Source: Bacteroidota bacterium (GTDB taxonomy: Bacteria > Bacteroidota > Ignavibacteria > OLB7). From it: DNA of 64,000 bases. Below the pieces are notes generated by a model that worked only from the letters and a program-made list of their open reading frames with translations, had not been told where the DNA came from and did not search any database. Made by a program: the position numbers and the translations under genes. Of this stretch, positions 1 to 64,000 are shown piece after piece (the stretch's first letter is position 1; the number at the start of each line of letters is the position of its first letter). Location: the NCBI GenBank assembly GCA_018266795.1, contig JAFDZV010000007.1, forward strand, positions 1-64,000, in the 5' to 3' direction.

Positions 1-27
1 TCCGCAAGGGGCACCTGTCTGTAGCGA

Positions 28-46
28 GTCCCGATGAAATCGGGAC
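28..46 (-). terminator. Hairpin downstream of the giant outer-membrane gene
   Basis: A perfect 8-bp stem (GTCCCGAT / ATCGGGAC) with a 3-nt loop sits 25 bases past the stop of the minus-strand gene ending at 72. No T-run follows on the minus strand, so it may be part of a dispersed intergenic palindrome rather than a true intrinsic terminator. Confidence 0.4.
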
Positions 47-71
47 CAGCGTACCAACAGCCACCGCCGTT

Positions 72-3000
72 CTAGAAGAATGCGCGCACCTCAGCCTGTC
101 CGATATGGATCGCCCGCATCGACGGCGGCTGAGCGCGCCCGGTGTAATTGAGCGAGGCTTGAAGGTTGGCGCCGAAGCGATAGTCCAATCCGAGGCGCGC
201 CGTCCACGTTGTACCGATCGCATATCCGTTGGTGAGCTGATACGGCAGCAGCAACGCGTCGCCGCCGATGTTGGTACCGCTCACGTTCGTCCGCTCCAGT
301 TCCGCGCTCAGCCTCCCCTGCGTGGCAAGCGCATAACCGACTCTGATTGCGTTCGTGTTCAGCAGCGTCGTGCGCGGCACGATCGGCAATACGTCGCGCG
401 AGGTCATCAGCTTCAGGGTCCACCCGACCTCGAGCGGCTGCGTGGGGCGATAACTGAGATCGTTGGAGACCGTGAACCCCGTCAGATCGAACCGGCGCGT
501 GGAAGTCGTGTCCGTGCTGTGCAGCAGTCCGCGATTGCCGGCGACATCGAGCTGCACACCGATATCGAACGTGGGCTGCCAGCGGACGCGGAGCGATCGC
601 TCAACGTTCTCGGTTCGCTCGATCGTGGAGACAAGACGCTGCAACCCGTAACTGGACTGCACGCGGAACCGGAAGGAGTACTCCGGATTCGTCTCGAAGA
701 GGTTTACATCCTGCTGCACCAGCGCGGTGCCGTTGATCGTCGTGGAATCGTTCAGGAAGTGGCTGAAGCGGAGGAGATAGATATCGCTCTCGCGCCGATC
801 CTGGCTCTGTTCCTCGAGGCGGAGCGTTGTCTCCGTGGTCACCGGGACAAGCAGGCGTCCAAGCCAGTTGGCTGGCTGGATCACGTTGCGCGGCACGAGC
901 CGCAGCCGTGTTGAGGTGCGCAGATTGATCACCGGGTACAACTGTTCGGTGGGGAGATCGATCCGGACGTACTCGCCGTCGTTCAAAAGCGCCGGGCGGA
1001 ACTCATCCTCGCTCTGCAGCCCGTCGCCGTTCAGGTCCGTCCAGGTGAAGTCACCGCGCCCCAACGGCACGCGCACGAACACGCGCTGCAGCCTGGCGGC
1101 CTGCTCCGTCTGCACCTCGTAGAGCGCATCGAGATCCAGACCGCGGTTGAAGCCGTTCCATCGCGTCTGCGAACGGGCCAGCACGGTGGTGTTGTTCAGA
1201 CGGCCGGCGGGATCGGCTCCGAGAACGCTGTCGTACGTTCGGCGCCGATAGGTAAACTGCACGGTTGAGGAGAGATCACGCACGCCGCGAAGCTCACCGC
1301 TCATCGAGTAGGTCTGTGTGGCTCCGTCGTGCACGAAGAGTGCGTTCGCCGAGGCGGTGTCGAAGCGGGCGGAATCCTCCGTACGATATCGCGCGCTCAT
1401 TGTGCCCACCATGAACGGCAGCGTGATGCGCAGCTCCGGCCCGGCCTCCACGAATCGGTACGAGAGCGGCAGCAACTCGCCGGTGGCGATCGCACGATCC
1501 TCCCGGCGTTCGGACTCGAAGCGGAACGCCGGCGTGACGATGCCGAGCGAGTAATCCGCACCGCCTCGCTGCCGCAGCCAGTTCGTCTTCCTGATGCCGG
1601 CCGTATCGGAGGTGATCAGCTCGAAGGTGTAGTCCGCACCGGGAATCAGCGTGTCACCGATGAAGCGTCCCGAGTACTGCTGCCGCATGGAGTGGAAGCT
1701 GCCGCCCTGGCGCAGCAGGCCGTTGTAGGCGCCGAGTTCCAGACGCCGCACCGGCGACCAGAGAAGCGTATCCTCCACGATGAGATTCTCGTTCCGCCCC
1801 GTGCCGGGCCGTTCGCCGGCATTCCAGCGATTCGTGAAGTCCACCTCACCAACACGCTCCAACGGCTCGAACGATGCGCCGAGATACTCCGCGCGCGCGC
1901 CAAGCCGCGCCGAGCCGAGCGCGGTGCGGCCGATCCGAAGCGTGTCGCGACGTGCCGACGCCGAGATGTTGAACGCGCCGCCGCGCAGCGTGGCCGAAGG
2001 ATCGGTGCTGAACTGATTCAGCGATGCATCGCTGTACGCCGCCTCCGCATTGATCGTAACGCCTGCTGCCGGACGCGCGGTCAGCGCAATGGCGCCGATC
2101 TGCCGCCGCTCCGGAAGCGGCAGATAGATCACCGGCAGATAGGTGCCCAGCCCCTTCCCCGCATACTCGTACTGCCCGAAGGCCACGTACCGGTAGTCGC
2201 CGATGCCGGTGGGTGAGATGGAGAACGCGACATTGTAGAAAGCATTGGGATCGTCCGGGGCATACCGGAAGACCGAATCGGGAGCACCGTTGATTGTGGT
2301 GTCCACACGGATGTAGCTGCCGCGTACCGTGTCGCTGCGCCCCACATAGAGCACGCCCGAGCGCACCGCGCGGGTCCGGTCGCCGCCAACGCGCGCCAGC
2401 AGCAAACGATCGGCATCGGTGAGCGTCACGTCGATCGTCTCGTCCGGATTGTCGGACTCGCGCAGATACGTGGCGGAGAGGGTGATGGTGCTGTCGGCGA
2501 AGTAGTTGTTGTTCCTCACCGCGAGGAAGGTGCGGCTGTACTGGCGTTCGGTGTATTCGAAGTCCACCGTGATACGGCTCAATGCCGTAATGGGCCGCCG
2601 GGTCTGAAAGAAGATCTCGCCGGTTCCGTAGTCGATCACGTAGTCGTTGTTCTCACCGCGCACCATGATGGCGCCGTCCACGTACACGCGCTCACTGCCT
2701 GCCACCAGCACGATGTTCCGTTCGCCGTTCTCGCCGGTGAGGCGGTACGGCCCCTGGTTGCGATCCTGCCCCTGAATGGCCTGCGTGCGGAACCGGCCGG
2801 GCGCGATCCCCACCACGGCCTCCGTGCTGCCAATCCCTCCGTAGTACACGATCCCCTTCACGCCCTGAAGCTTGCGCGAGTATCCGGTATAGCTTCCTCC
2901 GTTGGTGGCGATGAACTTCCCCAGCACGGCATCCGCGCTCTTCGCGCGAATCTCCATGAAGATGTTGTCCACCTCGCGAAGCGTCTGCGTGTTCCCCTCC

Positions 3001-3593
3001 GGCTGGATCGGTGTCTGTTCGTCCGTGAGCGCGCCAAGCACCTCCACATCGTCCGTGACGAAACCGCTGAACTGCAGGCGCAGCCCGCTCTGCACGGTTA
3101 CATCGCGATTCGTGCCCACGGTGAAGCCGCGCACGATGGATCCGCTGCGCTGCAGGTTGCGGCCGAAGATGCCGGAGCCGGAAAGATCGGGAGGCGGCTG
3201 CGCAATCATGCGGGGGCCGGCCACGGAGTCGTTCACGACAACGAGCTTGCGGCCGTAATACTCGCGCGGGAATACCAGCGGACGGTAGTTGTACTCCGCC
3301 ACGAGATGATGCACGAAGGAGGAGTCGCTCCTCAGACGCGCGCGCAGATCCGGCCCAAGCCGCAGGAGCCCGAATCGCGCATCCAGAGTGAGCTCGCCCG
3401 GCGTTCCGAGAATCGGAAGCGAGTCCAGCATGAGATGGAGCGAGCCGGGAACCACGAATTCGTGCGAGAGCGTGATAACGGAGTCGGCCGGACCAAGCGG
3501 GAATCGTTCGGCCACGCGAATGCCCTGAGCCATGCCGCCGGCAACGCCGAAGAGCATGAGCGAGAGCATTATCGCGAGGCGAGGAGGCATCAT
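72..3593 (-). CDS. Giant exported beta-barrel-like protein (1173 aa), function unknown
   Basis: The N-terminus (MMPPRLAIMLSLMLFGVAGG..AQG) is a signal peptide. The rest is rich in alternating polar/hydrophobic beta strands and ends in Phe, as outer-membrane barrels do. Around residues 150-350 lies a block seen in large uncharacterised outer-membrane proteins of the Bacteroidota/Chlorobiota and related phyla: RGFTVGTNRD, DEQTPIQPEGNTQTL, RKLQGVKG, then VYVDGAIMVRGENNDY and IDYGTGEIFF. A DLNGDGLQSEDEF segment near residue 860 resembles a calcium-binding loop. Role inferred only: an outer-membrane or surface assembly factor. The family is recognised by pattern, not by a named domain. It is a single gene followed by a hairpin at 28-46. 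The ATG at 3593 is followed by a second ATG, and either could be used. Confidence 0.8.
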   Translation of the reverse strand: MMPPRLAIMLSLMLFGVAGGMAQGIRVAERFPLGPADSVITLSHEFVVPGSLHLMLDSLPILGTPGELTLDARFGLLRLGPDLRARLRSDSSFVHHLVAEYNYRPLVFPREYYGRKLVVVNDSVAGPRMIAQPPPDLSGSGIFGRNLQRSGSIVRGFTVGTNRDVTVQSGLRLQFSGFVTDDVEVLGALTDEQTPIQPEGNTQTLREVDNIFMEIRAKSADAVLGKFIATNGGSYTGYSRKLQGVKGIVYYGGIGSTEAVVGIAPGRFRTQAIQGQDRNQGPYRLTGENGERNIVLVAGSERVYVDGAIMVRGENNDYVIDYGTGEIFFQTRRPITALSRITVDFEYTERQYSRTFLAVRNNNYFADSTITLSATYLRESDNPDETIDVTLTDADRLLLARVGGDRTRAVRSGVLYVGRSDTVRGSYIRVDTTINGAPDSVFRYAPDDPNAFYNVAFSISPTGIGDYRYVAFGQYEYAGKGLGTYLPVIYLPLPERRQIGAIALTARPAAGVTINAEAAYSDASLNQFSTDPSATLRGGAFNISASARRDTLRIGRTALGSARLGARAEYLGASFEPLERVGEVDFTNRWNAGERPGTGRNENLIVEDTLLWSPVRRLELGAYNGLLRQGGSFHSMRQQYSGRFIGDTLIPGADYTFELITSDTAGIRKTNWLRQRGGADYSLGIVTPAFRFESERREDRAIATGELLPLSYRFVEAGPELRITLPFMVGTMSARYRTEDSARFDTASANALFVHDGATQTYSMSGELRGVRDLSSTVQFTYRRRTYDSVLGADPAGRLNNTTVLARSQTRWNGFNRGLDLDALYEVQTEQAARLQRVFVRVPLGRGDFTWTDLNGDGLQSEDEFRPALLNDGEYVRIDLPTEQLYPVINLRTSTRLRLVPRNVIQPANWLGRLLVPVTTETTLRLEEQSQDRRESDIYLLRFSHFLNDSTTINGTALVQQDVNLFETNPEYSFRFRVQSSYGLQRLVSTIERTENVERSLRVRWQPTFDIGVQLDVAGNRGLLHSTDTTSTRRFDLTGFTVSNDLSYRPTQPLEVGWTLKLMTSRDVLPIVPRTTLLNTNAIRVGYALATQGRLSAELERTNVSGTNIGGDALLLPYQLTNGYAIGTTWTARLGLDYRFGANLQASLNYTGRAQPPSMRAIHIGQAEVRAFF

Positions 3594-3708
3594 GGATTGG
3601 AAAGATCGGCGAGCGGAACGGTATGGTAAAAGGGGAAACGATATATTGACCCGGCTACGGCCCCGCCGTCCGGCCCCGTCTGCGCTGACACACTATTGAA
3701 TCACTTCG

Positions 3709-4008
3709 ATGACCGATACTCCAGATACACCGGCAACCGCGCCGGCTCCCGAAACTCCGTCGGCTCCGGAAACCCCGGCACCTGCCGAAGCCAGAATCAC
3801 GGTCTCCAAGAACGGTCCATACCGGATCGAGGGGAACTTCACGATCGTCGACCCCGAGGGGAACGCCTACGGACTCGGTGGGCGCACGGTAATATCGCTC
3901 TGCCGCTGCGGCCTTTCCGCCAACAAGCCGTTCTGCGACGGCACGCACAGGCACCATGGCTTCATGGACGATCCCGCCGCGCGCGATCTGCCGCCGAAGG
4001 CGTCGTAA
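3709..4008 (+). CDS. CDGSH iron-sulfur domain protein
   Basis: This 99-aa protein has a Pro/Ala/Thr-rich N-terminal stretch (residues 1-27) followed by one complete CDGSH domain. The cluster-binding motif C-x-C-x2-S-x3-P-x-C-D-G-T-H is present as CRCGLSANKPFCDGTH near residues 66-81, giving the 3Cys-1His ligand set for a [2Fe-2S] cluster. Bacterial single-domain CDGSH proteins are small redox or electron-transfer proteins of uncertain partner. It is monocistronic: divergent from the giant membrane protein gene and convergent with the methyltransferase. The low-complexity Pro-Ala-Glu leader is unusual and probably a flexible linker. Confidence 0.9.
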   Translation: MTDTPDTPATAPAPETPSAPETPAPAEARITVSKNGPYRIEGNFTIVDPEGNAYGLGGRTVISLCRCGLSANKPFCDGTHRHHGFMDDPAARDLPPKAS

Positions 4009-4024
4009 CGAGATATGAAACATG

Positions 4025-4061
4025 AACTATGAGATATGAAGGGCATTCATATCTCATAGTT
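4025..4061. repeat. Perfect 16-bp inverted repeat between convergent genes
   Basis: AACTATGAGATATGAA (4025-4040) and its exact complement TTCATATCTCATAGTT (4046-4061) flank a 5-base loop. A related ATGAAACATGAA string precedes it and a further ATATCTCAT lies at 4150-4158, so this is a nest of related short repeats. A similar AATATGAAACGTGAGATATG string occurs after the ABC ATPase near 10589. It could act as a bidirectional terminator for the convergent CDGSH and methyltransferase genes, although the stem is AT-rich. Confidence 0.7.
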
Positions 4062-4080
4062 CCTATCTCATCGCCGTTCA

Positions 4081-4127
4081 CGCCTCATGCGGATCCCAGT
4101 CAGCCGCCGCCTCGCGCGTACGAATCC
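4081..4127. repeat. Degenerate copy of the methyltransferase 3' end
   Basis: This stretch lines up without gaps with 4205-4251 inside the methyltransferase gene and matches at roughly three positions in four. The shared core includes CATGCG, GTCAGCCG and CGCGCGT. The preceding bases (CTATCTCAT at 4063-4071 against ATATCTCAT at 4150-4158) also match. It looks like an old tandem duplication of the gene's 3' end that has since decayed. Confidence 0.55.
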
Positions 4128-4164
4128 GCGATATGAACGTGAGCCACTCATATCTCATGGCTGC

Positions 4165-5040
4165 TTACGCCCGCAGCACCACCCGCCCCATCGTTGCAAC
4201 CTCGCGCCCCATGCGTATTTCCGTCAGCCGGCGCTTCGCGCGTGCGAACAGGCTGCGGTGCGGAGCATCGATCTCGAGTTTGAGGGCAAGGGCGTCCGCC
4301 ATCAGCCGCAAACCGGCAAAGGTGAGGAATGCGGAGCGGCCCCTGATGCGGCGCTCGGCGAGCATCTTCATGCCGCTGGCATAGTCGCTGTAGATCGGCG
4401 AGTCCAGAATAATCGCAAGGCCCCCCGGACGGAGCACGCGCAAGGCCTCCGCCAGCACGCCGCGCATATCCGCGGCATAGTGAAAGGCGCCGTTGTAGAT
4501 CACCACGTCCACGCAGGCATCCACGAACGGCAGGCTGGCGTAGTCCGCAAGCACGCGATCGAAGGAGATCGGAAGATGCTCCAGATAGTGCCGCCCGGCG
4601 CCGAGCCCGTCGCGCCCGTCGGCGAATACGTCCAGAGCAACCACCTCGTGCCCCGCCTCGGCCAGATGCCTGCTCAGCCAGCAGTTGCCTGCTCCCGCAT
4701 CCACGATCGCGAGAGTTCGTCCGGCGGAATGCCGCGCCAGCACCGCCATCAGCCAGCGCATGCTCTCGCCCCGCATACACCACTCCTGGTGCTTCGGATC
4801 GGCAACCGGCGTGTCCGGCAGAGCAAGGTAGTGCTCCGGCGCATCGGAGCCGCGCCCCTCGGCGCTGCGGATTGCACCGTACTCTTCGACGAACGATGCA
4901 GTACACTCCGCCTGGCGAGCCGAGAGGAAACTGCGAACGCCGTTGCACTGCGTACTGAGGAAGCCATCGCACGCGCAGAGGAGGTCATTCCCCTGCTCCA
5001 CCAACGGCCCGCGACAGTTGGGACAGGCGTATCGGATCAT
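4165..5040 (-). CDS. Class I SAM-dependent methyltransferase with N-terminal zinc ribbon
   Basis: Starting at ATG 5040 gives 291 aa. An N-terminal Trm112-like zinc ribbon (CPNC at residues 6-9, then CAC near 25-27) precedes a Rossmann methyltransferase domain. Motif I is VDAGAGNCWLSRHL near residue 105, the acidic residue ending strand beta2 is in VVALDVF, and the post-motif region is VIYNGAFHYAADM then RVLRPGGL. The order resembles UbiE/COQ5-type methyltransferases; the substrate is unknown. It is the last gene of a minus-strand operon, 41 bp after the glycosyltransferase stop, which suggests modification of the same glycan or lipid product. The longer open frame upstream overlaps the glycosyltransferase and is not used. 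Confidence 0.85.
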   Translation of the reverse strand: MIRYACPNCRGPLVEQGNDLLCACDGFLSTQCNGVRSFLSARQAECTASFVEEYGAIRSAEGRGSDAPEHYLALPDTPVADPKHQEWCMRGESMRWLMAVLARHSAGRTLAIVDAGAGNCWLSRHLAEAGHEVVALDVFADGRDGLGAGRHYLEHLPISFDRVLADYASLPFVDACVDVVIYNGAFHYAADMRGVLAEALRVLRPGGLAIILDSPIYSDYASGMKMLAERRIRGRSAFLTFAGLRLMADALALKLEIDAPHRSLFARAKRRLTEIRMGREVATMGRVVLRA

Positions 5041-5081
5041 GCGCTCATGAATCGATGGGATACCGGCTGTTGGAGACGCAC

Positions 5082-6200
5082 TCACCGCGCCACCTGGTTG
5101 TAGAGACGATCGAACGAATCGAACATTCCCGCAAGCGAATAGCCGCGCGCGACGGCCTCCGGGCCGCCTTCGGCGCAGGCACGTGCATGCGTGCCGTCGG
5201 CAAGCGAGCGCAGGATCGCGGCAGCCATCGCGTCCGCGTTGCCCGGATCGAAGCGGTGGACAAGGTCTGAAGGCAACTCCGCCGCCACGCCGACATCGGA
5301 TGCAATCACCGGCAGCCCGGTTGCAAGCGCCTCCAGGATCGCCATCCCCTGCGACTCGTACAGCGACGCATGGAGCAGCCGGTCCGCATCGCGATAGAGC
5401 GCCGGCATGCGATCGTGCGGCACCTCTCCGAGGAAGCGGACGCAACCGGCCAGCCCCAGAGCGCGAACAGATGCCTCGATCCGTTCGCGCTCGAACCCTT
5501 CGCCGGTCATCTCCAGCGTTGCATCTGCGCGCACGCGCCGAACTTCGGCGAACGCATGGAGGACGGTGTTGTGATCCTTCAACGGAATCATGGAGGAAAC
5601 CACCAGCAGCCGTGCGCCGCCGCGAATCGGCATCGGGACGAACATCTCCGTGTCCACGCCCAGCGGCAGGCGATGCACTCTGGGTTGGAACTCGGCAGGC
5701 ACGCGCCCCGCAACCCAGGCGGAGCCTGCCGTGATTGCCGCCGCGCACCGGAACGATGTTCGCACGAAGGTTCGCTGCACCACGGAAAGCTGTGCGCCAT
5801 AGTTCTCGCGGGGATAGCACGCCAGCTCCCCTCCGCCGATCGTCACAACCAGCGGCACGCCGATGCGCCTCGCCGCGCGCGCGCCGAGGAAACCGGTTTC
5901 AGTAGCCCAGAAGGAGTGTACAAGACTGAACGGCGCGGCGGCGTGATCGCGCCGAACGCGCTCCAGAAGCTCGCGCCACAGAAGAAGACGGCGCACTCCG
6001 TGCTCCTTGCGATCACTGAGGCAATGCACTGTTGCGCCGAAGAGTGTGTACGTGGAACGTCTGAAGGGATAGTGCGGGGTGTAGACAACGAGATCGTGAC
6101 GGCCGGCGAGGCCCGCCATGATATTCCGCACAACCGGTATGCACCAGTCGCTCTCGTTGGCGGAGCAGCCGGGAACGATCATGCATATTCGGCGGCGCAT
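5082..6200 (-). CDS. Glycosyltransferase family 4 (GT-B)
   Basis: A 372-aa two-Rossmann-domain GT-B enzyme. The N-terminal acceptor half starts at MIVPGCSANESDWC; an IGGGELACYPRENYG segment precedes the hinge. The C-terminal donor half has the E-x7-E motif in YESQGMAILEALATG followed by PVIASDVG, the nucleotide-sugar binding signature of retaining GT4 enzymes. It would transfer a sugar from an activated donor at the cytoplasmic face. It sits 43 bp after the radical SAM gene and 41 bp before the methyltransferase gene on the same strand. Alternative start: the Met at residue 7. Confidence 0.9.
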   Translation of the reverse strand: MRRRICMIVPGCSANESDWCIPVVRNIMAGLAGRHDLVVYTPHYPFRRSTYTLFGATVHCLSDRKEHGVRRLLLWRELLERVRRDHAAAPFSLVHSFWATETGFLGARAARRIGVPLVVTIGGGELACYPRENYGAQLSVVQRTFVRTSFRCAAAITAGSAWVAGRVPAEFQPRVHRLPLGVDTEMFVPMPIRGGARLLVVSSMIPLKDHNTVLHAFAEVRRVRADATLEMTGEGFERERIEASVRALGLAGCVRFLGEVPHDRMPALYRDADRLLHASLYESQGMAILEALATGLPVIASDVGVAAELPSDLVHRFDPGNADAMAAAILRSLADGTHARACAEGGPEAVARGYSLAGMFDSFDRLYNQVAR

Positions 6201-6243
6201 GTGGAAGGATCAGATCTGTGGAAGGGCCGGAGCGGGTCTCGGC

Positions 6244-7758
6244 TCAGGTTTCCCCGGCGGGCTGCACAACCGGCAGCATGATGCGCACCGGGGCAACGGG
6301 ACGGCGCAGCCGGCGTACCATGAACGAATGAAACGCCGCGCGCACCGTGTGGTACGGCAGCAGCAGTACGCGGCGCGACGCGTTGGGCGGAACGGGAAGG
6401 TTCGTGAAGAAGGAGCGCATGGCACGAAGGCCCTGCTGACGCCGGTGTTCCTGATGCACATAGCGCGCAAGTGCGCGGTAGAACTCCGTGCTGTAGGTTC
6501 CGTGGAACATCATGGCCAGGTCGGCGCTCTCGCTCCAGTTCCGCTTCTCCCCCATCTCACCGATCACGCGCTCGTAGAACTTGGTTCCCGGAAGCGGATA
6601 CGAAACGGAAATGCCGATCTCCTCCGGCAGCGCGCGCCGAACCATTTCCAGGGTTGCATCGATCTCGCGATCCCCCTCACCCGGATACCCGAACTGAAGG
6701 AAGAACCCCACGCGGATGGCGTACGCACGAAGCTTCGCGGTTGCACGATGGATCTGGCCAACCGTTGTTCCCTTCTCCATCGCATCCAGCACCTTCTGCG
6801 CGCCGGACTCGGCGCCGATCCAGACCGTTGCACAGCCGGCGCGCGACAGAGCCGCAGCGGTATCGCCGCGCAGAATCAGATCGGCGCGGGAGAGGCACTT
6901 GAACGGGATCACGGCATCCAGCTCGGCAACATGGCGGCTGAACTCCTCCACCCACCCGGGCTTCAGACCGAAGATGTCGTCGCAGATCCAGATGTGGTCC
7001 GGGTTGTACTGCTCCTTCAACGACTTGAATTCCTCGGCGACGCATCGCGGGGAGCGGGAGTTGTACACCCGGCCGTAGATGGGCTTGGCGCACCAGTTGC
7101 AGCGATAGGGGCAGCCGCGCGTGGTTGCAACGTTGATGGAGAAGTAGCCGTGACGGCGGCGCCATTCGGAGCGATACGCGGCAACGTCCACCAGATCACG
7201 GGCCGGCATCGGAAGCGAATCCAGCTCGCGCAGAACGGCGCGGCGCGGTCCTCTGCGGACAGATCCATCGGCATCGCGCACCGCAACGCCGGGTATCTCC
7301 CCGGCATGCGCAGCGCCGTTGCCGTGCAGATGTTCCAACAGTTCGCGCAGCGTCTGCTCCGCCTCGCCGAACATGATGTAGTCCGCCCCGTGCTCGAAAT
7401 ACTTCTCCTGGTGGTCGGTCGCATCGGAGCTGTGCACGATCACCGTGCAGCCGTGCTTCTTCCCGAGGCGGGCCATGCGGAACGCCGCTTCACGCATGCG
7501 CGTGAGGCACATCTTCGTGAGGTAATTGAAGTCGTCGTCGTAGATAACGAGGAAACGCGGCGTGTGGCGCACGAGATGTTCGGCGATCTGTTCGGGCGAT
7601 TCCATGAGCATGGAATCGAAGAGGGCAACGGAATAGCCTGCCTCCCGGGCAACCGCCGCTGCATAGAGCGTCCCGAGAGGCTGATACGGCATCATCGCCC
7701 GATACTCTTTCGGATCGAAGCGAAGAAAGTAGCTGTGCGTAAAGAGAATGTCACTCAT
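6244..7758 (-). CDS. B12-binding-type radical SAM protein
   Basis: The chosen start at 7758 gives 504 aa and overlaps the upstream nucleotidyltransferase stop (ATGAGTGA), so the two are translationally coupled. The N-terminal ~150 residues have the layout of a cobalamin-binding (B12) domain (QPLGTLYAAAVAREAG, VIYDDDF, VIVHSSDAT, MFGEAE), without an obvious D-x-H-x-x-G cobalamin motif. The radical SAM core follows with CPYRCNWC (C-x3-C-x2-C) after TTRG, which binds the catalytic [4Fe-4S] cluster. FLQFGYPGEG and SYPLPGTKFYERV are typical of the P-methylase/BchE-like superfamily. The substrate is unknown; the neighbours suggest glycan, lipid or secondary metabolite synthesis. Confidence 0.9.
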   Translation of the reverse strand: MSDILFTHSYFLRFDPKEYRAMMPYQPLGTLYAAAVAREAGYSVALFDSMLMESPEQIAEHLVRHTPRFLVIYDDDFNYLTKMCLTRMREAAFRMARLGKKHGCTVIVHSSDATDHQEKYFEHGADYIMFGEAEQTLRELLEHLHGNGAAHAGEIPGVAVRDADGSVRRGPRRAVLRELDSLPMPARDLVDVAAYRSEWRRRHGYFSINVATTRGCPYRCNWCAKPIYGRVYNSRSPRCVAEEFKSLKEQYNPDHIWICDDIFGLKPGWVEEFSRHVAELDAVIPFKCLSRADLILRGDTAAALSRAGCATVWIGAESGAQKVLDAMEKGTTVGQIHRATAKLRAYAIRVGFFLQFGYPGEGDREIDATLEMVRRALPEEIGISVSYPLPGTKFYERVIGEMGEKRNWSESADLAMMFHGTYSTEFYRALARYVHQEHRRQQGLRAMRSFFTNLPVPPNASRRVLLLPYHTVRAAFHSFMVRRLRRPVAPVRIMLPVVQPAGET

Positions 7759-8677
7759 CGGAGATCCCGTACTGCGCAAGTCGAGCACGGTACATCGTGA
7801 GCACCTTCGGTGCCTGATCGTTCGGATGCGCCCGCGATTCATCGCGGCGTGTCCGAAGGGCTCCATCGTATGCCCGTGGATCGATTCCCGGGAACTTACG
7901 ACGCCAGAAGTTGCGTGTCATCATCATCAGCCGGATGTCCAGCTTCGTTGCAAGACGACGCGGAAGAAGATGCTCCAGAAACCCGCGGAGGCGCTCCCCT
8001 CCCTCCACCGTTCTACGAATCTCCACACGTTCCAAGGAGAAGTTGGGATAGAACTCCGTGATCCAGGAGTTCTCCCGCATGAAGCGATTGAAGAGCCCGC
8101 GGTTGTAGAGCGGCTTCAACGACGCGACCTCGCATACAACATACGCGTTCCGCTCGCGAACCCGAAGGTTGTCAGAACTGACGTAGTAGTTCGTGCAGAA
8201 GTATTTGCGGCTGTTGAGAAGGAAGATACGCCGTATGGCAACGAGGATGGTGCGTGCTATCCAGAGACGCCCCGGTGCGGTCACGATGAAGTAGTCGATA
8301 TCGCTATGCTGGTCGGCGATATAGCGGCACAACTGGCCGCTCACGAATACCCCCTGAACGAACGGAACGAAGCGCATCACGGCGGCCACCCTGAGCGCGG
8401 CCCGCCACATCCGGCGCCCCTCCTGCTCCATGGCGATCCTTCGATCCACAATCTCCCCGGTCTGATGCGGGAGATAGTAGTAGCCACGGTCCTTGATCAG
8501 CTTGCCGTCGGCAACAAGCTCCGCCACCGTCCCCCTCAGTTCGTAGACCGAGACACCATGCACAGGGAGAAAGAGATGAATCTCCTCCTCCCGCAATGGA
8601 TAATTGAACACGTCGTAATAGCCCAGTACCCGGACTATCGGCGCGAAGAGCGTACAGATATCTGTAGTTGCGAACAT
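7751..8677 (-). CDS. Nucleotidyltransferase-fold protein with N-terminal winged helix
   Basis: This 308-aa protein begins with a helix-rich segment resembling a winged helix (YYDVFNYPLREEEIHLFL, ELVADGKLIKDRGYYYL). It continues into a nucleotidyltransferase-like core: VSGQLCRYIADQHSDIDYF, where the D-x-D of SDIDYF would bind metal. Related proteins occur beside B12-radical SAM genes in polysaccharide-like clusters of Bacteroidota relatives; that association is from general knowledge, not a search. The stop overlaps the radical SAM start. It is the first gene of the four-gene operon ending at 4165. The usual GS motif is replaced by SG-Q, so catalytic competence is uncertain. Confidence 0.7.
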   Translation of the reverse strand: MFATTDICTLFAPIVRVLGYYDVFNYPLREEEIHLFLPVHGVSVYELRGTVAELVADGKLIKDRGYYYLPHQTGEIVDRRIAMEQEGRRMWRAALRVAAVMRFVPFVQGVFVSGQLCRYIADQHSDIDYFIVTAPGRLWIARTILVAIRRIFLLNSRKYFCTNYYVSSDNLRVRERNAYVVCEVASLKPLYNRGLFNRFMRENSWITEFYPNFSLERVEIRRTVEGGERLRGFLEHLLPRRLATKLDIRLMMMTRNFWRRKFPGIDPRAYDGALRTRRDESRAHPNDQAPKVLTMYRARLAQYGISDE

Positions 8678-9175
8678 GAAGAGTGACGTAACATGGCCGG
8701 AAACTGGTAGTCACCAATGGAGTGGGCACAGCGGACTCATTGGGAGTGATAGTCCGTGTTCGCACATAAACCCGGGATCCCGAAAAAAGATACCGGAATC
8801 GCACGGCCGCGGCATTTTCTCCCGGCAGCAGCCCGTCCGATCCGGAGAGCAATCGATTCACCCGCCTCCAAAACGGCATCCGGGTTCATTCCCGGACTGC
8901 AGGTACGATCCCGATCGCTCCTCTGCCCCAATCATCATAACGACATCGACCACACGGCCTTCGTGACCCGGCAGAGGCCGCTCGGCCGGATCGCGACGTG
9001 TTGGTCACACTGAAGAAGCGCAGGGATGGTGCGGTTCGCGATTGTGTGGGGTGTCTCGTGCCTTCACCTCGAAATTCAACGCGGCAAGGTGAACACAAGT
9101 TAGCCAGAACGCCGAACCTGCCAAGGTGTTCGGGTAGTGTTTTCCGTTTGTCTGTCACTACCGGGACGTCATCGT

Positions 9176-9241
9176 GAGAACATCAACCTCGACGGCGTCA
9201 AGGTATCCCTCGGCAATGCCCCACCTATGGTCTTCGCGAGC
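9176..9241 (+). repeat. Mosaic repeat module B, copy 1
   Basis: It begins AGAACATCAACCTCGAC and contains CTCGGCAATGCCCC and GGTCTTCGCGAG. The same order occurs at 23772-23838 and again at 23851-23903. A shorter relative (GTCGCGGTATTCCCCGGCA) lies at 31868-31886. Confidence 0.7.
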
Positions 9242-9256
9242 CCACGCGAAGCGGGT

Positions 9257-9306
9257 CTCGCGAAGACGATCGACGTACATGGTGCTCAATGCCTGTTGTC
9301 ATAAGC
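9257..9306 (+). repeat. Mosaic repeat module C, copy 1
   Basis: It contains CGCGAAGACGATCGACGTAC and ends ATGCCTGTTGTCATAAGC. It matches 24228-24276 with few substitutions. Confidence 0.75.
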
Positions 9307-9337
9307 TGGCGAGCGCAGCAAAGCCTCGTGATCTGTT

Positions 9338-9463
9338 CCGCACGGCGCATCGTGTTGCCGAATGGACCGTGATGTCGGCCGGCACGGGCTGCCACGTCGG
9401 CATCCGCTCCGCGGCTGCCGCCTCGCAACGCCCCTGGTGGACGTTCACATCCATTGTCATGAG
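9338..9463 (+). repeat. Mosaic repeat module A, copy 1
   Basis: About 125 bp containing CGCACGGCGCAT, GCCACGTCGGCATCCGCT and TTCACATCCATTGTCATGAG. It is about 80% identical by eye to 23986-24112, and its first ~80 bp recur inverted at 32240-32320. The copies differ by small indels that shift any reading frame, so the element is not protein-coding. Confidence 0.8.
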
Positions 9464-9547
9464 GCGCAGACAAAGAACGACCGTCAGCCGATGATGCGCA
9501 TGGCAATCAAACCGAGACACGACCGGGAGCGAGGGAACGAATCTTCC

Positions 9548-9555
9548 TATCTTCA
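9548..9555 (+). promoter_or_regulatory. Putative -7 box (TATCTTCA) 3 nt before the ABC ATPase start
   Basis: It resembles the Bacteroidota TAnnTTTG box. Only TCG separates it from ATG 9559, so transcription would begin at or next to the start codon. A matching arrangement precedes the genes at 40658, 43941 and 31723. Confidence 0.4.
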
Positions 9556-9558
9556 TCG

Positions 9559-10608
9559 ATGACCTCCTCGGCTCCAATCGGCGAAGCGTTCGCCATCACG
9601 ACGCACAACCTCCGCAAGGAGTTCCGGCGCATGGTTCGCTCGCCGGGGTTGCGAGGGATAATCGAATCGATCGGCGGCAGAACCCAGGCAGCGACTACCA
9701 CGGCCGTCAAGTCGCTGAACCTGCAGGTTCGTGCAGGCGAACGAATCGCCTTCATCGGCCCGAACGGATCGGGCAAGTCCACCACGATCAAGATGCTCAC
9801 CGGCATCCTGCACCCGACCAGCGGCAGTGCATCCGTGCTCGGCTTCAATCCGTGGCGGCAGCGGAAACAGCTCGCCTACCATCTCGGATCGGTCTTCGGA
9901 CAGAAGTCGCAGCTCTGGTTTCACCTGCCGCCGATGGAGACCTTCTTCCTGCTCGCGCGAATCTTCGAGCTCGAGGAGCAGGCGTGGCGAAGCAGGCTGG
10001 CCGTACTGGTGGATGCGTTCGACATCCAGCCCTACCTGCATACGCCGGTGCGGAAGCTCTCGCTTGGTGAGCGGATGCGATGCGAAGTGGTGGCGAGCCT
10101 GCTGCACAGGCCGTCGCTGCTGCTTCTGGACGAGCCGACCATCGGGCTGGACGTCGTGGCGAAGGCAACGCTGCGCGAACATATCCGCGATGCGAACCTG
10201 CGCGAGGGGACAACGATCTTCATTACGTCGCACGATGCGGGCGATGTGGAGATGCTTGCCGAACGGGTGATCGTGATTGCAGAGGGAGAGGCGATGTTCG
10301 ATGGGCCGGTGGCCGAGCTGCGCAGGCGCTACCTGCGAACGAAGCGCCTGGAGGCCCGCTTCGCCGAGCCGCTGACGCAAGCGGCAACGAGCACGCTCCG
10401 AAGCCGCCCGGACGCACCGTGGAGGCTTGTTGCGTTCAGCGAGTTCAGCGTGACGCTCGATCTGGATACCTCACGGCCGGAGGCTGCGCGCGATGCGATG
10501 GCGTGGCTGGGCGATCAACACGCCATCGAGGATATCACCATCGCCGAGCCCCCGCTCGAGGAGGTGATCAGGATCATCTACGAGGAAAATATGAAACGTG
10601 AGATATGA
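9559..10608 (+). CDS. ABC-2-type transporter ATP-binding protein, permease absent
   Basis: This 349-aa protein has every nucleotide-binding element: Walker A GPNGSGKST (residues ~73-81), a Q-loop region, an ABC signature recognisable as LSLGERMR, Walker B LLLLDEPTIGLD and the switch His in ITSHDAGD. It matches the ABC-2/daunorubicin-export ATPase subfamily, with the usual ~100-aa C-terminal extension. Such ATPases normally pair with one or two adjacent membrane subunits. Here the next gene is a glutaredoxin on the other strand and none of the flanking genes is a permease, so the partner must be encoded elsewhere. There is no Shine-Dalgarno sequence; a promoter-like box ends 3 nt before the ATG. 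Confidence 0.92.
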   Translation: MTSSAPIGEAFAITTHNLRKEFRRMVRSPGLRGIIESIGGRTQAATTTAVKSLNLQVRAGERIAFIGPNGSGKSTTIKMLTGILHPTSGSASVLGFNPWRQRKQLAYHLGSVFGQKSQLWFHLPPMETFFLLARIFELEEQAWRSRLAVLVDAFDIQPYLHTPVRKLSLGERMRCEVVASLLHRPSLLLLDEPTIGLDVVAKATLREHIRDANLREGTTIFITSHDAGDVEMLAERVIVIAEGEAMFDGPVAELRRRYLRTKRLEARFAEPLTQAATSTLRSRPDAPWRLVAFSEFSVTLDLDTSRPEAARDAMAWLGDQHAIEDITIAEPPLEEVIRIIYEENMKREI

Positions 10609-10636
10609 TGGCGATGGATGAGATATCCCGGAATGG

Positions 10637-10731
10637 TCGCGGAGAGAACTCCGTGACAACGGTGATGGGTGAGCTAGCCGGCAGAGTCGCGGAGAAAACT
10701 CCGCGACAACGATGGAGAACTCTGCGACAAC
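10637..10731 (+). repeat. Hairpin repeats CGCGGAG..CTCCGYGACAAC (three copies)
   Basis: Two full copies (10637-10660, 10687-10710) and one partial copy (10714-10731) share GCGGAGARAACTCCGYGACA. The GCGGAG and CTCCGC halves can pair as a hairpin. A fourth copy lies at 27231-27254. They sit between the convergent ABC ATPase and glutaredoxin genes and could act as terminators or be miniature mobile repeats. Confidence 0.75.
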
Positions 10732-10760
10732 GGGCCACATAACTCATCACTCTGCATCAC

Positions 10761-11078
10761 TCATACCTCCTCCCTCCCCACTGCGGCCGCGAGATCACGC
10801 CAGCCCGGGTTCACCAGGACGGTGGTGCCCACAACGATGGTCGGCACGGTCCGCTTTCCGCCGGCCCAGGTCATCACCTGTTCGGCGGCCCCCTCCACCT
10901 CCTCGATGTTGATCTCCCGGAAGGCGATTCCCCACGATGTGAGATACCGTTTGGCGCGTGTGCAATCGGAGCACCACGTTGTGCTGTAGACCACCACGTC
11001 AGCACCGGGCTCCTGTTCCTGTTGCGGCCGGTCCGCGGCCATCTCACTCTTCATCGCCGGGATCTCACGGTTCATCAT
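10761..11078 (-). CDS. Glutaredoxin-family thiol-disulfide protein
   Basis: A 105-aa thioredoxin-fold protein. VVVYSTTWCSDCTRAKRYL carries a C-S-D-C active site near residues 40-43 in the place of the classical CPYC. KRTVPTIVV contains the conserved cis-Pro, and the family's beta-alpha-beta spacing is kept. It likely reduces disulfides or glutathione/bacillithiol-type mixed disulfides. The start is uncertain: ATG 11078, ATG 11075 or ATG 11054 all leave the domain intact; the residues before ~35 are polar and non-conserved. It is monocistronic and convergent with the ABC ATPase. Confidence 0.85.
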   Translation of the reverse strand: MMNREIPAMKSEMAADRPQQEQEPGADVVVYSTTWCSDCTRAKRYLTSWGIAFREINIEEVEGAAEQVMTWAGGKRTVPTIVVGTTVLVNPGWRDLAAAVGREEV

Positions 11079-11241
11079 CGATCTGGATTTGTTGAGTGGA
11101 GCACTGGTAGCTCGCGCCGTGCTCCGAAGCAACGCCTGCTCCGTTTCGGAGCAGGCGGCAAGCCTTCAAGATGACGGCGTGAAGGCATTCATCGTGGTAA
11201 CAGTTCCTATCAAAACCGGATTGCACGTCGGTGCCGACAGA

Positions 11242-11266
11242 CCTTGCGGCGCCGGATGTCGGGAAC
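11242..11266 (+). repeat. CCTTGCAGTGCCGGAT-type repeat, copy 1
   Basis: CCTTGCGGCGCCGGATGTC followed by GGGAAC. Related copies are at 12685-12709 (inverted) and 37041-37061. All are intergenic. Confidence 0.55.
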
Positions 11267-11323
11267 TCCAAGGATTCGTACGGCCCGCGTGCAGAACGCC
11301 AACCGCCGCGCCGTCGTGCCGGG

Positions 11324-12406
11324 CTATGTCGCGCGGAAGATCCACCAGCCGCCTTCCAGCGGTTCGAGATAGAAGTACTCATCCGCTCCGACAAAGGGAA
11401 GCTCGCCGGAGGGGGAATAGAGATAGCCGAGCACGTCATCCTGCTTCCCTCCCACAGTAAACTGAACGGCATCCTTCCAGGGGAGATGGGAGTTGATGAA
11501 GGAGATGCGGAGGTCGCGCATCAGATCCACGGCGCTGTCCACGTGCGACAGTGCAAGGCCCGAACGCTTCACGATGGCGGCAAGCGTGTCACGCCCCTTC
11601 CGACGCATCACATCGGTGGCACCGAAGCGCGCCTCCATCTGCCTGCGATCCTGATCCGGCAACCCGGCAAGGAACTCCGCGCGCGCCTCGGCCGGAATCT
11701 CCTGCGCCGATTCGCCCCATGCTATGCCGTACCGATTCACCTGTGATGCAACGCGGTCAATACGCCCGAGCATCCAGAGCGAGTCCCCCTGCCGGAAAAA
11801 GCCGGCGAGCCTGGTGAATTGCTCCCGATGGTCGAGGAAGTTCCGGCGAAGCTGATCGTTGCTCAGCAGGATGCGCCCGGTCTCGCGGATGATGACCGGC
11901 TTCAGGCTCCGGGGAAAGAGCGATGTGCTGTCCAGGTATTCGATGTCGCCAACGGCATCCTCGATCTTGTTCTGGCGACGGATCGCACTCAGACGCCAGC
12001 CCTTCTCCTTGACAAGATTCGCAAAGAACACCCATTCCACCACCAGCGGGCCGAAGCCGTGCAGGGTATCCGCATCCACGGAGACGGCCGCGATTGCGGC
12101 GGTCCCCTCGGAGCGGGTGGCACGGATGGAAGCGATGCGATGGTGCATCCGCTCCGGAAAGCGGATCGGCACGCCGTGGCTCTTGGCAAGCCTGTCCGCC
12201 AGTTCATCCACGGCGTACGCCGGGATGCTGTCCACCGGCATCGCATCGGCTTCCGTGAAGCGAAGGTAGCGTTCGATCAGCGGGCCGATGGCGAGCGAGT
12301 CCGCGGCGGACGCAAACGGGAACAATCCGCCCTGCGCCCGCGCGCAGAGCGATGGGATCACGAACAGGACAATCAGCAGAACCAGGGGAAGGAAGGATCG
12401 GCGCAT
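11324..12406 (-). CDS. Exported protein of unknown function (360 aa)
   Basis: ATG 12406 gives a clear signal peptide (MRRSFLPLVLLIVLFVIPSL..ARAQG). The mature part has no motif I recognise. It is mixed alpha/beta with two DSL-type segments (AADSLAIGPLIERYL, DSAVDLMRDLRI) and a C-terminal beta-rich region ending in EPLEGGWWIFRAT. There is no T9SS sorting domain and no lipobox, so it is probably periplasmic. It is monocistronic; the nearest same-strand gene upstream is the small membrane protein at 12751. Confidence 0.75.
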   Translation of the reverse strand: MRRSFLPLVLLIVLFVIPSLCARAQGGLFPFASAADSLAIGPLIERYLRFTEADAMPVDSIPAYAVDELADRLAKSHGVPIRFPERMHHRIASIRATRSEGTAAIAAVSVDADTLHGFGPLVVEWVFFANLVKEKGWRLSAIRRQNKIEDAVGDIEYLDSTSLFPRSLKPVIIRETGRILLSNDQLRRNFLDHREQFTRLAGFFRQGDSLWMLGRIDRVASQVNRYGIAWGESAQEIPAEARAEFLAGLPDQDRRQMEARFGATDVMRRKGRDTLAAIVKRSGLALSHVDSAVDLMRDLRISFINSHLPWKDAVQFTVGGKQDDVLGYLYSPSGELPFVGADEYFYLEPLEGGWWIFRAT

Positions 12407-12750
12407 ATCGATGGAACGGTCAACTGAACGATGCGGCCGGCGCGACGGCGGCCGAATGGTAACCCCGCACATGCGGTATTGTTAGCGTGCGGGCGCCACC
12501 GGCAGGCATGGACATCGTGAAGTGCAGAGCGTTGAACACAACCGGCAGGCCACGCGCCGCGATACGGCGTATTGGCCCGGCAACGGATCACAAGTATACG
12601 GGAATCGGCAGATGCAAGGGAAGGCGGAATGGCGGTAACGCGATGGCATGCATGCGGCGGTGCGCTGCGGCGGGCACGCATGCAGTTCCGAACATCCGGC
12701 ACTGCAAGGCCCGCAGGCTCTCGAGCGTAACCCGGTCTCGAGAAGAACCG
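12407..12750. other. Non-coding interval between two minus-strand genes
   Basis: No gene is supported. It contains an inverted copy of the CCTTGCAGTGCCGGAT repeat (12685-12709) and a CTCGAG..CTCGAG pair near 12720-12740. Confidence 0.6.
12685..12709 (-). repeat. CCTTGCAGTGCCGGAT-type repeat, copy 2 (inverted)
   Basis: On the minus strand it reads CCTTGCAGTGCCGGATGTT, preceded by GCCTGCGGG. This is almost the same as GAACCTGCAGG plus CCTTGCAGTGCCGGATATC at 37030-37059. Confidence 0.6.
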
Positions 12751-13197
12751 TTACCGGCGGGCCGGCAGACAGAGGACAAGGATCAGCGTTCCCACTGCGC
12801 ACCACCCGAGAAGGTAGAGGATCGCCAGGAGCGATCCGGCCTGTCCCCGAAGCCACGGGAACAGCTCGAGCAGATACGCCACGCGCTCCTCCCGAATGCG
12901 GTTGACCCTGCGGGATGTCACGGGCCAGCCTATCCGGACATGATTGAGCATACTGCCGGCCGCAGCAGCAACCACAAGGCACCAGCCGAATCGCCGGATC
13001 ACGATGCCGCCGAGGAGAACGTGATCCAGAAGACAGAGCCCCGACCAGATCTGGCAGAACGTTGCGACGATCATCCCGTCCTCCCTGTACCACCCGCGTC
13101 TCCTGCCACCCCCCTCAACGACCTTTGCATAGAATCGTCGGGCCTTGTAGATAACGAAGTGGTCCCAGCCTGCAATGATCTTGAACAGCGTACTCAT
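12751..13197 (-). CDS. Small integral membrane protein, function unknown (148 aa)
   Basis: From ATG 13197 the protein starts with a short amphipathic, basic segment (MSTLFKIIAGWDHFVIYKARR). It then shows about three hydrophobic helices: around ATFCQIWSGLCLLDHVLLGG, CLVVAAAAGSM and AILYLLGWCAVGTLILVLCL at the C-terminus. No named domain is recognised. The longer upstream reading frame lacks a plausible leader and was not used. Confidence 0.6.
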   Translation of the reverse strand: MSTLFKIIAGWDHFVIYKARRFYAKVVEGGGRRRGWYREDGMIVATFCQIWSGLCLLDHVLLGGIVIRRFGWCLVVAAAAGSMLNHVRIGWPVTSRRVNRIREERVAYLLELFPWLRGQAGSLLAILYLLGWCAVGTLILVLCLPARR

Positions 13198-13413
13198 GAT
13201 GGGTGTGTGGAAGCAGTTGAACGCAGAGCGTGGTTCCTGACATCTGTTCCGGCGCCTGCATGATAACGATCGAATGCCCGCGAACATTACGCGGATCGCC
13301 GGGGAGCATGCATTCGCCGTTGAAACCGGAGACATGAGCGCCCGGCGGTGAACGGGCTCCGGCAGCGCGCTCCGGCGGTTCCGCGGTTCGTCCCCCATCT
13401 TGGCACTTCATCG

Positions 13414-13421
13414 TATCTTGG
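13414..13421 (+). promoter_or_regulatory. Putative -7 box (TATCTTGG) upstream of rsmA
   Basis: It resembles TAnnTTTG and lies 10 nt before ATG 13432. No TTG is found at the optimal 19-nt spacing, so the assignment is tentative. Confidence 0.35.
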
Positions 13422-13431
13422 CGCATCCCAT

Positions 13432-14247
13432 ATGGATCATATCACGCCGAAGAAATCGCTCGGGCAGAACTTTCTGGTCGATGCCAACATTGCTCAGAAG
13501 ATCGTCCGGGCGTTCGATGCCGGCCCTGCCGACGTGGTGGTGGAGATCGGCCCGGGAGAGGGGGCGCTCACGCGGATGCTTGCCGAGACCGCCGGGCGGC
13601 TGGTAGCGGTGGAGCTGGACTCGCGCGCAGCCGAGCGTATTCGTACGATGTTCGGCAGCCGCGTGCCGGTTGTCGAGCGCGATGTGCTGGAGGTACCGCT
13701 GGGCGAGCTGGCGGCGGAGTACGGCGCCGAATGCCTGCGAATCATCGGGAACATTCCGTACTATATCACGAGCCCGATCCTCTTCCATCTGTTCGAGCAT
13801 CGAACGGTTCTTGCCGACGCCATGCTGATGATGCAGCGCGAGGTGGCGCTGCGTCTCGTTGCCCGCCCGCGTACGAAGGAATACGGCATCCTGGCCGTGA
13901 TGGCGCAAACCTATACGGTGCCGAAGCGGCTGTTCGACGTTGGCCCCCGCTGCTTCTATCCATCGCCGAAGGTGACCTCATCGGTGGTGCATCTTCCGTT
14001 CGCCGATCTCGACGGAATAGCCGGCATCGAGTCCGTACACCGGCGGATCGTTCGCACGGCATTCAATCAACGGCGCAAGACGCTTCGCAACTCACTGGCT
14101 CAACTACTCCCCGAACAAGAGGAACGTGACAGAGTTTTCACGCATGCAGAGATCGATCAAACGGCGCGCGCCGAAGAGCTTCTACCGCAGGACTTCATCC
14201 GCCTCGCCCGCATATTCGCGGATGAGGTCGCGCATCGCGCGGGGTGA
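13432..14247 (+). CDS. rsmA: 16S rRNA (adenine1518/1519-N6)-dimethyltransferase RsmA/KsgA
   Basis: This 271-aa enzyme dimethylates two adjacent adenines in helix 45 of 16S rRNA during small-subunit maturation. Its N-terminus KKSLGQNFLVDANIAQKIV is diagnostic. SAM motif I is VEIGPGEGALTRML, the acidic beta2 end is VAVELD, and the catalytic motif IV is NIPYYITSPI. The C-terminal domain includes FNQRRKTLRNSL. Length matches the family. ATG 13432 aligns with family starts; the upstream in-frame ATG at 13348 would add an unrelated tail. Its last 26 nt overlap the PAP2 gene, indicating an operon. Confidence 0.97.
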   Translation: MDHITPKKSLGQNFLVDANIAQKIVRAFDAGPADVVVEIGPGEGALTRMLAETAGRLVAVELDSRAAERIRTMFGSRVPVVERDVLEVPLGELAAEYGAECLRIIGNIPYYITSPILFHLFEHRTVLADAMLMMQREVALRLVARPRTKEYGILAVMAQTYTVPKRLFDVGPRCFYPSPKVTSSVVHLPFADLDGIAGIESVHRRIVRTAFNQRRKTLRNSLAQLLPEQEERDRVFTHAEIDQTARAEELLPQDFIRLARIFADEVAHRAG

Positions 14248-15187
14248 ACGCCGGCGCGAGAACGGCTGGCAGGCGATTCGCGCTTCGCTCTGGAGCACCG
14301 ACTATCTGGCTCTCGGCATGCTCGTGCTCTATACGCTGCTGGACATCGTCTTCATCAAGCAGGTCAAGTCCGGCTTCGGCATCCTGCAGATCAACATCTT
14401 CACGATCGCCGGTGTGATCGCGCTTGCCAGTTGGTACGACCAGACGGGCAACCGCATCGCGCTCCTCTTCCGCTCGTTCTACATCCTGCCGGTGGGCTAC
14501 ATGATGTACTCGCAGGTGCACAACTACATCCCGCTCGTGCATCCGCAGATCTACGACGCAACGCTCGCCTCCTGGGATCTCGCCGTCTTCGGCGTCTACC
14601 CCACTGTCTGGATCACCAGGTTTGCAACGCCCATCGTGACGGAGTACTTCCAGATCTGGTACAATCTCTTCCAGATCATGCTGGTTGTTCCGGCCGTCGG
14701 GTTCTACGCAGGAGGGCAGATGCGCCGCTTCCGTTCCTATGCGATGATGCTGATGCTCGGATTCTATCTGAGCTACCTCCTCTACTTCGTAATGCCGGCA
14801 ATCGGCCCCCGCTTTCAACTGCACGACTTCCACGCCATCAACACGGAACTTCCCGGCGTGTTTCTCACCCAGCCGTTTCGCGAACTGATCAATGCGGGGA
14901 ACGGGATCGTTCCGGAGATGAAGAATCCGTACGACGTTGTCAACCGCGACTGCATGCCGAGCGGACACACGATGCTCTCGCTGCTCGGCATTCTGCTTGC
15001 ATGGCGGTATCGTTCGCGCTGGCGCTGGTTCATCACCATCGGCGGCATCAGCGTGATGATCTCCACGGTCTATCTTCGCTATCACTATGCGGTGGATCTC
15101 ATGGCCGGCATCGTGCTGGCGTTGATCGTCTTTGCACTGGAGCCATGGATCGTGCGAACCTGGCGACGACTGGGCATACAGATATGA
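14222..15187 (+). CDS. PAP2-superfamily membrane phosphatase/transferase (Aur1-like)
   Basis: A 321-aa protein with about six transmembrane helices. Catalytic motifs are DCMPSGHTML (phosphatase motif with the central His) and YLRYHYAVDLMAG (third motif with its His and Asp). This spacing is typical of the PAP2 branch that includes inositol-phosphorylceramide synthases and other lipid phosphate exchangers. The likely substrate is a lipid phosphate in the inner membrane. ATG 14222 lies inside the 3' end of rsmA, and the stop overlaps the next ATG (ATGA), so three genes are coupled. Confidence 0.85.
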   Translation: MRSRIARGERRRENGWQAIRASLWSTDYLALGMLVLYTLLDIVFIKQVKSGFGILQINIFTIAGVIALASWYDQTGNRIALLFRSFYILPVGYMMYSQVHNYIPLVHPQIYDATLASWDLAVFGVYPTVWITRFATPIVTEYFQIWYNLFQIMLVVPAVGFYAGGQMRRFRSYAMMLMLGFYLSYLLYFVMPAIGPRFQLHDFHAINTELPGVFLTQPFRELINAGNGIVPEMKNPYDVVNRDCMPSGHTMLSLLGILLAWRYRSRWRWFITIGGISVMISTVYLRYHYAVDLMAGIVLALIVFALEPWIVRTWRRLGIQI

Positions 15188-15927
15188 AGGCCGCACGGCG
15201 TGCCGGAACAGTGCGCAGCCGTATGCTGTGCGTGCTTGCGCTGGCCGCAGTTTCTCCGGCACTGCGCGCGCAGACGCCGTTTGCCGATTCACTCGCACGC
15301 GCCGCGTTGGAGAACGCCCCATCCACCTCATCGCTTCTCGAACTGTTTCTTCCGAACGGAGTGCGCGCCGGCTACCTGACGCGTGCCTGGCTGCGCGACT
15401 CGCTTCCGCAGCCGAGCGATTCGTTGGACGATCTGGCGCGAACCGATCTGATCTACCTCCGCGCACTGGGCGAGTCCGACGGCGACATGGGCACCGCCCT
15501 CCTCGCCTCGCTCATCGCCTGCTTCGAGCATCGCACCATTCCACTCTCGATCGGCATCAAGCTTCCACTGACGCTGGAGCCGGAGGACGCATTCCAGCAG
15601 CGCGTATCGCAGCTTCCGAAGCACCTCTTCGCGGACAATCCGAACGGTGACGACCGCGACAAGCTTCAGCACTTCTTCGCCTCGGCATGGCTGGCGTGGA
15701 CATTGGACAATCGAGAGGTGGCGGACGTGGTGGGCCTCGGCGTGGAGGCAGGCGAACAGGCATTCGTTGACGGAGGCGCGAACGATCCGCGCGACGTGCG
15801 CGCGAACAGACTGGGGCAGTTGTACGTGCAGCTGCTTCGCTCGCATCCGCGAGCGCTCCCCAGCACCATGTTCCGCGCATGGAACCGGCGGCACGGCATC
15901 GAACGCCCGGGCCCTTCCCATCATTGA
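15184..15927 (+). CDS. Exported protein with DKLxHF motif (247 aa)
   Basis: Starts inside the PAP2 stop (ATGA). Its basic N-terminus and hydrophobic core (MLCVLALAAVSPALRAQ) form a signal peptide. Residues ~160-210 hold GDDRDKLQHFFASAWLAW followed by GLGVEAGEQAFVDGG and DVRANRLGQLY. This recalls the DKxxHF...aN..G pattern of YfiM/DUF2279-like envelope proteins, a resemblance only. Coupling to the PAP2 gene suggests an envelope lipid role. The terminator hairpin 15908-15940 overlaps its last codons. Confidence 0.75.
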   Translation: MKAARRAGTVRSRMLCVLALAAVSPALRAQTPFADSLARAALENAPSTSSLLELFLPNGVRAGYLTRAWLRDSLPQPSDSLDDLARTDLIYLRALGESDGDMGTALLASLIACFEHRTIPLSIGIKLPLTLEPEDAFQQRVSQLPKHLFADNPNGDDRDKLQHFFASAWLAWTLDNREVADVVGLGVEAGEQAFVDGGANDPRDVRANRLGQLYVQLLRSHPRALPSTMFRAWNRRHGIERPGPSHH

Positions 15928-15940
15928 TGAGAAGGGCCCG
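15908..15940. terminator. Bidirectional hairpin between convergent genes
   Basis: CGGGCCCTTC (15908-15917) pairs perfectly with GAAGGGCCCG (15931-15940) across a 13-nt loop. It includes the stop codon of the upstream gene and lies just past the end of the convergent gene at 16045. Confidence 0.6.
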
Positions 15941-16044
15941 TGAGCTCGTCGCTGCCGCCTGCCGAGCGGCACGCACATCGCCGCACAATTCGATCCGCCT
16001 CCCACGAGGAGCGCATCGAGGCTTGCTCTCCGCTCCGAAAATGG

Positions 16045-17691
16045 CTAGTGCATTACGACGATTTCGTGTACCGCGACACCTCCCCTGAATCGGGCGCGGC
16101 AGTAATAGGTTCCACTCGGCAGCGATGCCGCATCGAGCGGGATGCGATGCGTCCCCTCCTGCAGCGTTGCATCGAGCAACATCCGCACAACGGCTCCCCG
16201 AACATCGCAAAGCTCCACAACCAGCGGTCCGCCCGATGGGAGCCCCACATCCACCATCGTCTCCGCAACCGCCGGCAGCGGATGGGCGGCGAGCGTGATG
16301 GAGGCTGCGGGCGAGGCGCCGCCCGCCGGCTCATGGCCGACACCGGCCCCGGCCGCCTTCGAGAATCCTTCCATCGGTATGCGAACCGTGCCGTGATCGG
16401 CATCGTTGGTGACGATCACCAGATCGGCGTTCTCGTCCTGATTCGCCGCGGTGGGCTGAAAGCGAACGCTCATCTCCAGATTCTGACTCCCCGCGAGCGC
16501 AATCGGATAGGAACTCGTGGGAGCAACAAGCGCGAAGTCGTGCGCATCCGATCCGTCGATGTAGATGGAGTCGACGCGAAGCCCTGCGGCATTGGCAGCC
16601 GCGAGCGTACGCGTGCGGGTAACGGATTCACCCAGGCGAACCGAATCGAAACCGATCACCGAAGTATCGGCCGCGGCCGTGGGCTTCACCTGCTTTGCAC
16701 GGAACCGGTAGATCGCCCCGGCATCCCCCACCGCCAGCACGATGCCGCCCCCCGGCGCCGTTGCCATGGTCCAGAGCGTGGGAGCGTTCTGCGGGAACGA
16801 GGCGTCGCGCTGCCACGTGGCGCCGCTGTCCGTCGATGCAAGCATCACCGATTGCGGCCCGCACATGAAGGCGGTCGCGCGGTTCATGAAGGTGATGTGT
16901 GTGAAGATGGCCGAAGTGTATGCGGCGGGGAGTGGAAGCATGCTCCATGTCTGCCCGGCATTATCGGAGCGCAGCGCAACCCCGTTGAAGCCAACGGCGA
17001 AGCAGTGCGAGGCATCGGGGCAATCGATGGAGTTGACCCCGCCGCCGGCATTCTGCACCTTTCCCCACGTTGCGCCACCATCGGTTGTCCTGTAGATCAC
17101 CCCCGTCGCGAAGCTGGGATCCGCGCTGCCGCCGGCGTACCCCACCATCGGGCTCGTGAACCAGCACTTGTCGAAGGAATACGTCCCGGCGACGGTCACC
17201 TTGTTCCAGTGCGCGCCGCCGTCGTGCGTGGCGACGATGACGCCGGTGGATGTCCCGGAGGTATCGAACTCGCCCCCCGTTATCCAGCAGTTGCTGGAGT
17301 CGTAGCCGAAGATCCCGAACGTGAAGCCGCTGCCGTAGTGCAGGTCCTGCGTGGCCCAGTGCGCGCCGCCGTCCACGGACTTCAGCAGTGTGCCGTCGTC
17401 GCCCGCGGCGTAGACGATATCCCCGTGCGCACCGGCGGTTGCATAGACTCCCCAGAAGCCGGAGGATGTGGGGACCGTCAGACTCTGCCACGTACGGCCG
17501 CTATCATTGCTCACTGCAGCGGCGGCGTTGTCACCAACGGCGTACCAGCGTGCTGCGGTAACCGCGCAAACGCCCTTGTAGTTGTCGGTCGCGCCTGGAG
17601 CAAGACGTTCCCACTTCCCCTGCCCGCGCATCAGTGCGGGCACCAGCAGGAAGAGAAGCGCCGCTGTAATGTGTATCGATGCTCTGCTCAT
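16045..17691 (-). CDS. T9SS cargo: YCF48/BNR-type propeller with ASH-like domain
   Basis: Starting at ATG 17691, the 548-aa protein has a signal peptide (MSRASIHITAALLFLLVPALMRGQG). About six propeller blades with DSG..W and DGGAHW-type repeats follow (YCF48/photosynthesis-system-II-assembly-like). Next is a choice-of-anchor-D/ASH-like immunoglobulin segment (DSVRLGESVTRTRTL ... SVRFQPTAANQDENADLVI). A C-terminal T9SS sorting domain ends it (PLPAVAETMVDV, LPSGTYYCRA, HEIVVMH). It would be exported through Sec and then T9SS to the cell surface; the ligand is unknown. It is a single gene. Confidence 0.85.
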   Translation of the reverse strand: MSRASIHITAALLFLLVPALMRGQGKWERLAPGATDNYKGVCAVTAARWYAVGDNAAAAVSNDSGRTWQSLTVPTSSGFWGVYATAGAHGDIVYAAGDDGTLLKSVDGGAHWATQDLHYGSGFTFGIFGYDSSNCWITGGEFDTSGTSTGVIVATHDGGAHWNKVTVAGTYSFDKCWFTSPMVGYAGGSADPSFATGVIYRTTDGGATWGKVQNAGGGVNSIDCPDASHCFAVGFNGVALRSDNAGQTWSMLPLPAAYTSAIFTHITFMNRATAFMCGPQSVMLASTDSGATWQRDASFPQNAPTLWTMATAPGGGIVLAVGDAGAIYRFRAKQVKPTAAADTSVIGFDSVRLGESVTRTRTLAAANAAGLRVDSIYIDGSDAHDFALVAPTSSYPIALAGSQNLEMSVRFQPTAANQDENADLVIVTNDADHGTVRIPMEGFSKAAGAGVGHEPAGGASPAASITLAAHPLPAVAETMVDVGLPSGGPLVVELCDVRGAVVRMLLDATLQEGTHRIPLDAASLPSGTYYCRARFRGGVAVHEIVVMH

Positions 17692-18083
17692 GATCGTTTC
17701 TCGAATGTTGATCTGATGGATGCTCATCCCGTCCGGACCTCCCGCTGCCGTTCGAGAGGCGTATCGATTCGATCAGGAACTTATCGGCGGGAGCGCCGGG
17801 TGAACAAACCAACATGGGGCGCATTCATAGCAATTCAGCGCCGGCCTGCAGGGCTTCGGCAAGGGCCGGCACGCGATGGAAGCGGCAGGGGACAGTGTGT
17901 GGATGATTGGCGGCCGGGGTGGGTGACAGTCAACAACGATTGCGGTTGAGGCCGCAATCCTCCCTCCTCACGCCCGCAGGCGCAGAGGGAGAACGATGCC
18001 CGGATAGAGAGAGGCCGACGCCTGTTCCGCATCGGAACCTGCGTCGGCCACGAATAGTTCGCCGAACGGAAACAGCGGGCGTC
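17692..18083. other. Non-coding interval
   Basis: No gene is supported. It contains a perfect 8-bp hairpin (GATTGCGG/CCGCAATC) at 17938-17959, about 125 nt past the end of the gene at 18084, which could be its terminator although no T-run follows. Confidence 0.55.
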
Positions 18084-19625
18084 TCAGGCTGCCGCGCGCG
18101 AGCGCTCGTGGGCCGTGCGGGGAAGCGCAGCCTTCAACGATTCGATCTTGCGGTCCAGCCAGACGAGATACTGGAAGTGACGGAATGCGTTACACTCCAT
18201 CGGATCATTCTCCAGCGGCGCAAGCCTGTTCCGAATGTCGATGAAGAGATCCAGAAGCTCCGCGCGGTTCCTGACGCGAATCAGGGAGCGGAACATCTCC
18301 AGCACGATGGTCTCGAACTGATGGATGATCTTTCGCGAACGGAGATACCGATAGGCGGAACGGACACGATACTCAAGCAGATCGTTGTGCCCGAGCTCGA
18401 AGTGGATCACGATGTTCACCAGGCGTGCATGCGCATACACCTCGCGTCCGCGGATGGGTTCCGGCTCGTTGAGGATCGCGTTGTTGAACTCCAGAGCTCG
18501 CTCGAAATCATCCAGCTCGAAGTAGAGAAGCGTGAGGTTGCTTCGGAAGCGGAGCAGGTAATCCTGATCGAGATGCGGCGCCAGGTGGCGTAATCCCTGC
18601 TCGATCTCGATCGCGATCGATTGGAATCGTTCGCGATCGTCCATACCGAGCGCAAGCGTCAGCATGTTGAGATAGACGGTGCCGAAGAGATGCGCCTGCA
18701 GCCGCACGCAGCCGCGACGGCGCGGGCCGATCAGACTCTGCGCGCGTTCCCGCAGAGTCTCCACCAACGCCCAGAACTCCTGGATCAGGCCGTTCCGCTT
18801 CAGCAGCATGAGATGGTTCGAGGCGGCAGCGAAGTACCAGGTGATGCGCGAGCGGATCAGCGGCGGATGCGCATCGAAGAGTTCCATCTGCTCCCGCGTA
18901 AGGCGCAGCGCCCCGGCATCGTCCCCCATGGCATGATGAAACATTGCCCGCGACCAGCGATCGAGAATCCTGGCCTTCACGGAGAGAACGGGGCCGGCGT
19001 CGCCGGGATGCTGTCTCATCAGGCGCTCCAACTCCTCCGCGATCTTCGGCGAACGAAGCGCCCCGGGAAGGAAGGGAACGGCCAGGCGGCGCATGGCAAC
19101 GTTGTGATCTATCAGGTCGCGGTATGCATCGATCACGGTGTATACGTCCTCGTAGATGGAGAGCACGCCCCTGTCCGTATCGGTGATGCCGGGATTCAAC
19201 GTCTCGTTCCACGCGAGCACCTCCAGCATCGCCAGATGATCCTCATGCTCGCGGGCAAGCTCCATCGCACTCTGGGCCATCTTCCGGGCCTGATCGGCGA
19301 GCCCGCGATCGATGAGGATCTCGATGTTGTGAATCAGCCCGCGAATCTCCGCGCGAACCGTGGTCTCCGTGTGATAGGCACGCAGGCTGCGCATCACCTG
19401 CTCGTACAGATACCGCTTCGCAACGTTGAACTGCCGCACCAGCGGCATGCCGGCGAACTGCCGCTTCAGGCCGGCCTCGTTGTAGCTCTCCATGGCATCG
19501 AGGGCATCGAAGAGCGCGAGGTAGAGCTTGCTGCCGCGATAGAACGTTGCCTGCAGCTTGAAGTATCGCTTCTCCGCTTTGGAGAGCGACTTCACGAGGC
19601 GAAAGAGATCGTCCGAGGCTTTCAT
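18084..19625 (-). CDS. TPR-like helical repeat protein (513 aa), cytoplasmic
   Basis: The N-terminus MKASDDLFRLVKSLSKAEKR is recognisable from a group of uncharacterised Bacteroidota-type proteins. There is no signal peptide. The sequence is almost all helix, built of degenerate 34-40 residue helical pairs (QARKMAQSAMELAREHED; DFERALEFNNAILNEPEP), so a TPR-like superhelix for protein binding is inferred. The role is unknown. It is divergent from the T9SS gene at 19937, separated by 311 bp. Confidence 0.75.
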   Translation of the reverse strand: MKASDDLFRLVKSLSKAEKRYFKLQATFYRGSKLYLALFDALDAMESYNEAGLKRQFAGMPLVRQFNVAKRYLYEQVMRSLRAYHTETTVRAEIRGLIHNIEILIDRGLADQARKMAQSAMELAREHEDHLAMLEVLAWNETLNPGITDTDRGVLSIYEDVYTVIDAYRDLIDHNVAMRRLAVPFLPGALRSPKIAEELERLMRQHPGDAGPVLSVKARILDRWSRAMFHHAMGDDAGALRLTREQMELFDAHPPLIRSRITWYFAAASNHLMLLKRNGLIQEFWALVETLRERAQSLIGPRRRGCVRLQAHLFGTVYLNMLTLALGMDDRERFQSIAIEIEQGLRHLAPHLDQDYLLRFRSNLTLLYFELDDFERALEFNNAILNEPEPIRGREVYAHARLVNIVIHFELGHNDLLEYRVRSAYRYLRSRKIIHQFETIVLEMFRSLIRVRNRAELLDLFIDIRNRLAPLENDPMECNAFRHFQYLVWLDRKIESLKAALPRTAHERSRAAA

Positions 19626-19936
19626 GGATCAGATTGAATGGATCATCCGGCGCCGCGGCCATGCGGCGCGCATATCACAATAACCGCAAGGCCGGCATAA
19701 TGTTTCGCCTGGCCCCGGCGGCCTGCGTTCCCCCTTGCGCAGACCGATTCCCTTCGTATGTTTGCTCCCACTCCGGCGATTCCATCTGTATATTTCAACG
19801 TATCGTTTCCGGCTTCCCCGGTCCATCACAAGTTCACGGTAATCCACACGTTCCCCCTGTACTCACGGGCATTGCATCGCATTGCCGCACACGACTGTGG
19901 CGGCATCTATTTCTCATTCATATATCAGAGAGGAAC
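19626..19936. other. Divergent promoter region, no gene
   Basis: Holds the promoter at 19735-19764 for the rightward gene; nothing else recognisable. Confidence 0.6.
19735..19764 (+). promoter_or_regulatory. Bacteroidota-type promoter TTG-N19-TAtgTTTG
   Basis: TTG at 19735-19737, exactly 19 nt, then TATGTTTG at 19757-19764. This matches the Bacteroidota primary sigma consensus TTG-N19-TAnnTTTG. Predicted transcription start is near 19770, leaving a leader of about 165 nt before ATG 19937. Confidence 0.65.
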
Positions 19937-20929
19937 ATGAAACGTATGATCGGCCACCGATCCATTCTTCGCATGCTCCGCATGCTGGCGGCATCGCTGC
20001 CGCTTCTCACCATCGGGCTGCACGCCCAGGAAATTCCCCCCTGCACGCCGGACTGCTTCGACAGACCGTTCAAAGGACCGAATTATGCCGAAGTCATGAT
20101 GGATGTCTCCCAAGGAGGTGCGGACTGCCTGAGCGCCTGGCAGATCTGCTACTACAAGCGTGACTCGGCGTGCGGGGTGTACCAGGACTTCCAGATCGTC
20201 TTCGTCCGCCCGGAGAGCGAGCCGACACCCGGATGCACCGGCGCCTATCAGAACATGGGGAACATCTTCAGGGCGGCGGTGCGCGTCATGCTTCGCGACA
20301 ACCCGATGAACTTCGAGCCTTTAACGAAACCCGGTGTAGGGCAGCCGCCGAAGTGTGCTTCGAACTGGCGGGTGACGGTGGGAACCTGCTGGAAGGTTGC
20401 GGACCCGCCCCGCTACGGCTGCCAGGTCTGCGGCACGGATGTCTGCTGTCTGGCGCACTACACCGTCTGCCTCACATCCGGCGGCACCAGAACCTGGACA
20501 CCGGTCCCTCCGGTCACCGGCGGAGCGGGAACGTGCGCGGGGCAGGGAACCGGCTGCTATCCAGTCTGCGACGGACTGCTGGTGGACGAGGAGTATCCCA
20601 AGAGCACGCTGAAAACCGGTGCGGGAAGCCCGGCCGCGAACGATATTGTGGGGCCGGAGGATGGTGCAGCCGAACGCTCGTCCGCATTCCCGAATCCGAC
20701 ATCCGGCGGCACCACGGTGGCCTGCGAGTCGCACGCGGCGGGCCTTCTCTCGCTCACGGTCTACGATGCCGCCGGACATGTCGTGCTGGGAGAGTTCCGC
20801 GAGGGGAAGGCGGGCGGTACCGTGGAGTTCGGCATCGATGCCGGGCTGCTCCAGAGCGGCGCCTACCGCTACACCGTAGAGCGGGGTAGTCGCGTGGTCT
20901 CCTCGGGTGCGTTCAACGTGGCCAGGTAA
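19937..20929 (+). CDS. T9SS cargo: cysteine-rich exported protein (330 aa)
   Basis: ATG 19937 follows AGAGGAAC, a good ribosome site. A signal peptide (MLRMLAASLPLLTIGLHAQE) precedes a cysteine-rich region of about 200 residues (PPCTPDCF, CLSAWQICYY, CQVCGTDVCCLAHYTVC), probably disulfide-bonded. The C-terminus is a T9SS sorting domain (AFPNPTSGGTTVACES, LTVYDAAGH, LLQSGAYRYTV, FNVAR). No known binding or catalytic domain is recognised. A hairpin at 20959-20987 separates it from the next cargo gene. Confidence 0.8.
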   Translation: MKRMIGHRSILRMLRMLAASLPLLTIGLHAQEIPPCTPDCFDRPFKGPNYAEVMMDVSQGGADCLSAWQICYYKRDSACGVYQDFQIVFVRPESEPTPGCTGAYQNMGNIFRAAVRVMLRDNPMNFEPLTKPGVGQPPKCASNWRVTVGTCWKVADPPRYGCQVCGTDVCCLAHYTVCLTSGGTRTWTPVPPVTGGAGTCAGQGTGCYPVCDGLLVDEEYPKSTLKTGAGSPAANDIVGPEDGAAERSSAFPNPTSGGTTVACESHAAGLLSLTVYDAAGHVVLGEFREGKAGGTVEFGIDAGLLQSGAYRYTVERGSRVVSSGAFNVAR

Positions 20930-20958
20930 TCCGAGCAATCGTTTTCGATGACATCATC

Positions 20959-20987
20959 GCATGGGCCGCGCTACGGCCGGCCCATGC
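20959..20987 (+). terminator. Hairpin after the cysteine-rich T9SS gene
   Basis: GCATGGGCCG (20959-20968) pairs with CGGCCCATGC (20978-20987) across 9 nt. It lies 30 nt past the stop and 13 nt before the next start. Confidence 0.55.
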
Positions 20988-21000
20988 ATTCATACTCTGC

Positions 21001-22317
21001 ATGGATTTTATGAGACGCATACCGTTCGCTCCACTCCTTCTCCTGGCACTCCTTGCCTGCACGGGCGGCGCGCGCGCGCAGGAGCATCGATGGATCCATC
21101 AGGACTCCATTCCCAACTGCGTCTATCTCGATGTCGCATGCTACGACGGGAACAACTGCGTCGCCATCGCGAACAACGGCGGCCTGAAGATGATCGTCCG
21201 CCGAACTACCGACGGCGGGACAACGTGGAATCAGATCTATCTGGACTCCGGCTATGTGATCGACAACACGCACTACAACAACCCCTTCTGGCTTCGCCGG
21301 GTTGCACAGCCGTCGCCGGAGCACATCCTCGTTGCCTGCGACTCCGGGCGCATCCTGCACACCGAGGATGCCGGCGCCCACTGGAGCATCGTACAGACAT
21401 CCACCGGCGAGATGCTGGATTGCATCAGCATGGCCGACACACTCAACGGGCTGGCAGGAGGGAACACTGCGGGGTTGTTCACCACGCACGACGGCGGCAG
21501 TTCATGGCAGTTCATGCCACGGCCTGATTCGCTCTATCGCAAGGGGATACAGGACTTGACCTGCTTCACGCCGAATATCTATCTGGTCCTTACCAACAGC
21601 CAGGACATCATTCGCACCGAGGATGGCGGAACGCATTGGCAATTCAATCGTGGGCCAACTGGCAGCTTAAGAATCGCATTCGCCTCGCAAAAAGTTGGAT
21701 GGGCAGCCGGAAGAATACTAACAGGCACAGGTGCCCAGGCGCGCGATTTGATTTATGTCACACACGACAGCGGCGCAACATGGCAGAAACAGGTGGACAG
21801 CCTGATCCCGGCAGCCTTCGGGCTCCGGGATGTTGCATTTACCGACAGCCTCAACGGCATCGCCGCCGGACAGGTCGGCAAGGTGCTCCGCACAACCGAT
21901 GGCGGCAGAACATGGCGGCAGGAACAGGTGAATCTCGATGCGCAGTTGGTCGCCGTCATCTACCCCACATCAACCACTGCGCTCATCGTCAGCAACGAGG
22001 GAAACATCCTCAAACAGGAGCGCACCATCACCGCCGTAAGCGGGCAACGCGATGCCAGTACGAATGAACTCCGCGTGCTCCCGAACCCCATAACCGGCGA
22101 TGGCGCACGGATACGATACGAGATCCGCAAACCCGGCACTGTACGCCTCACATTCACCGACATGCTGGGCCGATGCCGCATGCTGACCGAGGAAGGGAAC
22201 CAGAGCGCAGGCGAGCATATGGCAACCCTCCCCGACGGACTTCCACCCGGCCTCTACATCGTGCGGCTCGTCACCGGCGATGGAACAACGGCCGTGCAAT
22301 GTATCGTGCAGCGATAG
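21001..22317 (+). CDS. T9SS cargo: YCF48/BNR propeller, tandem paralogue 1
   Basis: A 438-aa exported protein with signal peptide (MRRIPFAPLLLLALLACTGGARAQ). Seven or so propeller blades carry TDGGTTW, EDAGAHW, HDGGSSW, EDGGTHW, HDSGATW and TDGGRTW repeats. It ends in a T9SS sorting domain (VLPNPITGDGARI, TFTDMLGR, LPPGLYIVRLVTGD, IVQR). The next gene is a paralogue of the same architecture; their last ~58 coding bases are nearly identical. Surface-exposed and probably ligand-binding; no enzyme motif. MDF precedes the Met that best fits the signal peptide. Confidence 0.85.
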   Translation: MDFMRRIPFAPLLLLALLACTGGARAQEHRWIHQDSIPNCVYLDVACYDGNNCVAIANNGGLKMIVRRTTDGGTTWNQIYLDSGYVIDNTHYNNPFWLRRVAQPSPEHILVACDSGRILHTEDAGAHWSIVQTSTGEMLDCISMADTLNGLAGGNTAGLFTTHDGGSSWQFMPRPDSLYRKGIQDLTCFTPNIYLVLTNSQDIIRTEDGGTHWQFNRGPTGSLRIAFASQKVGWAAGRILTGTGAQARDLIYVTHDSGATWQKQVDSLIPAAFGLRDVAFTDSLNGIAAGQVGKVLRTTDGGRTWRQEQVNLDAQLVAVIYPTSTTALIVSNEGNILKQERTITAVSGQRDASTNELRVLPNPITGDGARIRYEIRKPGTVRLTFTDMLGRCRMLTEEGNQSAGEHMATLPDGLPPGLYIVRLVTGDGTTAVQCIVQR

Positions 22318-22391
22318 CATAACCAGGTACTCCTCCGGCAGTTCATTCTCCCATCCATTCATCTGTTCCGGTCCCCTATTGTTCTCTGCTC

Positions 22392-23693
22392 ATGACATCA
22401 CACTCTCTCGTTCTCGCAACGCTTGCCGCCGTGCTGGTGTTCGCAGCACCGCTTGCGGCCCAGGAATATCGCTGGGTTCACCAGGACTCCATTCCCAGTT
22501 TCTACTATCGTGACGTGGCCTGCCACGACGGCAACAACTGCGTCGCAATCGGCAGCCCTCGCGGAGAAAAAATGATGGTCCGGCGTTCCATCGATGGTGG
22601 GCGCACATGGGATCCCATCTACTTCGACTCTGAGTACGTTGCCGACAGCACGCACTACCACGTTCCGCTGCATCTCAATCACGTTGCACAGCCATCGCCG
22701 GAGCACATCCTCGTCGCCTGCGACTCTGGGCGCATCCTCCACACCGAGGATGCCGGGGCGCACTGGGGCATCGTGCAGACATCGTCCGACCAATCGTTCA
22801 ACTGGATCAGCATGGCCGATACGCTGACCGGGATCGCCGGAGGCTACAATTCGGAGATGTTCAGCACTACCGATGGTGGACGCACATGGAAGCTCTCTCC
22901 ATCCCCGGATTCAACCGGGCTTCATGGAGCCTTCGACGGAGTCTGTGCCTCACCGCTCGTGTGGTTCGTGCTCAACAATCGCCGCGATATTGTTCGGACG
23001 GTGGATGGCGGCGCGCACTGGCAGCTAAGCCGCGCGGGCAGTCACTGCTACAGCCTGACTCCCCTCTCGCCGGCTCGCATATGGGCGGCGGGCGGCATCC
23101 AGATACCCAGCAATCAGCGGCGCGACCTGATTCTCGCCACACGGGACAGCGGTGCCACATGGCAGACACAGTTGGATTCCATGCTTCCGGCATGGGATGG
23201 CCTGAGCGATATCGCATTCGCCGACAGCCTCAACGGCATTGCAATCGGGGAGATGGAGAAGATTGTTCGCACCACCGATGGCGGGAGAACGTGGGTACTG
23301 GAAAAGGTGAACGTTGAGGGACCGTTGGTCGCAGCCGCATACTCCGCGCCCAGTACCGCCCTTGTTGTGAGCAACTTCGGCATCATCCTCCGGCAGGAGC
23401 GCGTTGCCAACGCCGTCGATGATCGCCGCGATGTCGATGCCGCGCAACTGCAGGTGGTCCCCAACCCGATTGAGGGCAGCGGCGCCATTCGCTACCACCT
23501 CGCAGCGCCGGGCCTGGTGCGGATCACCCTCTGCGACATGCTGGGGCGCGAGCGGACGATACTCGAGGAAGAGGACGCTGACGCCGGCAGCCACGAGACG
23601 CCGGCGCCGCCCGGGCTCCGGGCCGGCCTCTACCTTGTGCGGCTCGTCACCGGCGATGGAACAACGGCCGTGCGATGTATCGTGCAGCGATAG
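22392..23693 (+). CDS. T9SS cargo: YCF48/BNR propeller, tandem paralogue 2
   Basis: 433 aa, clearly a duplicate of the preceding gene: shared RWVHQDSIP or close variant, ACHDGNNCVAI, HVAQPSPEHILVACDSGRIL and the complete C-terminal sorting domain. It has its own signal peptide (MTSHSLVLATLAAVLVFAAPLAAQ) and its own set of W-ending BNR blades. The two proteins diverge in the blade surfaces but keep the C-terminus. The gap between the genes is 74 bp, so they may be co-transcribed. Confidence 0.85.
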   Translation: MTSHSLVLATLAAVLVFAAPLAAQEYRWVHQDSIPSFYYRDVACHDGNNCVAIGSPRGEKMMVRRSIDGGRTWDPIYFDSEYVADSTHYHVPLHLNHVAQPSPEHILVACDSGRILHTEDAGAHWGIVQTSSDQSFNWISMADTLTGIAGGYNSEMFSTTDGGRTWKLSPSPDSTGLHGAFDGVCASPLVWFVLNNRRDIVRTVDGGAHWQLSRAGSHCYSLTPLSPARIWAAGGIQIPSNQRRDLILATRDSGATWQTQLDSMLPAWDGLSDIAFADSLNGIAIGEMEKIVRTTDGGRTWVLEKVNVEGPLVAAAYSAPSTALVVSNFGIILRQERVANAVDDRRDVDAAQLQVVPNPIEGSGAIRYHLAAPGLVRITLCDMLGRERTILEEEDADAGSHETPAPPGLRAGLYLVRLVTGDGTTAVRCIVQR

Positions 23694-23771
23694 CATGCAG
23701 GGATTCACCGCAGAGGGCACAAAGGGATGCCGGCCCCCTCGGGGATGCCGACGCGCAGCGCCTGATCTCTT

Positions 23772-23903
23772 CACGAGAACATCAACCCCGACAGTGCCAG
23801 GATATTCCTCTGCAATGACCACCGTAGTCGTCGCGAGATCCCTGACCCCGACTGCGTCTGGGCATCTCTCGGCAATGCCCCTCCGGTGGTCTTCGCGAGG
23901 CGA
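23772..23903 (+). repeat. Mosaic repeat module B, copies 2 and 3 in tandem
   Basis: AGAACATCAACCCCGAC begins the first unit. The second unit contains CTCTCGGCAATGCCCC and GTGGTCTTCGCGAG, matching 9205-9241. Confidence 0.65.
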
Positions 23904-23985
23904 GCGCGGCGAAGCCGCGGCGATCTGTGCGGGCTGGCCTCACGTGGCTGGTTCGGTACGTTGAGCGGGAACGATCGCCATGCCC

Positions 23986-24112
23986 CCGCACGGCGCATTG
24001 TTCCGCCGGGCGGACCATGATGCCGGCCGGTACAGGTTGCCACGTCGGTATCCGCTTCGCGGCTGCCTCCTCGCAACAACCCCTGGTGAATGTTCACATC
24101 CATTGTCATGAG
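23986..24112 (+). repeat. Mosaic repeat module A, copy 2
   Basis: Contains CGCACGGCGCATTGTTCCG, GCCACGTCGGTATCCGCT and TTCACATCCATTGTCATGAG, paralleling 9338-9463. Confidence 0.8.
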
Positions 24113-24227
24113 CAGCGAACGGAGTGAGCGCGGCAACCGTTCCCGCGTTCACTCGGAAGCCGCTGCGGTATGTCGTGTTCTCCCGGATGGATCGCCACGC
24201 CCCGGCTTCGCCTCTGCTGCGCGGGCC

Positions 24228-24276
24228 GCGCGAAGACGATCGATGTACGTGGTTCGCACTGCCTGTTGTCATGAGC
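24228..24276 (+). repeat. Mosaic repeat module C, copy 2
   Basis: CGCGAAGACGATCGATGTAC followed by CTGCCTGTTGTCATGAGC; matches 9257-9306. Confidence 0.75.
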
Positions 24277-24365
24277 GGCCACCAACGGTTCATCGTCCTG
24301 CCGCACGGCAATCGTATCTTGCCGCCCAACTGCTGAGAGTGGCTCCACTCCTGAACTCCGCTCGA

Positions 24366-24391
24366 TGAAGGTACTCCTTGAAGGTACTCCT
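24366..24391 (+). repeat. 13-bp tandem duplication across the glycosyltransferase start
   Basis: TGAAGGTACTCCT occurs at 24366-24378 and again directly at 24379-24391. The duplication leaves the ancestral ATG (24365) out of frame with the gene and creates a TTG in frame at 24378, with GAAGG 6 nt upstream. Confidence 0.85.
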
Positions 24392-25460
24392 GGATGTGAC
24401 CCCGCTGATGAGAACCGGGCTGACCGGCATCGGCGTCTACGCGCGCAGCCTCTGGCATGCGCTTGGCCTCCTGCCGGACGTGAAGGTTGCGGGACGGTGG
24501 CGACTGGCGCGCTTCGGCAAGCGGCATCTGCTGCGGGCACACGCACAGGGGCCGGCAGGCCCGCGCATTCCACTCCTCTCGGATCTCAACCTTCGCGGCT
24601 TCGACATCTACCACGGCACGGACTTCCGCATACCCCGCCGCGGACGCTACCGGCGCGTTGTCACGATTCACGACATGGTCGTCTTTGAACATGATCTCGT
24701 GGACGACCGCTTCGCGCAGCAGGGAATCGAGAGGATGCGCCGCACGCTGATCGGCTGCCGGCCGGATGGTGTGATCGCAATCTCCGAGTTCACACGCGAA
24801 CGCATTCTTCATTTCTTCCCGCAACTGGAGCGGATACTCCACGTAGTGCCGCTCGGTGTGGACGCCGGCCGTTTCGCCCGGCCGCTTCCGGAGGGATTCG
24901 TGATGCCGGCGGGGATCGGCGCAGGACCGTTTCTGCTCTCAGTGGGCTCCGTGGAGAAGCGGAAGAATCTCGCGGCATCCATACAGGCGTTCGAGATCGC
25001 TCGCGAGCGCCACGGCAATCTCTCCTTCGTTATCGCCGGCACCAACGGCCACGGCGCGGAGGCAATCGATGCGCGCATCGCCGCATCGCAACATCGCGAT
25101 GCGATTCATCGTCTCGGCTTCGTTGATGACGATCTGCTTCTCGCGCTCTACCGCAACGCACATGCGGTGCTCTATCCCTCGCTCTACGAAGGGTTCGGCC
25201 TGCCGGTGCTGGAGGCGATGGCGGCAGGAAGCCCGGTGATCACGAGCAACCGCGGCGCCATGGCCGAAGCGGCCGGAAGCGCGGCGCTGCTGGTGAATCC
25301 GGAGGCGCCGGAGGAGATCGCCGCGGCGATACTGACGCTCCTCGATGACGATGCCGAACTCATGCGCCTTCGGGCCGCCGGACGCGAGCGCACCGCCGCG
25401 CACGCGTGGCAGCGCTGTGCGGAGAGAACCGTCGCGGCCTATCGGGCCGTGCTGGGATAG
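24378..25460 (+). CDS. Glycosyltransferase family 4, with displaced start codon
   Basis: A 360-aa GT-B transferase. The N-terminal half starts KVLLDVTPLMRTGLTGIGVY (acceptor loop G-x-G-x-Y). The donor half has SVGSVEKRKN and the E-x7-E motif in YEGFGLPVLEAMAAG followed by PVITSNRG, typical of mannosyl/glucosyl GT4 enzymes. The reading frame begins at TTG 24378. The ATG at 24365 reads into another frame because of a 13-bp tandem duplication. The duplicated GAAGG may serve as ribosome site for the TTG. If the duplication is slippage-prone, expression could switch. It is not next to other glycan genes. Confidence 0.88.
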   Translation: MKVLLDVTPLMRTGLTGIGVYARSLWHALGLLPDVKVAGRWRLARFGKRHLLRAHAQGPAGPRIPLLSDLNLRGFDIYHGTDFRIPRRGRYRRVVTIHDMVVFEHDLVDDRFAQQGIERMRRTLIGCRPDGVIAISEFTRERILHFFPQLERILHVVPLGVDAGRFARPLPEGFVMPAGIGAGPFLLSVGSVEKRKNLAASIQAFEIARERHGNLSFVIAGTNGHGAEAIDARIAASQHRDAIHRLGFVDDDLLLALYRNAHAVLYPSLYEGFGLPVLEAMAAGSPVITSNRGAMAEAAGSAALLVNPEAPEEIAAAILTLLDDDAELMRLRAAGRERTAAHAWQRCAERTVAAYRAVLG

Positions 25461-25580
25461 AGGCCGGTTTCTCCGCCATGCCGCAGGAACCGGAGCGAAC
25501 ATCGCCGTACCCGTTCTCCCGATCGTACGAAGTTCCTTCCAGCGTTGCATCGCTCGGATCATACAAACCAGAGGCTCTTC

Positions 25581-27083
25581 ATGATCACGCATTCACGATG
25601 TGAGTTGCACGCTCACTCCCGCCTGCTCACGCTCGGCATCCTTGCAACGTTGCTCGCGGCGTCCGCCGCCGCAAGGCTCTCCGCGCAGGAGGCATTCCCG
25701 GCAACGCATATCATCGTTGCATCCTCACGCACCTTCGTTCCCGATTCGGAGCGCGGCGTCGGCATCGGCTTCATGAATGTGGATCAGGTGGCCGGCTCCG
25801 AGCAATTTCGGATAACTCTTCTGCACGGCTCCAGTCCGATCTCGCAGATACTCGCCCGCAAGCATACACCGGATGGAAGCGATCCCGTTCTGCAGGCATT
25901 CTTCTTCCCCGATGGCGTCACAACCGTCACCACCACGTTGAACGCCTTCAACGTGGAGGCCTTCAATGCGCTGGACTCCAACCTCCTCTATCTGGACATC
26001 CGCACCGAGGCCTATCCGGACAGCTTCATGGTGGGAACGGCGTACGCAATTCCGAGCGCCGCGACATACGAGTTCAACGGAGCAGATGTGACCCCGCCGA
26101 ACAACGGGACGAGCGGCTCCGGCTCCGGATACCTCATCTACGATTCCGCCGCGCACTCCGCGCGCTACATCGTCAACTGGAGCGAACTCGGTGACAATGC
26201 CACGGCCGTGGAGATCCATCGCGGCTCGATCGGAACCAACGGACCCAGAGCCCTTGCGCTGCCGCTCTCCGCGGGGAGCACCATGTCCGTTGGAACGTGG
26301 ATGGGGATGAGCGATACGGATATCGCCGCGATGAAGCAGGGGGCGCTCTACATCACCGTCAACACGGCGAGCCATCCGGACGGAGAGATACGCGGGCAGT
26401 TGATCCCGGTGGACATGTTCACCGCGTCGCTCGAACCCGCCAACGAAGTCCCGCCGCAGTCCGGAACGCTGGCCAGCGGAACGGCCTACATGGCGTTGGG
26501 GAGCTACCCGAACGGCGCCTACACGCTGGCGGTGATCGGAGCATATGGCGATATCACGGACAGCGTTACGGCCGCCGGGCTCTATCTGGGCGCCACGGGA
26601 AACACCGGCCCGCTGCTCGCGACGGTGGAGAACGACATGCCGCACCATCTCGCGTTCGCCAAGGATATCGCCCCAACGGAGATAACGGCCGATCAGGTGG
26701 CGGCAATCCGTTCCGGCAACAGCTACCTGAACGCCTACTCTCCCGCCTATGGCAGCGGCGAGATTCGCGGACAGTTCGTTGCGGCCGGCACCAACTTCTT
26801 CCTCTCCGAGACGCCGCGCGAACATCCTGCGGCCGCGTCGGAGTTCACGGCGCAGGTTGACCGCAATGGAGCGATGGCGCAGTTCACGCTCCCGGAATCG
26901 CTTGCGGGGGCCGGAGCGCGCATCGCGATCTACGACATGCTGGGCCGGGAGGTGACGCGGGTTCCCGCCGATACGCGTTTCGTATCGGTTGCAACGGACG
27001 GCCTTGCCAACGGCGCCTATGTGGCGCAGGCAACGCGCGGCGGAGCCGCCCCCGCGGTTGCACGATTCGTTGTTGCACGCTGA
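25581..27083 (+). CDS. T9SS cargo: two-CHRD-domain exported protein
   Basis: 500 aa from ATG 25581. A signal peptide (LLTLGILATLLAASAAARLSAQ) is followed by a DUF4397-like beta domain (residues ~30-150). Two CHRD domains follow, each ending in the diagnostic G-E-I-R-G-Q (HPDGEIRGQL; YGSGEIRGQF) with ALYITVNTASH and NSYLNAYSPAY before them. The T9SS sorting domain (GARIAIYDMLGREV, LANGAYVAQAT, ARFVVAR) completes it. CHRD domains are extracellular beta folds of unclear ligand. A strong terminator at 27120-27155 follows. Confidence 0.88.
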   Translation: MITHSRCELHAHSRLLTLGILATLLAASAAARLSAQEAFPATHIIVASSRTFVPDSERGVGIGFMNVDQVAGSEQFRITLLHGSSPISQILARKHTPDGSDPVLQAFFFPDGVTTVTTTLNAFNVEAFNALDSNLLYLDIRTEAYPDSFMVGTAYAIPSAATYEFNGADVTPPNNGTSGSGSGYLIYDSAAHSARYIVNWSELGDNATAVEIHRGSIGTNGPRALALPLSAGSTMSVGTWMGMSDTDIAAMKQGALYITVNTASHPDGEIRGQLIPVDMFTASLEPANEVPPQSGTLASGTAYMALGSYPNGAYTLAVIGAYGDITDSVTAAGLYLGATGNTGPLLATVENDMPHHLAFAKDIAPTEITADQVAAIRSGNSYLNAYSPAYGSGEIRGQFVAAGTNFFLSETPREHPAAASEFTAQVDRNGAMAQFTLPESLAGAGARIAIYDMLGREVTRVPADTRFVSVATDGLANGAYVAQATRGGAAPAVARFVVAR

Positions 27084-27119
27084 GCCGCGGCGCTCCGCGT
27101 ACGGTGCGCCATGAACCGA

Positions 27120-27155
27120 ATCGGGCCCGCATCCGGAGTGGAATGCGGGCCCGAT
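27120..27155 (+). terminator. Strong intrinsic terminator after the CHRD gene
   Basis: A perfect 13-bp stem (ATCGGGCCCGCAT, 27120-27132; complement 27143-27155) with a 10-nt loop, followed by CTGTTTAT. Confidence 0.75.
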
Positions 27156-27230
27156 CTGTTTATCCACTCTTATCACACGTTGGACACGTTCGGCCTGAGT
27201 TGTACTCAGGCCCCTTCCTCCGAGCAGGGA

Positions 27231-27291
27231 GCGCGGAGTAAACTCCGCGACAACAGAGCAGGACGTATCACGGATCAATCCTCTCCGTACT
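27231..27291 (+). repeat. CTCCGCGACAAC hairpin repeat plus shared downstream block
   Basis: Copy 4 of the GCGGAG..CTCCGCGACAAC element (27231-27254). The following ~37 bases (GTATCACGGATCAAT and on) match the sequence after CTGTGACAACACAGG at 36952-36995, so the repeat unit is longer than the hairpin alone. Confidence 0.65.
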
Positions 27292-27319
27292 CAGGAACTC
27301 CTGCCCCATGTGCGGCGCT

Positions 27320-28345
27320 CTATGCAGCCTCCAGCAGCCGCCGCACGATCTCCTGCGGCGAGACATTCTCGGACTCCGCATTGAAGTTGGTCACGATGCG
27401 ATGCCGAAGCACCGGCAACGCAATGGCGCGAACGTCCTCCACATCGGGGGTGAATCGCCCATGCAGCACTGCGCGCGTCTTCGCGCCGAGAATCAGGTAC
27501 TGCGACGCCCGCGGCCCCGCGCCATAGGCGATGAACTCCTTTGCAAACGGTGCGGCGCCTGCGCTGGCCGGACGCGTCATGCCGACCAGCCGTACTGCAT
27601 ACTCCACAACGTTGTCCGCGACGGGCACGCGTCGCACCAGATGCTGCGCATCGATGATCTGCGAGCCGTTCAGCACCTTGGAGAGCGTTGGAACGAATCC
27701 GGCAGTGGTCTGCTTCACGATCTGCACCTCCTCGGCAAACGAGGGATAGTCCAGCCAGAGATTGAACATGAAGCGGTCCAGCTGAGCCTCGGGGAGCGGA
27801 TAGGTTCCCTCCTGCTCTATCGGATTCTGTGTGGCCAGCACGAAGAACGGATCGGGGAGCGGATAGGTATGGCCGGCGGCGGTAACGTGGTGCTCCTGCA
27901 TGGACTCCAGCAGCGCCGCCTGCGTCTTCGGCGGCGTGCGGTTGATCTCGTCGGCCAGAACGATGTTTGCGAACACCGGCCCCTTGACGAACCGGAACAT
28001 CTTCTCGCCGGTGCTCATGTTGTCCTCGATCACCTCCGTGCCGGTGATATCGGAGGGCATCAGGTCCGGTGTGAACTGAATACGGTTGAAGGTGAGATCG
28101 AGCACCTCGGCGAGCGTCCGGATCAACAGCGTCTTTGCGAGGCCCGGCACGCCCACCAGCATGCAGTGGCCGCGCGCCACGAGCGATATGAGAAGCTGCT
28201 CGACGATCGCATCCTGCCCCACGATCACCTTGGCGATCTCCGCACGGATGGCTGTATATGCTTTCTGGAGATTCTGAACTTCTTCGACGTCGTTGGCCAC
28301 GGCCGAATCCTGATTGAAAGAAGGAGTGATTAGAGTTTCCGGCAA
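27320..28345 (-). CDS. moxR: MoxR-family AAA+ ATPase
   Basis: 341 aa. The sequence includes KVIVGQDAIVEQLL, Walker A-type GVPGLAKTLLI, the IQFTPDLMPSDITG segment specific to MoxR, Walker B LADEINRTPPKTQAALLE, HVTAAG and sensor-type LATQNPIEQEGTYPLPEAQLDRF. MoxR proteins act as chaperone ATPases, usually with DUF58 and vWA partners encoded immediately downstream. No such genes are present here: downstream lie repeats and the convergent CHRD gene. The track start is TTG 28345; a GTG about 16 codons later is another option and there is no ATG in the first 40 codons. Confidence 0.92.
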   Translation of the reverse strand: MPETLITPSFNQDSAVANDVEEVQNLQKAYTAIRAEIAKVIVGQDAIVEQLLISLVARGHCMLVGVPGLAKTLLIRTLAEVLDLTFNRIQFTPDLMPSDITGTEVIEDNMSTGEKMFRFVKGPVFANIVLADEINRTPPKTQAALLESMQEHHVTAAGHTYPLPDPFFVLATQNPIEQEGTYPLPEAQLDRFMFNLWLDYPSFAEEVQIVKQTTAGFVPTLSKVLNGSQIIDAQHLVRRVPVADNVVEYAVRLVGMTRPASAGAAPFAKEFIAYGAGPRASQYLILGAKTRAVLHGRFTPDVEDVRAIALPVLRHRIVTNFNAESENVSPQEIVRRLLEAA

Positions 28346-28567
28346 AACCGGATGGCAATGGCCTGCCTGCCGGCCTTGCAGCGACTATGGAGAGAAACTC
28401 TCAACAGCTCTGGAGCAGACAGACGAAGCGGACACCTGTCTGTTGAAGACTCTCAATATAGGAATGCCGGACTATCGCGCCCCGGTCATTCTCCATCCAC
28501 AGACGGGCGTACGGCCGTCGTTCCCATGCATTCATCAGCAGCCGTCGTGGTCCCTCACGCCGGGCCT

Positions 28568-29758
28568 TCACGCCGGGAGCGAGGACGGATCGGGAAGGAC
28601 GGAGCCGCCAAGCCGCTCCGACGCAGGCCCGGCAATGCCAAGCTCCACGAGATCGCAACATGCCGCGAACGCATCGTCCACCGCGATCGACGCAACCGAG
28701 TCGGCATCGGCGGATACCAGCATGCGGCACGGTACTCCGTACGGTCCCCAGTCCGTAGCGGCCACGTTGCCGGCATACATGGCGGCAACCGGCCTGTGCG
28801 TGGCGGAGGCCATGTGAACGATTCCGGTATCCGAGCTGAAGAGCATCACGCACCGCTCCACCACGGCGGCAACTTCGAGCACGTCATCCGTGGGCGGATA
28901 CGCGTTCACCATCCCGCCGGCACCGCAGCTCGCAACCAGACGCTCCGCAAGCGAACGATCGTCCGGCATCGCCAGCAGCAGCAGCGGGATCAGCGGATAT
29001 CGTTCGCGAAGCAGAGTCGCCAGCCGCTCGTAATTGTCGGCGGGCCAGACATTGCGCGCATGGCTCACCGAGAGATTCATCAGCAGATACGGACCGTCGC
29101 CCGCCGCCGTCCCGCGCAGACGATGCACGGCGTTGTTCCGTGAGGTCTCACCGATAGCCAGGTACGGATGGATGCTCACCGCCTCCGGATCGATATCGAT
29201 CACATCGCACAGCACGTGCGGCACGCGGTCCCACATCGATTGAAGAATCGCCGCCGAACGCGACTGCACATTGAAGTAGGCACCATACGCTTCGCTCTTC
29301 CAGATCGTTCCCTTCACCGCACGTCGTCCGCCGATCAGGTTGGCGACGATTCCCACCTTCGAACTGCGGCCGAAGATTGCGCAGATGATCGCATCGTACC
29401 GCTCGCGGCGCGCCTCGCGAATCGCGTGCAGCAGACCACGCAGACCGGAGCGCAGCTCGATGATCCGGTCCACATTCGGATCCATCTCGATTACGCGCCG
29501 GTTTCGCGGCGAGGCCATCACATCGATCGCAACCGACGGGTTGAGCCGCTTCAACAACTCGAGAGCCGGGAGCGTGGTGATCATGTCGCCGATGGCATCG
29601 TACCGAAGGAAGAGCACGCGGCGGAGGTCCCGTGCCTTCAGCTTCCGCTCCAGCGGCCTGTTGCGCCAGACACGACGGAGCGCAGCCATCCAGAAGCGCC
29701 GGTTCAGCACTTCGAGCGGCTTCAGCCTGCGTCCGATGCGGGAGAGGATCTGGCTCAT
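28568..29758 (-). CDS. Glycosyltransferase family 9 (heptosyltransferase-like)
   Basis: 396 aa from ATG 29758. GT9 hallmarks: VLFLRYDAIGDMITTLPALELLK at the N-terminus (nucleophile-positioning DAIGD), LMNLSVSHARNVWPADNY at the start of the donor domain, and FSSDTGIVHMASATHRP as the ADP-heptose-binding motif. It would add a heptose or related sugar to a lipopolysaccharide core from the cytoplasmic side. The N-terminal basic extension of ~45 residues is not typical. Monocistronic; the 222 bp after the MoxR start region includes fragments of the CCTTGCAG repeat. Confidence 0.88.
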   Translation of the reverse strand: MSQILSRIGRRLKPLEVLNRRFWMAALRRVWRNRPLERKLKARDLRRVLFLRYDAIGDMITTLPALELLKRLNPSVAIDVMASPRNRRVIEMDPNVDRIIELRSGLRGLLHAIREARRERYDAIICAIFGRSSKVGIVANLIGGRRAVKGTIWKSEAYGAYFNVQSRSAAILQSMWDRVPHVLCDVIDIDPEAVSIHPYLAIGETSRNNAVHRLRGTAAGDGPYLLMNLSVSHARNVWPADNYERLATLLRERYPLIPLLLLAMPDDRSLAERLVASCGAGGMVNAYPPTDDVLEVAAVVERCVMLFSSDTGIVHMASATHRPVAAMYAGNVAATDWGPYGVPCRMLVSADADSVASIAVDDAFAACCDLVELGIAGPASERLGGSVLPDPSSLPA

Positions 29759-29847
29759 GCGTACCGATGGAACCGTAGGGATGCGCCGGGCGGACCGCCC
29801 GGCGCGACGAGGCAGCGCCGCGTGACAACATATGGGACAGGGACGGT

Positions 29848-30465
29848 CTACACGAACGCTTCCAGCTCCTCGCGGCTTGCGATCCGGATTCCGAGATCGC
29901 TTACTAGGCCGTTGTCGAGCCCGTAGATCCATCCATGCACGGCAAGCTCCTGTTCGCGCTCCCATGCATCCTGCACGATCGTTGTATGCGCTACGTTCAG
30001 AACCTGTTCGGTGACGTTCAGCTCGCACAACCTGTTCACGCGTTTCTCTCCCTCCAGCCCTTCCAGGTCCGCCATTCTCTTCATCATCACGTCCTGAATA
30101 TGCCGCAGCCAGTTATCGATCAGGCCCAGACGGCGGCCTTCGAGCGCTGCCCGAACACCGCCGCAGCCGTAATGTCCGCAGACGATGATGTGCTTCACCT
30201 TCAATACATCCACCGCGAACTGAATCACGGAGAGGCAGTTGAGGTCTGTATGCACCACCACATTCGCAACGTTGCGATGGACGAAAAGTTCGCCCGGCAT
30301 AAGGTTCACGATCTCGTTCGCGGGAACGCGGCTGTCCGAACAGCCGATCCAGAGATACTCCGGTGTCTGCTGCTCCGAAAGTTTCCGGAAGAACTCCGGA
30401 TCGCGGGCGTTCATGGAGTCCGCCCAGCTGCGATTGTTGTCCAGAAGGTGTTCGAGCGTCTGCAT
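29848..30465 (-). CDS. can: Beta-class carbonic anhydrase
   Basis: 205 aa, full length for the family. Zinc ligands are in CSDSRVP (Cys, with the Asp-Arg dyad) and HYGCGG (His-x2-Cys). Flanking signatures FVHRNVANVV and SVIQFAVDVLKVKHIIVCGH are typical. It interconverts CO2 and bicarbonate in the cytoplasm, supplying carboxylases or buffering pH. No operon partner. The C-terminal WIYGLDNGLVSDLG matches the dimer-interface end of the beta class. Confidence 0.96.
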   Translation of the reverse strand: MQTLEHLLDNNRSWADSMNARDPEFFRKLSEQQTPEYLWIGCSDSRVPANEIVNLMPGELFVHRNVANVVVHTDLNCLSVIQFAVDVLKVKHIIVCGHYGCGGVRAALEGRRLGLIDNWLRHIQDVMMKRMADLEGLEGEKRVNRLCELNVTEQVLNVAHTTIVQDAWEREQELAVHGWIYGLDNGLVSDLGIRIASREELEAFV

Positions 30466-30559
30466 CGTGTTGATTATCAGGATTGCCAGTCGGGAGGTAC
30501 CATCGGGTTGCGGAATCGACTGCGCGGAGGAGGCGCAGGCCGGGGAGCCGTACGGGATT

Positions 30560-31723
30560 TCACCCCAGGCCTCTGGTCCGGGTTCGGTAGGCCGTGATTG
30601 CGCCGATCACGGAAGTGAGAAGAACGCCGAGAACGAACGTCCCCGGCACCACCACAACCACCAGCGCAATGCCGTCGCCATACCGATAGGTATGCGAGAG
30701 ATGCCCCTGGAAGAGGGAGCGAAGCAACGTCCCTTCCAGCAGCCCGGCCGCGAGCATTCCGCCGGCACAGAGAAGGCCGATGCCGATGGCGCCGGCGGCG
30801 GCGGCGACCACCCGGCTTCCGCCGCGCAGCCCCAGCCGGCCGAGCTTCCGTCCGCTCACCACACAGAGCACGAGCGCGAGCACGCCCATGACATGCATCG
30901 GCAGCGACTCCGCAACATACAGCCGGAACGCCGACGGCTGCGGCGGGCGGATCGAGATCGAGATCGCATCGGCGGGCACGCCGTTGTACTCGCCGGCAAG
31001 CGTGTCTCCGCGCCGCTGCATCGCAGGCGCCGCCGCCGCCTCCCACTGCGGCGGCAGCAGGACGCGCGCATGAAGCGTACCGAATCCGCTCCACCTGCGA
31101 GCAGGTGCCAGCACGTAGCCCAGCTGCCAGACATCCGAGGGGCCGCGGCTTCCGTTGCGCGTCAGCAGCACGTTGTAGAGAACGCGGATGGTATGAACAC
31201 CCGGCGGAATGGTAATGTGAAAGCGGAAGACCGGAACCCGCTGTGTGTCCGGCTCACCGGTTACGGCAGGGCCGAAGTTTCGGTGATCCTGAACGGCGGC
31301 CTCGTAGCGAAGCGAATCACCGGCGCCGAACTCCGGTGTGTACAGAGGCGGCATCCACTGCGGCGGCAGCGCGGCGGAATCCACCGTCACTCCCTGCACG
31401 GCGGAGGAATCGAGCACCACACGGTACGACCCCGCGCCCCAGTGGCCGTAGGCGGCGGCAACGAACACAAGTTCCAGGCTCCGCCCGGCGCCGTCGTTCC
31501 GCACAACGTAGAGCGCGTTGACGGTGCCGATGGAACTGTCCGGCACCTGATGCAGATCGATCAGCAGATGCTCCTCTGCGATATGCAGGGAATCGAGAAC
31601 TGCGGAGGGCTCGCCAACCGCGTCACCTTCATGGATCGGGTTGGCCATGTTTGCCGTGGCTGACGGCCGGGTGAAGAGTGCGAGGATTGCGACCAGAACG
31701 ATCGCACGGATTGGCAGACGCAT
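30560..31723 (-). CDS. Exported/membrane protein with C-terminal transmembrane segments (387 aa)
   Basis: Signal peptide MRLPIRAIVLVAILALFTRP..ATA, then a ~230-residue beta-rich extracytoplasmic region (DSSIGTVNALYVVRNDG; FRFHITIPPGVHTIRVLYNV). At least four hydrophobic helices follow (MHVMGVLALVLCVV; AAAAGAIGIGLLCAGGML; IALVVVVVPGTFVLGVLLTSVIG). Architecture suggests a membrane-anchored sensor or assembly protein; no family recognised. A TATCTTCG box ends 4 nt before the ATG, so the mRNA may be leaderless. Confidence 0.75.
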   Translation of the reverse strand: MRLPIRAIVLVAILALFTRPSATANMANPIHEGDAVGEPSAVLDSLHIAEEHLLIDLHQVPDSSIGTVNALYVVRNDGAGRSLELVFVAAAYGHWGAGSYRVVLDSSAVQGVTVDSAALPPQWMPPLYTPEFGAGDSLRYEAAVQDHRNFGPAVTGEPDTQRVPVFRFHITIPPGVHTIRVLYNVLLTRNGSRGPSDVWQLGYVLAPARRWSGFGTLHARVLLPPQWEAAAAPAMQRRGDTLAGEYNGVPADAISISIRPPQPSAFRLYVAESLPMHVMGVLALVLCVVSGRKLGRLGLRGGSRVVAAAAGAIGIGLLCAGGMLAAGLLEGTLLRSLFQGHLSHTYRYGDGIALVVVVVPGTFVLGVLLTSVIGAITAYRTRTRGLG

Positions 31724-31727
31724 GTGG

Positions 31728-31735
31728 CGAAGATA
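31728..31735 (-). promoter_or_regulatory. Putative -7 box (TATCTTCG), 4 nt before a start codon
   Basis: Minus-strand TATCTTCG is followed by CCAC and the ATG at 31723, the same geometry as at 9548 and 43930. Confidence 0.4.
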
Positions 31736-32239
31736 ATGATTGATGGCCAGTAGTCGTGTGGTTCGCAGAAGGAGCCTGTCCCGCCGACGGCGACACACCG
31801 ACCATGGCCGGCAGCAGGGAATATCAACCTCCGGCAACAGCCATTGCGAGAAACTCACTCAGGACTGTGTCGCGGTATTCCCCGGCAATGGCCGTCGATG
31901 ATGTGGCAGACGCAACCCGATGTCGTTGGTGAGACACGCAACCCGTTATCAGCAGGCACCCCGCTTCGCGATGCCGAGCCATCCTCCGGCCATCGCATAC
32001 CAACACCGCCATGCACCAGGGGAACAATCTCTCTGCAGGAGCCGCGCTCTTCGTTCCTTCCGAGCTCCGCCAGGAGCCCCCTCTCTGTCACCGTGAAAGC
32101 ACAGGCCGCTCCCTGCGGGGAGCTGAATGATGGTGAGGAGATGGTATCGACTACAGATGGGGTGGAGCGCACTGCTCTCTCCGACATCTCGGTGCCGCCA
32201 TGCACTTCAGCCGATCGGAAGAACGGACGAACAGTGGGT

Positions 32240-32320
32240 GGCGGACTTCCACGCTGCCGACCCGCAACCTGTGCCGGCCGGCATCACGGTCCGCTCGGCG
32301 GAGCGATACGCCGCGCGGGA
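32240..32320 (-). repeat. Mosaic repeat module A, inverted partial copy 3
   Basis: The minus strand contains GCCGAGCGGACCGTGATGCC and GGCCGGCACAGGTTGC, matching the first ~80 bp of module A at 9338 and 23986. Confidence 0.65.
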
Positions 32321-32397
32321 AAGGTTGCCCCCCGCCCCGGTGTTATGCCGGCATGCATCACGTGTCTGGGTGCATGAGCAGCTTCGAAGGGCGATAC

Positions 32398-33036
32398 ATG
32401 CCGCTGCGGCCGGATGCCGCGCGCTTCGCAAGGCGGACGGAGCGCACCGGAGGCGCAGACCGCCCGGGATATCGCACCGCGACAGGATGCACCGCGACCG
32501 TATGTATCATGGCGGTATGCGTCGCCGTCGCGGTCGTCCTGCCACTGCAGACGGCGCATGCACAGACAAGCGGCTCCGCATCCGGGCATCGTTTCTCCTT
32601 CCCATTCATCTTCGGCTACCACATGACGTTCGGCGCGGACGGCATCGGCGGCCACCATCTCAACCTCGGCTTCGGCCTGATAAGCAATCGGGTACTGAAC
32701 GATACAACGGTCGGGGATCTCGTTCCGGCATTGGTCTGGACCGCGACGGTGGAAGCAGGGTACAGCAAAGGGAAGCTGGTGTTCGCTCCGATGGTCTCGG
32801 GATATCTGGCGGGCGGCCTCACCCTCGGGTTCAACGTGGGGCTGTTGACGGATGGCCGTGAGTTCCGAGCCCTGATTCGCCCGCTCTTCGGCGTCGGAGT
32901 TGCGCCGGAGGATGACGGCTTTGCACTCACCTACGGCTACACGCTCACACTCCCGTGGAGCCAGGAGATGGTTGCGCGAAGCACCGGCGCGATCGACCTG
33001 ATGAAGGGGGCGTGGAGACGCCCGCAGAATCCGTAG
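32398..33036 (+). CDS. Exported, barrel-like protein of unknown function
   Basis: From ATG 32398 the protein is 212 aa with a long polar leader and then a hydrophobic signal core (IMAVCVAVAVVLPLQTAHAQ). Starting at ATG 32509 would make this a conventional 26-residue signal peptide. The mature part alternates glycine-rich beta strands (HHLNLGFGLISN, VEAGYSKGKLVF, LAGGLTLGFNVGLL, YGYTLTLPW), as small outer-membrane barrels or lipocalin-like proteins do. No family recognised. The 5' part of the longer open frame overlaps repeat module A and is not believed coding. Confidence 0.6.
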   Translation: MPLRPDAARFARRTERTGGADRPGYRTATGCTATVCIMAVCVAVAVVLPLQTAHAQTSGSASGHRFSFPFIFGYHMTFGADGIGGHHLNLGFGLISNRVLNDTTVGDLVPALVWTATVEAGYSKGKLVFAPMVSGYLAGGLTLGFNVGLLTDGREFRALIRPLFGVGVAPEDDGFALTYGYTLTLPWSQEMVARSTGAIDLMKGAWRRPQNP

Positions 33037-33150
33037 GCGCGCGCGCATGTTTGCCGGCACCGGCAGCGCGCGAACATGGCATCGCATGTCGCGGACTCGT
33101 ATGTTCACCACCAGTTCCCCCACCTTCCCGATCACTTCGGAAACGTAACC

Positions 33151-33597
33151 ATGCATCGACAATCATCGCACGGCAACGGCGCCGGCAGTCTGCTCGCAAC
33201 ACCATTCGGAACCGGACTCGCGCCTGCGCTTCTCCGGTTGTGGGTCGGCATCATGCTCATCACGCACGGCACGGGCAAGGTCATGGGTGGCATGGAGAAG
33301 TTCACCGCAGGCGTCACGAAGCTGGGCTTCCCGGCTCCGGAGGCCTTTGCCTGGGCCGCAGCTCTCTCGGAGTTCGCCGGCGGAATCGCGCTCGTACTTG
33401 GCCTCGGCACGCGTGTTGCATGCATCTTCATCTGCTGCACAATGTTCGTCGCGGCATTCGTGCAGAATGCAGGAAAGCCGTTCTCCCAACAGGAGCTCGC
33501 CGTCACCTATCTCGTTCTTGCCATTGTGATCTTCATCGCAGGTCCCGGCCGCTACAGCATCGATGCGCTCCTGACCCGGTCGGTCCGCCGAACGTGA
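33151..33597 (+). CDS. DoxX-family membrane protein
   Basis: 148 aa with four transmembrane helices. DoxX/DoxD-like features: LRLWVGIMLITHGTGKVMGG in helix 1, FAWAAALSEFAGGIALVLGLGTRVAC (the conserved E-x2-G-G in helix 2-3) and a final YLVLAIVIFIAGPGRYSID. DoxX proteins are inner-membrane proteins associated with redox or quinone homeostasis; the exact reaction is unknown. ATG 33151 is the best start since the residues before it are polar and unrelated. Monocistronic. Confidence 0.9.
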   Translation: MHRQSSHGNGAGSLLATPFGTGLAPALLRLWVGIMLITHGTGKVMGGMEKFTAGVTKLGFPAPEAFAWAAALSEFAGGIALVLGLGTRVACIFICCTMFVAAFVQNAGKPFSQQELAVTYLVLAIVIFIAGPGRYSIDALLTRSVRRT

Positions 33598-33890
33598 TGG
33601 TGCAGCAGAATGTGATGGTACACTAGAACACGATGGTGCACGCGGAAGGCCCGCCCGCGTGCACGCTCACGTTTTCCGCAGCATGTTCGTCACGGAGTGA
33701 AGACGCACACGCGAATGGCACGGACCGCCCCATCGGGTTGAAGATACCGGCGGCGAAGCGGGACGTGTGAGCTTCAATCGAATAATCTGACGCACGTCAT
33801 GGATCCAGGACTCAACCCCATGCTATGTTTGACGCAGGATGTGACACACGGCATGCAGGACCGAATTCCGAAACACTGGAGGTTACGACG

Positions 33891-34217
33891 ATGTCAACGA
33901 GAAAGCTGGATCAACAGGAGTGGGGCTCATACTTCGATCGGATCACGAAGTCCCTCACACATGAGCATATGCCGATCTACACGGAAGTGCGCGTGATGGA
34001 ACAGAACGTGGGCTCGCAGACGGAGACGTCCTGGACGCCGCTGATCGGCATCACGTTCAACTACCGGGCAAACACGCTGGAGGTGGCCACGGACCCGATC
34101 GATCACACGATCGCGGCACCGAGCGAGATCTATGTGATGGAGGATGCGCAGGGACTCCCCACCACAGTGGAAGTTCTCTCCGCGGAGACGAAGCAGGTGA
34201 TCGAGCTGCGCTACTGA
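33891..34217 (+). CDS. DUF5335-family protein
   Basis: 108 aa. ATG 33891 is preceded by GGAGGTTA, a strong ribosome site. The family pattern is visible: WGSYFDRITKSL at the start, PLIGITFNYRANTLEVATD, then IDHTIAAPSEIYVMEDAQGL and a final VIELRY. Small soluble protein of unknown function, seen in varied bacteria. There is no signal peptide and no operon partner. Confidence 0.8.
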   Translation: MSTRKLDQQEWGSYFDRITKSLTHEHMPIYTEVRVMEQNVGSQTETSWTPLIGITFNYRANTLEVATDPIDHTIAAPSEIYVMEDAQGLPTTVEVLSAETKQVIELRY

Positions 34218-34360
34218 GCGGCAGCGGCTCCCTCTGAGCGTTGCAACTCCGTTGCGAAGGACGCCGCCGGATCAGATGAAGGGCTCCGGCGCAATGGGTT
34301 GTCGCAACCGTTTCCCGCGCATCTGCCTTGCACGGAGCGCGGAGCAGGTCCGCAGATGCG

Positions 34361-35596
34361 CTATTGCACGATGAGCCGGAGCGTGGTTCTTCGCACGCCG
34401 GATCGGATCTCCACGATGTAGGGGCCGGGCGCAAGCCCGCCTACGTTCAATCGAGCCGTGGCAGTTCCATCCGGCACGGCTGAGGCACCTGCAGATTGCC
34501 CCAGGCAATCGAAGATGCGGACCGAGGCGCCCTCCCAACCTGACGGGAGAGTGAGGAGCGCATGCCCGTGCGAGGGATTGGGCGCGATGGCAGGAGCCGT
34601 GGCGCCGTTGTCATGAGCGGCAACCCCGCTCGCGAGAAAATCGAGCTGCCACCAGTCACCATAATCCGCCGTATCGAGATCGCCGCCAAGGCCTACGTAC
34701 GCGCTGTTCCCCACGACGGCGGCGCTGGCAAGCAGACGCCCCGGAGTTCCCGGCATCACCGTGTAGAACGCCCACGTTCCCAGATCCGGATCGAAGCGAT
34801 AGATGTCCGTACGAAGCTCGCTGAAATCCGCCTCGCCCAATCCCACATACGCCTTCCCTGCGTACGTGAACGCAACGCACCCGGCGCGCGCCGGCTCCGG
34901 GAAGGGGCCGCGATCGCTCCACGCATTGGAATCGGGATCGTAGCGATAGACGTTGTGAATCTCCGTGCCGCGCACGAGGCCGGTGGCGATATATCCATAG
35001 TTGCCGAGGACGAAGGCTCCCACATAGAACGCACCGCCCACGATGATGTTCGCCTTGCGCGTCCAGACATCCTGCACGGGGTCGTATGCATACATGTCGC
35101 GCATCTCGCTGACAAGCAGACGCCCGGTAAATCCGCCCCCCACGTAGACCGTCCCGTTGATGTTCATGGCGAACGCACCGCTTCGCGTGGGCCCGGGAAG
35201 GTCCGCCCGCTGGGACCATGAATCCTTTGCGGCATCGTATGCCCACAGATCACGAAGCGTCACGGAGTCCTGGTCCAGGCCAAGGCCAACGTAGCCGACG
35301 TCCCCCACGGTAAAGGCCGTTGCATCCAGCCGTTCGGTCACAACGTTCGGAACGTCCTTCTTCCGGCTCCACCTGTGTGTGGTTACGCAGTAGCCGTAGC
35401 AATCGATGCTGTGCGTGCCACCGACAATGTAGACCGTGTCCCCGATCACGAACGTTGCCGCGCCGGTTCGAGCCCGGCCCGGAAGCGAGTCCAGTTGCGT
35501 CCAGACCTGCGCGTGAAGGGCCGGCTGCAGTAGGTGAAGAGTCGGCTGCAGCAGAACGAGGGTGAGAACCGACAGAAGTGGGTAGAGTGTTCTCAT
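34361..35596 (-). CDS. T9SS cargo: kelch-repeat propeller
   Basis: 411 aa with signal peptide (LLSVLTLVLLQPTLHLLQPALHAQ). Six kelch motifs of the form VYIVGG/VGLG...D...YD...W are seen: GDTVYIVGG, VGYVGLGLD...YDAAKDSW, GTVYVGGG...YDPVQDVW, YRYDPDSNAW, AYVGLGEAD..YRFDPDLGTW, SAYVGLGGD. They form a six-bladed beta-propeller. The C-terminus is a T9SS sorting domain (APNPSHGHALLTL, IFDCLGQ, LAPGPYIVEI, LRLIVQ). Surface protein, ligand unknown. ATG 35602 is two codons upstream and equally plausible. Confidence 0.85.
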   Translation of the reverse strand: MRTLYPLLSVLTLVLLQPTLHLLQPALHAQVWTQLDSLPGRARTGAATFVIGDTVYIVGGTHSIDCYGYCVTTHRWSRKKDVPNVVTERLDATAFTVGDVGYVGLGLDQDSVTLRDLWAYDAAKDSWSQRADLPGPTRSGAFAMNINGTVYVGGGFTGRLLVSEMRDMYAYDPVQDVWTRKANIIVGGAFYVGAFVLGNYGYIATGLVRGTEIHNVYRYDPDSNAWSDRGPFPEPARAGCVAFTYAGKAYVGLGEADFSELRTDIYRFDPDLGTWAFYTVMPGTPGRLLASAAVVGNSAYVGLGGDLDTADYGDWWQLDFLASGVAAHDNGATAPAIAPNPSHGHALLTLPSGWEGASVRIFDCLGQSAGASAVPDGTATARLNVGGLAPGPYIVEIRSGVRRTTLRLIVQ

Positions 35597-35676
35597 GTGC
35601 ATTGTTTCGGTTGATGTTGCCGAAGCCTGCGGAGAGTATAGCCATGCGGGACGTGACCGGCAATGAAAATGACGCA

Positions 35677-36669
35677 TCAGTAGGATGTCCACTCATTCTC
35701 GGTGGTGGAGCAATTGCCAGGCACATGCTCGTAGCCCATCCCGTAGCGCTGCTGCTCCCGGACGATCCGGCCATCACGATCGAACACACGTGTTGTGGAG
35801 CGCCGCTGCGAAGGCCCACCGCCGGTGTGAAAGGCCTCGCGCCATTCCTCGCTGACGGCATGGCCGGCCCTGTCGTACCGATATGTCGTCAGCGGCGAAT
35901 CGCCGACATAGCCGCTTTGAACCGAGGAGAGGCGCCCGTGCTCATCGTATGCAAAGAGCGTGCTGTTCTCCTGGATTCGTCCGGGATAGTAATCCACGGC
36001 ACGCAGCCGCACCAGCCGGCCGGCCGCATCGTACTCCGGGAACGCCCGCGTGCTGTCCCACATGCCGGACAGACTGTCCGAGGGAAGACGGCTGAACGTC
36101 TTCTCGAGCTCGATCGTCCGGCCCAGGCGATCGTAGGCATACCGCGAGCGCTGCCGGTGCCCGCTGGCCAGGTACTGCGTGTCCTCCTCGAGAACACGCC
36201 CGGAGTCGTCGTACCGGCGGCGCGAGACGACCGTTCGGACGCCCGTGCCATCGTATTGCTCAACACGTGCGGTGCGCCGATCGTTCTCCCAATGATAGAT
36301 CTCTTGATCGGACACCTCATTCCCTCGCCAGCCGACGACGGAATCCAGGCAGTTGCCCCTGCGCCGGTAGTAGCGGGTGTGCGAACGCGAGGTGCGCTCG
36401 CCGTCGAGATCGACATACTCCACGACGCGGCCGCGGCGGTCATAATATGTGATGGATCGATGCTGCCGGCCGCGCGCCGACGGCTCGTCGCCCTCCACCA
36501 CGTTCGACAACGATGCTGACGTGGAGGTCGTGACGCAGGTCCGCGGAACGCGTTGTGCCGACAGACCGTCTGCCGCGAGCAGCAGCATCAATGGCAGGAG
36601 AAAGGTCCAACTGCATGTGACGAGCCGCGATGCCCGGCTACCCGCGATGCAACGATTCGAGTGATGCAT
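35677..36669 (-). CDS. Exported YD/RHS-like repeat protein
   Basis: 330 aa with a signal peptide (SWTFLLPLMLLLAADGLSAQ). The rest is a series of ~20-residue units with Y-x-x-x-G-R pattern: ITYYDRRGRVVEY, RYDDSGRVLEED, YAYDRLGRTIELE, EYDAAGRLVRL, FAYDEHGRLSSV, YRYDRAGHAVSE, VFDRDGRIVRE. Such YD repeats make the beta-spiral shell of RHS/teneurin proteins, here without toxin or core domain. There is no sorting domain. Located 80 bp upstream of the kelch gene on the same strand, so possibly co-transcribed. Confidence 0.75.
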   Translation of the reverse strand: MHHSNRCIAGSRASRLVTCSWTFLLPLMLLLAADGLSAQRVPRTCVTTSTSASLSNVVEGDEPSARGRQHRSITYYDRRGRVVEYVDLDGERTSRSHTRYYRRRGNCLDSVVGWRGNEVSDQEIYHWENDRRTARVEQYDGTGVRTVVSRRRYDDSGRVLEEDTQYLASGHRQRSRYAYDRLGRTIELEKTFSRLPSDSLSGMWDSTRAFPEYDAAGRLVRLRAVDYYPGRIQENSTLFAYDEHGRLSSVQSGYVGDSPLTTYRYDRAGHAVSEEWREAFHTGGGPSQRRSTTRVFDRDGRIVREQQRYGMGYEHVPGNCSTTENEWTSY

Positions 36670-36911
36670 GTCGATATGACGCCGCGGACATCGATTCGTA
36701 ACCGAGGCGTGCCCAGGCGCGCAGATTATTCACATGGTGGCCACATCAATCGGAATATATCTCCACCCTCCAATGTGAAAATATTTTATCGCACACAAAC
36801 CGGAATAATGACAATCATCGAATTACCCCGTCGCGATATGATCACCATCCAACAATAATACGCTTGTAGTCGGTCGCGATAAAATCTTCGCAGCAATATC
36901 ATGAAGGCATC

Positions 36912-36967
36912 TCTGTGACAACACAGGGTGCGTAGACTGCGAAGTCGAAATCTGTGACAACACAGGG
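36912..36967 (+). repeat. Twin CTGTGACAACACAGG palindromic repeats
   Basis: Each unit has CTGTG..CACAG arms around ACAA. The second is followed by a block resembling 27250-27291, linking it to the CTCCGCGACAAC family. Confidence 0.65.
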
Positions 36968-37040
36968 AAACATATCAGGGATCAATCTCTTCCGACTTGC
37001 AGTCTCTATCGGAAACGGGACGAACTTCAGAACCTGCAGG

Positions 37041-37061
37041 CCTTGCAGTGCCGGATATCGG
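37041..37061 (+). repeat. CCTTGCAGTGCCGGAT-type repeat, copy 3
   Basis: CCTTGCAGTGCCGGATATC, preceded by GAACCTGCAGG. See 11242 and 12685. Confidence 0.6.
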
Positions 37062-37157
37062 CGCCCGTCAACTTCTCCGGATAAATTCGCTCCCGGAATA
37101 GTACATCAAGGTGTACCCCCCATTCCGGGGCATCTATCATTCGCATTTTCGGTGATT

Positions 37158-37165
37158 TATATTTG
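37158..37165 (+). promoter_or_regulatory. Putative -7 box TATATTTG
   Basis: Exact TAnnTTTG match about 150 nt before ATG 37314; no TTG at the ideal upstream spacing. Confidence 0.4.
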
Positions 37166-37313
37166 CCGCCCGCAAGCGAGCTCATACACGCACGGCAGCA
37201 CCCTGCCAATACGATTATTGGTTCTTCCGTGCGAATGATCTCACTCGCGCTATCAAACAACGTCTTCATCCCCCGGACTACCTTCACCCTCTTTTTCAAG
37301 ATGGAGGCCAGAG

Positions 37314-38726
37314 ATGTATTACCATTCACGCAACGCAACGCTCTCGAAAATCCGTATCCGATTTGCGCAGCGTGCCGCCGGCATCGCTGCGTTCGCACTG
37401 CTGATATCCCTTGGCGCCAACACGGCATTCAGCCAGCCCGACATTCTTATCAGGGACTGCCAGGCCGACAATGGCGCAATTCCCAGCGCACCGGGCGCCT
37501 GCTCGACAGGCGTGTATTGGAGCCCGGACATCTGGGGCCGCCTGAGTCCTGATGCCGGCACAACCGATCAGGGACCGATCGTCGGCGCACCGCTGTATAT
37601 CTACATCCGCATGAAGAACATCGGAGACCGGATGCTGGGCTGCGGCGTTCTGCACCTGTATTATCGCGACGCAACGGTGGGCGCCGCCAACTGGCCGTCT
37701 GACTGGATCGCACGCTGGATCGGCGGCAACATTACCGCAGACGAGATCGGTTCGGTCTGCGTCTGCTGCATTCTTCCCGGCCAGACGCAGATCGTCATGA
37801 TTCCATGGGCGTCCGTACCAGCCAACAAGGGCGGCTACGGGCACCACTGCCTCCTGGCACGGTTCGTATCGGCGGAGGACCCGATGACTCCTCCCGGCGA
37901 GACGTCCAATACCTACGACAACATCCGGCTGAACAACAACATCGCGCAGAAGAATCTCGCCAACACTTCTCCCGCCAACCCGAACGCCGTTGTGACGCTG
38001 TTCAACAACTCGCTCGATCCCGTTACCACCACACTGAAGTTCGATGCGCTTGCGAACGACAACGGAAACAACGTGTTCGACGTGCCGGGCTTCCAGGTGA
38101 AGGCCGTGCTGGGAGCGGACCTCTACGCGCTGTGGAACGGTCAGGGGCAGGGAGTACAGCCGTTGCCGGAGGAGAACGCCGTGCTGATCACCGGTGCGAA
38201 TGCGCAGCTGGACGGTATCACCCTCCAGGGCCGGGATTGCCGGAACCCGGTGGAGTATGCAATCAACGTGCAGATGCTCTACCCGGCGAATATTCCGCCG
38301 GATCAGGCGAACGATGTCTACAACTGGACCATCGAGCAACACCTGGGCGGCGCAACGGAAGCCGTGAACGGCGAGGCATTCGAAGTTCACATGGGGGATC
38401 AGGAACCGCAGGGGAAGACAGCCCGCCCGCCCGCACCTGACCTGGGAACGAAGCTGAACCTGCATGCGCAGCCGAACATCTCGGCGGCCAGCAGCAGGAT
38501 CGGATTCACGCTCCCGAACGACGCACAGGTGACACTGGCGATCTACGATGGCAATGGGGCGCTTGTCCGCACGCTGATCTCCAAGGTGGACCAGACCGCC
38601 GGTTCACACGAGGTGGAATGGAACGGCCTCTCGAAGGACGGCGTGAAGGTCGCGAGCGGCACCTACTTCTACCGTCTGATGACGCCGGACGGCACCGTTG
38701 AGAAGCAGATCAAGATCGTGCGATAA
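37314..38726 (+). CDS. T9SS cargo with FlgD-Ig-like sorting domain (470 aa)
   Basis: ATG 37314 follows GGAGGCCAGAG. Signal peptide IAAFALLISLGANTAFSQ. Two beta-sandwich-like regions follow (residues ~40-200 and ~210-380); CVCCILPGQTQIVMIPW and YGHHCLLARFVS are suggestive of a CARDB/extracellular Ig-like arrangement, as are NTYDNIRLNNNIAQKNL and TLKFDALAND. The C-terminus is a FlgD-Ig/T9SS domain (IGFTLPNDAQVTLAIYD, GSHEVEWNGLSKDG, VASGTYFYRLMT, EKQIKIVR). No catalytic motif. A perfect terminator hairpin follows at 38753. Confidence 0.85.
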   Translation: MYYHSRNATLSKIRIRFAQRAAGIAAFALLISLGANTAFSQPDILIRDCQADNGAIPSAPGACSTGVYWSPDIWGRLSPDAGTTDQGPIVGAPLYIYIRMKNIGDRMLGCGVLHLYYRDATVGAANWPSDWIARWIGGNITADEIGSVCVCCILPGQTQIVMIPWASVPANKGGYGHHCLLARFVSAEDPMTPPGETSNTYDNIRLNNNIAQKNLANTSPANPNAVVTLFNNSLDPVTTTLKFDALANDNGNNVFDVPGFQVKAVLGADLYALWNGQGQGVQPLPEENAVLITGANAQLDGITLQGRDCRNPVEYAINVQMLYPANIPPDQANDVYNWTIEQHLGGATEAVNGEAFEVHMGDQEPQGKTARPPAPDLGTKLNLHAQPNISAASSRIGFTLPNDAQVTLAIYDGNGALVRTLISKVDQTAGSHEVEWNGLSKDGVKVASGTYFYRLMTPDGTVEKQIKIVR

Positions 38727-38752
38727 CCTGTATGGGTAACATCCGATGATGC

Positions 38753-38786
38753 GAAGGCCCTGCATGCTCACGTATGCAGGGCCTTC
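38753..38786. terminator. Perfect 13-bp terminator hairpin between convergent genes
   Basis: GAAGGCCCTGCAT (38753-38765) and its exact complement (38774-38786) flank an 8-nt loop, followed by ATTGTTG. It serves the T9SS gene and possibly the convergent hydrolase gene. Confidence 0.75.
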
Positions 38787-38816
38787 ATTGTTGCCGAGGC
38801 CGTATCGCATGCAACG

Positions 38817-39371
38817 CTACGATCCAAGCAGTGCCGCGATCTCCGCCGCGGGCAGCGTGCGCGCGATCGCCGTCCCGAGATATTGGAGGCTCACCCGATG
38901 GTGCTCCTCGTCGTACGACGCGACGCAGTCCGTTGCAATGGCCACCTCGTGATCACGCTGGTACGCATCGATGGCGGCAGTCTGCACACAGGCGTGTGTG
39001 TTGATGCCGGCCAGCACCAGCAGATCCGGACGCCTCCGCGCGAGCATTGCATCCAGATCGGTGCCGAAGAATGCGCTGTACCTCTTCTTGACCACCACGG
39101 CATCCTCCGGCCGGCATTCGAGCTCATCGAGTATCCGGCATCCCTGCGTCCCGGCGATGGTGATCGAGAGATTCCGTTTCCGCATCGCCGGGAATGCATC
39201 GCTCAGGTCTGGAGCGAACTCCTGCCGGACCCAGATCACCGGCTGGCCGTGAGCCCGGAAGGCCCGCACCAACATGTTGATGGAGGCCGCGAGACGTTCA
39301 CGCTGCGCGGCCAGCACAGCGCTCCGCTCGAAGAAGTCGTTGAGCATGTCGATCACGATCAGCGTCATCAT
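38817..39371 (-). CDS. Isochorismatase-family cysteine hydrolase
   Basis: 184 aa from ATG 39371. The catalytic triad positions are visible: Asp in LIVIDMLNDF, Lys in VVKKRYSAFFGT, Cys in GINTHACVQTAAIDAY. Family members hydrolyse amides or vinyl ethers (nicotinamide, biuret, isochorismate); the specificity here is not evident. It is 50 bp downstream of the citrate synthase gene on the same strand and could be co-transcribed. No targeting signal. Confidence 0.9.
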   Translation of the reverse strand: MMTLIVIDMLNDFFERSAVLAAQRERLAASINMLVRAFRAHGQPVIWVRQEFAPDLSDAFPAMRKRNLSITIAGTQGCRILDELECRPEDAVVVKKRYSAFFGTDLDAMLARRRPDLLVLAGINTHACVQTAAIDAYQRDHEVAIATDCVASYDEEHHRVSLQYLGTAIARTLPAAEIAALLGS

Positions 39372-39426
39372 GGGCAAATGCGGTTCGTGTACTACGGCGC
39401 CGCAGGCGCACGCTGAAGACGTGCGC

Positions 39427-40566
39427 CTACGGCGTTCCCTTCCATTGCCGTCCGCGAGGGCCGACGTACACGGATTGCGGACGGATCAGGCGGCCGGCCC
39501 GCTCCTGCTCGAACGCATGCGCGATCCAGCCAACCACGCGGCTCACGGCGAAGGTGGGCGTGAAGAGATCATTCGGCAGCCCGATGCCGTGCAGAAGGAG
39601 CGCCGTGTAGAACTCCACATTGGTCTGCAACCGCCGCCCCGGCTTCTGCTCCTCGAGCAGTGCGAGCGCCGTCTCCTCCACCTTCGTTGCCAGACGATAG
39701 AGATCGCGATCGCCTCCATTGCCGAACAACCGTTCCGCCGCGGCCGCAAGCACATCGGCGCGGGGGTCGCGCACCTTGTAGACGCGGTGTCCGAATCCCA
39801 TCAGCCGTTCGCCGCGCGCCAGCTTGGAGCGAATGTACGACTCGGCGCGCTCCTCGGACCCGATCTCCAGAACCATGTCCAGCGCAGGCCCCGGGGCGCC
39901 CCCATGCAGCGGCCCCTTCAACGCTCCAACCGCACCGGCAACCGCCGACACCAGATCCGATCCGGTGGAGACGATCACCCGCGCCGTGAAGGTGGATGCG
40001 TTGAGACCATGATCGACCACGGTGTTCAGATAGGTCTCGAGCGCCCGCGCCTCCGCCGCGCTCGGCTCGGAAGCCCGGAGCATCCAGAGGTAGTTGGCGG
40101 CGTGCCCGAGATCCGCTCGCGGCCCGACAGGCTCCCCGCCATTGCGCAACCTCCAGTACGCGGCAACGATGGTCGGGAAACGGGCAGCGAGCGCGGCGGC
40201 TCGCACGGCCGGCTCGCTCCCGCCCGCTGCACCATCCAGATCCAGCGTTCCCGCCGCCATGCGGAGCGCATCCATGGCGGGAACGCCGTTCGCCGCAGCC
40301 TCACGGAGCAGTGCGAGCGTTGCGGCCGGAACCGTGCGGTGCGATGCAAGCATGCCGGCGAAGGATTTCAATTCTCCACCGCCCGGAAGTTCGCCGTTCC
40401 AGAGCAGATAGGCCGTCTCCTCGAACGTCGCGTTCGGTGCAAGCTCCTCCACCGGATACCCGGCGATAACCAGCTCTCCCGCCTCCCCGTCGACACTGCT
40501 CAACGTTGTCTCAGCCGCAACCACCCCTTCCAGCCCGGGGCGAATCATATCCTGATTGTCCGTCAT
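39427..40566 (-). CDS. Citrate/2-methylcitrate synthase
   Basis: 379 aa. Condenses acetyl-CoA (or propionyl-CoA) with oxaloacetate. It begins at ATG 40566 after CAGGAGTGAGC. Conserved elements: LEGVVAAETTLSSVDG, FEETAYLLWNGELP, the substrate His in LKGPLHGGAPG, the second His in LMGFGHRVYKVRDPRA, and NVEFYTALLL where Glu stands at the position usually occupied by catalytic Asp (NVDFYS in many enzymes). Short bacterial type without N-terminal beta domain. It is divergent from an HTH-citrate synthase fusion across 91 bp holding a dyad, so regulation by that neighbour is likely. Confidence 0.93.
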   Translation of the reverse strand: MTDNQDMIRPGLEGVVAAETTLSSVDGEAGELVIAGYPVEELAPNATFEETAYLLWNGELPGGGELKSFAGMLASHRTVPAATLALLREAAANGVPAMDALRMAAGTLDLDGAAGGSEPAVRAAALAARFPTIVAAYWRLRNGGEPVGPRADLGHAANYLWMLRASEPSAAEARALETYLNTVVDHGLNASTFTARVIVSTGSDLVSAVAGAVGALKGPLHGGAPGPALDMVLEIGSEERAESYIRSKLARGERLMGFGHRVYKVRDPRADVLAAAAERLFGNGGDRDLYRLATKVEETALALLEEQKPGRRLQTNVEFYTALLLHGIGLPNDLFTPTFAVSRVVGWIAHAFEQERAGRLIRPQSVYVGPRGRQWKGTP

Positions 40567-40627
40567 TGTCGTGCTCACTCCTGTTTGTTGATGCAGGCAA
40601 CTTATCGATTGCACGAACATATAGTCA

Positions 40628-40649
40628 ATATTGATTCAACGATCAATAT
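40628..40649. promoter_or_regulatory. Dyad operator between divergent citrate synthase genes
   Basis: ATATTGAT (40628-40635) and its exact complement ATCAATAT (40642-40649) are separated by 6 nt. The dyad ends 8 nt before ATG 40658 and overlaps the region expected for the promoters of both divergent genes. A TAAGTTGC box on the minus strand near 40599-40606 and TATATTGC at 40647-40654 on the plus strand are candidate -7 boxes. Most simply the operator of the HTH-citrate synthase protein. Confidence 0.55.
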
Positions 40650-40657
40650 ATTGCGGT

Positions 40658-41866
40658 ATGAAATCGAAGCGATATCTCTCCGCGCAGGAGGCTGCGCGCG
40701 AACTGGGCGTAGCTCCTGCAACGCTCTACTCCTATGTGAGCCGCGGGCTGGTCCGATCCGAACAGGGAGCCGGACGGGAGCGACGGTATCATGCCGACGA
40801 CGTGCGGAAGCTGAAGGAAAGGAGCCAGCTGCGGCGCGATCCGGCGAAGGCCACAGAGGGGGCGCTGCACTGGGGTGCTCCGCTGCTGGAATCATCCATC
40901 ACGCTGATTGCGGACGGACGGCTGTACTACCGTGGAGAGGATGCGGTTCGGCTTGCATCGGCGCGGAGCCTGGAGGAGGTGGCGACCCTGATATGGAACG
41001 GCGACATGGCCGCTCCCATCCCCTTCAACGCGCAGGTTGTTCGCCGGCCGGCGCACCTCGCACGCATCCAACGGGCACTGGAGGAACTGCGCACCGTGGA
41101 GCGGATGCAGGCGGTGCTGGCAGTCACGGCTGCGGAGGATCCTGCGGCATACGATCTCCGCGCCGACGCCGTGATGCGCACAGGCATACGCATCGTGCAG
41201 TTGATGACGACGGTTGCATCGGGCATCCCGGCAATCGGCAGAGGCATTGCGGCCACACTCGCAGCGGCATGGGCGCCCGGCAGGCCGCAGGCCCCACGGC
41301 TGCTGGAGCAGGCGCTCATCCTTGCCGCGGATCACGAGCTGAACGTCTCCTCCTTCACCGTTCGCTGCGTTGCGTCCGCGGGCTCAACCCCCTATCAGGC
41401 GGTGATCGCCGGCCTTGCAGCGTTGGAGGGAACGAAACATGGAGGATACACCGAGCGCGTGGAGGCGATGCTGGAGGAGATCGGGAAGCCGGAACGCACC
41501 CGCGAACAGATCGCCGCGCGGTTGCGACGCGGGGAGGCGATACCGGGCTTCGGGCACTCGCTCTATCCCGAGGGCGACCCTCGCGGCGCGGCTCTGCTGG
41601 ACGCCGTCGCCGATGCCATGCCTCGTTCGCCGGCACTGAGGCTTCCGTTCGCCGTGCGCGAGGTAGTCGCCGACGTCGTAGGCGACTACCCGACAATCGA
41701 TCTCGGACTGGTGGCGATTTCGCACGCACTCGGCCTCCCGCGCGGAAGCGCTCTCACGCTCTTTGCGCTGGGACGAACCATCGGCTGGATCGGTCACGCC
41801 ATCGAGCAGTATGCGACCGACCGGATGATCCGGCCGCGTGCACGGTACACGGGGAAAACACCGTAG
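40658..41866 (+). CDS. Helix-turn-helix / citrate synthase fusion protein
   Basis: 402 aa. The N-terminal ~60 residues are an excisionase/MerR-type helix-turn-helix (LSAQEAARELGVAPATLYSYVSRGLV, RRYHADDVRKLKE). The remainder is a citrate-synthase fold: LHWGAPLLESSITLI, ARSLEEVATLIWNGDM, the first His in GTKHGGYTERVEAML, the second in PGFGHSLYPEGDPRG, and YPTIDLGLVAISHALG with the catalytic-position Asp. It may be an active synthase, a CoA- or oxaloacetate-sensing repressor, or both. ATG 40658 is used; the earlier TTG would start inside the operator. Likely autoregulated, since the dyad lies immediately upstream. Confidence 0.88.
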   Translation: MKSKRYLSAQEAARELGVAPATLYSYVSRGLVRSEQGAGRERRYHADDVRKLKERSQLRRDPAKATEGALHWGAPLLESSITLIADGRLYYRGEDAVRLASARSLEEVATLIWNGDMAAPIPFNAQVVRRPAHLARIQRALEELRTVERMQAVLAVTAAEDPAAYDLRADAVMRTGIRIVQLMTTVASGIPAIGRGIAATLAAAWAPGRPQAPRLLEQALILAADHELNVSSFTVRCVASAGSTPYQAVIAGLAALEGTKHGGYTERVEAMLEEIGKPERTREQIAARLRRGEAIPGFGHSLYPEGDPRGAALLDAVADAMPRSPALRLPFAVREVVADVVGDYPTIDLGLVAISHALGLPRGSALTLFALGRTIGWIGHAIEQYATDRMIRPRARYTGKTP

Positions 41867-41950
41867 GGTGATGGGTGATGCAGTGCCCGCCTACGATGCT
41901 GCGCTGATACGAGAGCAGCAGAGCGCGAAAACACCTGCAGGCACGATTGC

Positions 41951-42751
41951 TTACCGGACCAGCCTGTAGGCGGTCAGCATCCTGGTGACCGTCGCGCCGC
42001 GATACGGCTCCACAACCTTCACGAAGTACCCGATCGACGGTGCATACCAGTACTCCCGATTGACGACACCGGTGTACACCGTATCGACGTTATTGTCGTA
42101 ATCGATGAAGTGATTGTGATAGCTCTGCGACACCAGGAAATGCCGGGCCGCCAACGTCTCCGCCCCGACCACGAACGATTCATCACCCAGATACTTCGTA
42201 GAGGCATCGCGGGATATCGTCCATTGCGTTCCCATCCCTCTTCCGAAACTGTGCGTGAACCCAGACTCTCCCCCGATCTCACACGGATAGGAGCCCAGAG
42301 TTGCCGTACCCAGCCGTGCCATCCAGTGCTTGGAGGCCGATTCGTTGGGGAGCGGAAACCAGCAGTCGCCGCTGCCATCCAGAGAGAAGCCGGGGCCACT
42401 GGGCCCGGTGTCGCTGCGTGGTGACAGCGCCACATACAGCTTCACCAGAAACGAATCAGGGTGATCGGCAGCAAGCTCAACGCTGTCGGTCCTGCCGTAC
42501 GATGCACCGTTATCGGGCTGGCAGAGAAACGCAAAGGTGCTTCCGGTCTTTGGATATGCAACCTGCGGCGTCGACGGAATCAGCAGTGTGGGAATAGAGA
42601 GCGGCGCATCGACCGAAGCGGCAAGGAACGTGGCACCGTGACCAGTGATCGGTGCCGGCCCGGGGTTGGTGCCCATGTCCGTCCTGGAACACGATGTTGC
42701 GCCGATGGCCAGAAGGGCTGCGACAAGGGATGCGAGGGTCGATCTGTTCAT
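41951..42751 (-). CDS. Predicted lipoprotein, function unknown
   Basis: 266 aa from ATG 42751. MNRSTLASLVAALLAIGATSC is a lipoprotein signal with lipobox G-A-T-S-C at residues ~17-21, so Cys would be lipidated. The mature protein is beta-rich with GFSLDGSGDCWFPLP, YLGDESFVVGAETLAARHFLVSQSY and EYWYAPSIGYFVKVVEPY, resembling in layout the uncharacterised LolA/YcfT-like envelope lipoproteins in which a W-Y-A-P-x-I-G-Y strand is common. No specific family assigned. Monocistronic. Confidence 0.75.
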   Translation of the reverse strand: MNRSTLASLVAALLAIGATSCSRTDMGTNPGPAPITGHGATFLAASVDAPLSIPTLLIPSTPQVAYPKTGSTFAFLCQPDNGASYGRTDSVELAADHPDSFLVKLYVALSPRSDTGPSGPGFSLDGSGDCWFPLPNESASKHWMARLGTATLGSYPCEIGGESGFTHSFGRGMGTQWTISRDASTKYLGDESFVVGAETLAARHFLVSQSYHNHFIDYDNNVDTVYTGVVNREYWYAPSIGYFVKVVEPYRGATVTRMLTAYRLVR

Positions 42752-42911
42752 TATGTGATGTGCGGTAACTGGTTGCCGGCAATCCGTACGGAAGCAATGT
42801 ACCGGTACCAACACTCGTATGCGCCGATCTTCTCACCGGACAGACATCACGCAGAATTCATGGTTGCGGGAGTCGAGGGATCGTTGAACGATCGGCACGC
42901 ACAGCAAACGT

Positions 42912-43838
42912 CTACCGTCCCCCATGTTGAATTGCCGGCGTTGAACGTTGAACTTCCCTCACCATGCGGTACGTGTTCACGTGGGCACGCACCGTCTCGG
43001 TGATCGGCTGCGCATAGCCGCCGCCGAGCGTGAGCACCAGCGGAACTCCGGCGGAGTACGCAGCCGCAAGCACCATCCGGTCCCGCTCCATCAGGCCCTC
43101 ATGCGTGAGCGCAAGACGCCCAAGGCGGTCGCAGTGCAATGGATCCACACCGGCCTGGTAGAAGATGATGCCGGGCGTGACTGCCATCACCGCATGCAGC
43201 GCACCCTCGAGAAGCGAGAGATAGGTCTCGTCCGTGGTGGCATCATCCAGATCGATATCGACCGTGGAGGGGATCTTGGTGAAGGGATAGTTGTTGCGCC
43301 CGTGCATGCTGAGCGTGAAGCAGCGATCGTCACCGCCGAGAATCGCCGCCGTGCCGTTCCCCTGATGCACATCCAGATCCACAACGGCAACCCGGCGTAC
43401 GACTCCCTCCTCGAGCAGCGTCAAGGCCGCAACCGCGATATCGTTGAACACGCAGTAGCCCTCCCCGGCATCGCGGAAGGCGTGATGCGTGCCGCCGGCC
43501 AGGTTCCCCGCGAGGCCATCATGCAGCGCCGCGCGCGCGGCCGCGAGCGTCCCCCCCACCGACGCCAGCGAGCGCCGCACGAACGCAGGGCTCCACGGTA
43601 TGCCGATGCGGCGGACGATCTTCGGGTCCACCGTTCCATCGCAGTACGTGTTCACGTAACGCGCCGAGTGCGCCACCAGCAACTGTTCCGGATGCGCCGG
43701 CACCGCCTCGTGCAGCTCATGCCCGGCAACAACGCCCTCGGCGAGCAACGCATCGCGGAGCATGCGATACTTCTCCATCGGGAATCGATGCCCCTCCGGA
43801 AGCGGAACCGTGTAGGTGTCGGAGTAGGAGATGTGCAT
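42912..43838 (-). CDS. Histone deacetylase/acetoin utilisation-family amidohydrolase
   Basis: 308 aa. Zinc-dependent class II arginase-fold deacetylase. Visible motifs: GGTHHAFRDAGEGYCVFNDIAVA (two catalytic His plus N-D), VAVVDLDVHQGNGTAAIL (zinc ligands Asp and His), FYQAGVDPLHCDRLGRL (third ligand Asp) and LTLGGGY (transition-state Gly region; Tyr follows). Bacterial members deacetylate polyamines, acetoin-related or acyl-lysine substrates. ATG 43838 fits the family start; ATG 43871 would add 11 residues. The gene is divergent from the Xre/RES antitoxin gene. Confidence 0.92.
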   Translation of the reverse strand: MHISYSDTYTVPLPEGHRFPMEKYRMLRDALLAEGVVAGHELHEAVPAHPEQLLVAHSARYVNTYCDGTVDPKIVRRIGIPWSPAFVRRSLASVGGTLAAARAALHDGLAGNLAGGTHHAFRDAGEGYCVFNDIAVAALTLLEEGVVRRVAVVDLDVHQGNGTAAILGGDDRCFTLSMHGRNNYPFTKIPSTVDIDLDDATTDETYLSLLEGALHAVMAVTPGIIFYQAGVDPLHCDRLGRLALTHEGLMERDRMVLAAAYSAGVPLVLTLGGGYAQPITETVRAHVNTYRMVREVQRSTPAIQHGGR

Positions 43839-43929
43839 GGGGGAAGATGCGAAAGCGTTCCGGACATTCATCGCGTTCACGGCAATGAATGTCTGCAGAC
43901 GGAGGGTTGCCGGGATGTGCATTTGCCCA

Positions 43930-43937
43930 TATATTGC
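43930..43937 (+). promoter_or_regulatory. Putative -7 box (TATATTGC), 3 nt before the antitoxin start
   Basis: TTG-N20-TATATTGC is followed by GGC and ATG 43941. The same TATATTGCGG string precedes ATG 40658. Confidence 0.45.
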
Positions 43938-43940
43938 GGC

Positions 43941-44390
43941 ATGATTGCACACTCACTCACAGCGGAAATTCAACGGCTCGCGCAGTTGCTGGGCAACTCC
44001 TCATCTTCGCAAGGCCGGATAACGGACGAGATCTCATTGATCGACTCGATCCGTGCAGGCCTTCCGTTGAAATCGGTAACCATCGTTGCGGAATCGGCCC
44101 GGATGTCGGCCACGGAAATCGAACGCATCATCCCGCGCCGCACCCTTGCACATCGCAAGGCACGGAAGGAACGCCTGTCGCTCGAGGAATCGAACCGGCT
44201 GATACGTGTTGCGCGCACTGTGGCACTTGCCTTCGAGACGTTTCAGGATCTCGAGAAGGGACGTACATGGCTGCGGCAACCGAACCGTGCGCTCGCCGGG
44301 CACCCCCCGATGGAGTTGCTGGACACCGATGCGGGAGCGCGTCTGGTTGAGAGCGTACTCGGCAGAATTGCCCATGGTGTGTTCAGTTGA
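43941..44390 (+). CDS. Antitoxin, Xre/MbcA/ParS toxin-binding family (DUF2384)
   Basis: 149 aa. The N-terminal half is helical with an Xre-like helix-turn-helix region (LPLKSVTIVAESARMSATEIERIIPRRTLAHRK). The C-terminal half is the toxin-binding domain (LSLEESNRLIRVARTVALAFETF, DLEKGRTWLRQPNRALAGHPPMELLDTDAGARLVESVLGRI), including the diagnostic GxxPxxLL-type helix. It binds and neutralises the RES toxin encoded next and usually represses the operon. The stop overlaps the toxin start. Confidence 0.93.
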   Translation: MIAHSLTAEIQRLAQLLGNSSSSQGRITDEISLIDSIRAGLPLKSVTIVAESARMSATEIERIIPRRTLAHRKARKERLSLEESNRLIRVARTVALAFETFQDLEKGRTWLRQPNRALAGHPPMELLDTDAGARLVESVLGRIAHGVFS

Positions 44391-44845
44391 CGCTTGCCTA
44401 CCGAATCGCCCGCGCCCCTTTCCCTGCACTGGATGGCGAGGGTGCGCGACTGTATGGCGGGCGTTGGAATTCACGCGGCACTCCGTTGGTCTATGCCGCC
44501 GGTTCTATTGCCCTCGCCGTGCTGGAACTCCTGGTGCATACCGATCCCGCAACACTCCCGGCGGATCTCACCGTCTACACCATCGAGCTTCCTGACAACA
44601 TCACCATCGAACAGATATCCGGACGGAGCCTGCCGAAAGGATGGCGGAAACACCCCGCATCCATTGCCTGCGCCCGCTTCGGCGATGCCTGGGCTGCGAG
44701 CCTGAGCACACCGGCCCTGAGCATCCCATCGGCAATCGTCCCGGAGGAATACAACTACCTGATCAATCCCCGGCACCCCGATTCCCACCTTATTCGCGTC
44801 GTACGCAAGCGCCGCTTCGCGTTCGATCAGAGGCTGCTGCAATAA
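44387..44845 (+). CDS. RES-domain toxin (NAD+-degrading)
   Basis: 152 aa starting at TTG 44387, which overlaps the antitoxin TGA (TTGA). RES fold: YRIARAPFPALDGEGARLYGGRWNSRGTPLVYAA supplies the conserved Arg and Tyr, then LAVLELLVH with the acidic residue, and STPALSIPSAIVPEEYNYLINPRHPD with the conserved Ser/Asn region. RES toxins deplete NAD+ by phosphorolysis and cause growth arrest. Coupled translation ensures antitoxin is made first. Confidence 0.93.
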   Translation: MTLAYRIARAPFPALDGEGARLYGGRWNSRGTPLVYAAGSIALAVLELLVHTDPATLPADLTVYTIELPDNITIEQISGRSLPKGWRKHPASIACARFGDAWAASLSTPALSIPSAIVPEEYNYLINPRHPDSHLIRVVRKRRFAFDQRLLQ

Positions 44846-45203
44846 TCCGGCGTTGGGACAACCGCACCAACAACCGGCAACGCATCGCGCAGCATGCGAC
44901 GCTTTCCCTTGGATGGGATTCACATCCAGGGCCGCCTCATATTCGGCTGAACGCGCCACGCCCGGGTTTGCAGCCAGCCTGAGATGACTCGCATCGGCAT
45001 GGCACACTGCCTGCGCACTATCCGGTCTCGTTCCTGGCGTCCGGCCTGAAGGACACTCTGAAGAACCGGCTCTGAAGGGCTGGCCCGCAACCGAGCAATG
45101 AACACACTTCCGCCCTTCGTATCTTCCTCCCAGCCAATCCCCTTCCCGCGCGCGTGGCCCGTACAGGAACAGCCCGCACGCGCATTTCAGTAACCGACAC
45201 TCG
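44846..45203. other. Intergenic region before the restriction-modification locus
   Basis: No gene supported. A TATCTTCC box at 45118-45125 is a candidate promoter element for hsdM. Confidence 0.55.
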
Positions 45204-48002
45204 ATGCCGAAGCTCTCCCTCGCGAAACTCGAACGCCATCTCTATGCCGCGGCCGATATCCTGCGCCGCGACGGCCTGGATGCCGCCTCCTACAAGGACT
45301 ATATCTTCGGCATGCTTTTCCTGAAGCGCTGCTCCGACGTCTTCGAGACCGAACGCGCCGCGGTGGTGGAGGCGAAAACCGCCAGGGGCATGGAGCTGCA
45401 TGAGGCAGAGCTTCGCTACGGCGACAATCCGGACTTCTACGACGAGTTCTACGTACCCCCCACCGCCTGCTGGAGCTACCTGCAGGGGCGCCTGAACGAT
45501 GCATCGGAGCCCTTCGGCAGCGTGCTGGACAAGGCACTCGGCGCGCTCAGCCACGATAACGGCTCGCTGGAACACGTGCTGGACCACATCAGTTTCATGC
45601 GCACGCAGGGGAACAAACGCATGGTCTCCGATGAGGCATGCCGCGATCTGGTGCGCCACTTCAGCAGCTATCGCCTGCGCAATCAGGATTTCCAGTTCTC
45701 CGACCTGCTGGGCGCCGCATATGAATTCCTGATCAACATGTTCGCGGAGTCCGCCGGGAAGAAGGGGGGCGATTTCTACACGCCGCGCGATGTGATCCGC
45801 CTGATGGTGCGCATGCTGAAGCCCACGCCCGGCATGAGCGTGTACGATCCCACCTGCGGCTCCGGCGGCATGCTCATCATCAGCCGCGAGTATATCGAGC
45901 AGTCCGGCGGCGACGCCACGAACATCCGGCTCTGCGGGCAGGTGAACGATGCATCCGCCTGGTCCATCTGCAAACTCAACATGCTCCTGCACGGCATCCG
46001 CGGCGCCGATATCCGGCTGGAGGATACGCTGCTGCACCCGCTGCACCGGGAGGCGGGCGGGCTGGAGCGGTTCGACCGCGTGATCGCCAATCCCCCCTTC
46101 AGCCAGAACTACACGCAGGAGGGGATGGAATTCCCGGAACGCTTCCGATGGGGCTGGTGCCCCCCAACCGGCAAGAAGGCGGATCTGATGTTCGCCCAGC
46201 ACATGCTTGCCGTGGCGAAGGCCAACGGCATGGTGGCTACCGTGATGCCGCACGGCGTTCTGTTCCGCGGCGGCGCCGAGCGGGAGATACGCGCCCGGTT
46301 CCTGGAGCAGGATCTGATCGAGGCGGTGATCGGGCTTCCCCCCAATCTCTTCTACGGCGCCGGCATCCCCGCCTGCATTCTGGTGATGCGCCCCAACCTG
46401 AGCGGCGAACCGGCCAACCCGAACAAGCCCCCCGAACGCCGCCGCCGGGTGCTCTTCATCAATGCGGACGCGGAGTTCCACGCCGGGCGGGCGCAGAACT
46501 ATCTGCGGCCGGAGCACGTGGAGAAGATCGCCTCCACCTTCGAGCGCTTCGCGGAGGTGCCCGGATACTCGCGCATCGTGCCGCTGGAGGAGATCGCGGG
46601 GGAGGAGAACGACTGCAACCTGAATATCCGCCGCTATGTGGATAACGCCCCGCCGCCGGAGCCGCACGATGTGCGCGCCCACCTGGTTGGCGGAGTCCCC
46701 ACGGCGGAGATCGAGACCGGGCGGCCGTTGTTCCAGGCGATGGGGTTCGATCCGCTCCACGCATTCATCCCCCGCCCCGCTGAGCCGCGCTATCATGATT
46801 TCGCGGGGGCAATCGCCGGGCGTTCGGACATCCGGCCTCTGGTTGAGAATAACCCCGGCGTTATCGCGCGCCAGGCCGCGCTGCGCGATGCCTTCACGGC
46901 CTGGTGGGAGGAGCACGCGCCGCATCTCGCGGAGCTTCCTCAGCGGCGCGATCTGAACGCCGTGCGCGCGGAGTTCCTGGGCTCATTCACCGGCGCCCTG
47001 CTCCCGCTCGGCACGCTGGACGCCTTCACGCTGGCGGGAACGGTGGCCGCCTGGTGGACCGAAACGCTCCCGGACCTGAAGACGCTGGCGGAGAATGGCT
47101 TCGCGGGGGTGATCGAGGGATGGGCGGATGCCGTTGCCGATGCGGCCGAGGAGGATGAGCCGGGCCCCGCAGCCGCCGATCCCTTCGCGCACAAGCTGGT
47201 ACGCCGCACCATGGCGGACTATCTGGAGCGCATCGCCGGCGCGAAGGGTGAGGTTGCCCGCCTGAAGGGGGAGAAGGAGGCGTTCGAGGCCACGAACGCG
47301 CCGGAGGAGACGGAGGAGGAGGATGCCCCGGCCTGGAATTATGCGAAGGAGCTGGAGAGCGGGATACGCGCGGCGAAGGGGGCGATTGCCGAACGCCTGG
47401 CTCCGGGCAGGGAGCTGGCCGCCCGGGAGAAGGCGCAGACGAAGCGGCTGAAGGGAGCGGAGAAGGTGATTGCCCTGCTGGAGGGGACGGGGCCAAGATC
47501 GATCGAGCGCGCGGTGAAGAAGGGGCTGCCGGAGGATGAACTCCGGGCGGCGCTTGCGGAGGCCAGGCGCGAGGCGGAGGCGGCGCAACGCGAGCTGCAC
47601 GATCTGCGGAATGCGCTGCGCGCGCTGGAGGCCGCATGCGCGCCGGAGCACGAACGGATGCGCGCACTGCGCCAGGCGCTGGAGCCGTACGAGGCGCTGA
47701 AGAAGGGGCTGGCGGAGGCCCGCGCCGGGTACCGCAATCTGGTGAGCGACTTCGTCTTCCAGCTTCGCGCCCGCTGCGAGGCGTTCACCCCGGAGGAATC
47801 GCGCGCGCTTGTGCTGGAGCTCTTCGCCGCGGACCTCGCCGCCGGCATGGCCGGGGCCGTTGCCGAACGCCGGATGGCCGTGGGCCGCTCCATCGAGAAG
47901 CTGTGGGAGAAATATCGGGTGACGATGGAAGAATTATTCGCATCCAGAGAGGCTATTGAACGGGACATGCAGCACCTCTTACATGAACTCAAATACCAAT
48001 GA
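45204..48002 (+). CDS. hsdM: Type I restriction-modification methyltransferase subunit with long coiled-coil extension
   Basis: 932 aa, against ~500-550 for typical HsdM. The N-terminal helical domain (KLERHLYAAADILR) and the N6-adenine methyltransferase core are intact: motif I DPTCGSGGMLI near residue 216 and motif IV NPPFSQ near 297. After residue ~520 comes a tail of about 400 residues, rich in Ala/Glu/Arg with heptad-like helices (EKEAFEATNAPEETEEED; EAEAAQRELHDLRNALRALEAA), predicted coiled coil. It would methylate adenine in the HsdS-defined target and form part of the HsdR2M2S complex. Stop overlaps hsdS start (ATGA). Confidence 0.94.
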   Translation: MPKLSLAKLERHLYAAADILRRDGLDAASYKDYIFGMLFLKRCSDVFETERAAVVEAKTARGMELHEAELRYGDNPDFYDEFYVPPTACWSYLQGRLNDASEPFGSVLDKALGALSHDNGSLEHVLDHISFMRTQGNKRMVSDEACRDLVRHFSSYRLRNQDFQFSDLLGAAYEFLINMFAESAGKKGGDFYTPRDVIRLMVRMLKPTPGMSVYDPTCGSGGMLIISREYIEQSGGDATNIRLCGQVNDASAWSICKLNMLLHGIRGADIRLEDTLLHPLHREAGGLERFDRVIANPPFSQNYTQEGMEFPERFRWGWCPPTGKKADLMFAQHMLAVAKANGMVATVMPHGVLFRGGAEREIRARFLEQDLIEAVIGLPPNLFYGAGIPACILVMRPNLSGEPANPNKPPERRRRVLFINADAEFHAGRAQNYLRPEHVEKIASTFERFAEVPGYSRIVPLEEIAGEENDCNLNIRRYVDNAPPPEPHDVRAHLVGGVPTAEIETGRPLFQAMGFDPLHAFIPRPAEPRYHDFAGAIAGRSDIRPLVENNPGVIARQAALRDAFTAWWEEHAPHLAELPQRRDLNAVRAEFLGSFTGALLPLGTLDAFTLAGTVAAWWTETLPDLKTLAENGFAGVIEGWADAVADAAEEDEPGPAAADPFAHKLVRRTMADYLERIAGAKGEVARLKGEKEAFEATNAPEETEEEDAPAWNYAKELESGIRAAKGAIAERLAPGRELAAREKAQTKRLKGAEKVIALLEGTGPRSIERAVKKGLPEDELRAALAEARREAEAAQRELHDLRNALRALEAACAPEHERMRALRQALEPYEALKKGLAEARAGYRNLVSDFVFQLRARCEAFTPEESRALVLELFAADLAAGMAGAVAERRMAVGRSIEKLWEKYRVTMEELFASREAIERDMQHLLHELKYQ

Positions 48003-49240
48003 GCGACACAACAGATTTGTTTCCTGAAGTCCCGCTCGGATCGATCCTTGATCTTGAATACGGCGCACCATTACCAGACAATGCCCGTACTAATCACGGC
48101 TACCCCGTGTACGGTTCGAATGGGATAATAGGCCGGCATTCCAGTTATTTAGTCAATGGCCCGGGAATTATCGTAGGCCGGAAGGGCTCCGTTGGCGCAT
48201 CCTGTTGGAGCTTCGAATCGTTTTGGCCAATTGACACCACATTCTATGTTGTCCCGAAGGATGACAACTCGCAACGTTGGATTTATTGGCTGCTCAATTA
48301 TGTCGATTTCAAGAAGCTTGATGCCGCGACCGGCGTTCCAGGACTCAATCGTAACGACGCATACGATGTGAGTATCCATGCGACAGAGCCTCACGAACAA
48401 CATCGCATCGCCGCCGTTCTCGACACCATCGCCGCCGCCATCGCCAATGCCGAGGCGGTAATCGCGAAGCTTCGGCAGATTCGCTCCGGGCTGCTGCACG
48501 ACCTGCTGACGCGCGGCATCGACGAGAACGGGGAGCTGCGCGATCCGGTGGAGCATCCGGAACAGTTCAGAGAGACCGAGGTCGGATCAATACCCAACGA
48601 ATGGAATGTTCTGGGCATACTTGACATTGCCTCAAATGATCGTCAGGCCATCCTAACTGGCCCATTTGGTGCAGAGCTCGGTCACAACGATTTTGTGAGA
48701 GAGGGAATTCCTCTCCTTCGCATTGGCAATGTCCAAGCCGGCTACATCGACTTTTCGGACCTCCTGTTTGTTTCCCAAGAGAAGGCTCTCGCACTGAATA
48801 GATATCGAGTCCAACCCGGGGACCTCCTATTTGCTCGACAAGGTGCAACTACCGGCAGAAATGCCCTTGTGCCTGATTCCGTCGACGGGTTTCTGATTAA
48901 CTATCACATCATTCGAGTGGCAGTGGACCGAACAAAATGTGAGCCGATATTATTGCATGCGATTTTTAACAGCGAAACTGTTCAACGCCAGATCAATCGT
49001 GACAAAGGACGGGGCACACGAGAAGGAATCAACTCACACGAAATTGCGTCGCTACGCTTCGCCCTGCCGCGAATCGATGAGCAACAACGCTGCCTGACAG
49101 TCCTCAACGCATTATCCACTGACATCGAGCACGAAGAACTTTCACTCGCAAAACTCCGCTCTCTCAAGGCCGGCCTGATGGACGATCTGCTCACCGGCCG
49201 CGTGCGAGTGCCGGAGGATTGCAGCGTGGAGGCAGCGTGA
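47999..49240 (+). CDS. hsdS: Type I restriction-modification specificity subunit
   Basis: 413 aa with the usual two target-recognition domains (residues ~10-130 and ~200-345), each followed by a conserved helical spacer: EQHRIAAVLDTIAAAIANAEAVIAKLRQIRSGLLHDLLTRG and DEQQRCLTVLNALSTDIEHEELSLAKLRSLKAGLMDDLLTGRV. The recognition domains are visibly more A/T-rich than hsdM, as is common where domains have been swapped horizontally. It begins in the hsdM stop. The two domains determine the two halves of the bipartite DNA target. Confidence 0.95.
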   Translation: MSDTTDLFPEVPLGSILDLEYGAPLPDNARTNHGYPVYGSNGIIGRHSSYLVNGPGIIVGRKGSVGASCWSFESFWPIDTTFYVVPKDDNSQRWIYWLLNYVDFKKLDAATGVPGLNRNDAYDVSIHATEPHEQHRIAAVLDTIAAAIANAEAVIAKLRQIRSGLLHDLLTRGIDENGELRDPVEHPEQFRETEVGSIPNEWNVLGILDIASNDRQAILTGPFGAELGHNDFVREGIPLLRIGNVQAGYIDFSDLLFVSQEKALALNRYRVQPGDLLFARQGATTGRNALVPDSVDGFLINYHIIRVAVDRTKCEPILLHAIFNSETVQRQINRDKGRGTREGINSHEIASLRFALPRIDEQQRCLTVLNALSTDIEHEELSLAKLRSLKAGLMDDLLTGRVRVPEDCSVEAA

Positions 49241-50018
49241 TGCCCGTACCGATTCCCTCCTGGAGCGCCCAGGGCTTGCTCCCTCCGGTGGACCCAGCAG
49301 GGCAACCCGGCCGGACCCTGTTCCCCGGTTCCCCGCCACGGCCGGGCGGCAGGAGCCGCCGGAGCGTATCTTCCTCCGGCTGCTACCGGCCGGCCGCGCT
49401 ATCTCATGATCGAGTACCCGGAGCCGCTGGAGGCGTTGTAGCGGCGCGGCATCGGCGGGCCATGCGTTCCGCGCCCGGTTGCCGGCGGCCGGGCGATGCG
49501 CCCGCGCCGCGCTTGAAATGATGCGCGCCGTGCTGTATACAACGGTATGAAGCCCGGCCTGTTCCTTCACTATTCCCTGCGATTATCACATGAACAGTCA
49601 CAACGGACCACCCGCGTCATTCTCCCGCACGAACGGTGCCACCGAATGCCCGGCGCCGGCTTTTCCGCGGCAATGAATGAATCCGCGAAGGCAACTGTAT
49701 ACCTGAGAGACCCGGATACCAAAGCCATCCCTCAATTGTCATCTTGAGGGAGCGAAGCGACCGAAAGATCTCGCATTCGCTGATTGTGCGATGCGCTTCG
49801 CAGGCCTTCGGCTCTTCCACCTCGCGGAGTTTACACTGAGCTTGTCGAAGTGCTCGGTGTCAGGATGACATCCCGGCAGTGAATTGCCACCGATGGATTG
49901 CAGGTCGGTCAAGTATATAGTTGCCTCGTCGAATTGTCCGCCTCCGCTCTATTCACCCGGCTATCCACGAATTCCGGCACAGCCGGCATATCACATATAT
50001 TACTGCATCCAGCTCAAC
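49241..50018. other. Gap between hsdS and the nuclease-like gene
   Basis: No gene is supported in this 0.8-kb stretch. It holds a GTCATC-bounded palindromic element (49737-49870). Its presence breaks the locus into two transcription units, hsdMS and the genes from 50019. Confidence 0.6.
49737..49870. repeat. GTCATC-bounded intergenic element (134 bp)
   Basis: Left end TGTCATCTTGAG and right end TCAGGATGACA form imperfect terminal inverted repeats. The interior has GGAGCGAAGCGACC, GAAAGATCTC and GAGCTTGTCGAAG. This closely resembles the GTCATCCTGAGCGAAGC-type repeat dispersed in genomes of Bacteroidota and related bacteria. Non-coding. Confidence 0.6.
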
Positions 50019-50840
50019 ATGAATGCATCAGCATACACAGCATGGGTGGAACAGGCGTTCTTCAATGTAAAGGCGGCGCTCTTTCAACGATCCGCATGGG
50101 AGAAGCCGATTCCCATCAACGAAGAGCTTGTCAGGAATGCCATGGCCGAGGGAATGAAACTTGCTCGTTCCGAAAAAGCCAATTCAGTGGCAATTGAAGT
50201 AAATGCGCCATGGCACGAGCGCCCGGACATTTGTGGTTCCACATCTCCCCTTGGTAGAGGGCGCCCGGTGCAGCACGATTTCGGTATATGGGATGGGAAC
50301 GAACTTCGATTGGCATGTGAGGTGAAATGGTTGAAGAAACGTGACCACGCATCAGTCATGCGGGATCTCTGGAAGCTCGCGTTGACGCATGGTGCAAGGA
50401 ATTCTGAGAGGGACTGCTGCCGGACCTTCATCATTATCGGCGGAGATACGGGCGCATTTGAAGAGACGCTCAGGGAGCTAGACAAACTATATGGAGTTAC
50501 TCTCGAATGGCCGCCGCAGGGTGGCAACACCCCCCTCCCCGGCCCAACGGTAATTGATTTTACCGTTGCGCTGAAAAAAGATGTGCGCCCGTTGGCAAGT
50601 GTGCTGGCACGAAGACAGGCATACCACCGGCACCCTGAAGCCACATTTGGCCAACTGCGATGCTCGGTGCTCGATCATGCATGGATCACCCGAACGCATA
50701 CCCAGTGGAAGATCGCACTCTGGGAACTGGACTTTCACAGCCCATGCCAGCGGAGTTTGATCGACTGGACCGAGTTGGAGCAGCACGTTCAGAAAATCCG
50801 CGAACCGGAGCGGAACCGGCCGGCGGACTCACCCAGGTGA
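50019..50840 (+). CDS. Putative PD-(D/E)XK-type nuclease-like protein
   Basis: 273 aa from ATG 50019; not a family I can name. Residues ~65-105 show the order of a restriction-endonuclease-like core: Glu in SVAIEVNAPWHERPD, Asp in VQHDFGIWDG, then E-x-K in LRLACEVKWLKKRD (D-x12-ExK). This is inference from spacing only. It is followed by RTFIIIGGD and helices. It lies inside a type I restriction locus, between hsdS and the DUF262 gene. Base composition is lower in G+C than hsdM/hsdR, suggesting separate acquisition. Catalytic assignment needs structure prediction. Confidence 0.5.
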   Translation: MNASAYTAWVEQAFFNVKAALFQRSAWEKPIPINEELVRNAMAEGMKLARSEKANSVAIEVNAPWHERPDICGSTSPLGRGRPVQHDFGIWDGNELRLACEVKWLKKRDHASVMRDLWKLALTHGARNSERDCCRTFIIIGGDTGAFEETLRELDKLYGVTLEWPPQGGNTPLPGPTVIDFTVALKKDVRPLASVLARRQAYHRHPEATFGQLRCSVLDHAWITRTHTQWKIALWELDFHSPCQRSLIDWTELEQHVQKIREPERNRPADSPR

Positions 50841-50964
50841 AGACTGGTTCAGGAATTGAGCGCTTTCGGCACCCGCCATCTCCGGGGCGATCCGGAATGC
50901 GTCACGTTGCCCCGGCATGGCTCGTTGAATGATAACAGTTCATACGTACAAGGTTCAACATCCA

Positions 50965-52659
50965 ATGAAAAATCAGAAGCAAACCATCCGTAAGATTACC
51001 GGCTTCCTCAACAATCCTGAGGAGGACGGCGGTTTCTGGCTGCCGAATATTCAGCGGCCGTTTGTCTGGAGCGAGGAGCAGATCTGCAGATTGTTCGATT
51101 CGATTCTGCGCGAATATCCAATCAGCACGCTGCTTGTCTGGAAGACCACCAGCGGAATCCGTCGCCGCAAATTCATCGACAACTGGAAGGACACCCTTCG
51201 CCTGAGTGACTTTCATGTTATGCCGGATGGCAAACGCAAGTGCCTTGTGCTCGACGGCCAGCAACGTCTTCAAAGTTTGTTCATTGGCCTTCATGGCAGT
51301 TTCAACGGGAAGGAACTCTACTTCGACATTTTGAGCGGTGAGGTTGCAGCACCGGACGATGTTAAATACAGGTTCCGGTTTCTGGATTCAGCGGCCGTTT
51401 CATTTCCCTGGACAAGGTTCAAGGATTTGGTGTTTACTGAAAAGAGGAAACGGGAGACTGTGACATCGCTGGAAGAGAGAGCGGGACGAGAGCTCCTGCA
51501 TGGCGAACGAAACAGAATCGAGGACCATATTGACCTCGTGGACCGAACGTTCAAGATGGAGGAGATCGTCACATATCAGGAGCTGGACAGCATCGACAAT
51601 CCGCTGCTCTATACCGAGAATGACGTAGTGGAGGTTTTTATTCGGGCGAACTCCGGCGGCACCAAGCTCGGGAAGTCCGATCTCCTTTTCTCGCTGTTGA
51701 GCGCACGTTGGGATATCGCCGATGAAAAGATGGAGGATCTGCTCGAGTCGCTCAACCAGCATGGTTTTGCCTTCGATCGGGACTTTGTCCTGAAAACCGC
51801 TCTGGTATTGCTCCGGCAGGGAGCGCGCTATGAGGTGGAGAAGTTCCGGAAGCCGGGTGTGCGTGAGGATGTTGAGCTGCAATGGAACAGGATTGCCGAA
51901 GCACTTCAGGATGTGCTGGATTTTGTTCGCGGGAAGACATATATCCAATGCGACAAGGCTCTGCCGACGTATCTGGTTCTGATACCGCTCGCTCATCTCC
52001 GCTATCACTACCCGGCCGCGTGGAAATCGGCACGCGATATAGATACGTATCTGCTGCGATCGTCACTTGCCGGAGCATTTGGCGGCCAACCCGATAGTAT
52101 GCTGGACGTGTTGACGAGAAAGACGGATGAACTGGAACGGTTCGACATTGATGAAGTTTTCGGACAGATCCGGTCGCAAGGCCGCAGCCTCGAGCTGACT
52201 GAGGATCGCCTCTGGCAGATGGGATATCAGTCGAACAATATCCACCTGTTATTTAATCTGTGGTATCGTGGATTCAATCACACTCCTGCATTCGACAACA
52301 ACATGCCGCAGATCGATCACATTTTCCCGGTCAGTCTCCTTCGGAAAGAGAAGGCGGTAAACCCCAGTACCGGCCGCCGGGATGTGGTGAGATACAAGGA
52401 ACCCACACGTAATCAACTGGCCAACTGCATGTTGTTGACGCGTGCGGAGAACGGCGCCGGCGGCAAGGGTGACACGTCGCCGGCCGAGTGGTTCGCGGAC
52501 AAGCCACAGGAATATCTGGAACAGCATCTTATCCCGAACGACTCTGCACTATGGACCATTGAACGATTCGAGGATTTCGTCGAGGCACGGAAGGAGTTGA
52601 TTCGCGAGAAGTTCAGATACCTGCTTATTCCAACATCGACAACAGCAACAACCTCATGA
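50965..52659 (+). CDS. DUF262/DUF1524 (GmrSD-like) HNH nuclease
   Basis: 564 aa. N-terminal DUF262 domain: WLPNIQRPFVWSEEQICRLFDSI, PISTLLVWK and the signature CLVLDGQQRLQSL near residue 97, a ParB/Srx-like nucleotide-binding motif. EVFIRANSGGTKLGKSDLLFS follows. The C-terminal HNH-type DUF1524 domain has QIDHIFPVSLL near residue 451 and NQLANCMLLTRAENGAGGKGD, with metal-binding His and Asn. Family members are nucleotide-dependent restriction enzymes of modified phage DNA or NTP-regulated anti-phage nucleases. The stop overlaps hsdR (ATGA), so it is co-translated with the type I endonuclease. Confidence 0.88.
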   Translation: MKNQKQTIRKITGFLNNPEEDGGFWLPNIQRPFVWSEEQICRLFDSILREYPISTLLVWKTTSGIRRRKFIDNWKDTLRLSDFHVMPDGKRKCLVLDGQQRLQSLFIGLHGSFNGKELYFDILSGEVAAPDDVKYRFRFLDSAAVSFPWTRFKDLVFTEKRKRETVTSLEERAGRELLHGERNRIEDHIDLVDRTFKMEEIVTYQELDSIDNPLLYTENDVVEVFIRANSGGTKLGKSDLLFSLLSARWDIADEKMEDLLESLNQHGFAFDRDFVLKTALVLLRQGARYEVEKFRKPGVREDVELQWNRIAEALQDVLDFVRGKTYIQCDKALPTYLVLIPLAHLRYHYPAAWKSARDIDTYLLRSSLAGAFGGQPDSMLDVLTRKTDELERFDIDEVFGQIRSQGRSLELTEDRLWQMGYQSNNIHLLFNLWYRGFNHTPAFDNNMPQIDHIFPVSLLRKEKAVNPSTGRRDVVRYKEPTRNQLANCMLLTRAENGAGGKGDTSPAEWFADKPQEYLEQHLIPNDSALWTIERFEDFVEARKELIREKFRYLLIPTSTTATTS

Positions 52660-55600
52660 GCCGATTCACCTGGGAACGAGATCTGGTTGAGCTCCCCTTC
52701 TGCCGGCAGCTCCGGCTGATGGGCTGGGCATGGCTGGAGGGCGACGTGGATGTGCCCGAACTGACGAAGCGCGCGAGCTTCCGCGAGGTGCTGCTAAAGG
52801 GGCGGCTGGCCGCGGCCCTTGCCCGCCTGAACCTGCGCGATGGGAAGCCCTGGCTGGACGATGCGCGAACGGCGCGCGCCATCCGCGATCTGGAGACGGC
52901 CGAGGGGCACGGGCTGATCGAGATCAATCGCTCCGCCACCGAGCTGCTTCTACGCGGCACCGTGGCGGACGGCCTTCCCGGCTGGGAGGCGGGGCGCGAG
53001 CAGCCGGTGCGCTATATCGACTTCGAGAACCCGGAGGCAAACGATTTCCTGGTGATCAACCAGTTCAAGGTTGAGCTGGCGAGCGGGCGCGGGCACATCA
53101 TTCCGGATGCGGTGCTCTTCGTGAACGGCATCCCGCTGGCGGTGGCGGAGTTCAAGAGTCCCGGCATCGAACGCCCGATGCACCAGGCCATCGACCAGCT
53201 TCTTCGCTACTCCAACCAGCGCCGGACGCTTTTCCCGGCGCTGTACACGGAGAGCGAGGGGATGGAGCGGCTCTTCCACACGAACCAGTTGCTGATAGCG
53301 AGCTGTTTCTTCGAGGCGCGTTCCGGCACCATCGCCGCGCCGCCGGAGGCATACCTGGAGTGGGCCGATACCAGCCCCGTGCCGATGGCCACGGTGGCCG
53401 AGGAGTTGGGAATCATCGGCGGCGGCGGACCCGATGCGGAGGAGCAGGAGCGCGCGGCGGAGGAGCAGGAGCGTGCGGCGGAGGAGCTGGCCGCGCGGGG
53501 GCCGGAGGAGACCGCAGGCGCCGGCACTCCACTCTTCTTCCGCGGGAGCGATGGGAGCGCGAACGTCAGCATCGAGCTCCGGGGCGCCGGGGGGCCAGCG
53601 GAGGAGCCTCGCGCCGGCCTGCAGAGCCAGCAGATTCTGGCCGCGGGGATGCTTCGCCCGACGCACATGCTGGATATCGTCCGCAACTTCACCGCCTTCC
53701 AGGAGCATGGCGGCCGCACGCGCAAGACCGTGGCGCGCTACCAGCAGTTCCGCACCGTGCACCGGGCAATCGAGCGGCTCCTTGCCGGGCGCACGCGCCT
53801 GCAGGGCGCGCAGGGGGATGAGCGCGGCGGCATCATCTGGCACACGCAGGGCTCCGGCAAGAGCCTGAGCATGGTCTTCCTGGTGCGGAAGATGCGCACC
53901 ATCGAACGGCTGAAGCGCTTCAAGGTGGTGGTGGTGACCGATCGCACGGACCTGGAGAAGCAACTGCGAGAGACGGCGCGCCTGAGCGGCGAATCGGTGC
54001 GCCCGAACCAGCAGGATCTGCAGCGGAGGGAATCCGCAACCGAGCGCACGCAGCGCATTCTGGCGGAGGCAACGCCCGACCTGGTCTTCGCGATGGTACA
54101 GAAGTATCAGCCCGCGACGCGCGATACCGGCGAGAGCCGCGTGGCCATGACGGTCCCGCTCCGGGAGAAGGAGCCGGGTGAGGATGGCGGGATTACCGAA
54201 CGCATGGTCACGTTCCAGGAGAATGTCGGGGCCGAGAAGTTCCCGGTGTTGAACGATTCGGAGGAGATCCTGGTGCTTGCGGACGAGGCGCACCGTTCGC
54301 ACACGAGCACGCTGCACCGCAATCTGCGCCGCGCGCTGCCGAACGCCGCGATGATCGGCTTCACGGGAACGCCGATCCTGCACGGCGAGAAGACGGAGAC
54401 GCGGGAGATCTTCGGCGAGTTCATCGATCGATATCTGCTGCGCGATGCGGAGCTGGATGGCGCAACGGTCCCGATTCTGTACGAGGGACGCACGGCCGAC
54501 GGGATGGTGGCGGACGCGGGGGGGCTGGACAGGCTCTTCGAGGATATGTTCCGGAAGCATACGCCGGAGGAGCTGGCGCTGATCAAGGCGCGCTACGCCA
54601 CCGAGGGGGATGTGCTGGAGGCGCCGATGCTGATCGAACGGAAGGCGCGCGACATGATGCGCCACTACGTGGGGGTGATACTTCCGGAGGGGTTCAAGGC
54701 GCAGGTGGTGGCAACCAGCCGCGAGGCGGCGGTTACGTGGCGCACGAAGCTGATCGCCGCCCGCGACGAGCTTGTGGCGCAACTGGAGGCGCTTCCGGCG
54801 GCAACGCCCGGGCTGCCGGAGGAGGAGCTTGCGGCGCTGGACGAGGAGACACGGTTCCTGGCCGCGGCGCATCGCCGGCTGCCGCTGCTGCGGGCGCTGG
54901 AGGTTGCCGCCGTGATCTCCGGCACGCACAACGATCCCGAATCGTGGCGGGAGTGGTCCAACAAAGAGCGCCACGAGGAGTATACGAAGCGATTCAAACG
55001 TATATTGCGCCCGGAGCGGTCGGAGACGGCGGACCCGCTGGCAATCCTGGTGGTGAACAACATGCTGCTGACGGGATTCGATGCCCCGCTGGAGCAGGCG
55101 CTGTACCTGGATCGCCGCATCATGGCGCATGAGCTGCTGCAGGCCATCGCCCGCGTGAACCGCACCAGCGGCGCCAAGCGCTGCGGCTACGTGGTGGATT
55201 ATATCGGCGTTGGGCATCACTTGAGCGATGCGCTGGCGGAGTACGACCGGGTGGATGTGGGGGGCGTGATGAACGATATCGCCGATGCGCTTCCGGAGCT
55301 GCTGGACCGGCGCGCGCGCGCCGTGGCAACGTTCACCGATCGCGGCGTAACGGATCTGTTCAATCAGGTGGAACGCTGCGTGGAGCTGCTGGCGGATATC
55401 ACCGTGCGGGCGGAGTTCATCAACCGGCTGCGCGCATTCTACGATCTGCTGAACATGATGCAGCACAGGCCGGAGGTGCCGGCCGAAGTGTTCCGCGACG
55501 CGAAACTTCTGGGGTTCATCAATATGGTGGCGGCAAATCTGTATCGCGATCCCGCACTGAATCTGCTGGGCGTGGCGGAGAAGGTGAAGGCGCTGATCTA

Positions 55601-56198
55601 CGCGCATGTGACGGCGCGAGGCGTGGACCCGAAGATCCCCCCCACCACGATTACGGACGAGGAGTTCGAGCGCGTGCTGCGGGCCGAGCGTACCGGCCGA
55701 GCGCGCGCAACGCAGATGCAGCACGCGGCCCGCTTCCACATCGTGAGCTTCACCGATCAGAATCCGGCGTACGCGCGCCGGATGAGCGAGAAGCTGGAGG
55801 AGATTCTGCAGCGCTTCAAGGATGACTGGGATGCGATGGAACGCGAGCTGCGGGCGTTCATCGAGGAGCTTCGCCGCGGCGACGGCAGCGAGTTCCCCGA
55901 TCTGGACCCCCGGGCGCAGGTGCCGTTCGTCCGGCTGGTGCTGGAGACATGCGCGCCCGCGGAGGCCGGGGAGCGGGCGGCAGCGATCGGTGCGGCGCTG
56001 GAGATGGTGGAGCGTATCCGGCAGGAGATTCGCAAGGTGGGATTCTGGAAGAACCCCGATATGCGCGAGTTGTTGACGAAGGCACTGGTGCGCGATCTGG
56101 ACCGCGCCGGGATCTGCGCACCCGGAACCGAACGCGATCTGGCCGGCCGCCTGGTGGCGCTTGCAAAGGAGAATCACGAGCACCTTGCACGGCAATGA
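52656..56198 (+). CDS. hsdR: Type I restriction endonuclease/translocase subunit
   Basis: 1180 aa, complete. The N-terminal nuclease has Asp in HIIPDAVLF and PLAVAEFKSPG (ExK near residue 167). Superfamily 2 translocase: Walker A TQGSGKSLSM near 396, motif Ia VVVTDRTDLEKQL, Walker B LADEAHRSH near 542, motif III FTGTPI, motif V LLTGFDAP and VI ELLQAIARVNR. A C-terminal helical domain binds HsdM. Residues ~260-280 contain a tandem repeat of EEQERAA, encoded by two 21-bp units. It translocates DNA and cuts unmethylated DNA at a distance. Starts in the DUF262 stop; its own stop overlaps the metalloprotease start. Confidence 0.96.
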   Translation: MSRFTWERDLVELPFCRQLRLMGWAWLEGDVDVPELTKRASFREVLLKGRLAAALARLNLRDGKPWLDDARTARAIRDLETAEGHGLIEINRSATELLLRGTVADGLPGWEAGREQPVRYIDFENPEANDFLVINQFKVELASGRGHIIPDAVLFVNGIPLAVAEFKSPGIERPMHQAIDQLLRYSNQRRTLFPALYTESEGMERLFHTNQLLIASCFFEARSGTIAAPPEAYLEWADTSPVPMATVAEELGIIGGGGPDAEEQERAAEEQERAAEELAARGPEETAGAGTPLFFRGSDGSANVSIELRGAGGPAEEPRAGLQSQQILAAGMLRPTHMLDIVRNFTAFQEHGGRTRKTVARYQQFRTVHRAIERLLAGRTRLQGAQGDERGGIIWHTQGSGKSLSMVFLVRKMRTIERLKRFKVVVVTDRTDLEKQLRETARLSGESVRPNQQDLQRRESATERTQRILAEATPDLVFAMVQKYQPATRDTGESRVAMTVPLREKEPGEDGGITERMVTFQENVGAEKFPVLNDSEEILVLADEAHRSHTSTLHRNLRRALPNAAMIGFTGTPILHGEKTETREIFGEFIDRYLLRDAELDGATVPILYEGRTADGMVADAGGLDRLFEDMFRKHTPEELALIKARYATEGDVLEAPMLIERKARDMMRHYVGVILPEGFKAQVVATSREAAVTWRTKLIAARDELVAQLEALPAATPGLPEEELAALDEETRFLAAAHRRLPLLRALEVAAVISGTHNDPESWREWSNKERHEEYTKRFKRILRPERSETADPLAILVVNNMLLTGFDAPLEQALYLDRRIMAHELLQAIARVNRTSGAKRCGYVVDYIGVGHHLSDALAEYDRVDVGGVMNDIADALPELLDRRARAVATFTDRGVTDLFNQVERCVELLADITVRAEFINRLRAFYDLLNMMQHRPEVPAEVFRDAKLLGFINMVAANLYRDPALNLLGVAEKVKALIYAHVTARGVDPKIPPTTITDEEFERVLRAERTGRARATQMQHAARFHIVSFTDQNPAYARRMSEKLEEILQRFKDDWDAMERELRAFIEELRRGDGSEFPDLDPRAQVPFVRLVLETCAPAEAGERAAAIGAALEMVERIRQEIRKVGFWKNPDMRELLTKALVRDLDRAGICAPGTERDLAGRLVALAKENHEHLARQ
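53436..53477 (+). repeat. Two 21-bp tandem repeats within hsdR
   Basis: GCGGAGGAGCAGGAGCGCG units at 53436-53456 and 53457-53477 differ at one base and are followed by a partial third. They encode the EEQERAA heptads between the nuclease and motor domains and could expand or contract in frame. Confidence 0.8.
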
Positions 56199-57019
56199 AC
56201 GGCGAACGCGACGATACCAGGGAATTGACGGCTCCCCTGCCGCCCCCCTCCTTCACCATGGAGGCGCGTTCCGCGCGGGAGGCACGCATTGCGGAAACGG
56301 CGGGCTCGGGAAACGCCCCACCTCCCGGCCATCTGCATCTGGACGGCCTTGCCTTCCGCGTACGGCGCAGCCCGCGGCGGCGCACGCTTGCGCTGACGGT
56401 GGAACGCGACGGCGAGCTTGTGGTATCGGCACCGGAATCGGAGAGCATGGAGCGGCTGGAGCGCTGGGTGCGCTCGCGCCTGCTCTGGGCCCACCGGACG
56501 CTTGCGCGCCGCAACGCACTGCAGGCGGGCGCACGACGGCCCGAGTTTGTCCCGGGGGAGAGCTTCAGTTACCTGGGGCAGAACCACATGCTGAGAATCG
56601 TGCACAGCCTCCCCGTTCCGCTTCAGTTCGACGGCTGGCGCTTCCTGCTCCGCGAGAATGAGCGCGGGAGGGCACACGATCACTTCCGGCTCTGGTACAC
56701 CGCAGCGGGACGCACATGGCTGCCGGAACGCTGCGCCCGCCTTGCACGCCTGGCGTGCGCCCGGCCGGCGCGCATTGTGGTACGCGATCTCGGCTTCCGC
56801 TGGGGCTCCTGCGGCCGCAACGGCGCGATCTACTTCCACTGGCGTCTGATGCAGTTGCCGGTACGCCTTGCCGATTATGTGATCGTGCATGAGCTGACCC
56901 ACCTTGCCGAGCACCATCATGGCCCCGCGTTCTGGGCCGCGCTGGAGCGGGCCCTGCCGGACTGGCGGGAACGCAAGGAACAACTGGACCGCGAAGGGAT
57001 CCGGTGGATGGGAGTGTAG
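56195..57019 (+). CDS. YgjP/WpP-type zinc metalloprotease (DUF45)
   Basis: 274 aa, with ATG 56195 in the hsdR stop (ATGA). An ~60-residue polar, variable N-terminus is followed by the DUF45 fold: FRVRRSPRRRTLALTVERDGELVVSAP, RWGSCGRNGAIYFHWRLMQLP and the catalytic VIVHELTHLAEHHHGPAFW, where H-E-x2-H plus a third His binds zinc. Such SprT/YgjP-like proteases often accompany type I restriction genes, perhaps degrading or controlling HsdR. This gene closes the operon from 50019. Confidence 0.9.
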   Translation: MNGERDDTRELTAPLPPPSFTMEARSAREARIAETAGSGNAPPPGHLHLDGLAFRVRRSPRRRTLALTVERDGELVVSAPESESMERLERWVRSRLLWAHRTLARRNALQAGARRPEFVPGESFSYLGQNHMLRIVHSLPVPLQFDGWRFLLRENERGRAHDHFRLWYTAAGRTWLPERCARLARLACARPARIVVRDLGFRWGSCGRNGAIYFHWRLMQLPVRLADYVIVHELTHLAEHHHGPAFWAALERALPDWRERKEQLDREGIRWMGV

Positions 57020-57100
57020 AGGTCCGAAAGAACAGACGGCGGAGGGTGCAGGGGCGCGAGGAGGAATTCCGCAGCCCAATGGCAGGCTGCGGTGGTACCA

Positions 57101-57607
57101 TCACCGTGGACCGCCACGGCCGCCATTGTTGCACAGCGAGGCGATGAACATCCAGGCCGCCGCGGCGGCAAACGCAACTATGAGCATCATCACAAAAAAC
57201 TCAGCCATGACAATCTCCTTGTAATTCAGTTGGATGATTCTTTGCGCGACCGGTATCAGCGGCCGCACGAGACGAAGCAGGCCGGATACAACCACCGATG
57301 CGGCAACGGCGTCGGCGCATCCCAGCAGCAGACCGGTCCACAGCCTGCGCCGGTAATTGCTTTGATATGTGGTAACTACCTGCGCGATGTAGTCCAGCAC
57401 GGCCGGGAATGCCCACACCGCAGCCAGGCCAAGCTGAACGCCGGGGCCAATGCCCCGAAGCCCGCCCGCGCCCACCAGCACCAGACCGAGGAGTGTGCCG
57501 GCGACAATCCCACAGCACCGCCAGCAGAGCGGGAACCGCCAGCCGCGCATGCAGGGGGCATCGCGGCGGCAGAAAACATCGGTGCCGAGGTTGAACATTC
57601 TATCCAT
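57101..57607 (-). CDS. DUF2085-type membrane protein with C-terminal helix
   Basis: 168 aa. Residues 1-35 hold the Cys/His-rich motif of DUF2085 proteins (CRRDAPCMRGWRFPLCWRCCGIVAG) followed by three to four transmembrane helices. In frame near residue 134, YKEIVMAEFFVMM begins a further hydrophobic helix. The Met is preceded on the mRNA by AAGGAGATTGTC, a strong ribosome site, so a separate 35-aa membrane peptide could also be made from an internal start. Last gene of the minus-strand CHAT cluster, 38 bp after the CHAT stop. Confidence 0.7.
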   Translation of the reverse strand: MDRMFNLGTDVFCRRDAPCMRGWRFPLCWRCCGIVAGTLLGLVLVGAGGLRGIGPGVQLGLAAVWAFPAVLDYIAQVVTTYQSNYRRRLWTGLLLGCADAVAASVVVSGLLRLVRPLIPVAQRIIQLNYKEIVMAEFFVMMLIVAFAAAAAWMFIASLCNNGGRGGPR

Positions 57608-57645
57608 TGTTTACCGGAACGAGAGAGCGGCACTGCGTTCACACG

Positions 57646-60600
57646 TCAGCATTCCCCCCGCTCGGCACGCCGCATCAATTGATCGGCGAGACGTGCATAC
57701 TCCGCCGATGCGACGTCATCGCCCACAACCATGAAGAGCTGCGCGAGGTTTTCCGCGATCATCCGCGCAAGTGCACAGTCATGTGCCTGCATCGCAAGCC
57801 CCGCTGCTTGTTCCCAGTATTGTTGAGCCTTCACGATATCGCCAGTCCAGGCTGATACGGTGCCGAGCTGATTGAGCAGCTTCGCTTCGAAATCGGGCGT
57901 CAGCATGTTTGCCTTCGCGGCTATGTCCAATCCGCTCTCCGCTTCGCTGCGAGCCTTCTCCAGTGCGCGTTGATTCTGCTCCGGTATCCCATCCCGGGCC
58001 GCCTGCCAGGCTCTTCGCGTTGCAATGATGGAGCGCTGCAGGTGCACGATCGCCAGTTGGTATTGATCGTTCTCCTGATACACACGGCGTCTCTCCCGGG
58101 CTTGTGACCTGCCGCAGGCCTTGATCGCCGCCTCCCACTGGCCGCAGTAGTGCTCCGCGAGATCGGGATTGCACGCCTCGGGGAACGTCACCCCGGTATG
58201 GTAGCGGGCAAGCAATCCCACGGTAACAGACCGGGCGCAGTCATCCCCGATACGCATGCACCACATGTCGCTTTCCATAAAATCATGCAGGCATTCCCGA
58301 GCGCCACATTCCATCCGAATCCTGCCCCGGTGCTGCAACTCCGTGATGAGCCAGCCAACCGCGCGGTGCCATGAGCTGGGGCCGTTCTCCCCATCCCGAT
58401 CGGACGAGCGCGCAACCAGGTCCCGGACCCACTCGACGCATATGGAAAACATCCCGAGCGCTTCGCCGATCCGCCCCTCTCTCCGGGCGCGATCGGCAAG
58501 CCAATGCTGCAGCAGCATCCATTCCTCTTCGCGCCCGGGTTTGGGGCTGCCCTCACAAGCCTCCACACACGGCCGGAACGCATCCATCAGTTCGTGCCAT
58601 CGATCAAGCCTCGAGTGGGTATCATACAGCACATGGAACCCCTGCATCAGATCCCGCGCCTGCGCCCACCAATCATATTCAAGCGCCAACTCAAATGCAC
58701 GCAGCATGTTTTCATGACCGGAATCGAGCGCGTTGAAGCCGAAACGTTCGCCATCATCATACACGGCGCTCGCATAACCGGCATCGAGCGCGATCGATGA
58801 AACGTATGCCTTCAACGCGCCTTCTCGTTTCAACGTCCCGGGGGGATAGTATTGCTCGAAGAGCGCCTCGAAGGCCATCGACACGATCGTCGGGATCGTG
58901 TAATGCCCCTTCCCCACCTCCTTCTTCTCACCGGGATTCACGCCCGGACGATCCTCCCTGCGGCGCCGCAGCCGCATCAGCCCGGCGGCGGCGGCCCTGT
59001 CCATGAGCTTCACATACGCGTCATCATCACTGTTCGGATCGTGCCGGTCGCCACCGTGAGTACGAAACGGCAATGCAAGGTGGAGCACGATGTTGTAGAG
59101 CATCGTGCAATGGACTTCACCGAGCGGCAGGTGCAGCAACGCGACGATTTCGATCTGCTCCGGCGCCAGCGTCCGGAGCAGGCGCTCGATGCGCCCGGCG
59201 ATGGCGAAGTCGCTGGCGCTCTGCGGCACGAACGCTCCGCCGCCGATCTTCAACGGCACATCCATCATGCGCATCGGCACCTGAATGCCCTGCTTCTGGA
59301 GCCGACGGAGATGCCATGCAACCGATACCGGATGGCCGGAGGACCATAAGAGCGCGGGCCAGACATCCATCAGTATTTCAAGCGGTACCTGCGCCTTCAA
59401 GGCGATCGCTCTGGCAACAAACAGTGCATCCGGCAGTACAAGCGACCAGATCGTAACGCGCTTGAATGTGATACCCGGATCGATCTCCCGTTCCTCGCCG
59501 CACGATACCAGCAACACCCGCACGCCGACAGCAGCCAGCTCATCGAGCATCAGGCTGAAATGTCTGAGGTCATCATGCCCCCATGCGTCGTATATCTTGG
59601 AGCTTCCGGTTGCGTGGTCCACGTCATCGATCACGAGAAACACCCTCGCGGCCGAGAGCATGCCGATGAGATGAATCACGGTCTCGGGCACTCCAAGCCT
59701 CCTGAGTGACGCTGGATCGCCCGGCAACGAAGCGTGAGAACCCGCGAACGGTTCCACCTCCGCACGGACGGTAGCGATCCAGCCGGCAAGGCCGGCAAAG
59801 CCGGAGGCCGTTGTGAAGATCACCGGACATTCAACGCCACCACTCGCGTAGTACCAATCGGCGAAGTCGCGTGCGATAGTCGTGCGCCCGTCGCCGAGTA
59901 TGCCGTGCAGAACAACCACGCCCGGACGCTCGAAGGCACGTTCCAACTGTATGAACAGATCCTCGCGGCCCACGGCCATCGGGTCAGGGATGGCAAGTAT
60001 TGCAGGCAACGGGGTTCCACCATGTGCCGGCGAGGCGTACGACTGCGGCACGCATCCAACGCCGGCATCCGGCATGCCGGCCTCGATGATAACCGGCAGG
60101 AACCAGTCCGCCTGTGCGATCATCAATTCGGGTTGCGCCGCCGCCTGCAGCAATGCCTGCCGGGCACGGGTAACGGCAGTGCCAAGCCGGTCGCCGCGCG
60201 CCAGTTGTTCATACATGCCGGCAACGAACAGAGCCGCCGTGGGCACGAACGTATTGTATCGCATCGCCACAACGCCCCGCAGCCCGCATGCAATGGCACG
60301 CTCCGCGAAGGAGGACGCGGCCTCCGCAGCGCCCGCCCCCCAGGTGTGCGGGGCAGGTTCGGCACGATATCCCGCATCGGCCTGTTGCATGGCGAAGGCG
60401 GAGCGGCAGGCATTGAGGGTGAGCCAGCGCACGCCGCAGCGCGCGAGCAGACCGGCCAGGGTCTCCGGCCCAACCCGTTCGCCATCGCCGAACGTCACGC
60501 TCGGCTCACCCGATCCGACATCCACATTCCCATGGCCGTCGAAGTGAACCGCGTCGAACGGACGCCCCTCGTCGCACGCTGTACGCAGGGCGTTCTCCAA

Positions 60601-61281
60601 CCGCACGAACGTCGGGGGGCGCAGCGTTATCACCCGTACGGACTCGTCCCTCTCCCGCCCGAAGCGCTGCACGAGCGCATGGGCTACCGCACGCAGCGGT
60701 ACGTCATGTTGGCCGTCCGGGCGGCTGATCACAAGAAGCACGCGCAACGGCGAACCGCAACCGGACTCATGATCCGAGAGCGAGGGCTCCGCGATCCTGA
60801 CGAACTCGCGAACGTTGAGCGCCAGCGGATTGCCCGATTCGGGATTGGCCATGAGCTCCCACGGAAACCGGGCTGCACCGGGCATCCGGGAATCGATCTC
60901 GACACGGAGCTCCCGGCATCTGTAGCGAACCAGTTTCCAGATGCGCCGGCTATCGGGAGTGCGGCCGAGAAGATCGAGTCCGAGCTGGATACCTACCTCG
61001 CGGAGCCGGGCCTCGATTCGTTCGGTGCGCTCGGAAAACCCGTCGCGAATCGGATGACGCTCCTCGAAATACCACCGCACCTCCTCGGAGTCCACGGAGT
61101 CCATACATGGCTGCACATACGCCGATGCGGCAGCCAGCTCGCGACCGCTCGAACGCAGGCTCAGCTCGGCCACCGTCGCGCCGGTATCCGTTACGCTGTG
61201 CGTCACGCGCAATACCATGGGGTCCTCCACTGCGGGTGAAGGCGATCCGCCGCGATTCCGTAACCAATGCAGCAGGCTCAT
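57646..61281 (-). CDS. CHAT protease - STAND-like NTPase - TPR-like protein (1211 aa)
   Basis: N-terminal region (~1-130) of unknown fold. Then a CHAT (caspase-like) domain (~130-400): catalytic His250 in AVHFDGHGNVD and Cys292 in TLNACRSA, both intact. Next GREDLFIQLERAF introduces a STAND/NACHT-type NTPase (~435-640) with a P-loop GILGDGRTT (460-468) in which Lys is replaced by Arg, a Walker B VFLVIDDVD (547-555) and LLVSCGEE (590-597). The remainder is helical TPR-like (~850-1200; SEAESGLDIAAKANML, AQQYWEQAAGLAMQAHDC). Inferred role: a sensor (TPR) whose NTPase switches a CHAT protease on. ATG 61281 overlaps the upstream stop (ATGA). Confidence 0.88.
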   Translation of the reverse strand: MSLLHWLRNRGGSPSPAVEDPMVLRVTHSVTDTGATVAELSLRSSGRELAAASAYVQPCMDSVDSEEVRWYFEERHPIRDGFSERTERIEARLREVGIQLGLDLLGRTPDSRRIWKLVRYRCRELRVEIDSRMPGAARFPWELMANPESGNPLALNVREFVRIAEPSLSDHESGCGSPLRVLLVISRPDGQHDVPLRAVAHALVQRFGRERDESVRVITLRPPTFVRLENALRTACDEGRPFDAVHFDGHGNVDVGSGEPSVTFGDGERVGPETLAGLLARCGVRWLTLNACRSAFAMQQADAGYRAEPAPHTWGAGAAEAASSFAERAIACGLRGVVAMRYNTFVPTAALFVAGMYEQLARGDRLGTAVTRARQALLQAAAQPELMIAQADWFLPVIIEAGMPDAGVGCVPQSYASPAHGGTPLPAILAIPDPMAVGREDLFIQLERAFERPGVVVLHGILGDGRTTIARDFADWYYASGGVECPVIFTTASGFAGLAGWIATVRAEVEPFAGSHASLPGDPASLRRLGVPETVIHLIGMLSAARVFLVIDDVDHATGSSKIYDAWGHDDLRHFSLMLDELAAVGVRVLLVSCGEEREIDPGITFKRVTIWSLVLPDALFVARAIALKAQVPLEILMDVWPALLWSSGHPVSVAWHLRRLQKQGIQVPMRMMDVPLKIGGGAFVPQSASDFAIAGRIERLLRTLAPEQIEIVALLHLPLGEVHCTMLYNIVLHLALPFRTHGGDRHDPNSDDDAYVKLMDRAAAAGLMRLRRRREDRPGVNPGEKKEVGKGHYTIPTIVSMAFEALFEQYYPPGTLKREGALKAYVSSIALDAGYASAVYDDGERFGFNALDSGHENMLRAFELALEYDWWAQARDLMQGFHVLYDTHSRLDRWHELMDAFRPCVEACEGSPKPGREEEWMLLQHWLADRARREGRIGEALGMFSICVEWVRDLVARSSDRDGENGPSSWHRAVGWLITELQHRGRIRMECGARECLHDFMESDMWCMRIGDDCARSVTVGLLARYHTGVTFPEACNPDLAEHYCGQWEAAIKACGRSQARERRRVYQENDQYQLAIVHLQRSIIATRRAWQAARDGIPEQNQRALEKARSEAESGLDIAAKANMLTPDFEAKLLNQLGTVSAWTGDIVKAQQYWEQAAGLAMQAHDCALARMIAENLAQLFMVVGDDVASAEYARLADQLMRRAERGEC

Positions 61282-62234
61282 GTTGCTCCCGCATATGCAG
61301 TGGGAACCTCGCCCGGTTCGCAGTGGGACCGGCTGATGCCGAACACGAGGTAGTTCAGATCGAGCGTTCGCCGTGTTGCATCGCGCGCCACGATCCTGGC
61401 AGTAGCCGGATCGTAGCGCCAGCGCGACCAATCCCACCCTGCCTGCTGCTCATGAGGAAGCTGGAGCGCAACGTAGGAGCCCTCGGCCAGCTTCATGCGC
61501 GTTGCGATGGCCGAGAGATCGAGCCCGAGATCGAAGCGTTGAATCATGGCATTGCGCCTGCCACGCAGCACGGCCCTGGTGATCCCCGCGACGAATGTCG
61601 TGACAAGGGCAAGAGCCGGACCGGCTATCGTTGCCAGATCCAGCCCGGCCTTGAAGACGTCGCCATCGAGCAACGCCAGGAGCTGGTCGTCCGCATGATT
61701 GCCCACGCTGACGGCGGCACAGGTCAGGAGAACACCGGCCGATTGCACGGGAAGCCGGTTGAACACCGGCAGGCCGCTTACCGCCGCGCTGTCGCGATCG
61801 CCGATGGTGAATCTCCGGCTGAACTCGGCGCTCCCTGCCCCATTCCCCGCGACATTTTCGGCAACCACGTGCACCAGCACCGTGCGCGGACCGCGTCCCG
61901 GGTAGGAGGCCGCACGCACGGCATCGAGCGTTATCCTGAGCTGCTGTTGTATCAGCGTTCGATCGGGTACCACGCTGCCCGCCGGAATAATTTCCGCCGG
62001 CCCCCCAGTGCCGGCCGGAGCCATGTATCCGAACACATGCGACGTGGAGAGCCAGGGCCTCTCCCTGACACCATCGAGGATTCCGAATGTCGCGGCCGAA
62101 ATGCCTCGTTCGATTCCCGTGATCTCGCCAGCCGTCCCCTCCGGCCCGATAACGGCATCCAGATATGCGGCGATCTCCCGCTCATCCATCTCGCCGATCA
62201 TCGGCTCCGCGCTCAACCAGTTGCTCGCGTTCAT
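61278..62234 (-). CDS. Unknown protein coupled to the CHAT protease (318 aa)
   Basis: Begins in the stop of the small membrane gene and ends in the CHAT start (both ATGA), so it is tightly co-translated. It may bind or anchor the CHAT protein. N-terminus MNASNWLSAEPMIGEMDEREIAAYLDAVIG is helical; residues ~95-165 look like a beta sandwich (RTVLVHVVAENV; AEFSRRFTIGDRDSA; GVLLTCAAVSVG). A hydrophobic stretch IAGPALALVTTFVAGITRAVL (~205-225) could be a membrane helix. The C-terminal third is beta-rich, ending LDLNYLVFGISR. No domain recognised. A possible substrate or regulator of CHAT. Confidence 0.7.
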   Translation of the reverse strand: MNASNWLSAEPMIGEMDEREIAAYLDAVIGPEGTAGEITGIERGISAATFGILDGVRERPWLSTSHVFGYMAPAGTGGPAEIIPAGSVVPDRTLIQQQLRITLDAVRAASYPGRGPRTVLVHVVAENVAGNGAGSAEFSRRFTIGDRDSAAVSGLPVFNRLPVQSAGVLLTCAAVSVGNHADDQLLALLDGDVFKAGLDLATIAGPALALVTTFVAGITRAVLRGRRNAMIQRFDLGLDLSAIATRMKLAEGSYVALQLPHEQQAGWDWSRWRYDPATARIVARDATRRTLDLNYLVFGISRSHCEPGEVPTAYAGAT

Positions 62235-62425
62235 TGGTGCCCTCCCGCGCAGGCGGAGCAACCTTTTGCGATCAACGACACGATGACCATGGCCGCAAAC
62301 AGGCCAAGGCATCCGCGAGGGCCCGATTCTCCAACTCCGGCGATGATGCTCATCACGAAATCGATAATCGGGGAGATGAACCTGAGCAGGATGATGATGA
62401 CAATTGCGATCACTATGAACTCCAT
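62231..62425 (-). CDS. Small hydrophobic membrane protein (64 aa)
   Basis: ATG 62425 follows GGAGG by 5 nt. MEFIVIAIVIIILLRFISPIID is one helix and CLGLFAAMVIVSLIAKGCSACAG another. The stop overlaps the next ATG (ATGA). Such small membrane proteins next to conflict effectors can be membrane-disrupting effectors or inhibitors. ATG 62437 would add four residues. Confidence 0.65.
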   Translation of the reverse strand: MEFIVIAIVIIILLRFISPIIDFVMSIIAGVGESGPRGCLGLFAAMVIVSLIAKGCSACAGGHQ

Positions 62426-62514
62426 GCGAACCTCCATCTGTTGGAAGAATCCGGCATTACTGGAAATATCAACGGGGGGGGATGATGAAACTCCTGCATA
62501 TCGATGGCACGGTG

Positions 62515-64000
62515 TTACCGGGCCGCGCCCGGCCTCGGAATTCCGACGTCATCGAATGCACGTGCGATGGCGGCAAGCTTTGCTTCGGCCCGGGGGTCGC
62601 TCAGCAACGATGTTATCGCGACGTTCTCCACACGTAACCGGCTTTCGGAAAATGTTGCCTGCTGGTAGATCCCATCCACCAATGCCTTGTAGAATATTTC
62701 GGCAACAAGATTCGGTTCGAATAGATAGCGCCCGCGGTGGTCCATCGCCGTCAGGATGTTGTACGCCGCCTTGTTGTGAATTCCGCTGTTGACGTGCACG
62801 CCGCCCCAATCGCTGAAACGGCGTCCCGGCAGATCCACATACGCATCCATGTGATCGGGTTGCGGGTGGGGCACGTCCTGAACCGTATACCGGTACTTCC
62901 CCGGCTCCTTCATGCTCCTGACCGGCGAGCCGAGCCCTCTGCCGAGCTCCCAATCCCAACCGGCAATATCGGCGCGCCCGGCATTGAGAATAATAACGGC
63001 GAAGATATCGGAGTACGACTCATTCAGTGCACCGGATTGCCCCAGGTAGTCCAACCGCGCCATATGCTGCGTGACACCGTGAAATACCTCATGCGCCACG
63101 ATATCACGGGCAACGGCGAAGGAGCGCATGCGGCCATCGACAACGATCTGGCCGAACACGGCCTGCATCCGATGAAGCAGCCATGCGGAATTACGCCACT
63201 CCGGCCCATCCGCCCCGTACACGCAATACATGCTCGAAACAATCGGCTTTCCATGACCATCGATTCCCCGATGGCCGAGAATATTCATCAGATAGTTGGC
63301 CACCGCCGTGAGATTTCGGTGTGCCTCGTCGAAATCGGGACCGTACGGAGGGTATACCCGTTCCCCCGGCAACAAATCCCCATGATTGAGAATGTTCAGG
63401 TAGCCGAAGTCGCACGTGACGGAGATGGCATTCTCCTCCGGGAGCATTCCAAGTATCTCCTCCCCGTTCTCCGGATCATCCTCCCACGTCGCACCGGCAT
63501 CCGCTCCGCCGGATGAAACACCTGCCGGCACAGCGTCTGCATCGCCCGGCCCGACAAAAGACCAACGATCATAGGATTCATCCGGGCTGCAGGGTATCTC
63601 CAGAACCACTTCACCGAAATTCGCATCCACCAGGCAATCGTATGCCACGGGAATCAGCAGCCCGGCATCGAGCATTGAATCCTCCATCGGAACTACATTG
63701 CCGACACGATAGACAAGCATCCATCCATTCCGCTCGCTCTCCGCCGCGTCAGGCGGCCTCTTGTTGCTCTCCGGATCGTTCCCGTTTCGGTAGTAATAGA
63801 GTTGCAACATACCGGCCGTCCTCCGCTCCTCATCAGTCAGCTCCTGCGCCTCCGGCATGCCGTGAGCTATCCTGAACGCCATTTCACCGGAAAGACGCGG
63901 GCGCGGATCAACGTCGATCGAGGGCGCAATGACACCGTTCACGGCAATCAGATTGTTCCCTGAATCCATTTCAATCGCCACTGACGATCCGTACACCGCT
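62515..64000 (-). CDS. M4 (thermolysin-family) metallopeptidase with FTP/PepSY-type propeptide, start beyond window
   Basis: Partial: the frame is open at the window edge. The GTG at 63996 would be only an internal start. The first ~170 residues match an FTP/PepSY propeptide pattern (MYGSSVAIEMDSGNN..IAVNGVI, WMLVYRVGNV, YDCLVDANFGEVVLEI), usually an inhibitory prodomain. The catalytic domain has HEVFHGVTQH (zinc His and catalytic Glu), GALNESYSDIF (third ligand Glu) and GVHVNSGIHNKAAY (transition-state His). Whether a signal peptide precedes is not visible. It is the first gene of the CHAT cluster within this window, 89 bp before the small membrane gene start. Confidence 0.9.
   Translation of the reverse strand, partial: AVYGSSVAIEMDSGNNLIAVNGVIAPSIDVDPRPRLSGEMAFRIAHGMPEAQELTDEERRTAGMLQLYYYRNGNDPESNKRPPDAAESERNGWMLVYRVGNVVPMEDSMLDAGLLIPVAYDCLVDANFGEVVLEIPCSPDESYDRWSFVGPGDADAVPAGVSSGGADAGATWEDDPENGEEILGMLPEENAISVTCDFGYLNILNHGDLLPGERVYPPYGPDFDEAHRNLTAVANYLMNILGHRGIDGHGKPIVSSMYCVYGADGPEWRNSAWLLHRMQAVFGQIVVDGRMRSFAVARDIVAHEVFHGVTQHMARLDYLGQSGALNESYSDIFAVIILNAGRADIAGWDWELGRGLGSPVRSMKEPGKYRYTVQDVPHPQPDHMDAYVDLPGRRFSDWGGVHVNSGIHNKAAYNILTAMDHRGRYLFEPNLVAEIFYKALVDGIYQQATFSESRLRVENVAITSLLSDPRAEAKLAAIARAFDDVGIPRPGAAR

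Follow-up and report, generated by a model that had tools for sequence, protein, structure and literature searches.

Why should a bacterium keep a citrate synthase that is fused to a DNA-binding domain in divergent orientation to the gene of a normal citrate synthase? The question is raised by a locus in a 64,000-nucleotide stretch of a Bacteroidota contig, hereafter the window. A first reading made from the sequence alone (the sequence-only reading) had described a helix-turn-helix (HTH)-citrate synthase fusion divergent from a normal citrate synthase, and Pfam assignments and coordinates bear this out. The fusion gene lies at 40658-41866 on the forward strand (402 aa, ATG at 40658), the citrate synthase gene at 40566-39427 on the reverse strand (379 aa, ATG at 40566), and the gap between them is 91 bp. 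We consider it probable that the fusion binds an operator and controls both the divergent gene and its own expression, with the fusion as the proposed regulator and the citrate synthase as its proposed target.

The fusion protein is composed of a winged HTH (approximately residues 1-60) and a citrate synthase domain (approximately residues 72-394). In Pfam searches HTH_17 matched residues 5-54 with 33.3 bits (cut-off 27), MerR_1 scored 30.5 bits (cut-off 21.6), and Citrate_synt (PF00285) matched residues 71-393 with 223.7 bits (cut-off 27); these residue numbers derive from a query read from 40661, and adding one converts them to the full 402-aa numbering. The stricter MerR model PF00376 gave 25.1 bits, under its cut-off of 28.2. 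An AlphaFold2 model (mean pLDDT 88, pTM 0.79) predicted the HTH confidently, with a helix-helix-wing-helix arrangement at the N terminus. The long dimerisation helix that follows the wing in MerR proteins was absent from this model, which has helices at residues 46-60 and 62-72 only and a low-confidence linker. The body has the citrate synthase fold (Foldseek E 6e-16; VIA-align Z up to 38.4, 2.4 A over 334 residues), and the matches listed by both programs were citrate synthases only. Citrate synthases are dimers, and the citrate synthase dimer would be a natural stand-in for the missing MerR dimerisation helix. Public databases annotate the fusion as 'citrate synthase family protein' or 'citrate/2-methylcitrate synthase'.

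The divergent partner is a citrate synthase of the Bacillus subtilis CitA (CS-I) type. It scored 403 bits against Pfam Citrate_synt and 366 bits against NCBIfam PRK12350 (cut-off 332), and its nearest solved structure is 2c6x, the B. subtilis citrate synthase (E 1.4e-95). The genome that contains the window has three PF00285 genes, namely the fusion, the partner, and the main citrate synthase on another contig (474 bits).

In the 84,980 species genomes scanned, 80 full-length relatives of the fusion with 42-61% identity were found; this set was gathered by similarity to the query and therefore under-samples distant members. Several of the loci are contigs of metagenome-assembled genomes. The relatives are distributed over ten phyla: Chloroflexota, Actinomycetota, Acidobacteriota, Pseudomonadota, Gemmatimonadota, Verrucomicrobiota, Poribacteria, Latescibacterota, Chlorobiota, and Spirochaetota. 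Outside locus L035, the closest relatives of the window protein are at most 58% identical to it. Of the 80 relatives, 56 have a citrate synthase in divergent orientation, and the distance correlation between fusion and partner is 0.82 (permutation maximum 0.18), indicating that the two genes travel together and coevolve. In nine of the 80 the divergent partner is an HMGL-like enzyme (PF00682) of the homocitrate/isopropylmalate synthase superfamily; these loci belong to Chloroflexota, Spirochaetota, Verrucomicrobiota, and Pseudomonadota (L070, L071, L073, L079, L088, L100, L102, L107, and L108). The same pairing of fusion and HMGL-family gene, with the same operator, is found on Deinococcus plasmids (L149 and L155), which adds an eleventh phylum. 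The HMGL-family partner may be a Re-citrate, citramalate or homocitrate-type synthase. As to its serving as the sole citrate synthase, draft G298 has no PF00285 gene besides the fusion, and the other HMGL-partner genomes do have another. Proteobacterial fusions are divergent from a CoA transferase, a DUF2332 gene, a 2-hydroxyacid dehydrogenase or an MFS transporter with the operator kept (L151, L156, L152, L164, L159, and L162), as though the family had been co-opted into further pathways of organic acids. The possibility of a larger conserved operon was rejected: upon clustering of neighbouring genes, the fusion and its citrate synthase or HMGL synthase were the only components shared across phyla, and the remainder was clade-specific.

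Other genes in the window were also annotated. A secreted protein with a C-terminal domain of the FlgD Ig-like/CHU_C type is encoded at 37314-38726 (+) and is probably a type IX secretion cargo. A histone deacetylase-family protein (PF00850) at 42912-43952 (-) faces the fusion gene from downstream. At 44387-44845 (+) there is a RES-domain protein (PF08808, 112 bits) with an upstream ORF resembling an Xre/MbcA-type antitoxin, and the two likely form a toxin-antitoxin pair. A type I restriction-modification methylase HsdM (PF02384, PF12161; 932 aa) with an unusually long C-terminal extension follows at 45204-48002 (+).

If the fusion is a regulator, what could it sense? The active site of a citrate synthase is intact in nearly all of the 81 fusions compared: H226 is retained in 80, H261 in 81, H300 in 79, and R309, D348, R373, and R392 in all 81, so that both catalytic histidines, the catalytic Asp and the citrate-binding arginines are kept. 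The adenine-loop residues P-G-F-G-H are mostly retained as well. In 66 of 81 fusions Pro occupies the position four residues beyond the second catalytic His, where known enzymes have a basic residue that contacts CoA (R324, a CoA-phosphate contact, in pig citrate synthase). In addition, a loop of about six residues ahead of the catalytic Asp is missing in 81/81. This pattern of residues suggests a pocket retained for oxaloacetate or citrate in which the use of CoA is weakened. That one of these two acids is the ligand strikes us as an evenly balanced proposition. A link to the methylcitrate cycle was considered and rejected: searches of the window's own genome (100% complete) gave no match to PF03972 (PrpD) or TIGR02317 (PrpB), and for this reason propionyl-CoA is unlikely either as input or as part of the chemistry.

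The same residues bear on the best-surviving alternative, in which the fusion is enzymatically active as a citrate synthase and binds DNA as well. It would then be a trigger enzyme comparable to PutA, whose association with the operator depends on turnover or on occupation of its substrate site. The conserved catalytic residues and adenine loop would fit such an enzyme, and the fusions carry the canonical Asp (D348) where 56 of 56 scorable partner citrate synthases have Glu (NVEF/NVEY motif), as does B. subtilis CitA. We nevertheless regard this alternative as possible but doubtful, given the Pro at the CoA-contact position and the lost loop. Moreover, the fusion falls below every NCBIfam citrate synthase equivalog cut-off, its best score being far short (161 bits vs. 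421 for TIGR01800), and the genome already has two other full citrate synthases.

The proposed regulator would require a binding site between the two genes. A perfect 8-6-8 dyad, ATATTGAT-TCAACG-ATCAATAT, is present at 40628-40649 with no mismatches. The sequence-only reading had recognised this 8-bp dyad with its 6-bp spacer exactly, and had placed it at the start of the fusion gene. A TTG codon at 40631 would lengthen the fusion ORF; the start codon is most likely the ATG at 40658, which makes the dyad intergenic, with 8 bp between its end and the gene. Sequence matching together with the family consensus delimits a conserved operator, TCAATATTGATTCAACGATCAATAT, at 40625-40649 (no strand assigned). 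Within the window the dyad is the sole match when up to 3 mismatches are allowed (shuffles give 0.04), and TCAATATTGATTCAACGATCAATAT is the sole perfect match across the 5.97-Mb genome. Taken together with the conservation among relatives described below, the shuffles and this uniqueness rule out a chance occurrence. As for further regulon members in the same genome, one more match with 2 mismatches was found and was not convincing.

The operator overlaps with putative promoters on both sides. On the reverse strand, the proposed citrate synthase promoter consists of a -35 box TTGACT at 40623-40628, inside the left arm of the operator, and a -10 box TAAGTT at 40599-40604 with a spacer of 18 bp; taken by itself, the window's copy is a weak match. 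On the forward strand, a possible -10 box of the fusion gene, TATATT at 40647-40652, lies 19 bp after TAGTCA at 40622-40627; transcription from it would possibly give an almost leaderless mRNA. Across the family, the citrate synthase side shows TTGAC(A)-17 bp-TAnnnT in 45% of loci vs. 1.8% of shuffles (z 28.6), with TAnnnT at 18 bp in 14% of loci. On the fusion side TTGTCA and the first T of TAT are conserved 19 bp apart with the dyad inside that spacer, and at this distance the -10 signal is weak (TAnnnT in 12% vs. 3.5% of shuffles) and overlaps the dyad; in Rubrobacteraceae TATAGT is found 2 bp further on. At both 19 and 21 bp, the family-level fusion-side signal is weaker than that of the citrate synthase side. 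In several loci the operator reaches the fusion start codon. Since the operator overlaps both the -35 box of the partner and the start region of the fusion gene, a bound protein would contact both, which fits autorepression combined with control of the partner. We infer, with a modest preference, that the fusion represses rather than activates.

The geometry of the operator also allows activation, its dyad centre being near -45 of the partner. A MerR-type activator would bind the stretched 19-bp spacer, bend the DNA and switch on its own gene, and would activate the partner from about -45. The MerR_1 score over its cut-off and the conserved TTGTCA-19-TAT(A) arrangement with the dyad in the spacer, which recalls MerR activators, are in line with such a mechanism. 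Against these stand the modest -10 signal within the dyad, the normal 17-bp spacer of the partner promoter, whose -35 box lies inside the operator, and the extension of the operator into the start codon, and we therefore judge this alternative unlikely.

The autoregulatory circuit, which the sequence-only reading had called plausible, receives comparative support, the dyad being kept upstream of the fusion across ten phyla. The operator was found upstream of the fusion in 75 of the 80 relatives, with the consensus (g)TCAAyNTTGATtnnnnaATCAATat, in which TCAA (positions 0-3) and TTGA (6-9) are essentially invariant. Flanks beyond the operator and the promoter boxes are unconserved. At a tolerance of 3 mismatches, the operator was matched by 3 of 1600 dinucleotide-shuffled regions. 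It is present in all 65 loci where the partner is a citrate synthase or HMGL synthase and in 10 of the 15 others, an association (Fisher p < 0.001) calculated from a table that scored L107 as negative although its operator was found. The alphaproteobacterial operators have a spacer one base longer. In an independent set that was not used to derive the operator, it was present in 14 of 16 plasmid loci, whatever the divergent gene, and these 14 include loci with a CoA transferase, DUF2332, 2-hydroxyacid dehydrogenase or MFS transporter gene as neighbour. The most distant relatives examined (two Burkholderiaceae, Burkholderia and Paraburkholderia, approximately 34-35% identical) are in a same-strand gene cluster with no operator. 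In four loci (L050, L051, L059, and L062) an extra TCAAyNTTG half-site lies immediately beside the operator, towards the citrate synthase (ATCAATGTTGTCAATATTGATT), which suggests two adjacent binding sites in some lineages.

Retention of the dyad in genomes without the fusion, which the sequence-only reading had named as evidence against the circuit, was looked for and not seen. Among 149 Actinomycetota genomes with 17 citrate synthase loci, the operator was present in 8/8 loci with the fusion and in 0/9 without it; the eight partner-type citrate synthases with fusion and operator are 66-69% identical, and the nine with neither 45-51%. The operator was thus rejected as a general feature of CitA-type genes. 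In the window's phylum (296 genomes) the exact operator pattern occurs in 12 other genomes. For nine of these matches the surroundings (~1.5 kb) contained no citrate synthase or fusion, so that the readable matches outside the window's own genome are not near a citrate synthase. Most fusion-bearing genomes have a single clear copy of the operator, at the fusion. On these sequence comparisons, the operator goes with the fusion rather than with the neighbouring gene.

These distributions also address the proposal that the dyad belongs to some other regulator, the fusion HTH having a different DNA target or none. In three loci of related Gemmatimonadota and Latescibacterota (L145:2870, L146:2683, and L148:2845) a second, near-identical operator precedes an L-rhamnose mutarotase gene (PF05336), which could be taken to favour another regulator. 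The genomes with this second site also have the fusion, however, and the mutarotase gene is possibly an extra target in them. As the operator accompanies the fusion through different phyla and neighbourhoods and is missing where the fusion is missing, we find the proposal very unlikely. An ordinary isoenzyme pair with a shared divergent promoter, in which the HTH-like part is vestigial or serves protein interaction, would agree with the genome annotation of both genes as citrate synthases. We consider it highly improbable, because the HTH residues (invariant L16, T22, Y24, Y26, S28, R29, S34, and Y44) rank with the best-conserved positions of the fusion and conservation of the operator goes far beyond that of a promoter.

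We infer, with high confidence, that the fusion binds the 25-bp operator and controls the divergent gene. The mechanism we propose is that of a transcription factor derived from citrate synthase, in which the citrate synthase domain would supply dimerisation and the dimer would offer two MerR-like winged HTH heads to the operator at 40625-40649. The bound fusion would cover the citrate synthase -35 box together with the beginning of its own gene, most likely repressing both. A ligand in the oxaloacetate/citrate site would close the citrate synthase fold and shift the spacing of the heads, and binding would be released or tightened.

Parts of this arrangement have precedents. In B. subtilis, citA is controlled by the divergent regulator gene citR, and CitR is a LysR-type protein. 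The locus described here has the same type of target, with 2c6x as nearest structure, and the same divergent-regulator logic, whereas the proposed regulator combines a citrate synthase homologue with a MerR-like HTH; Pfam gave no match to a LysR HTH or effector domain at E-values up to 1. MocR/GabR proteins join a GntR HTH to an aminotransferase fold that serves as a dimeric sensor, and they combine divergent autoregulation with diversified targets. Here too an enzyme fold behind an HTH is the proposed sensor, although both the enzyme fold and the HTH family are different and neither the GntR HTH nor the aminotransferase fold was matched in the fusion (Pfam). With MerR and HspR the fusion shares the MerR_1/HTH_17 winged HTH, and its similarity to HspR is weak (27 bits). 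The operator has the core half-site TTGA...TCAA, which is like the HAIR box of HspR. The spacing of half-sites differs, however, and in the model the citrate synthase body replaces the long dimerisation helix. Enzyme-derived regulators are known, but to our knowledge none is made from citrate synthase. The LysR regulators CcpC and CcpE respond to citrate and control the transcription of genes for citrate synthase and the TCA cycle (PMC13288900; PMC11315280). They have a LysR fold with a periplasmic-binding-protein-like sensor and no sequence relation to the fusion. In Agrobacterium fabrum, ATU_RS25365/25370 form a divergent pair with the operator present. Streptomyces coelicolor SCO5831/SCO5832 have been reported as two adjacent putative citrate synthases (PMC12323332), and the adjacent putative citrate synthases RL2508/RL2509 of Rhizobium leguminosarum were non-essential in the screen concerned (PMC5118466); both resemble the fusion-partner pair by position. 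A search of the open-access full-text literature turned up no account of a regulator of the HTH-citrate synthase type, nor of one member of such a pair regulating the other.

Citrate synthase is the entry enzyme of the TCA cycle. In the fusion, a central metabolic enzyme has most likely been turned into a widespread, uncharacterised gene switch, as the comparative data suggest. We are evenly divided on the broader view that the fusions constitute an unrecognised class of regulators, spanning at least 11 phyla, with a citrate synthase active site as sensor and one operator that is kept while targets are swapped; these targets would be non-homologous enzymes of similar chemistry (PF00285 CitA-type and PF00682 HMGL) and, elsewhere, other organic-acid genes. 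Sensors for TCA metabolites such as oxaloacetate and citrate are scarce (PMC13288900), and a natural catalytic site that senses them, together with a defined 25-bp operator, would be a ready-made TCA biosensor. If our reading is true, many genes annotated as citrate synthase would be gene switches, and metabolic models in which they figure as isoenzymes would have to be corrected.
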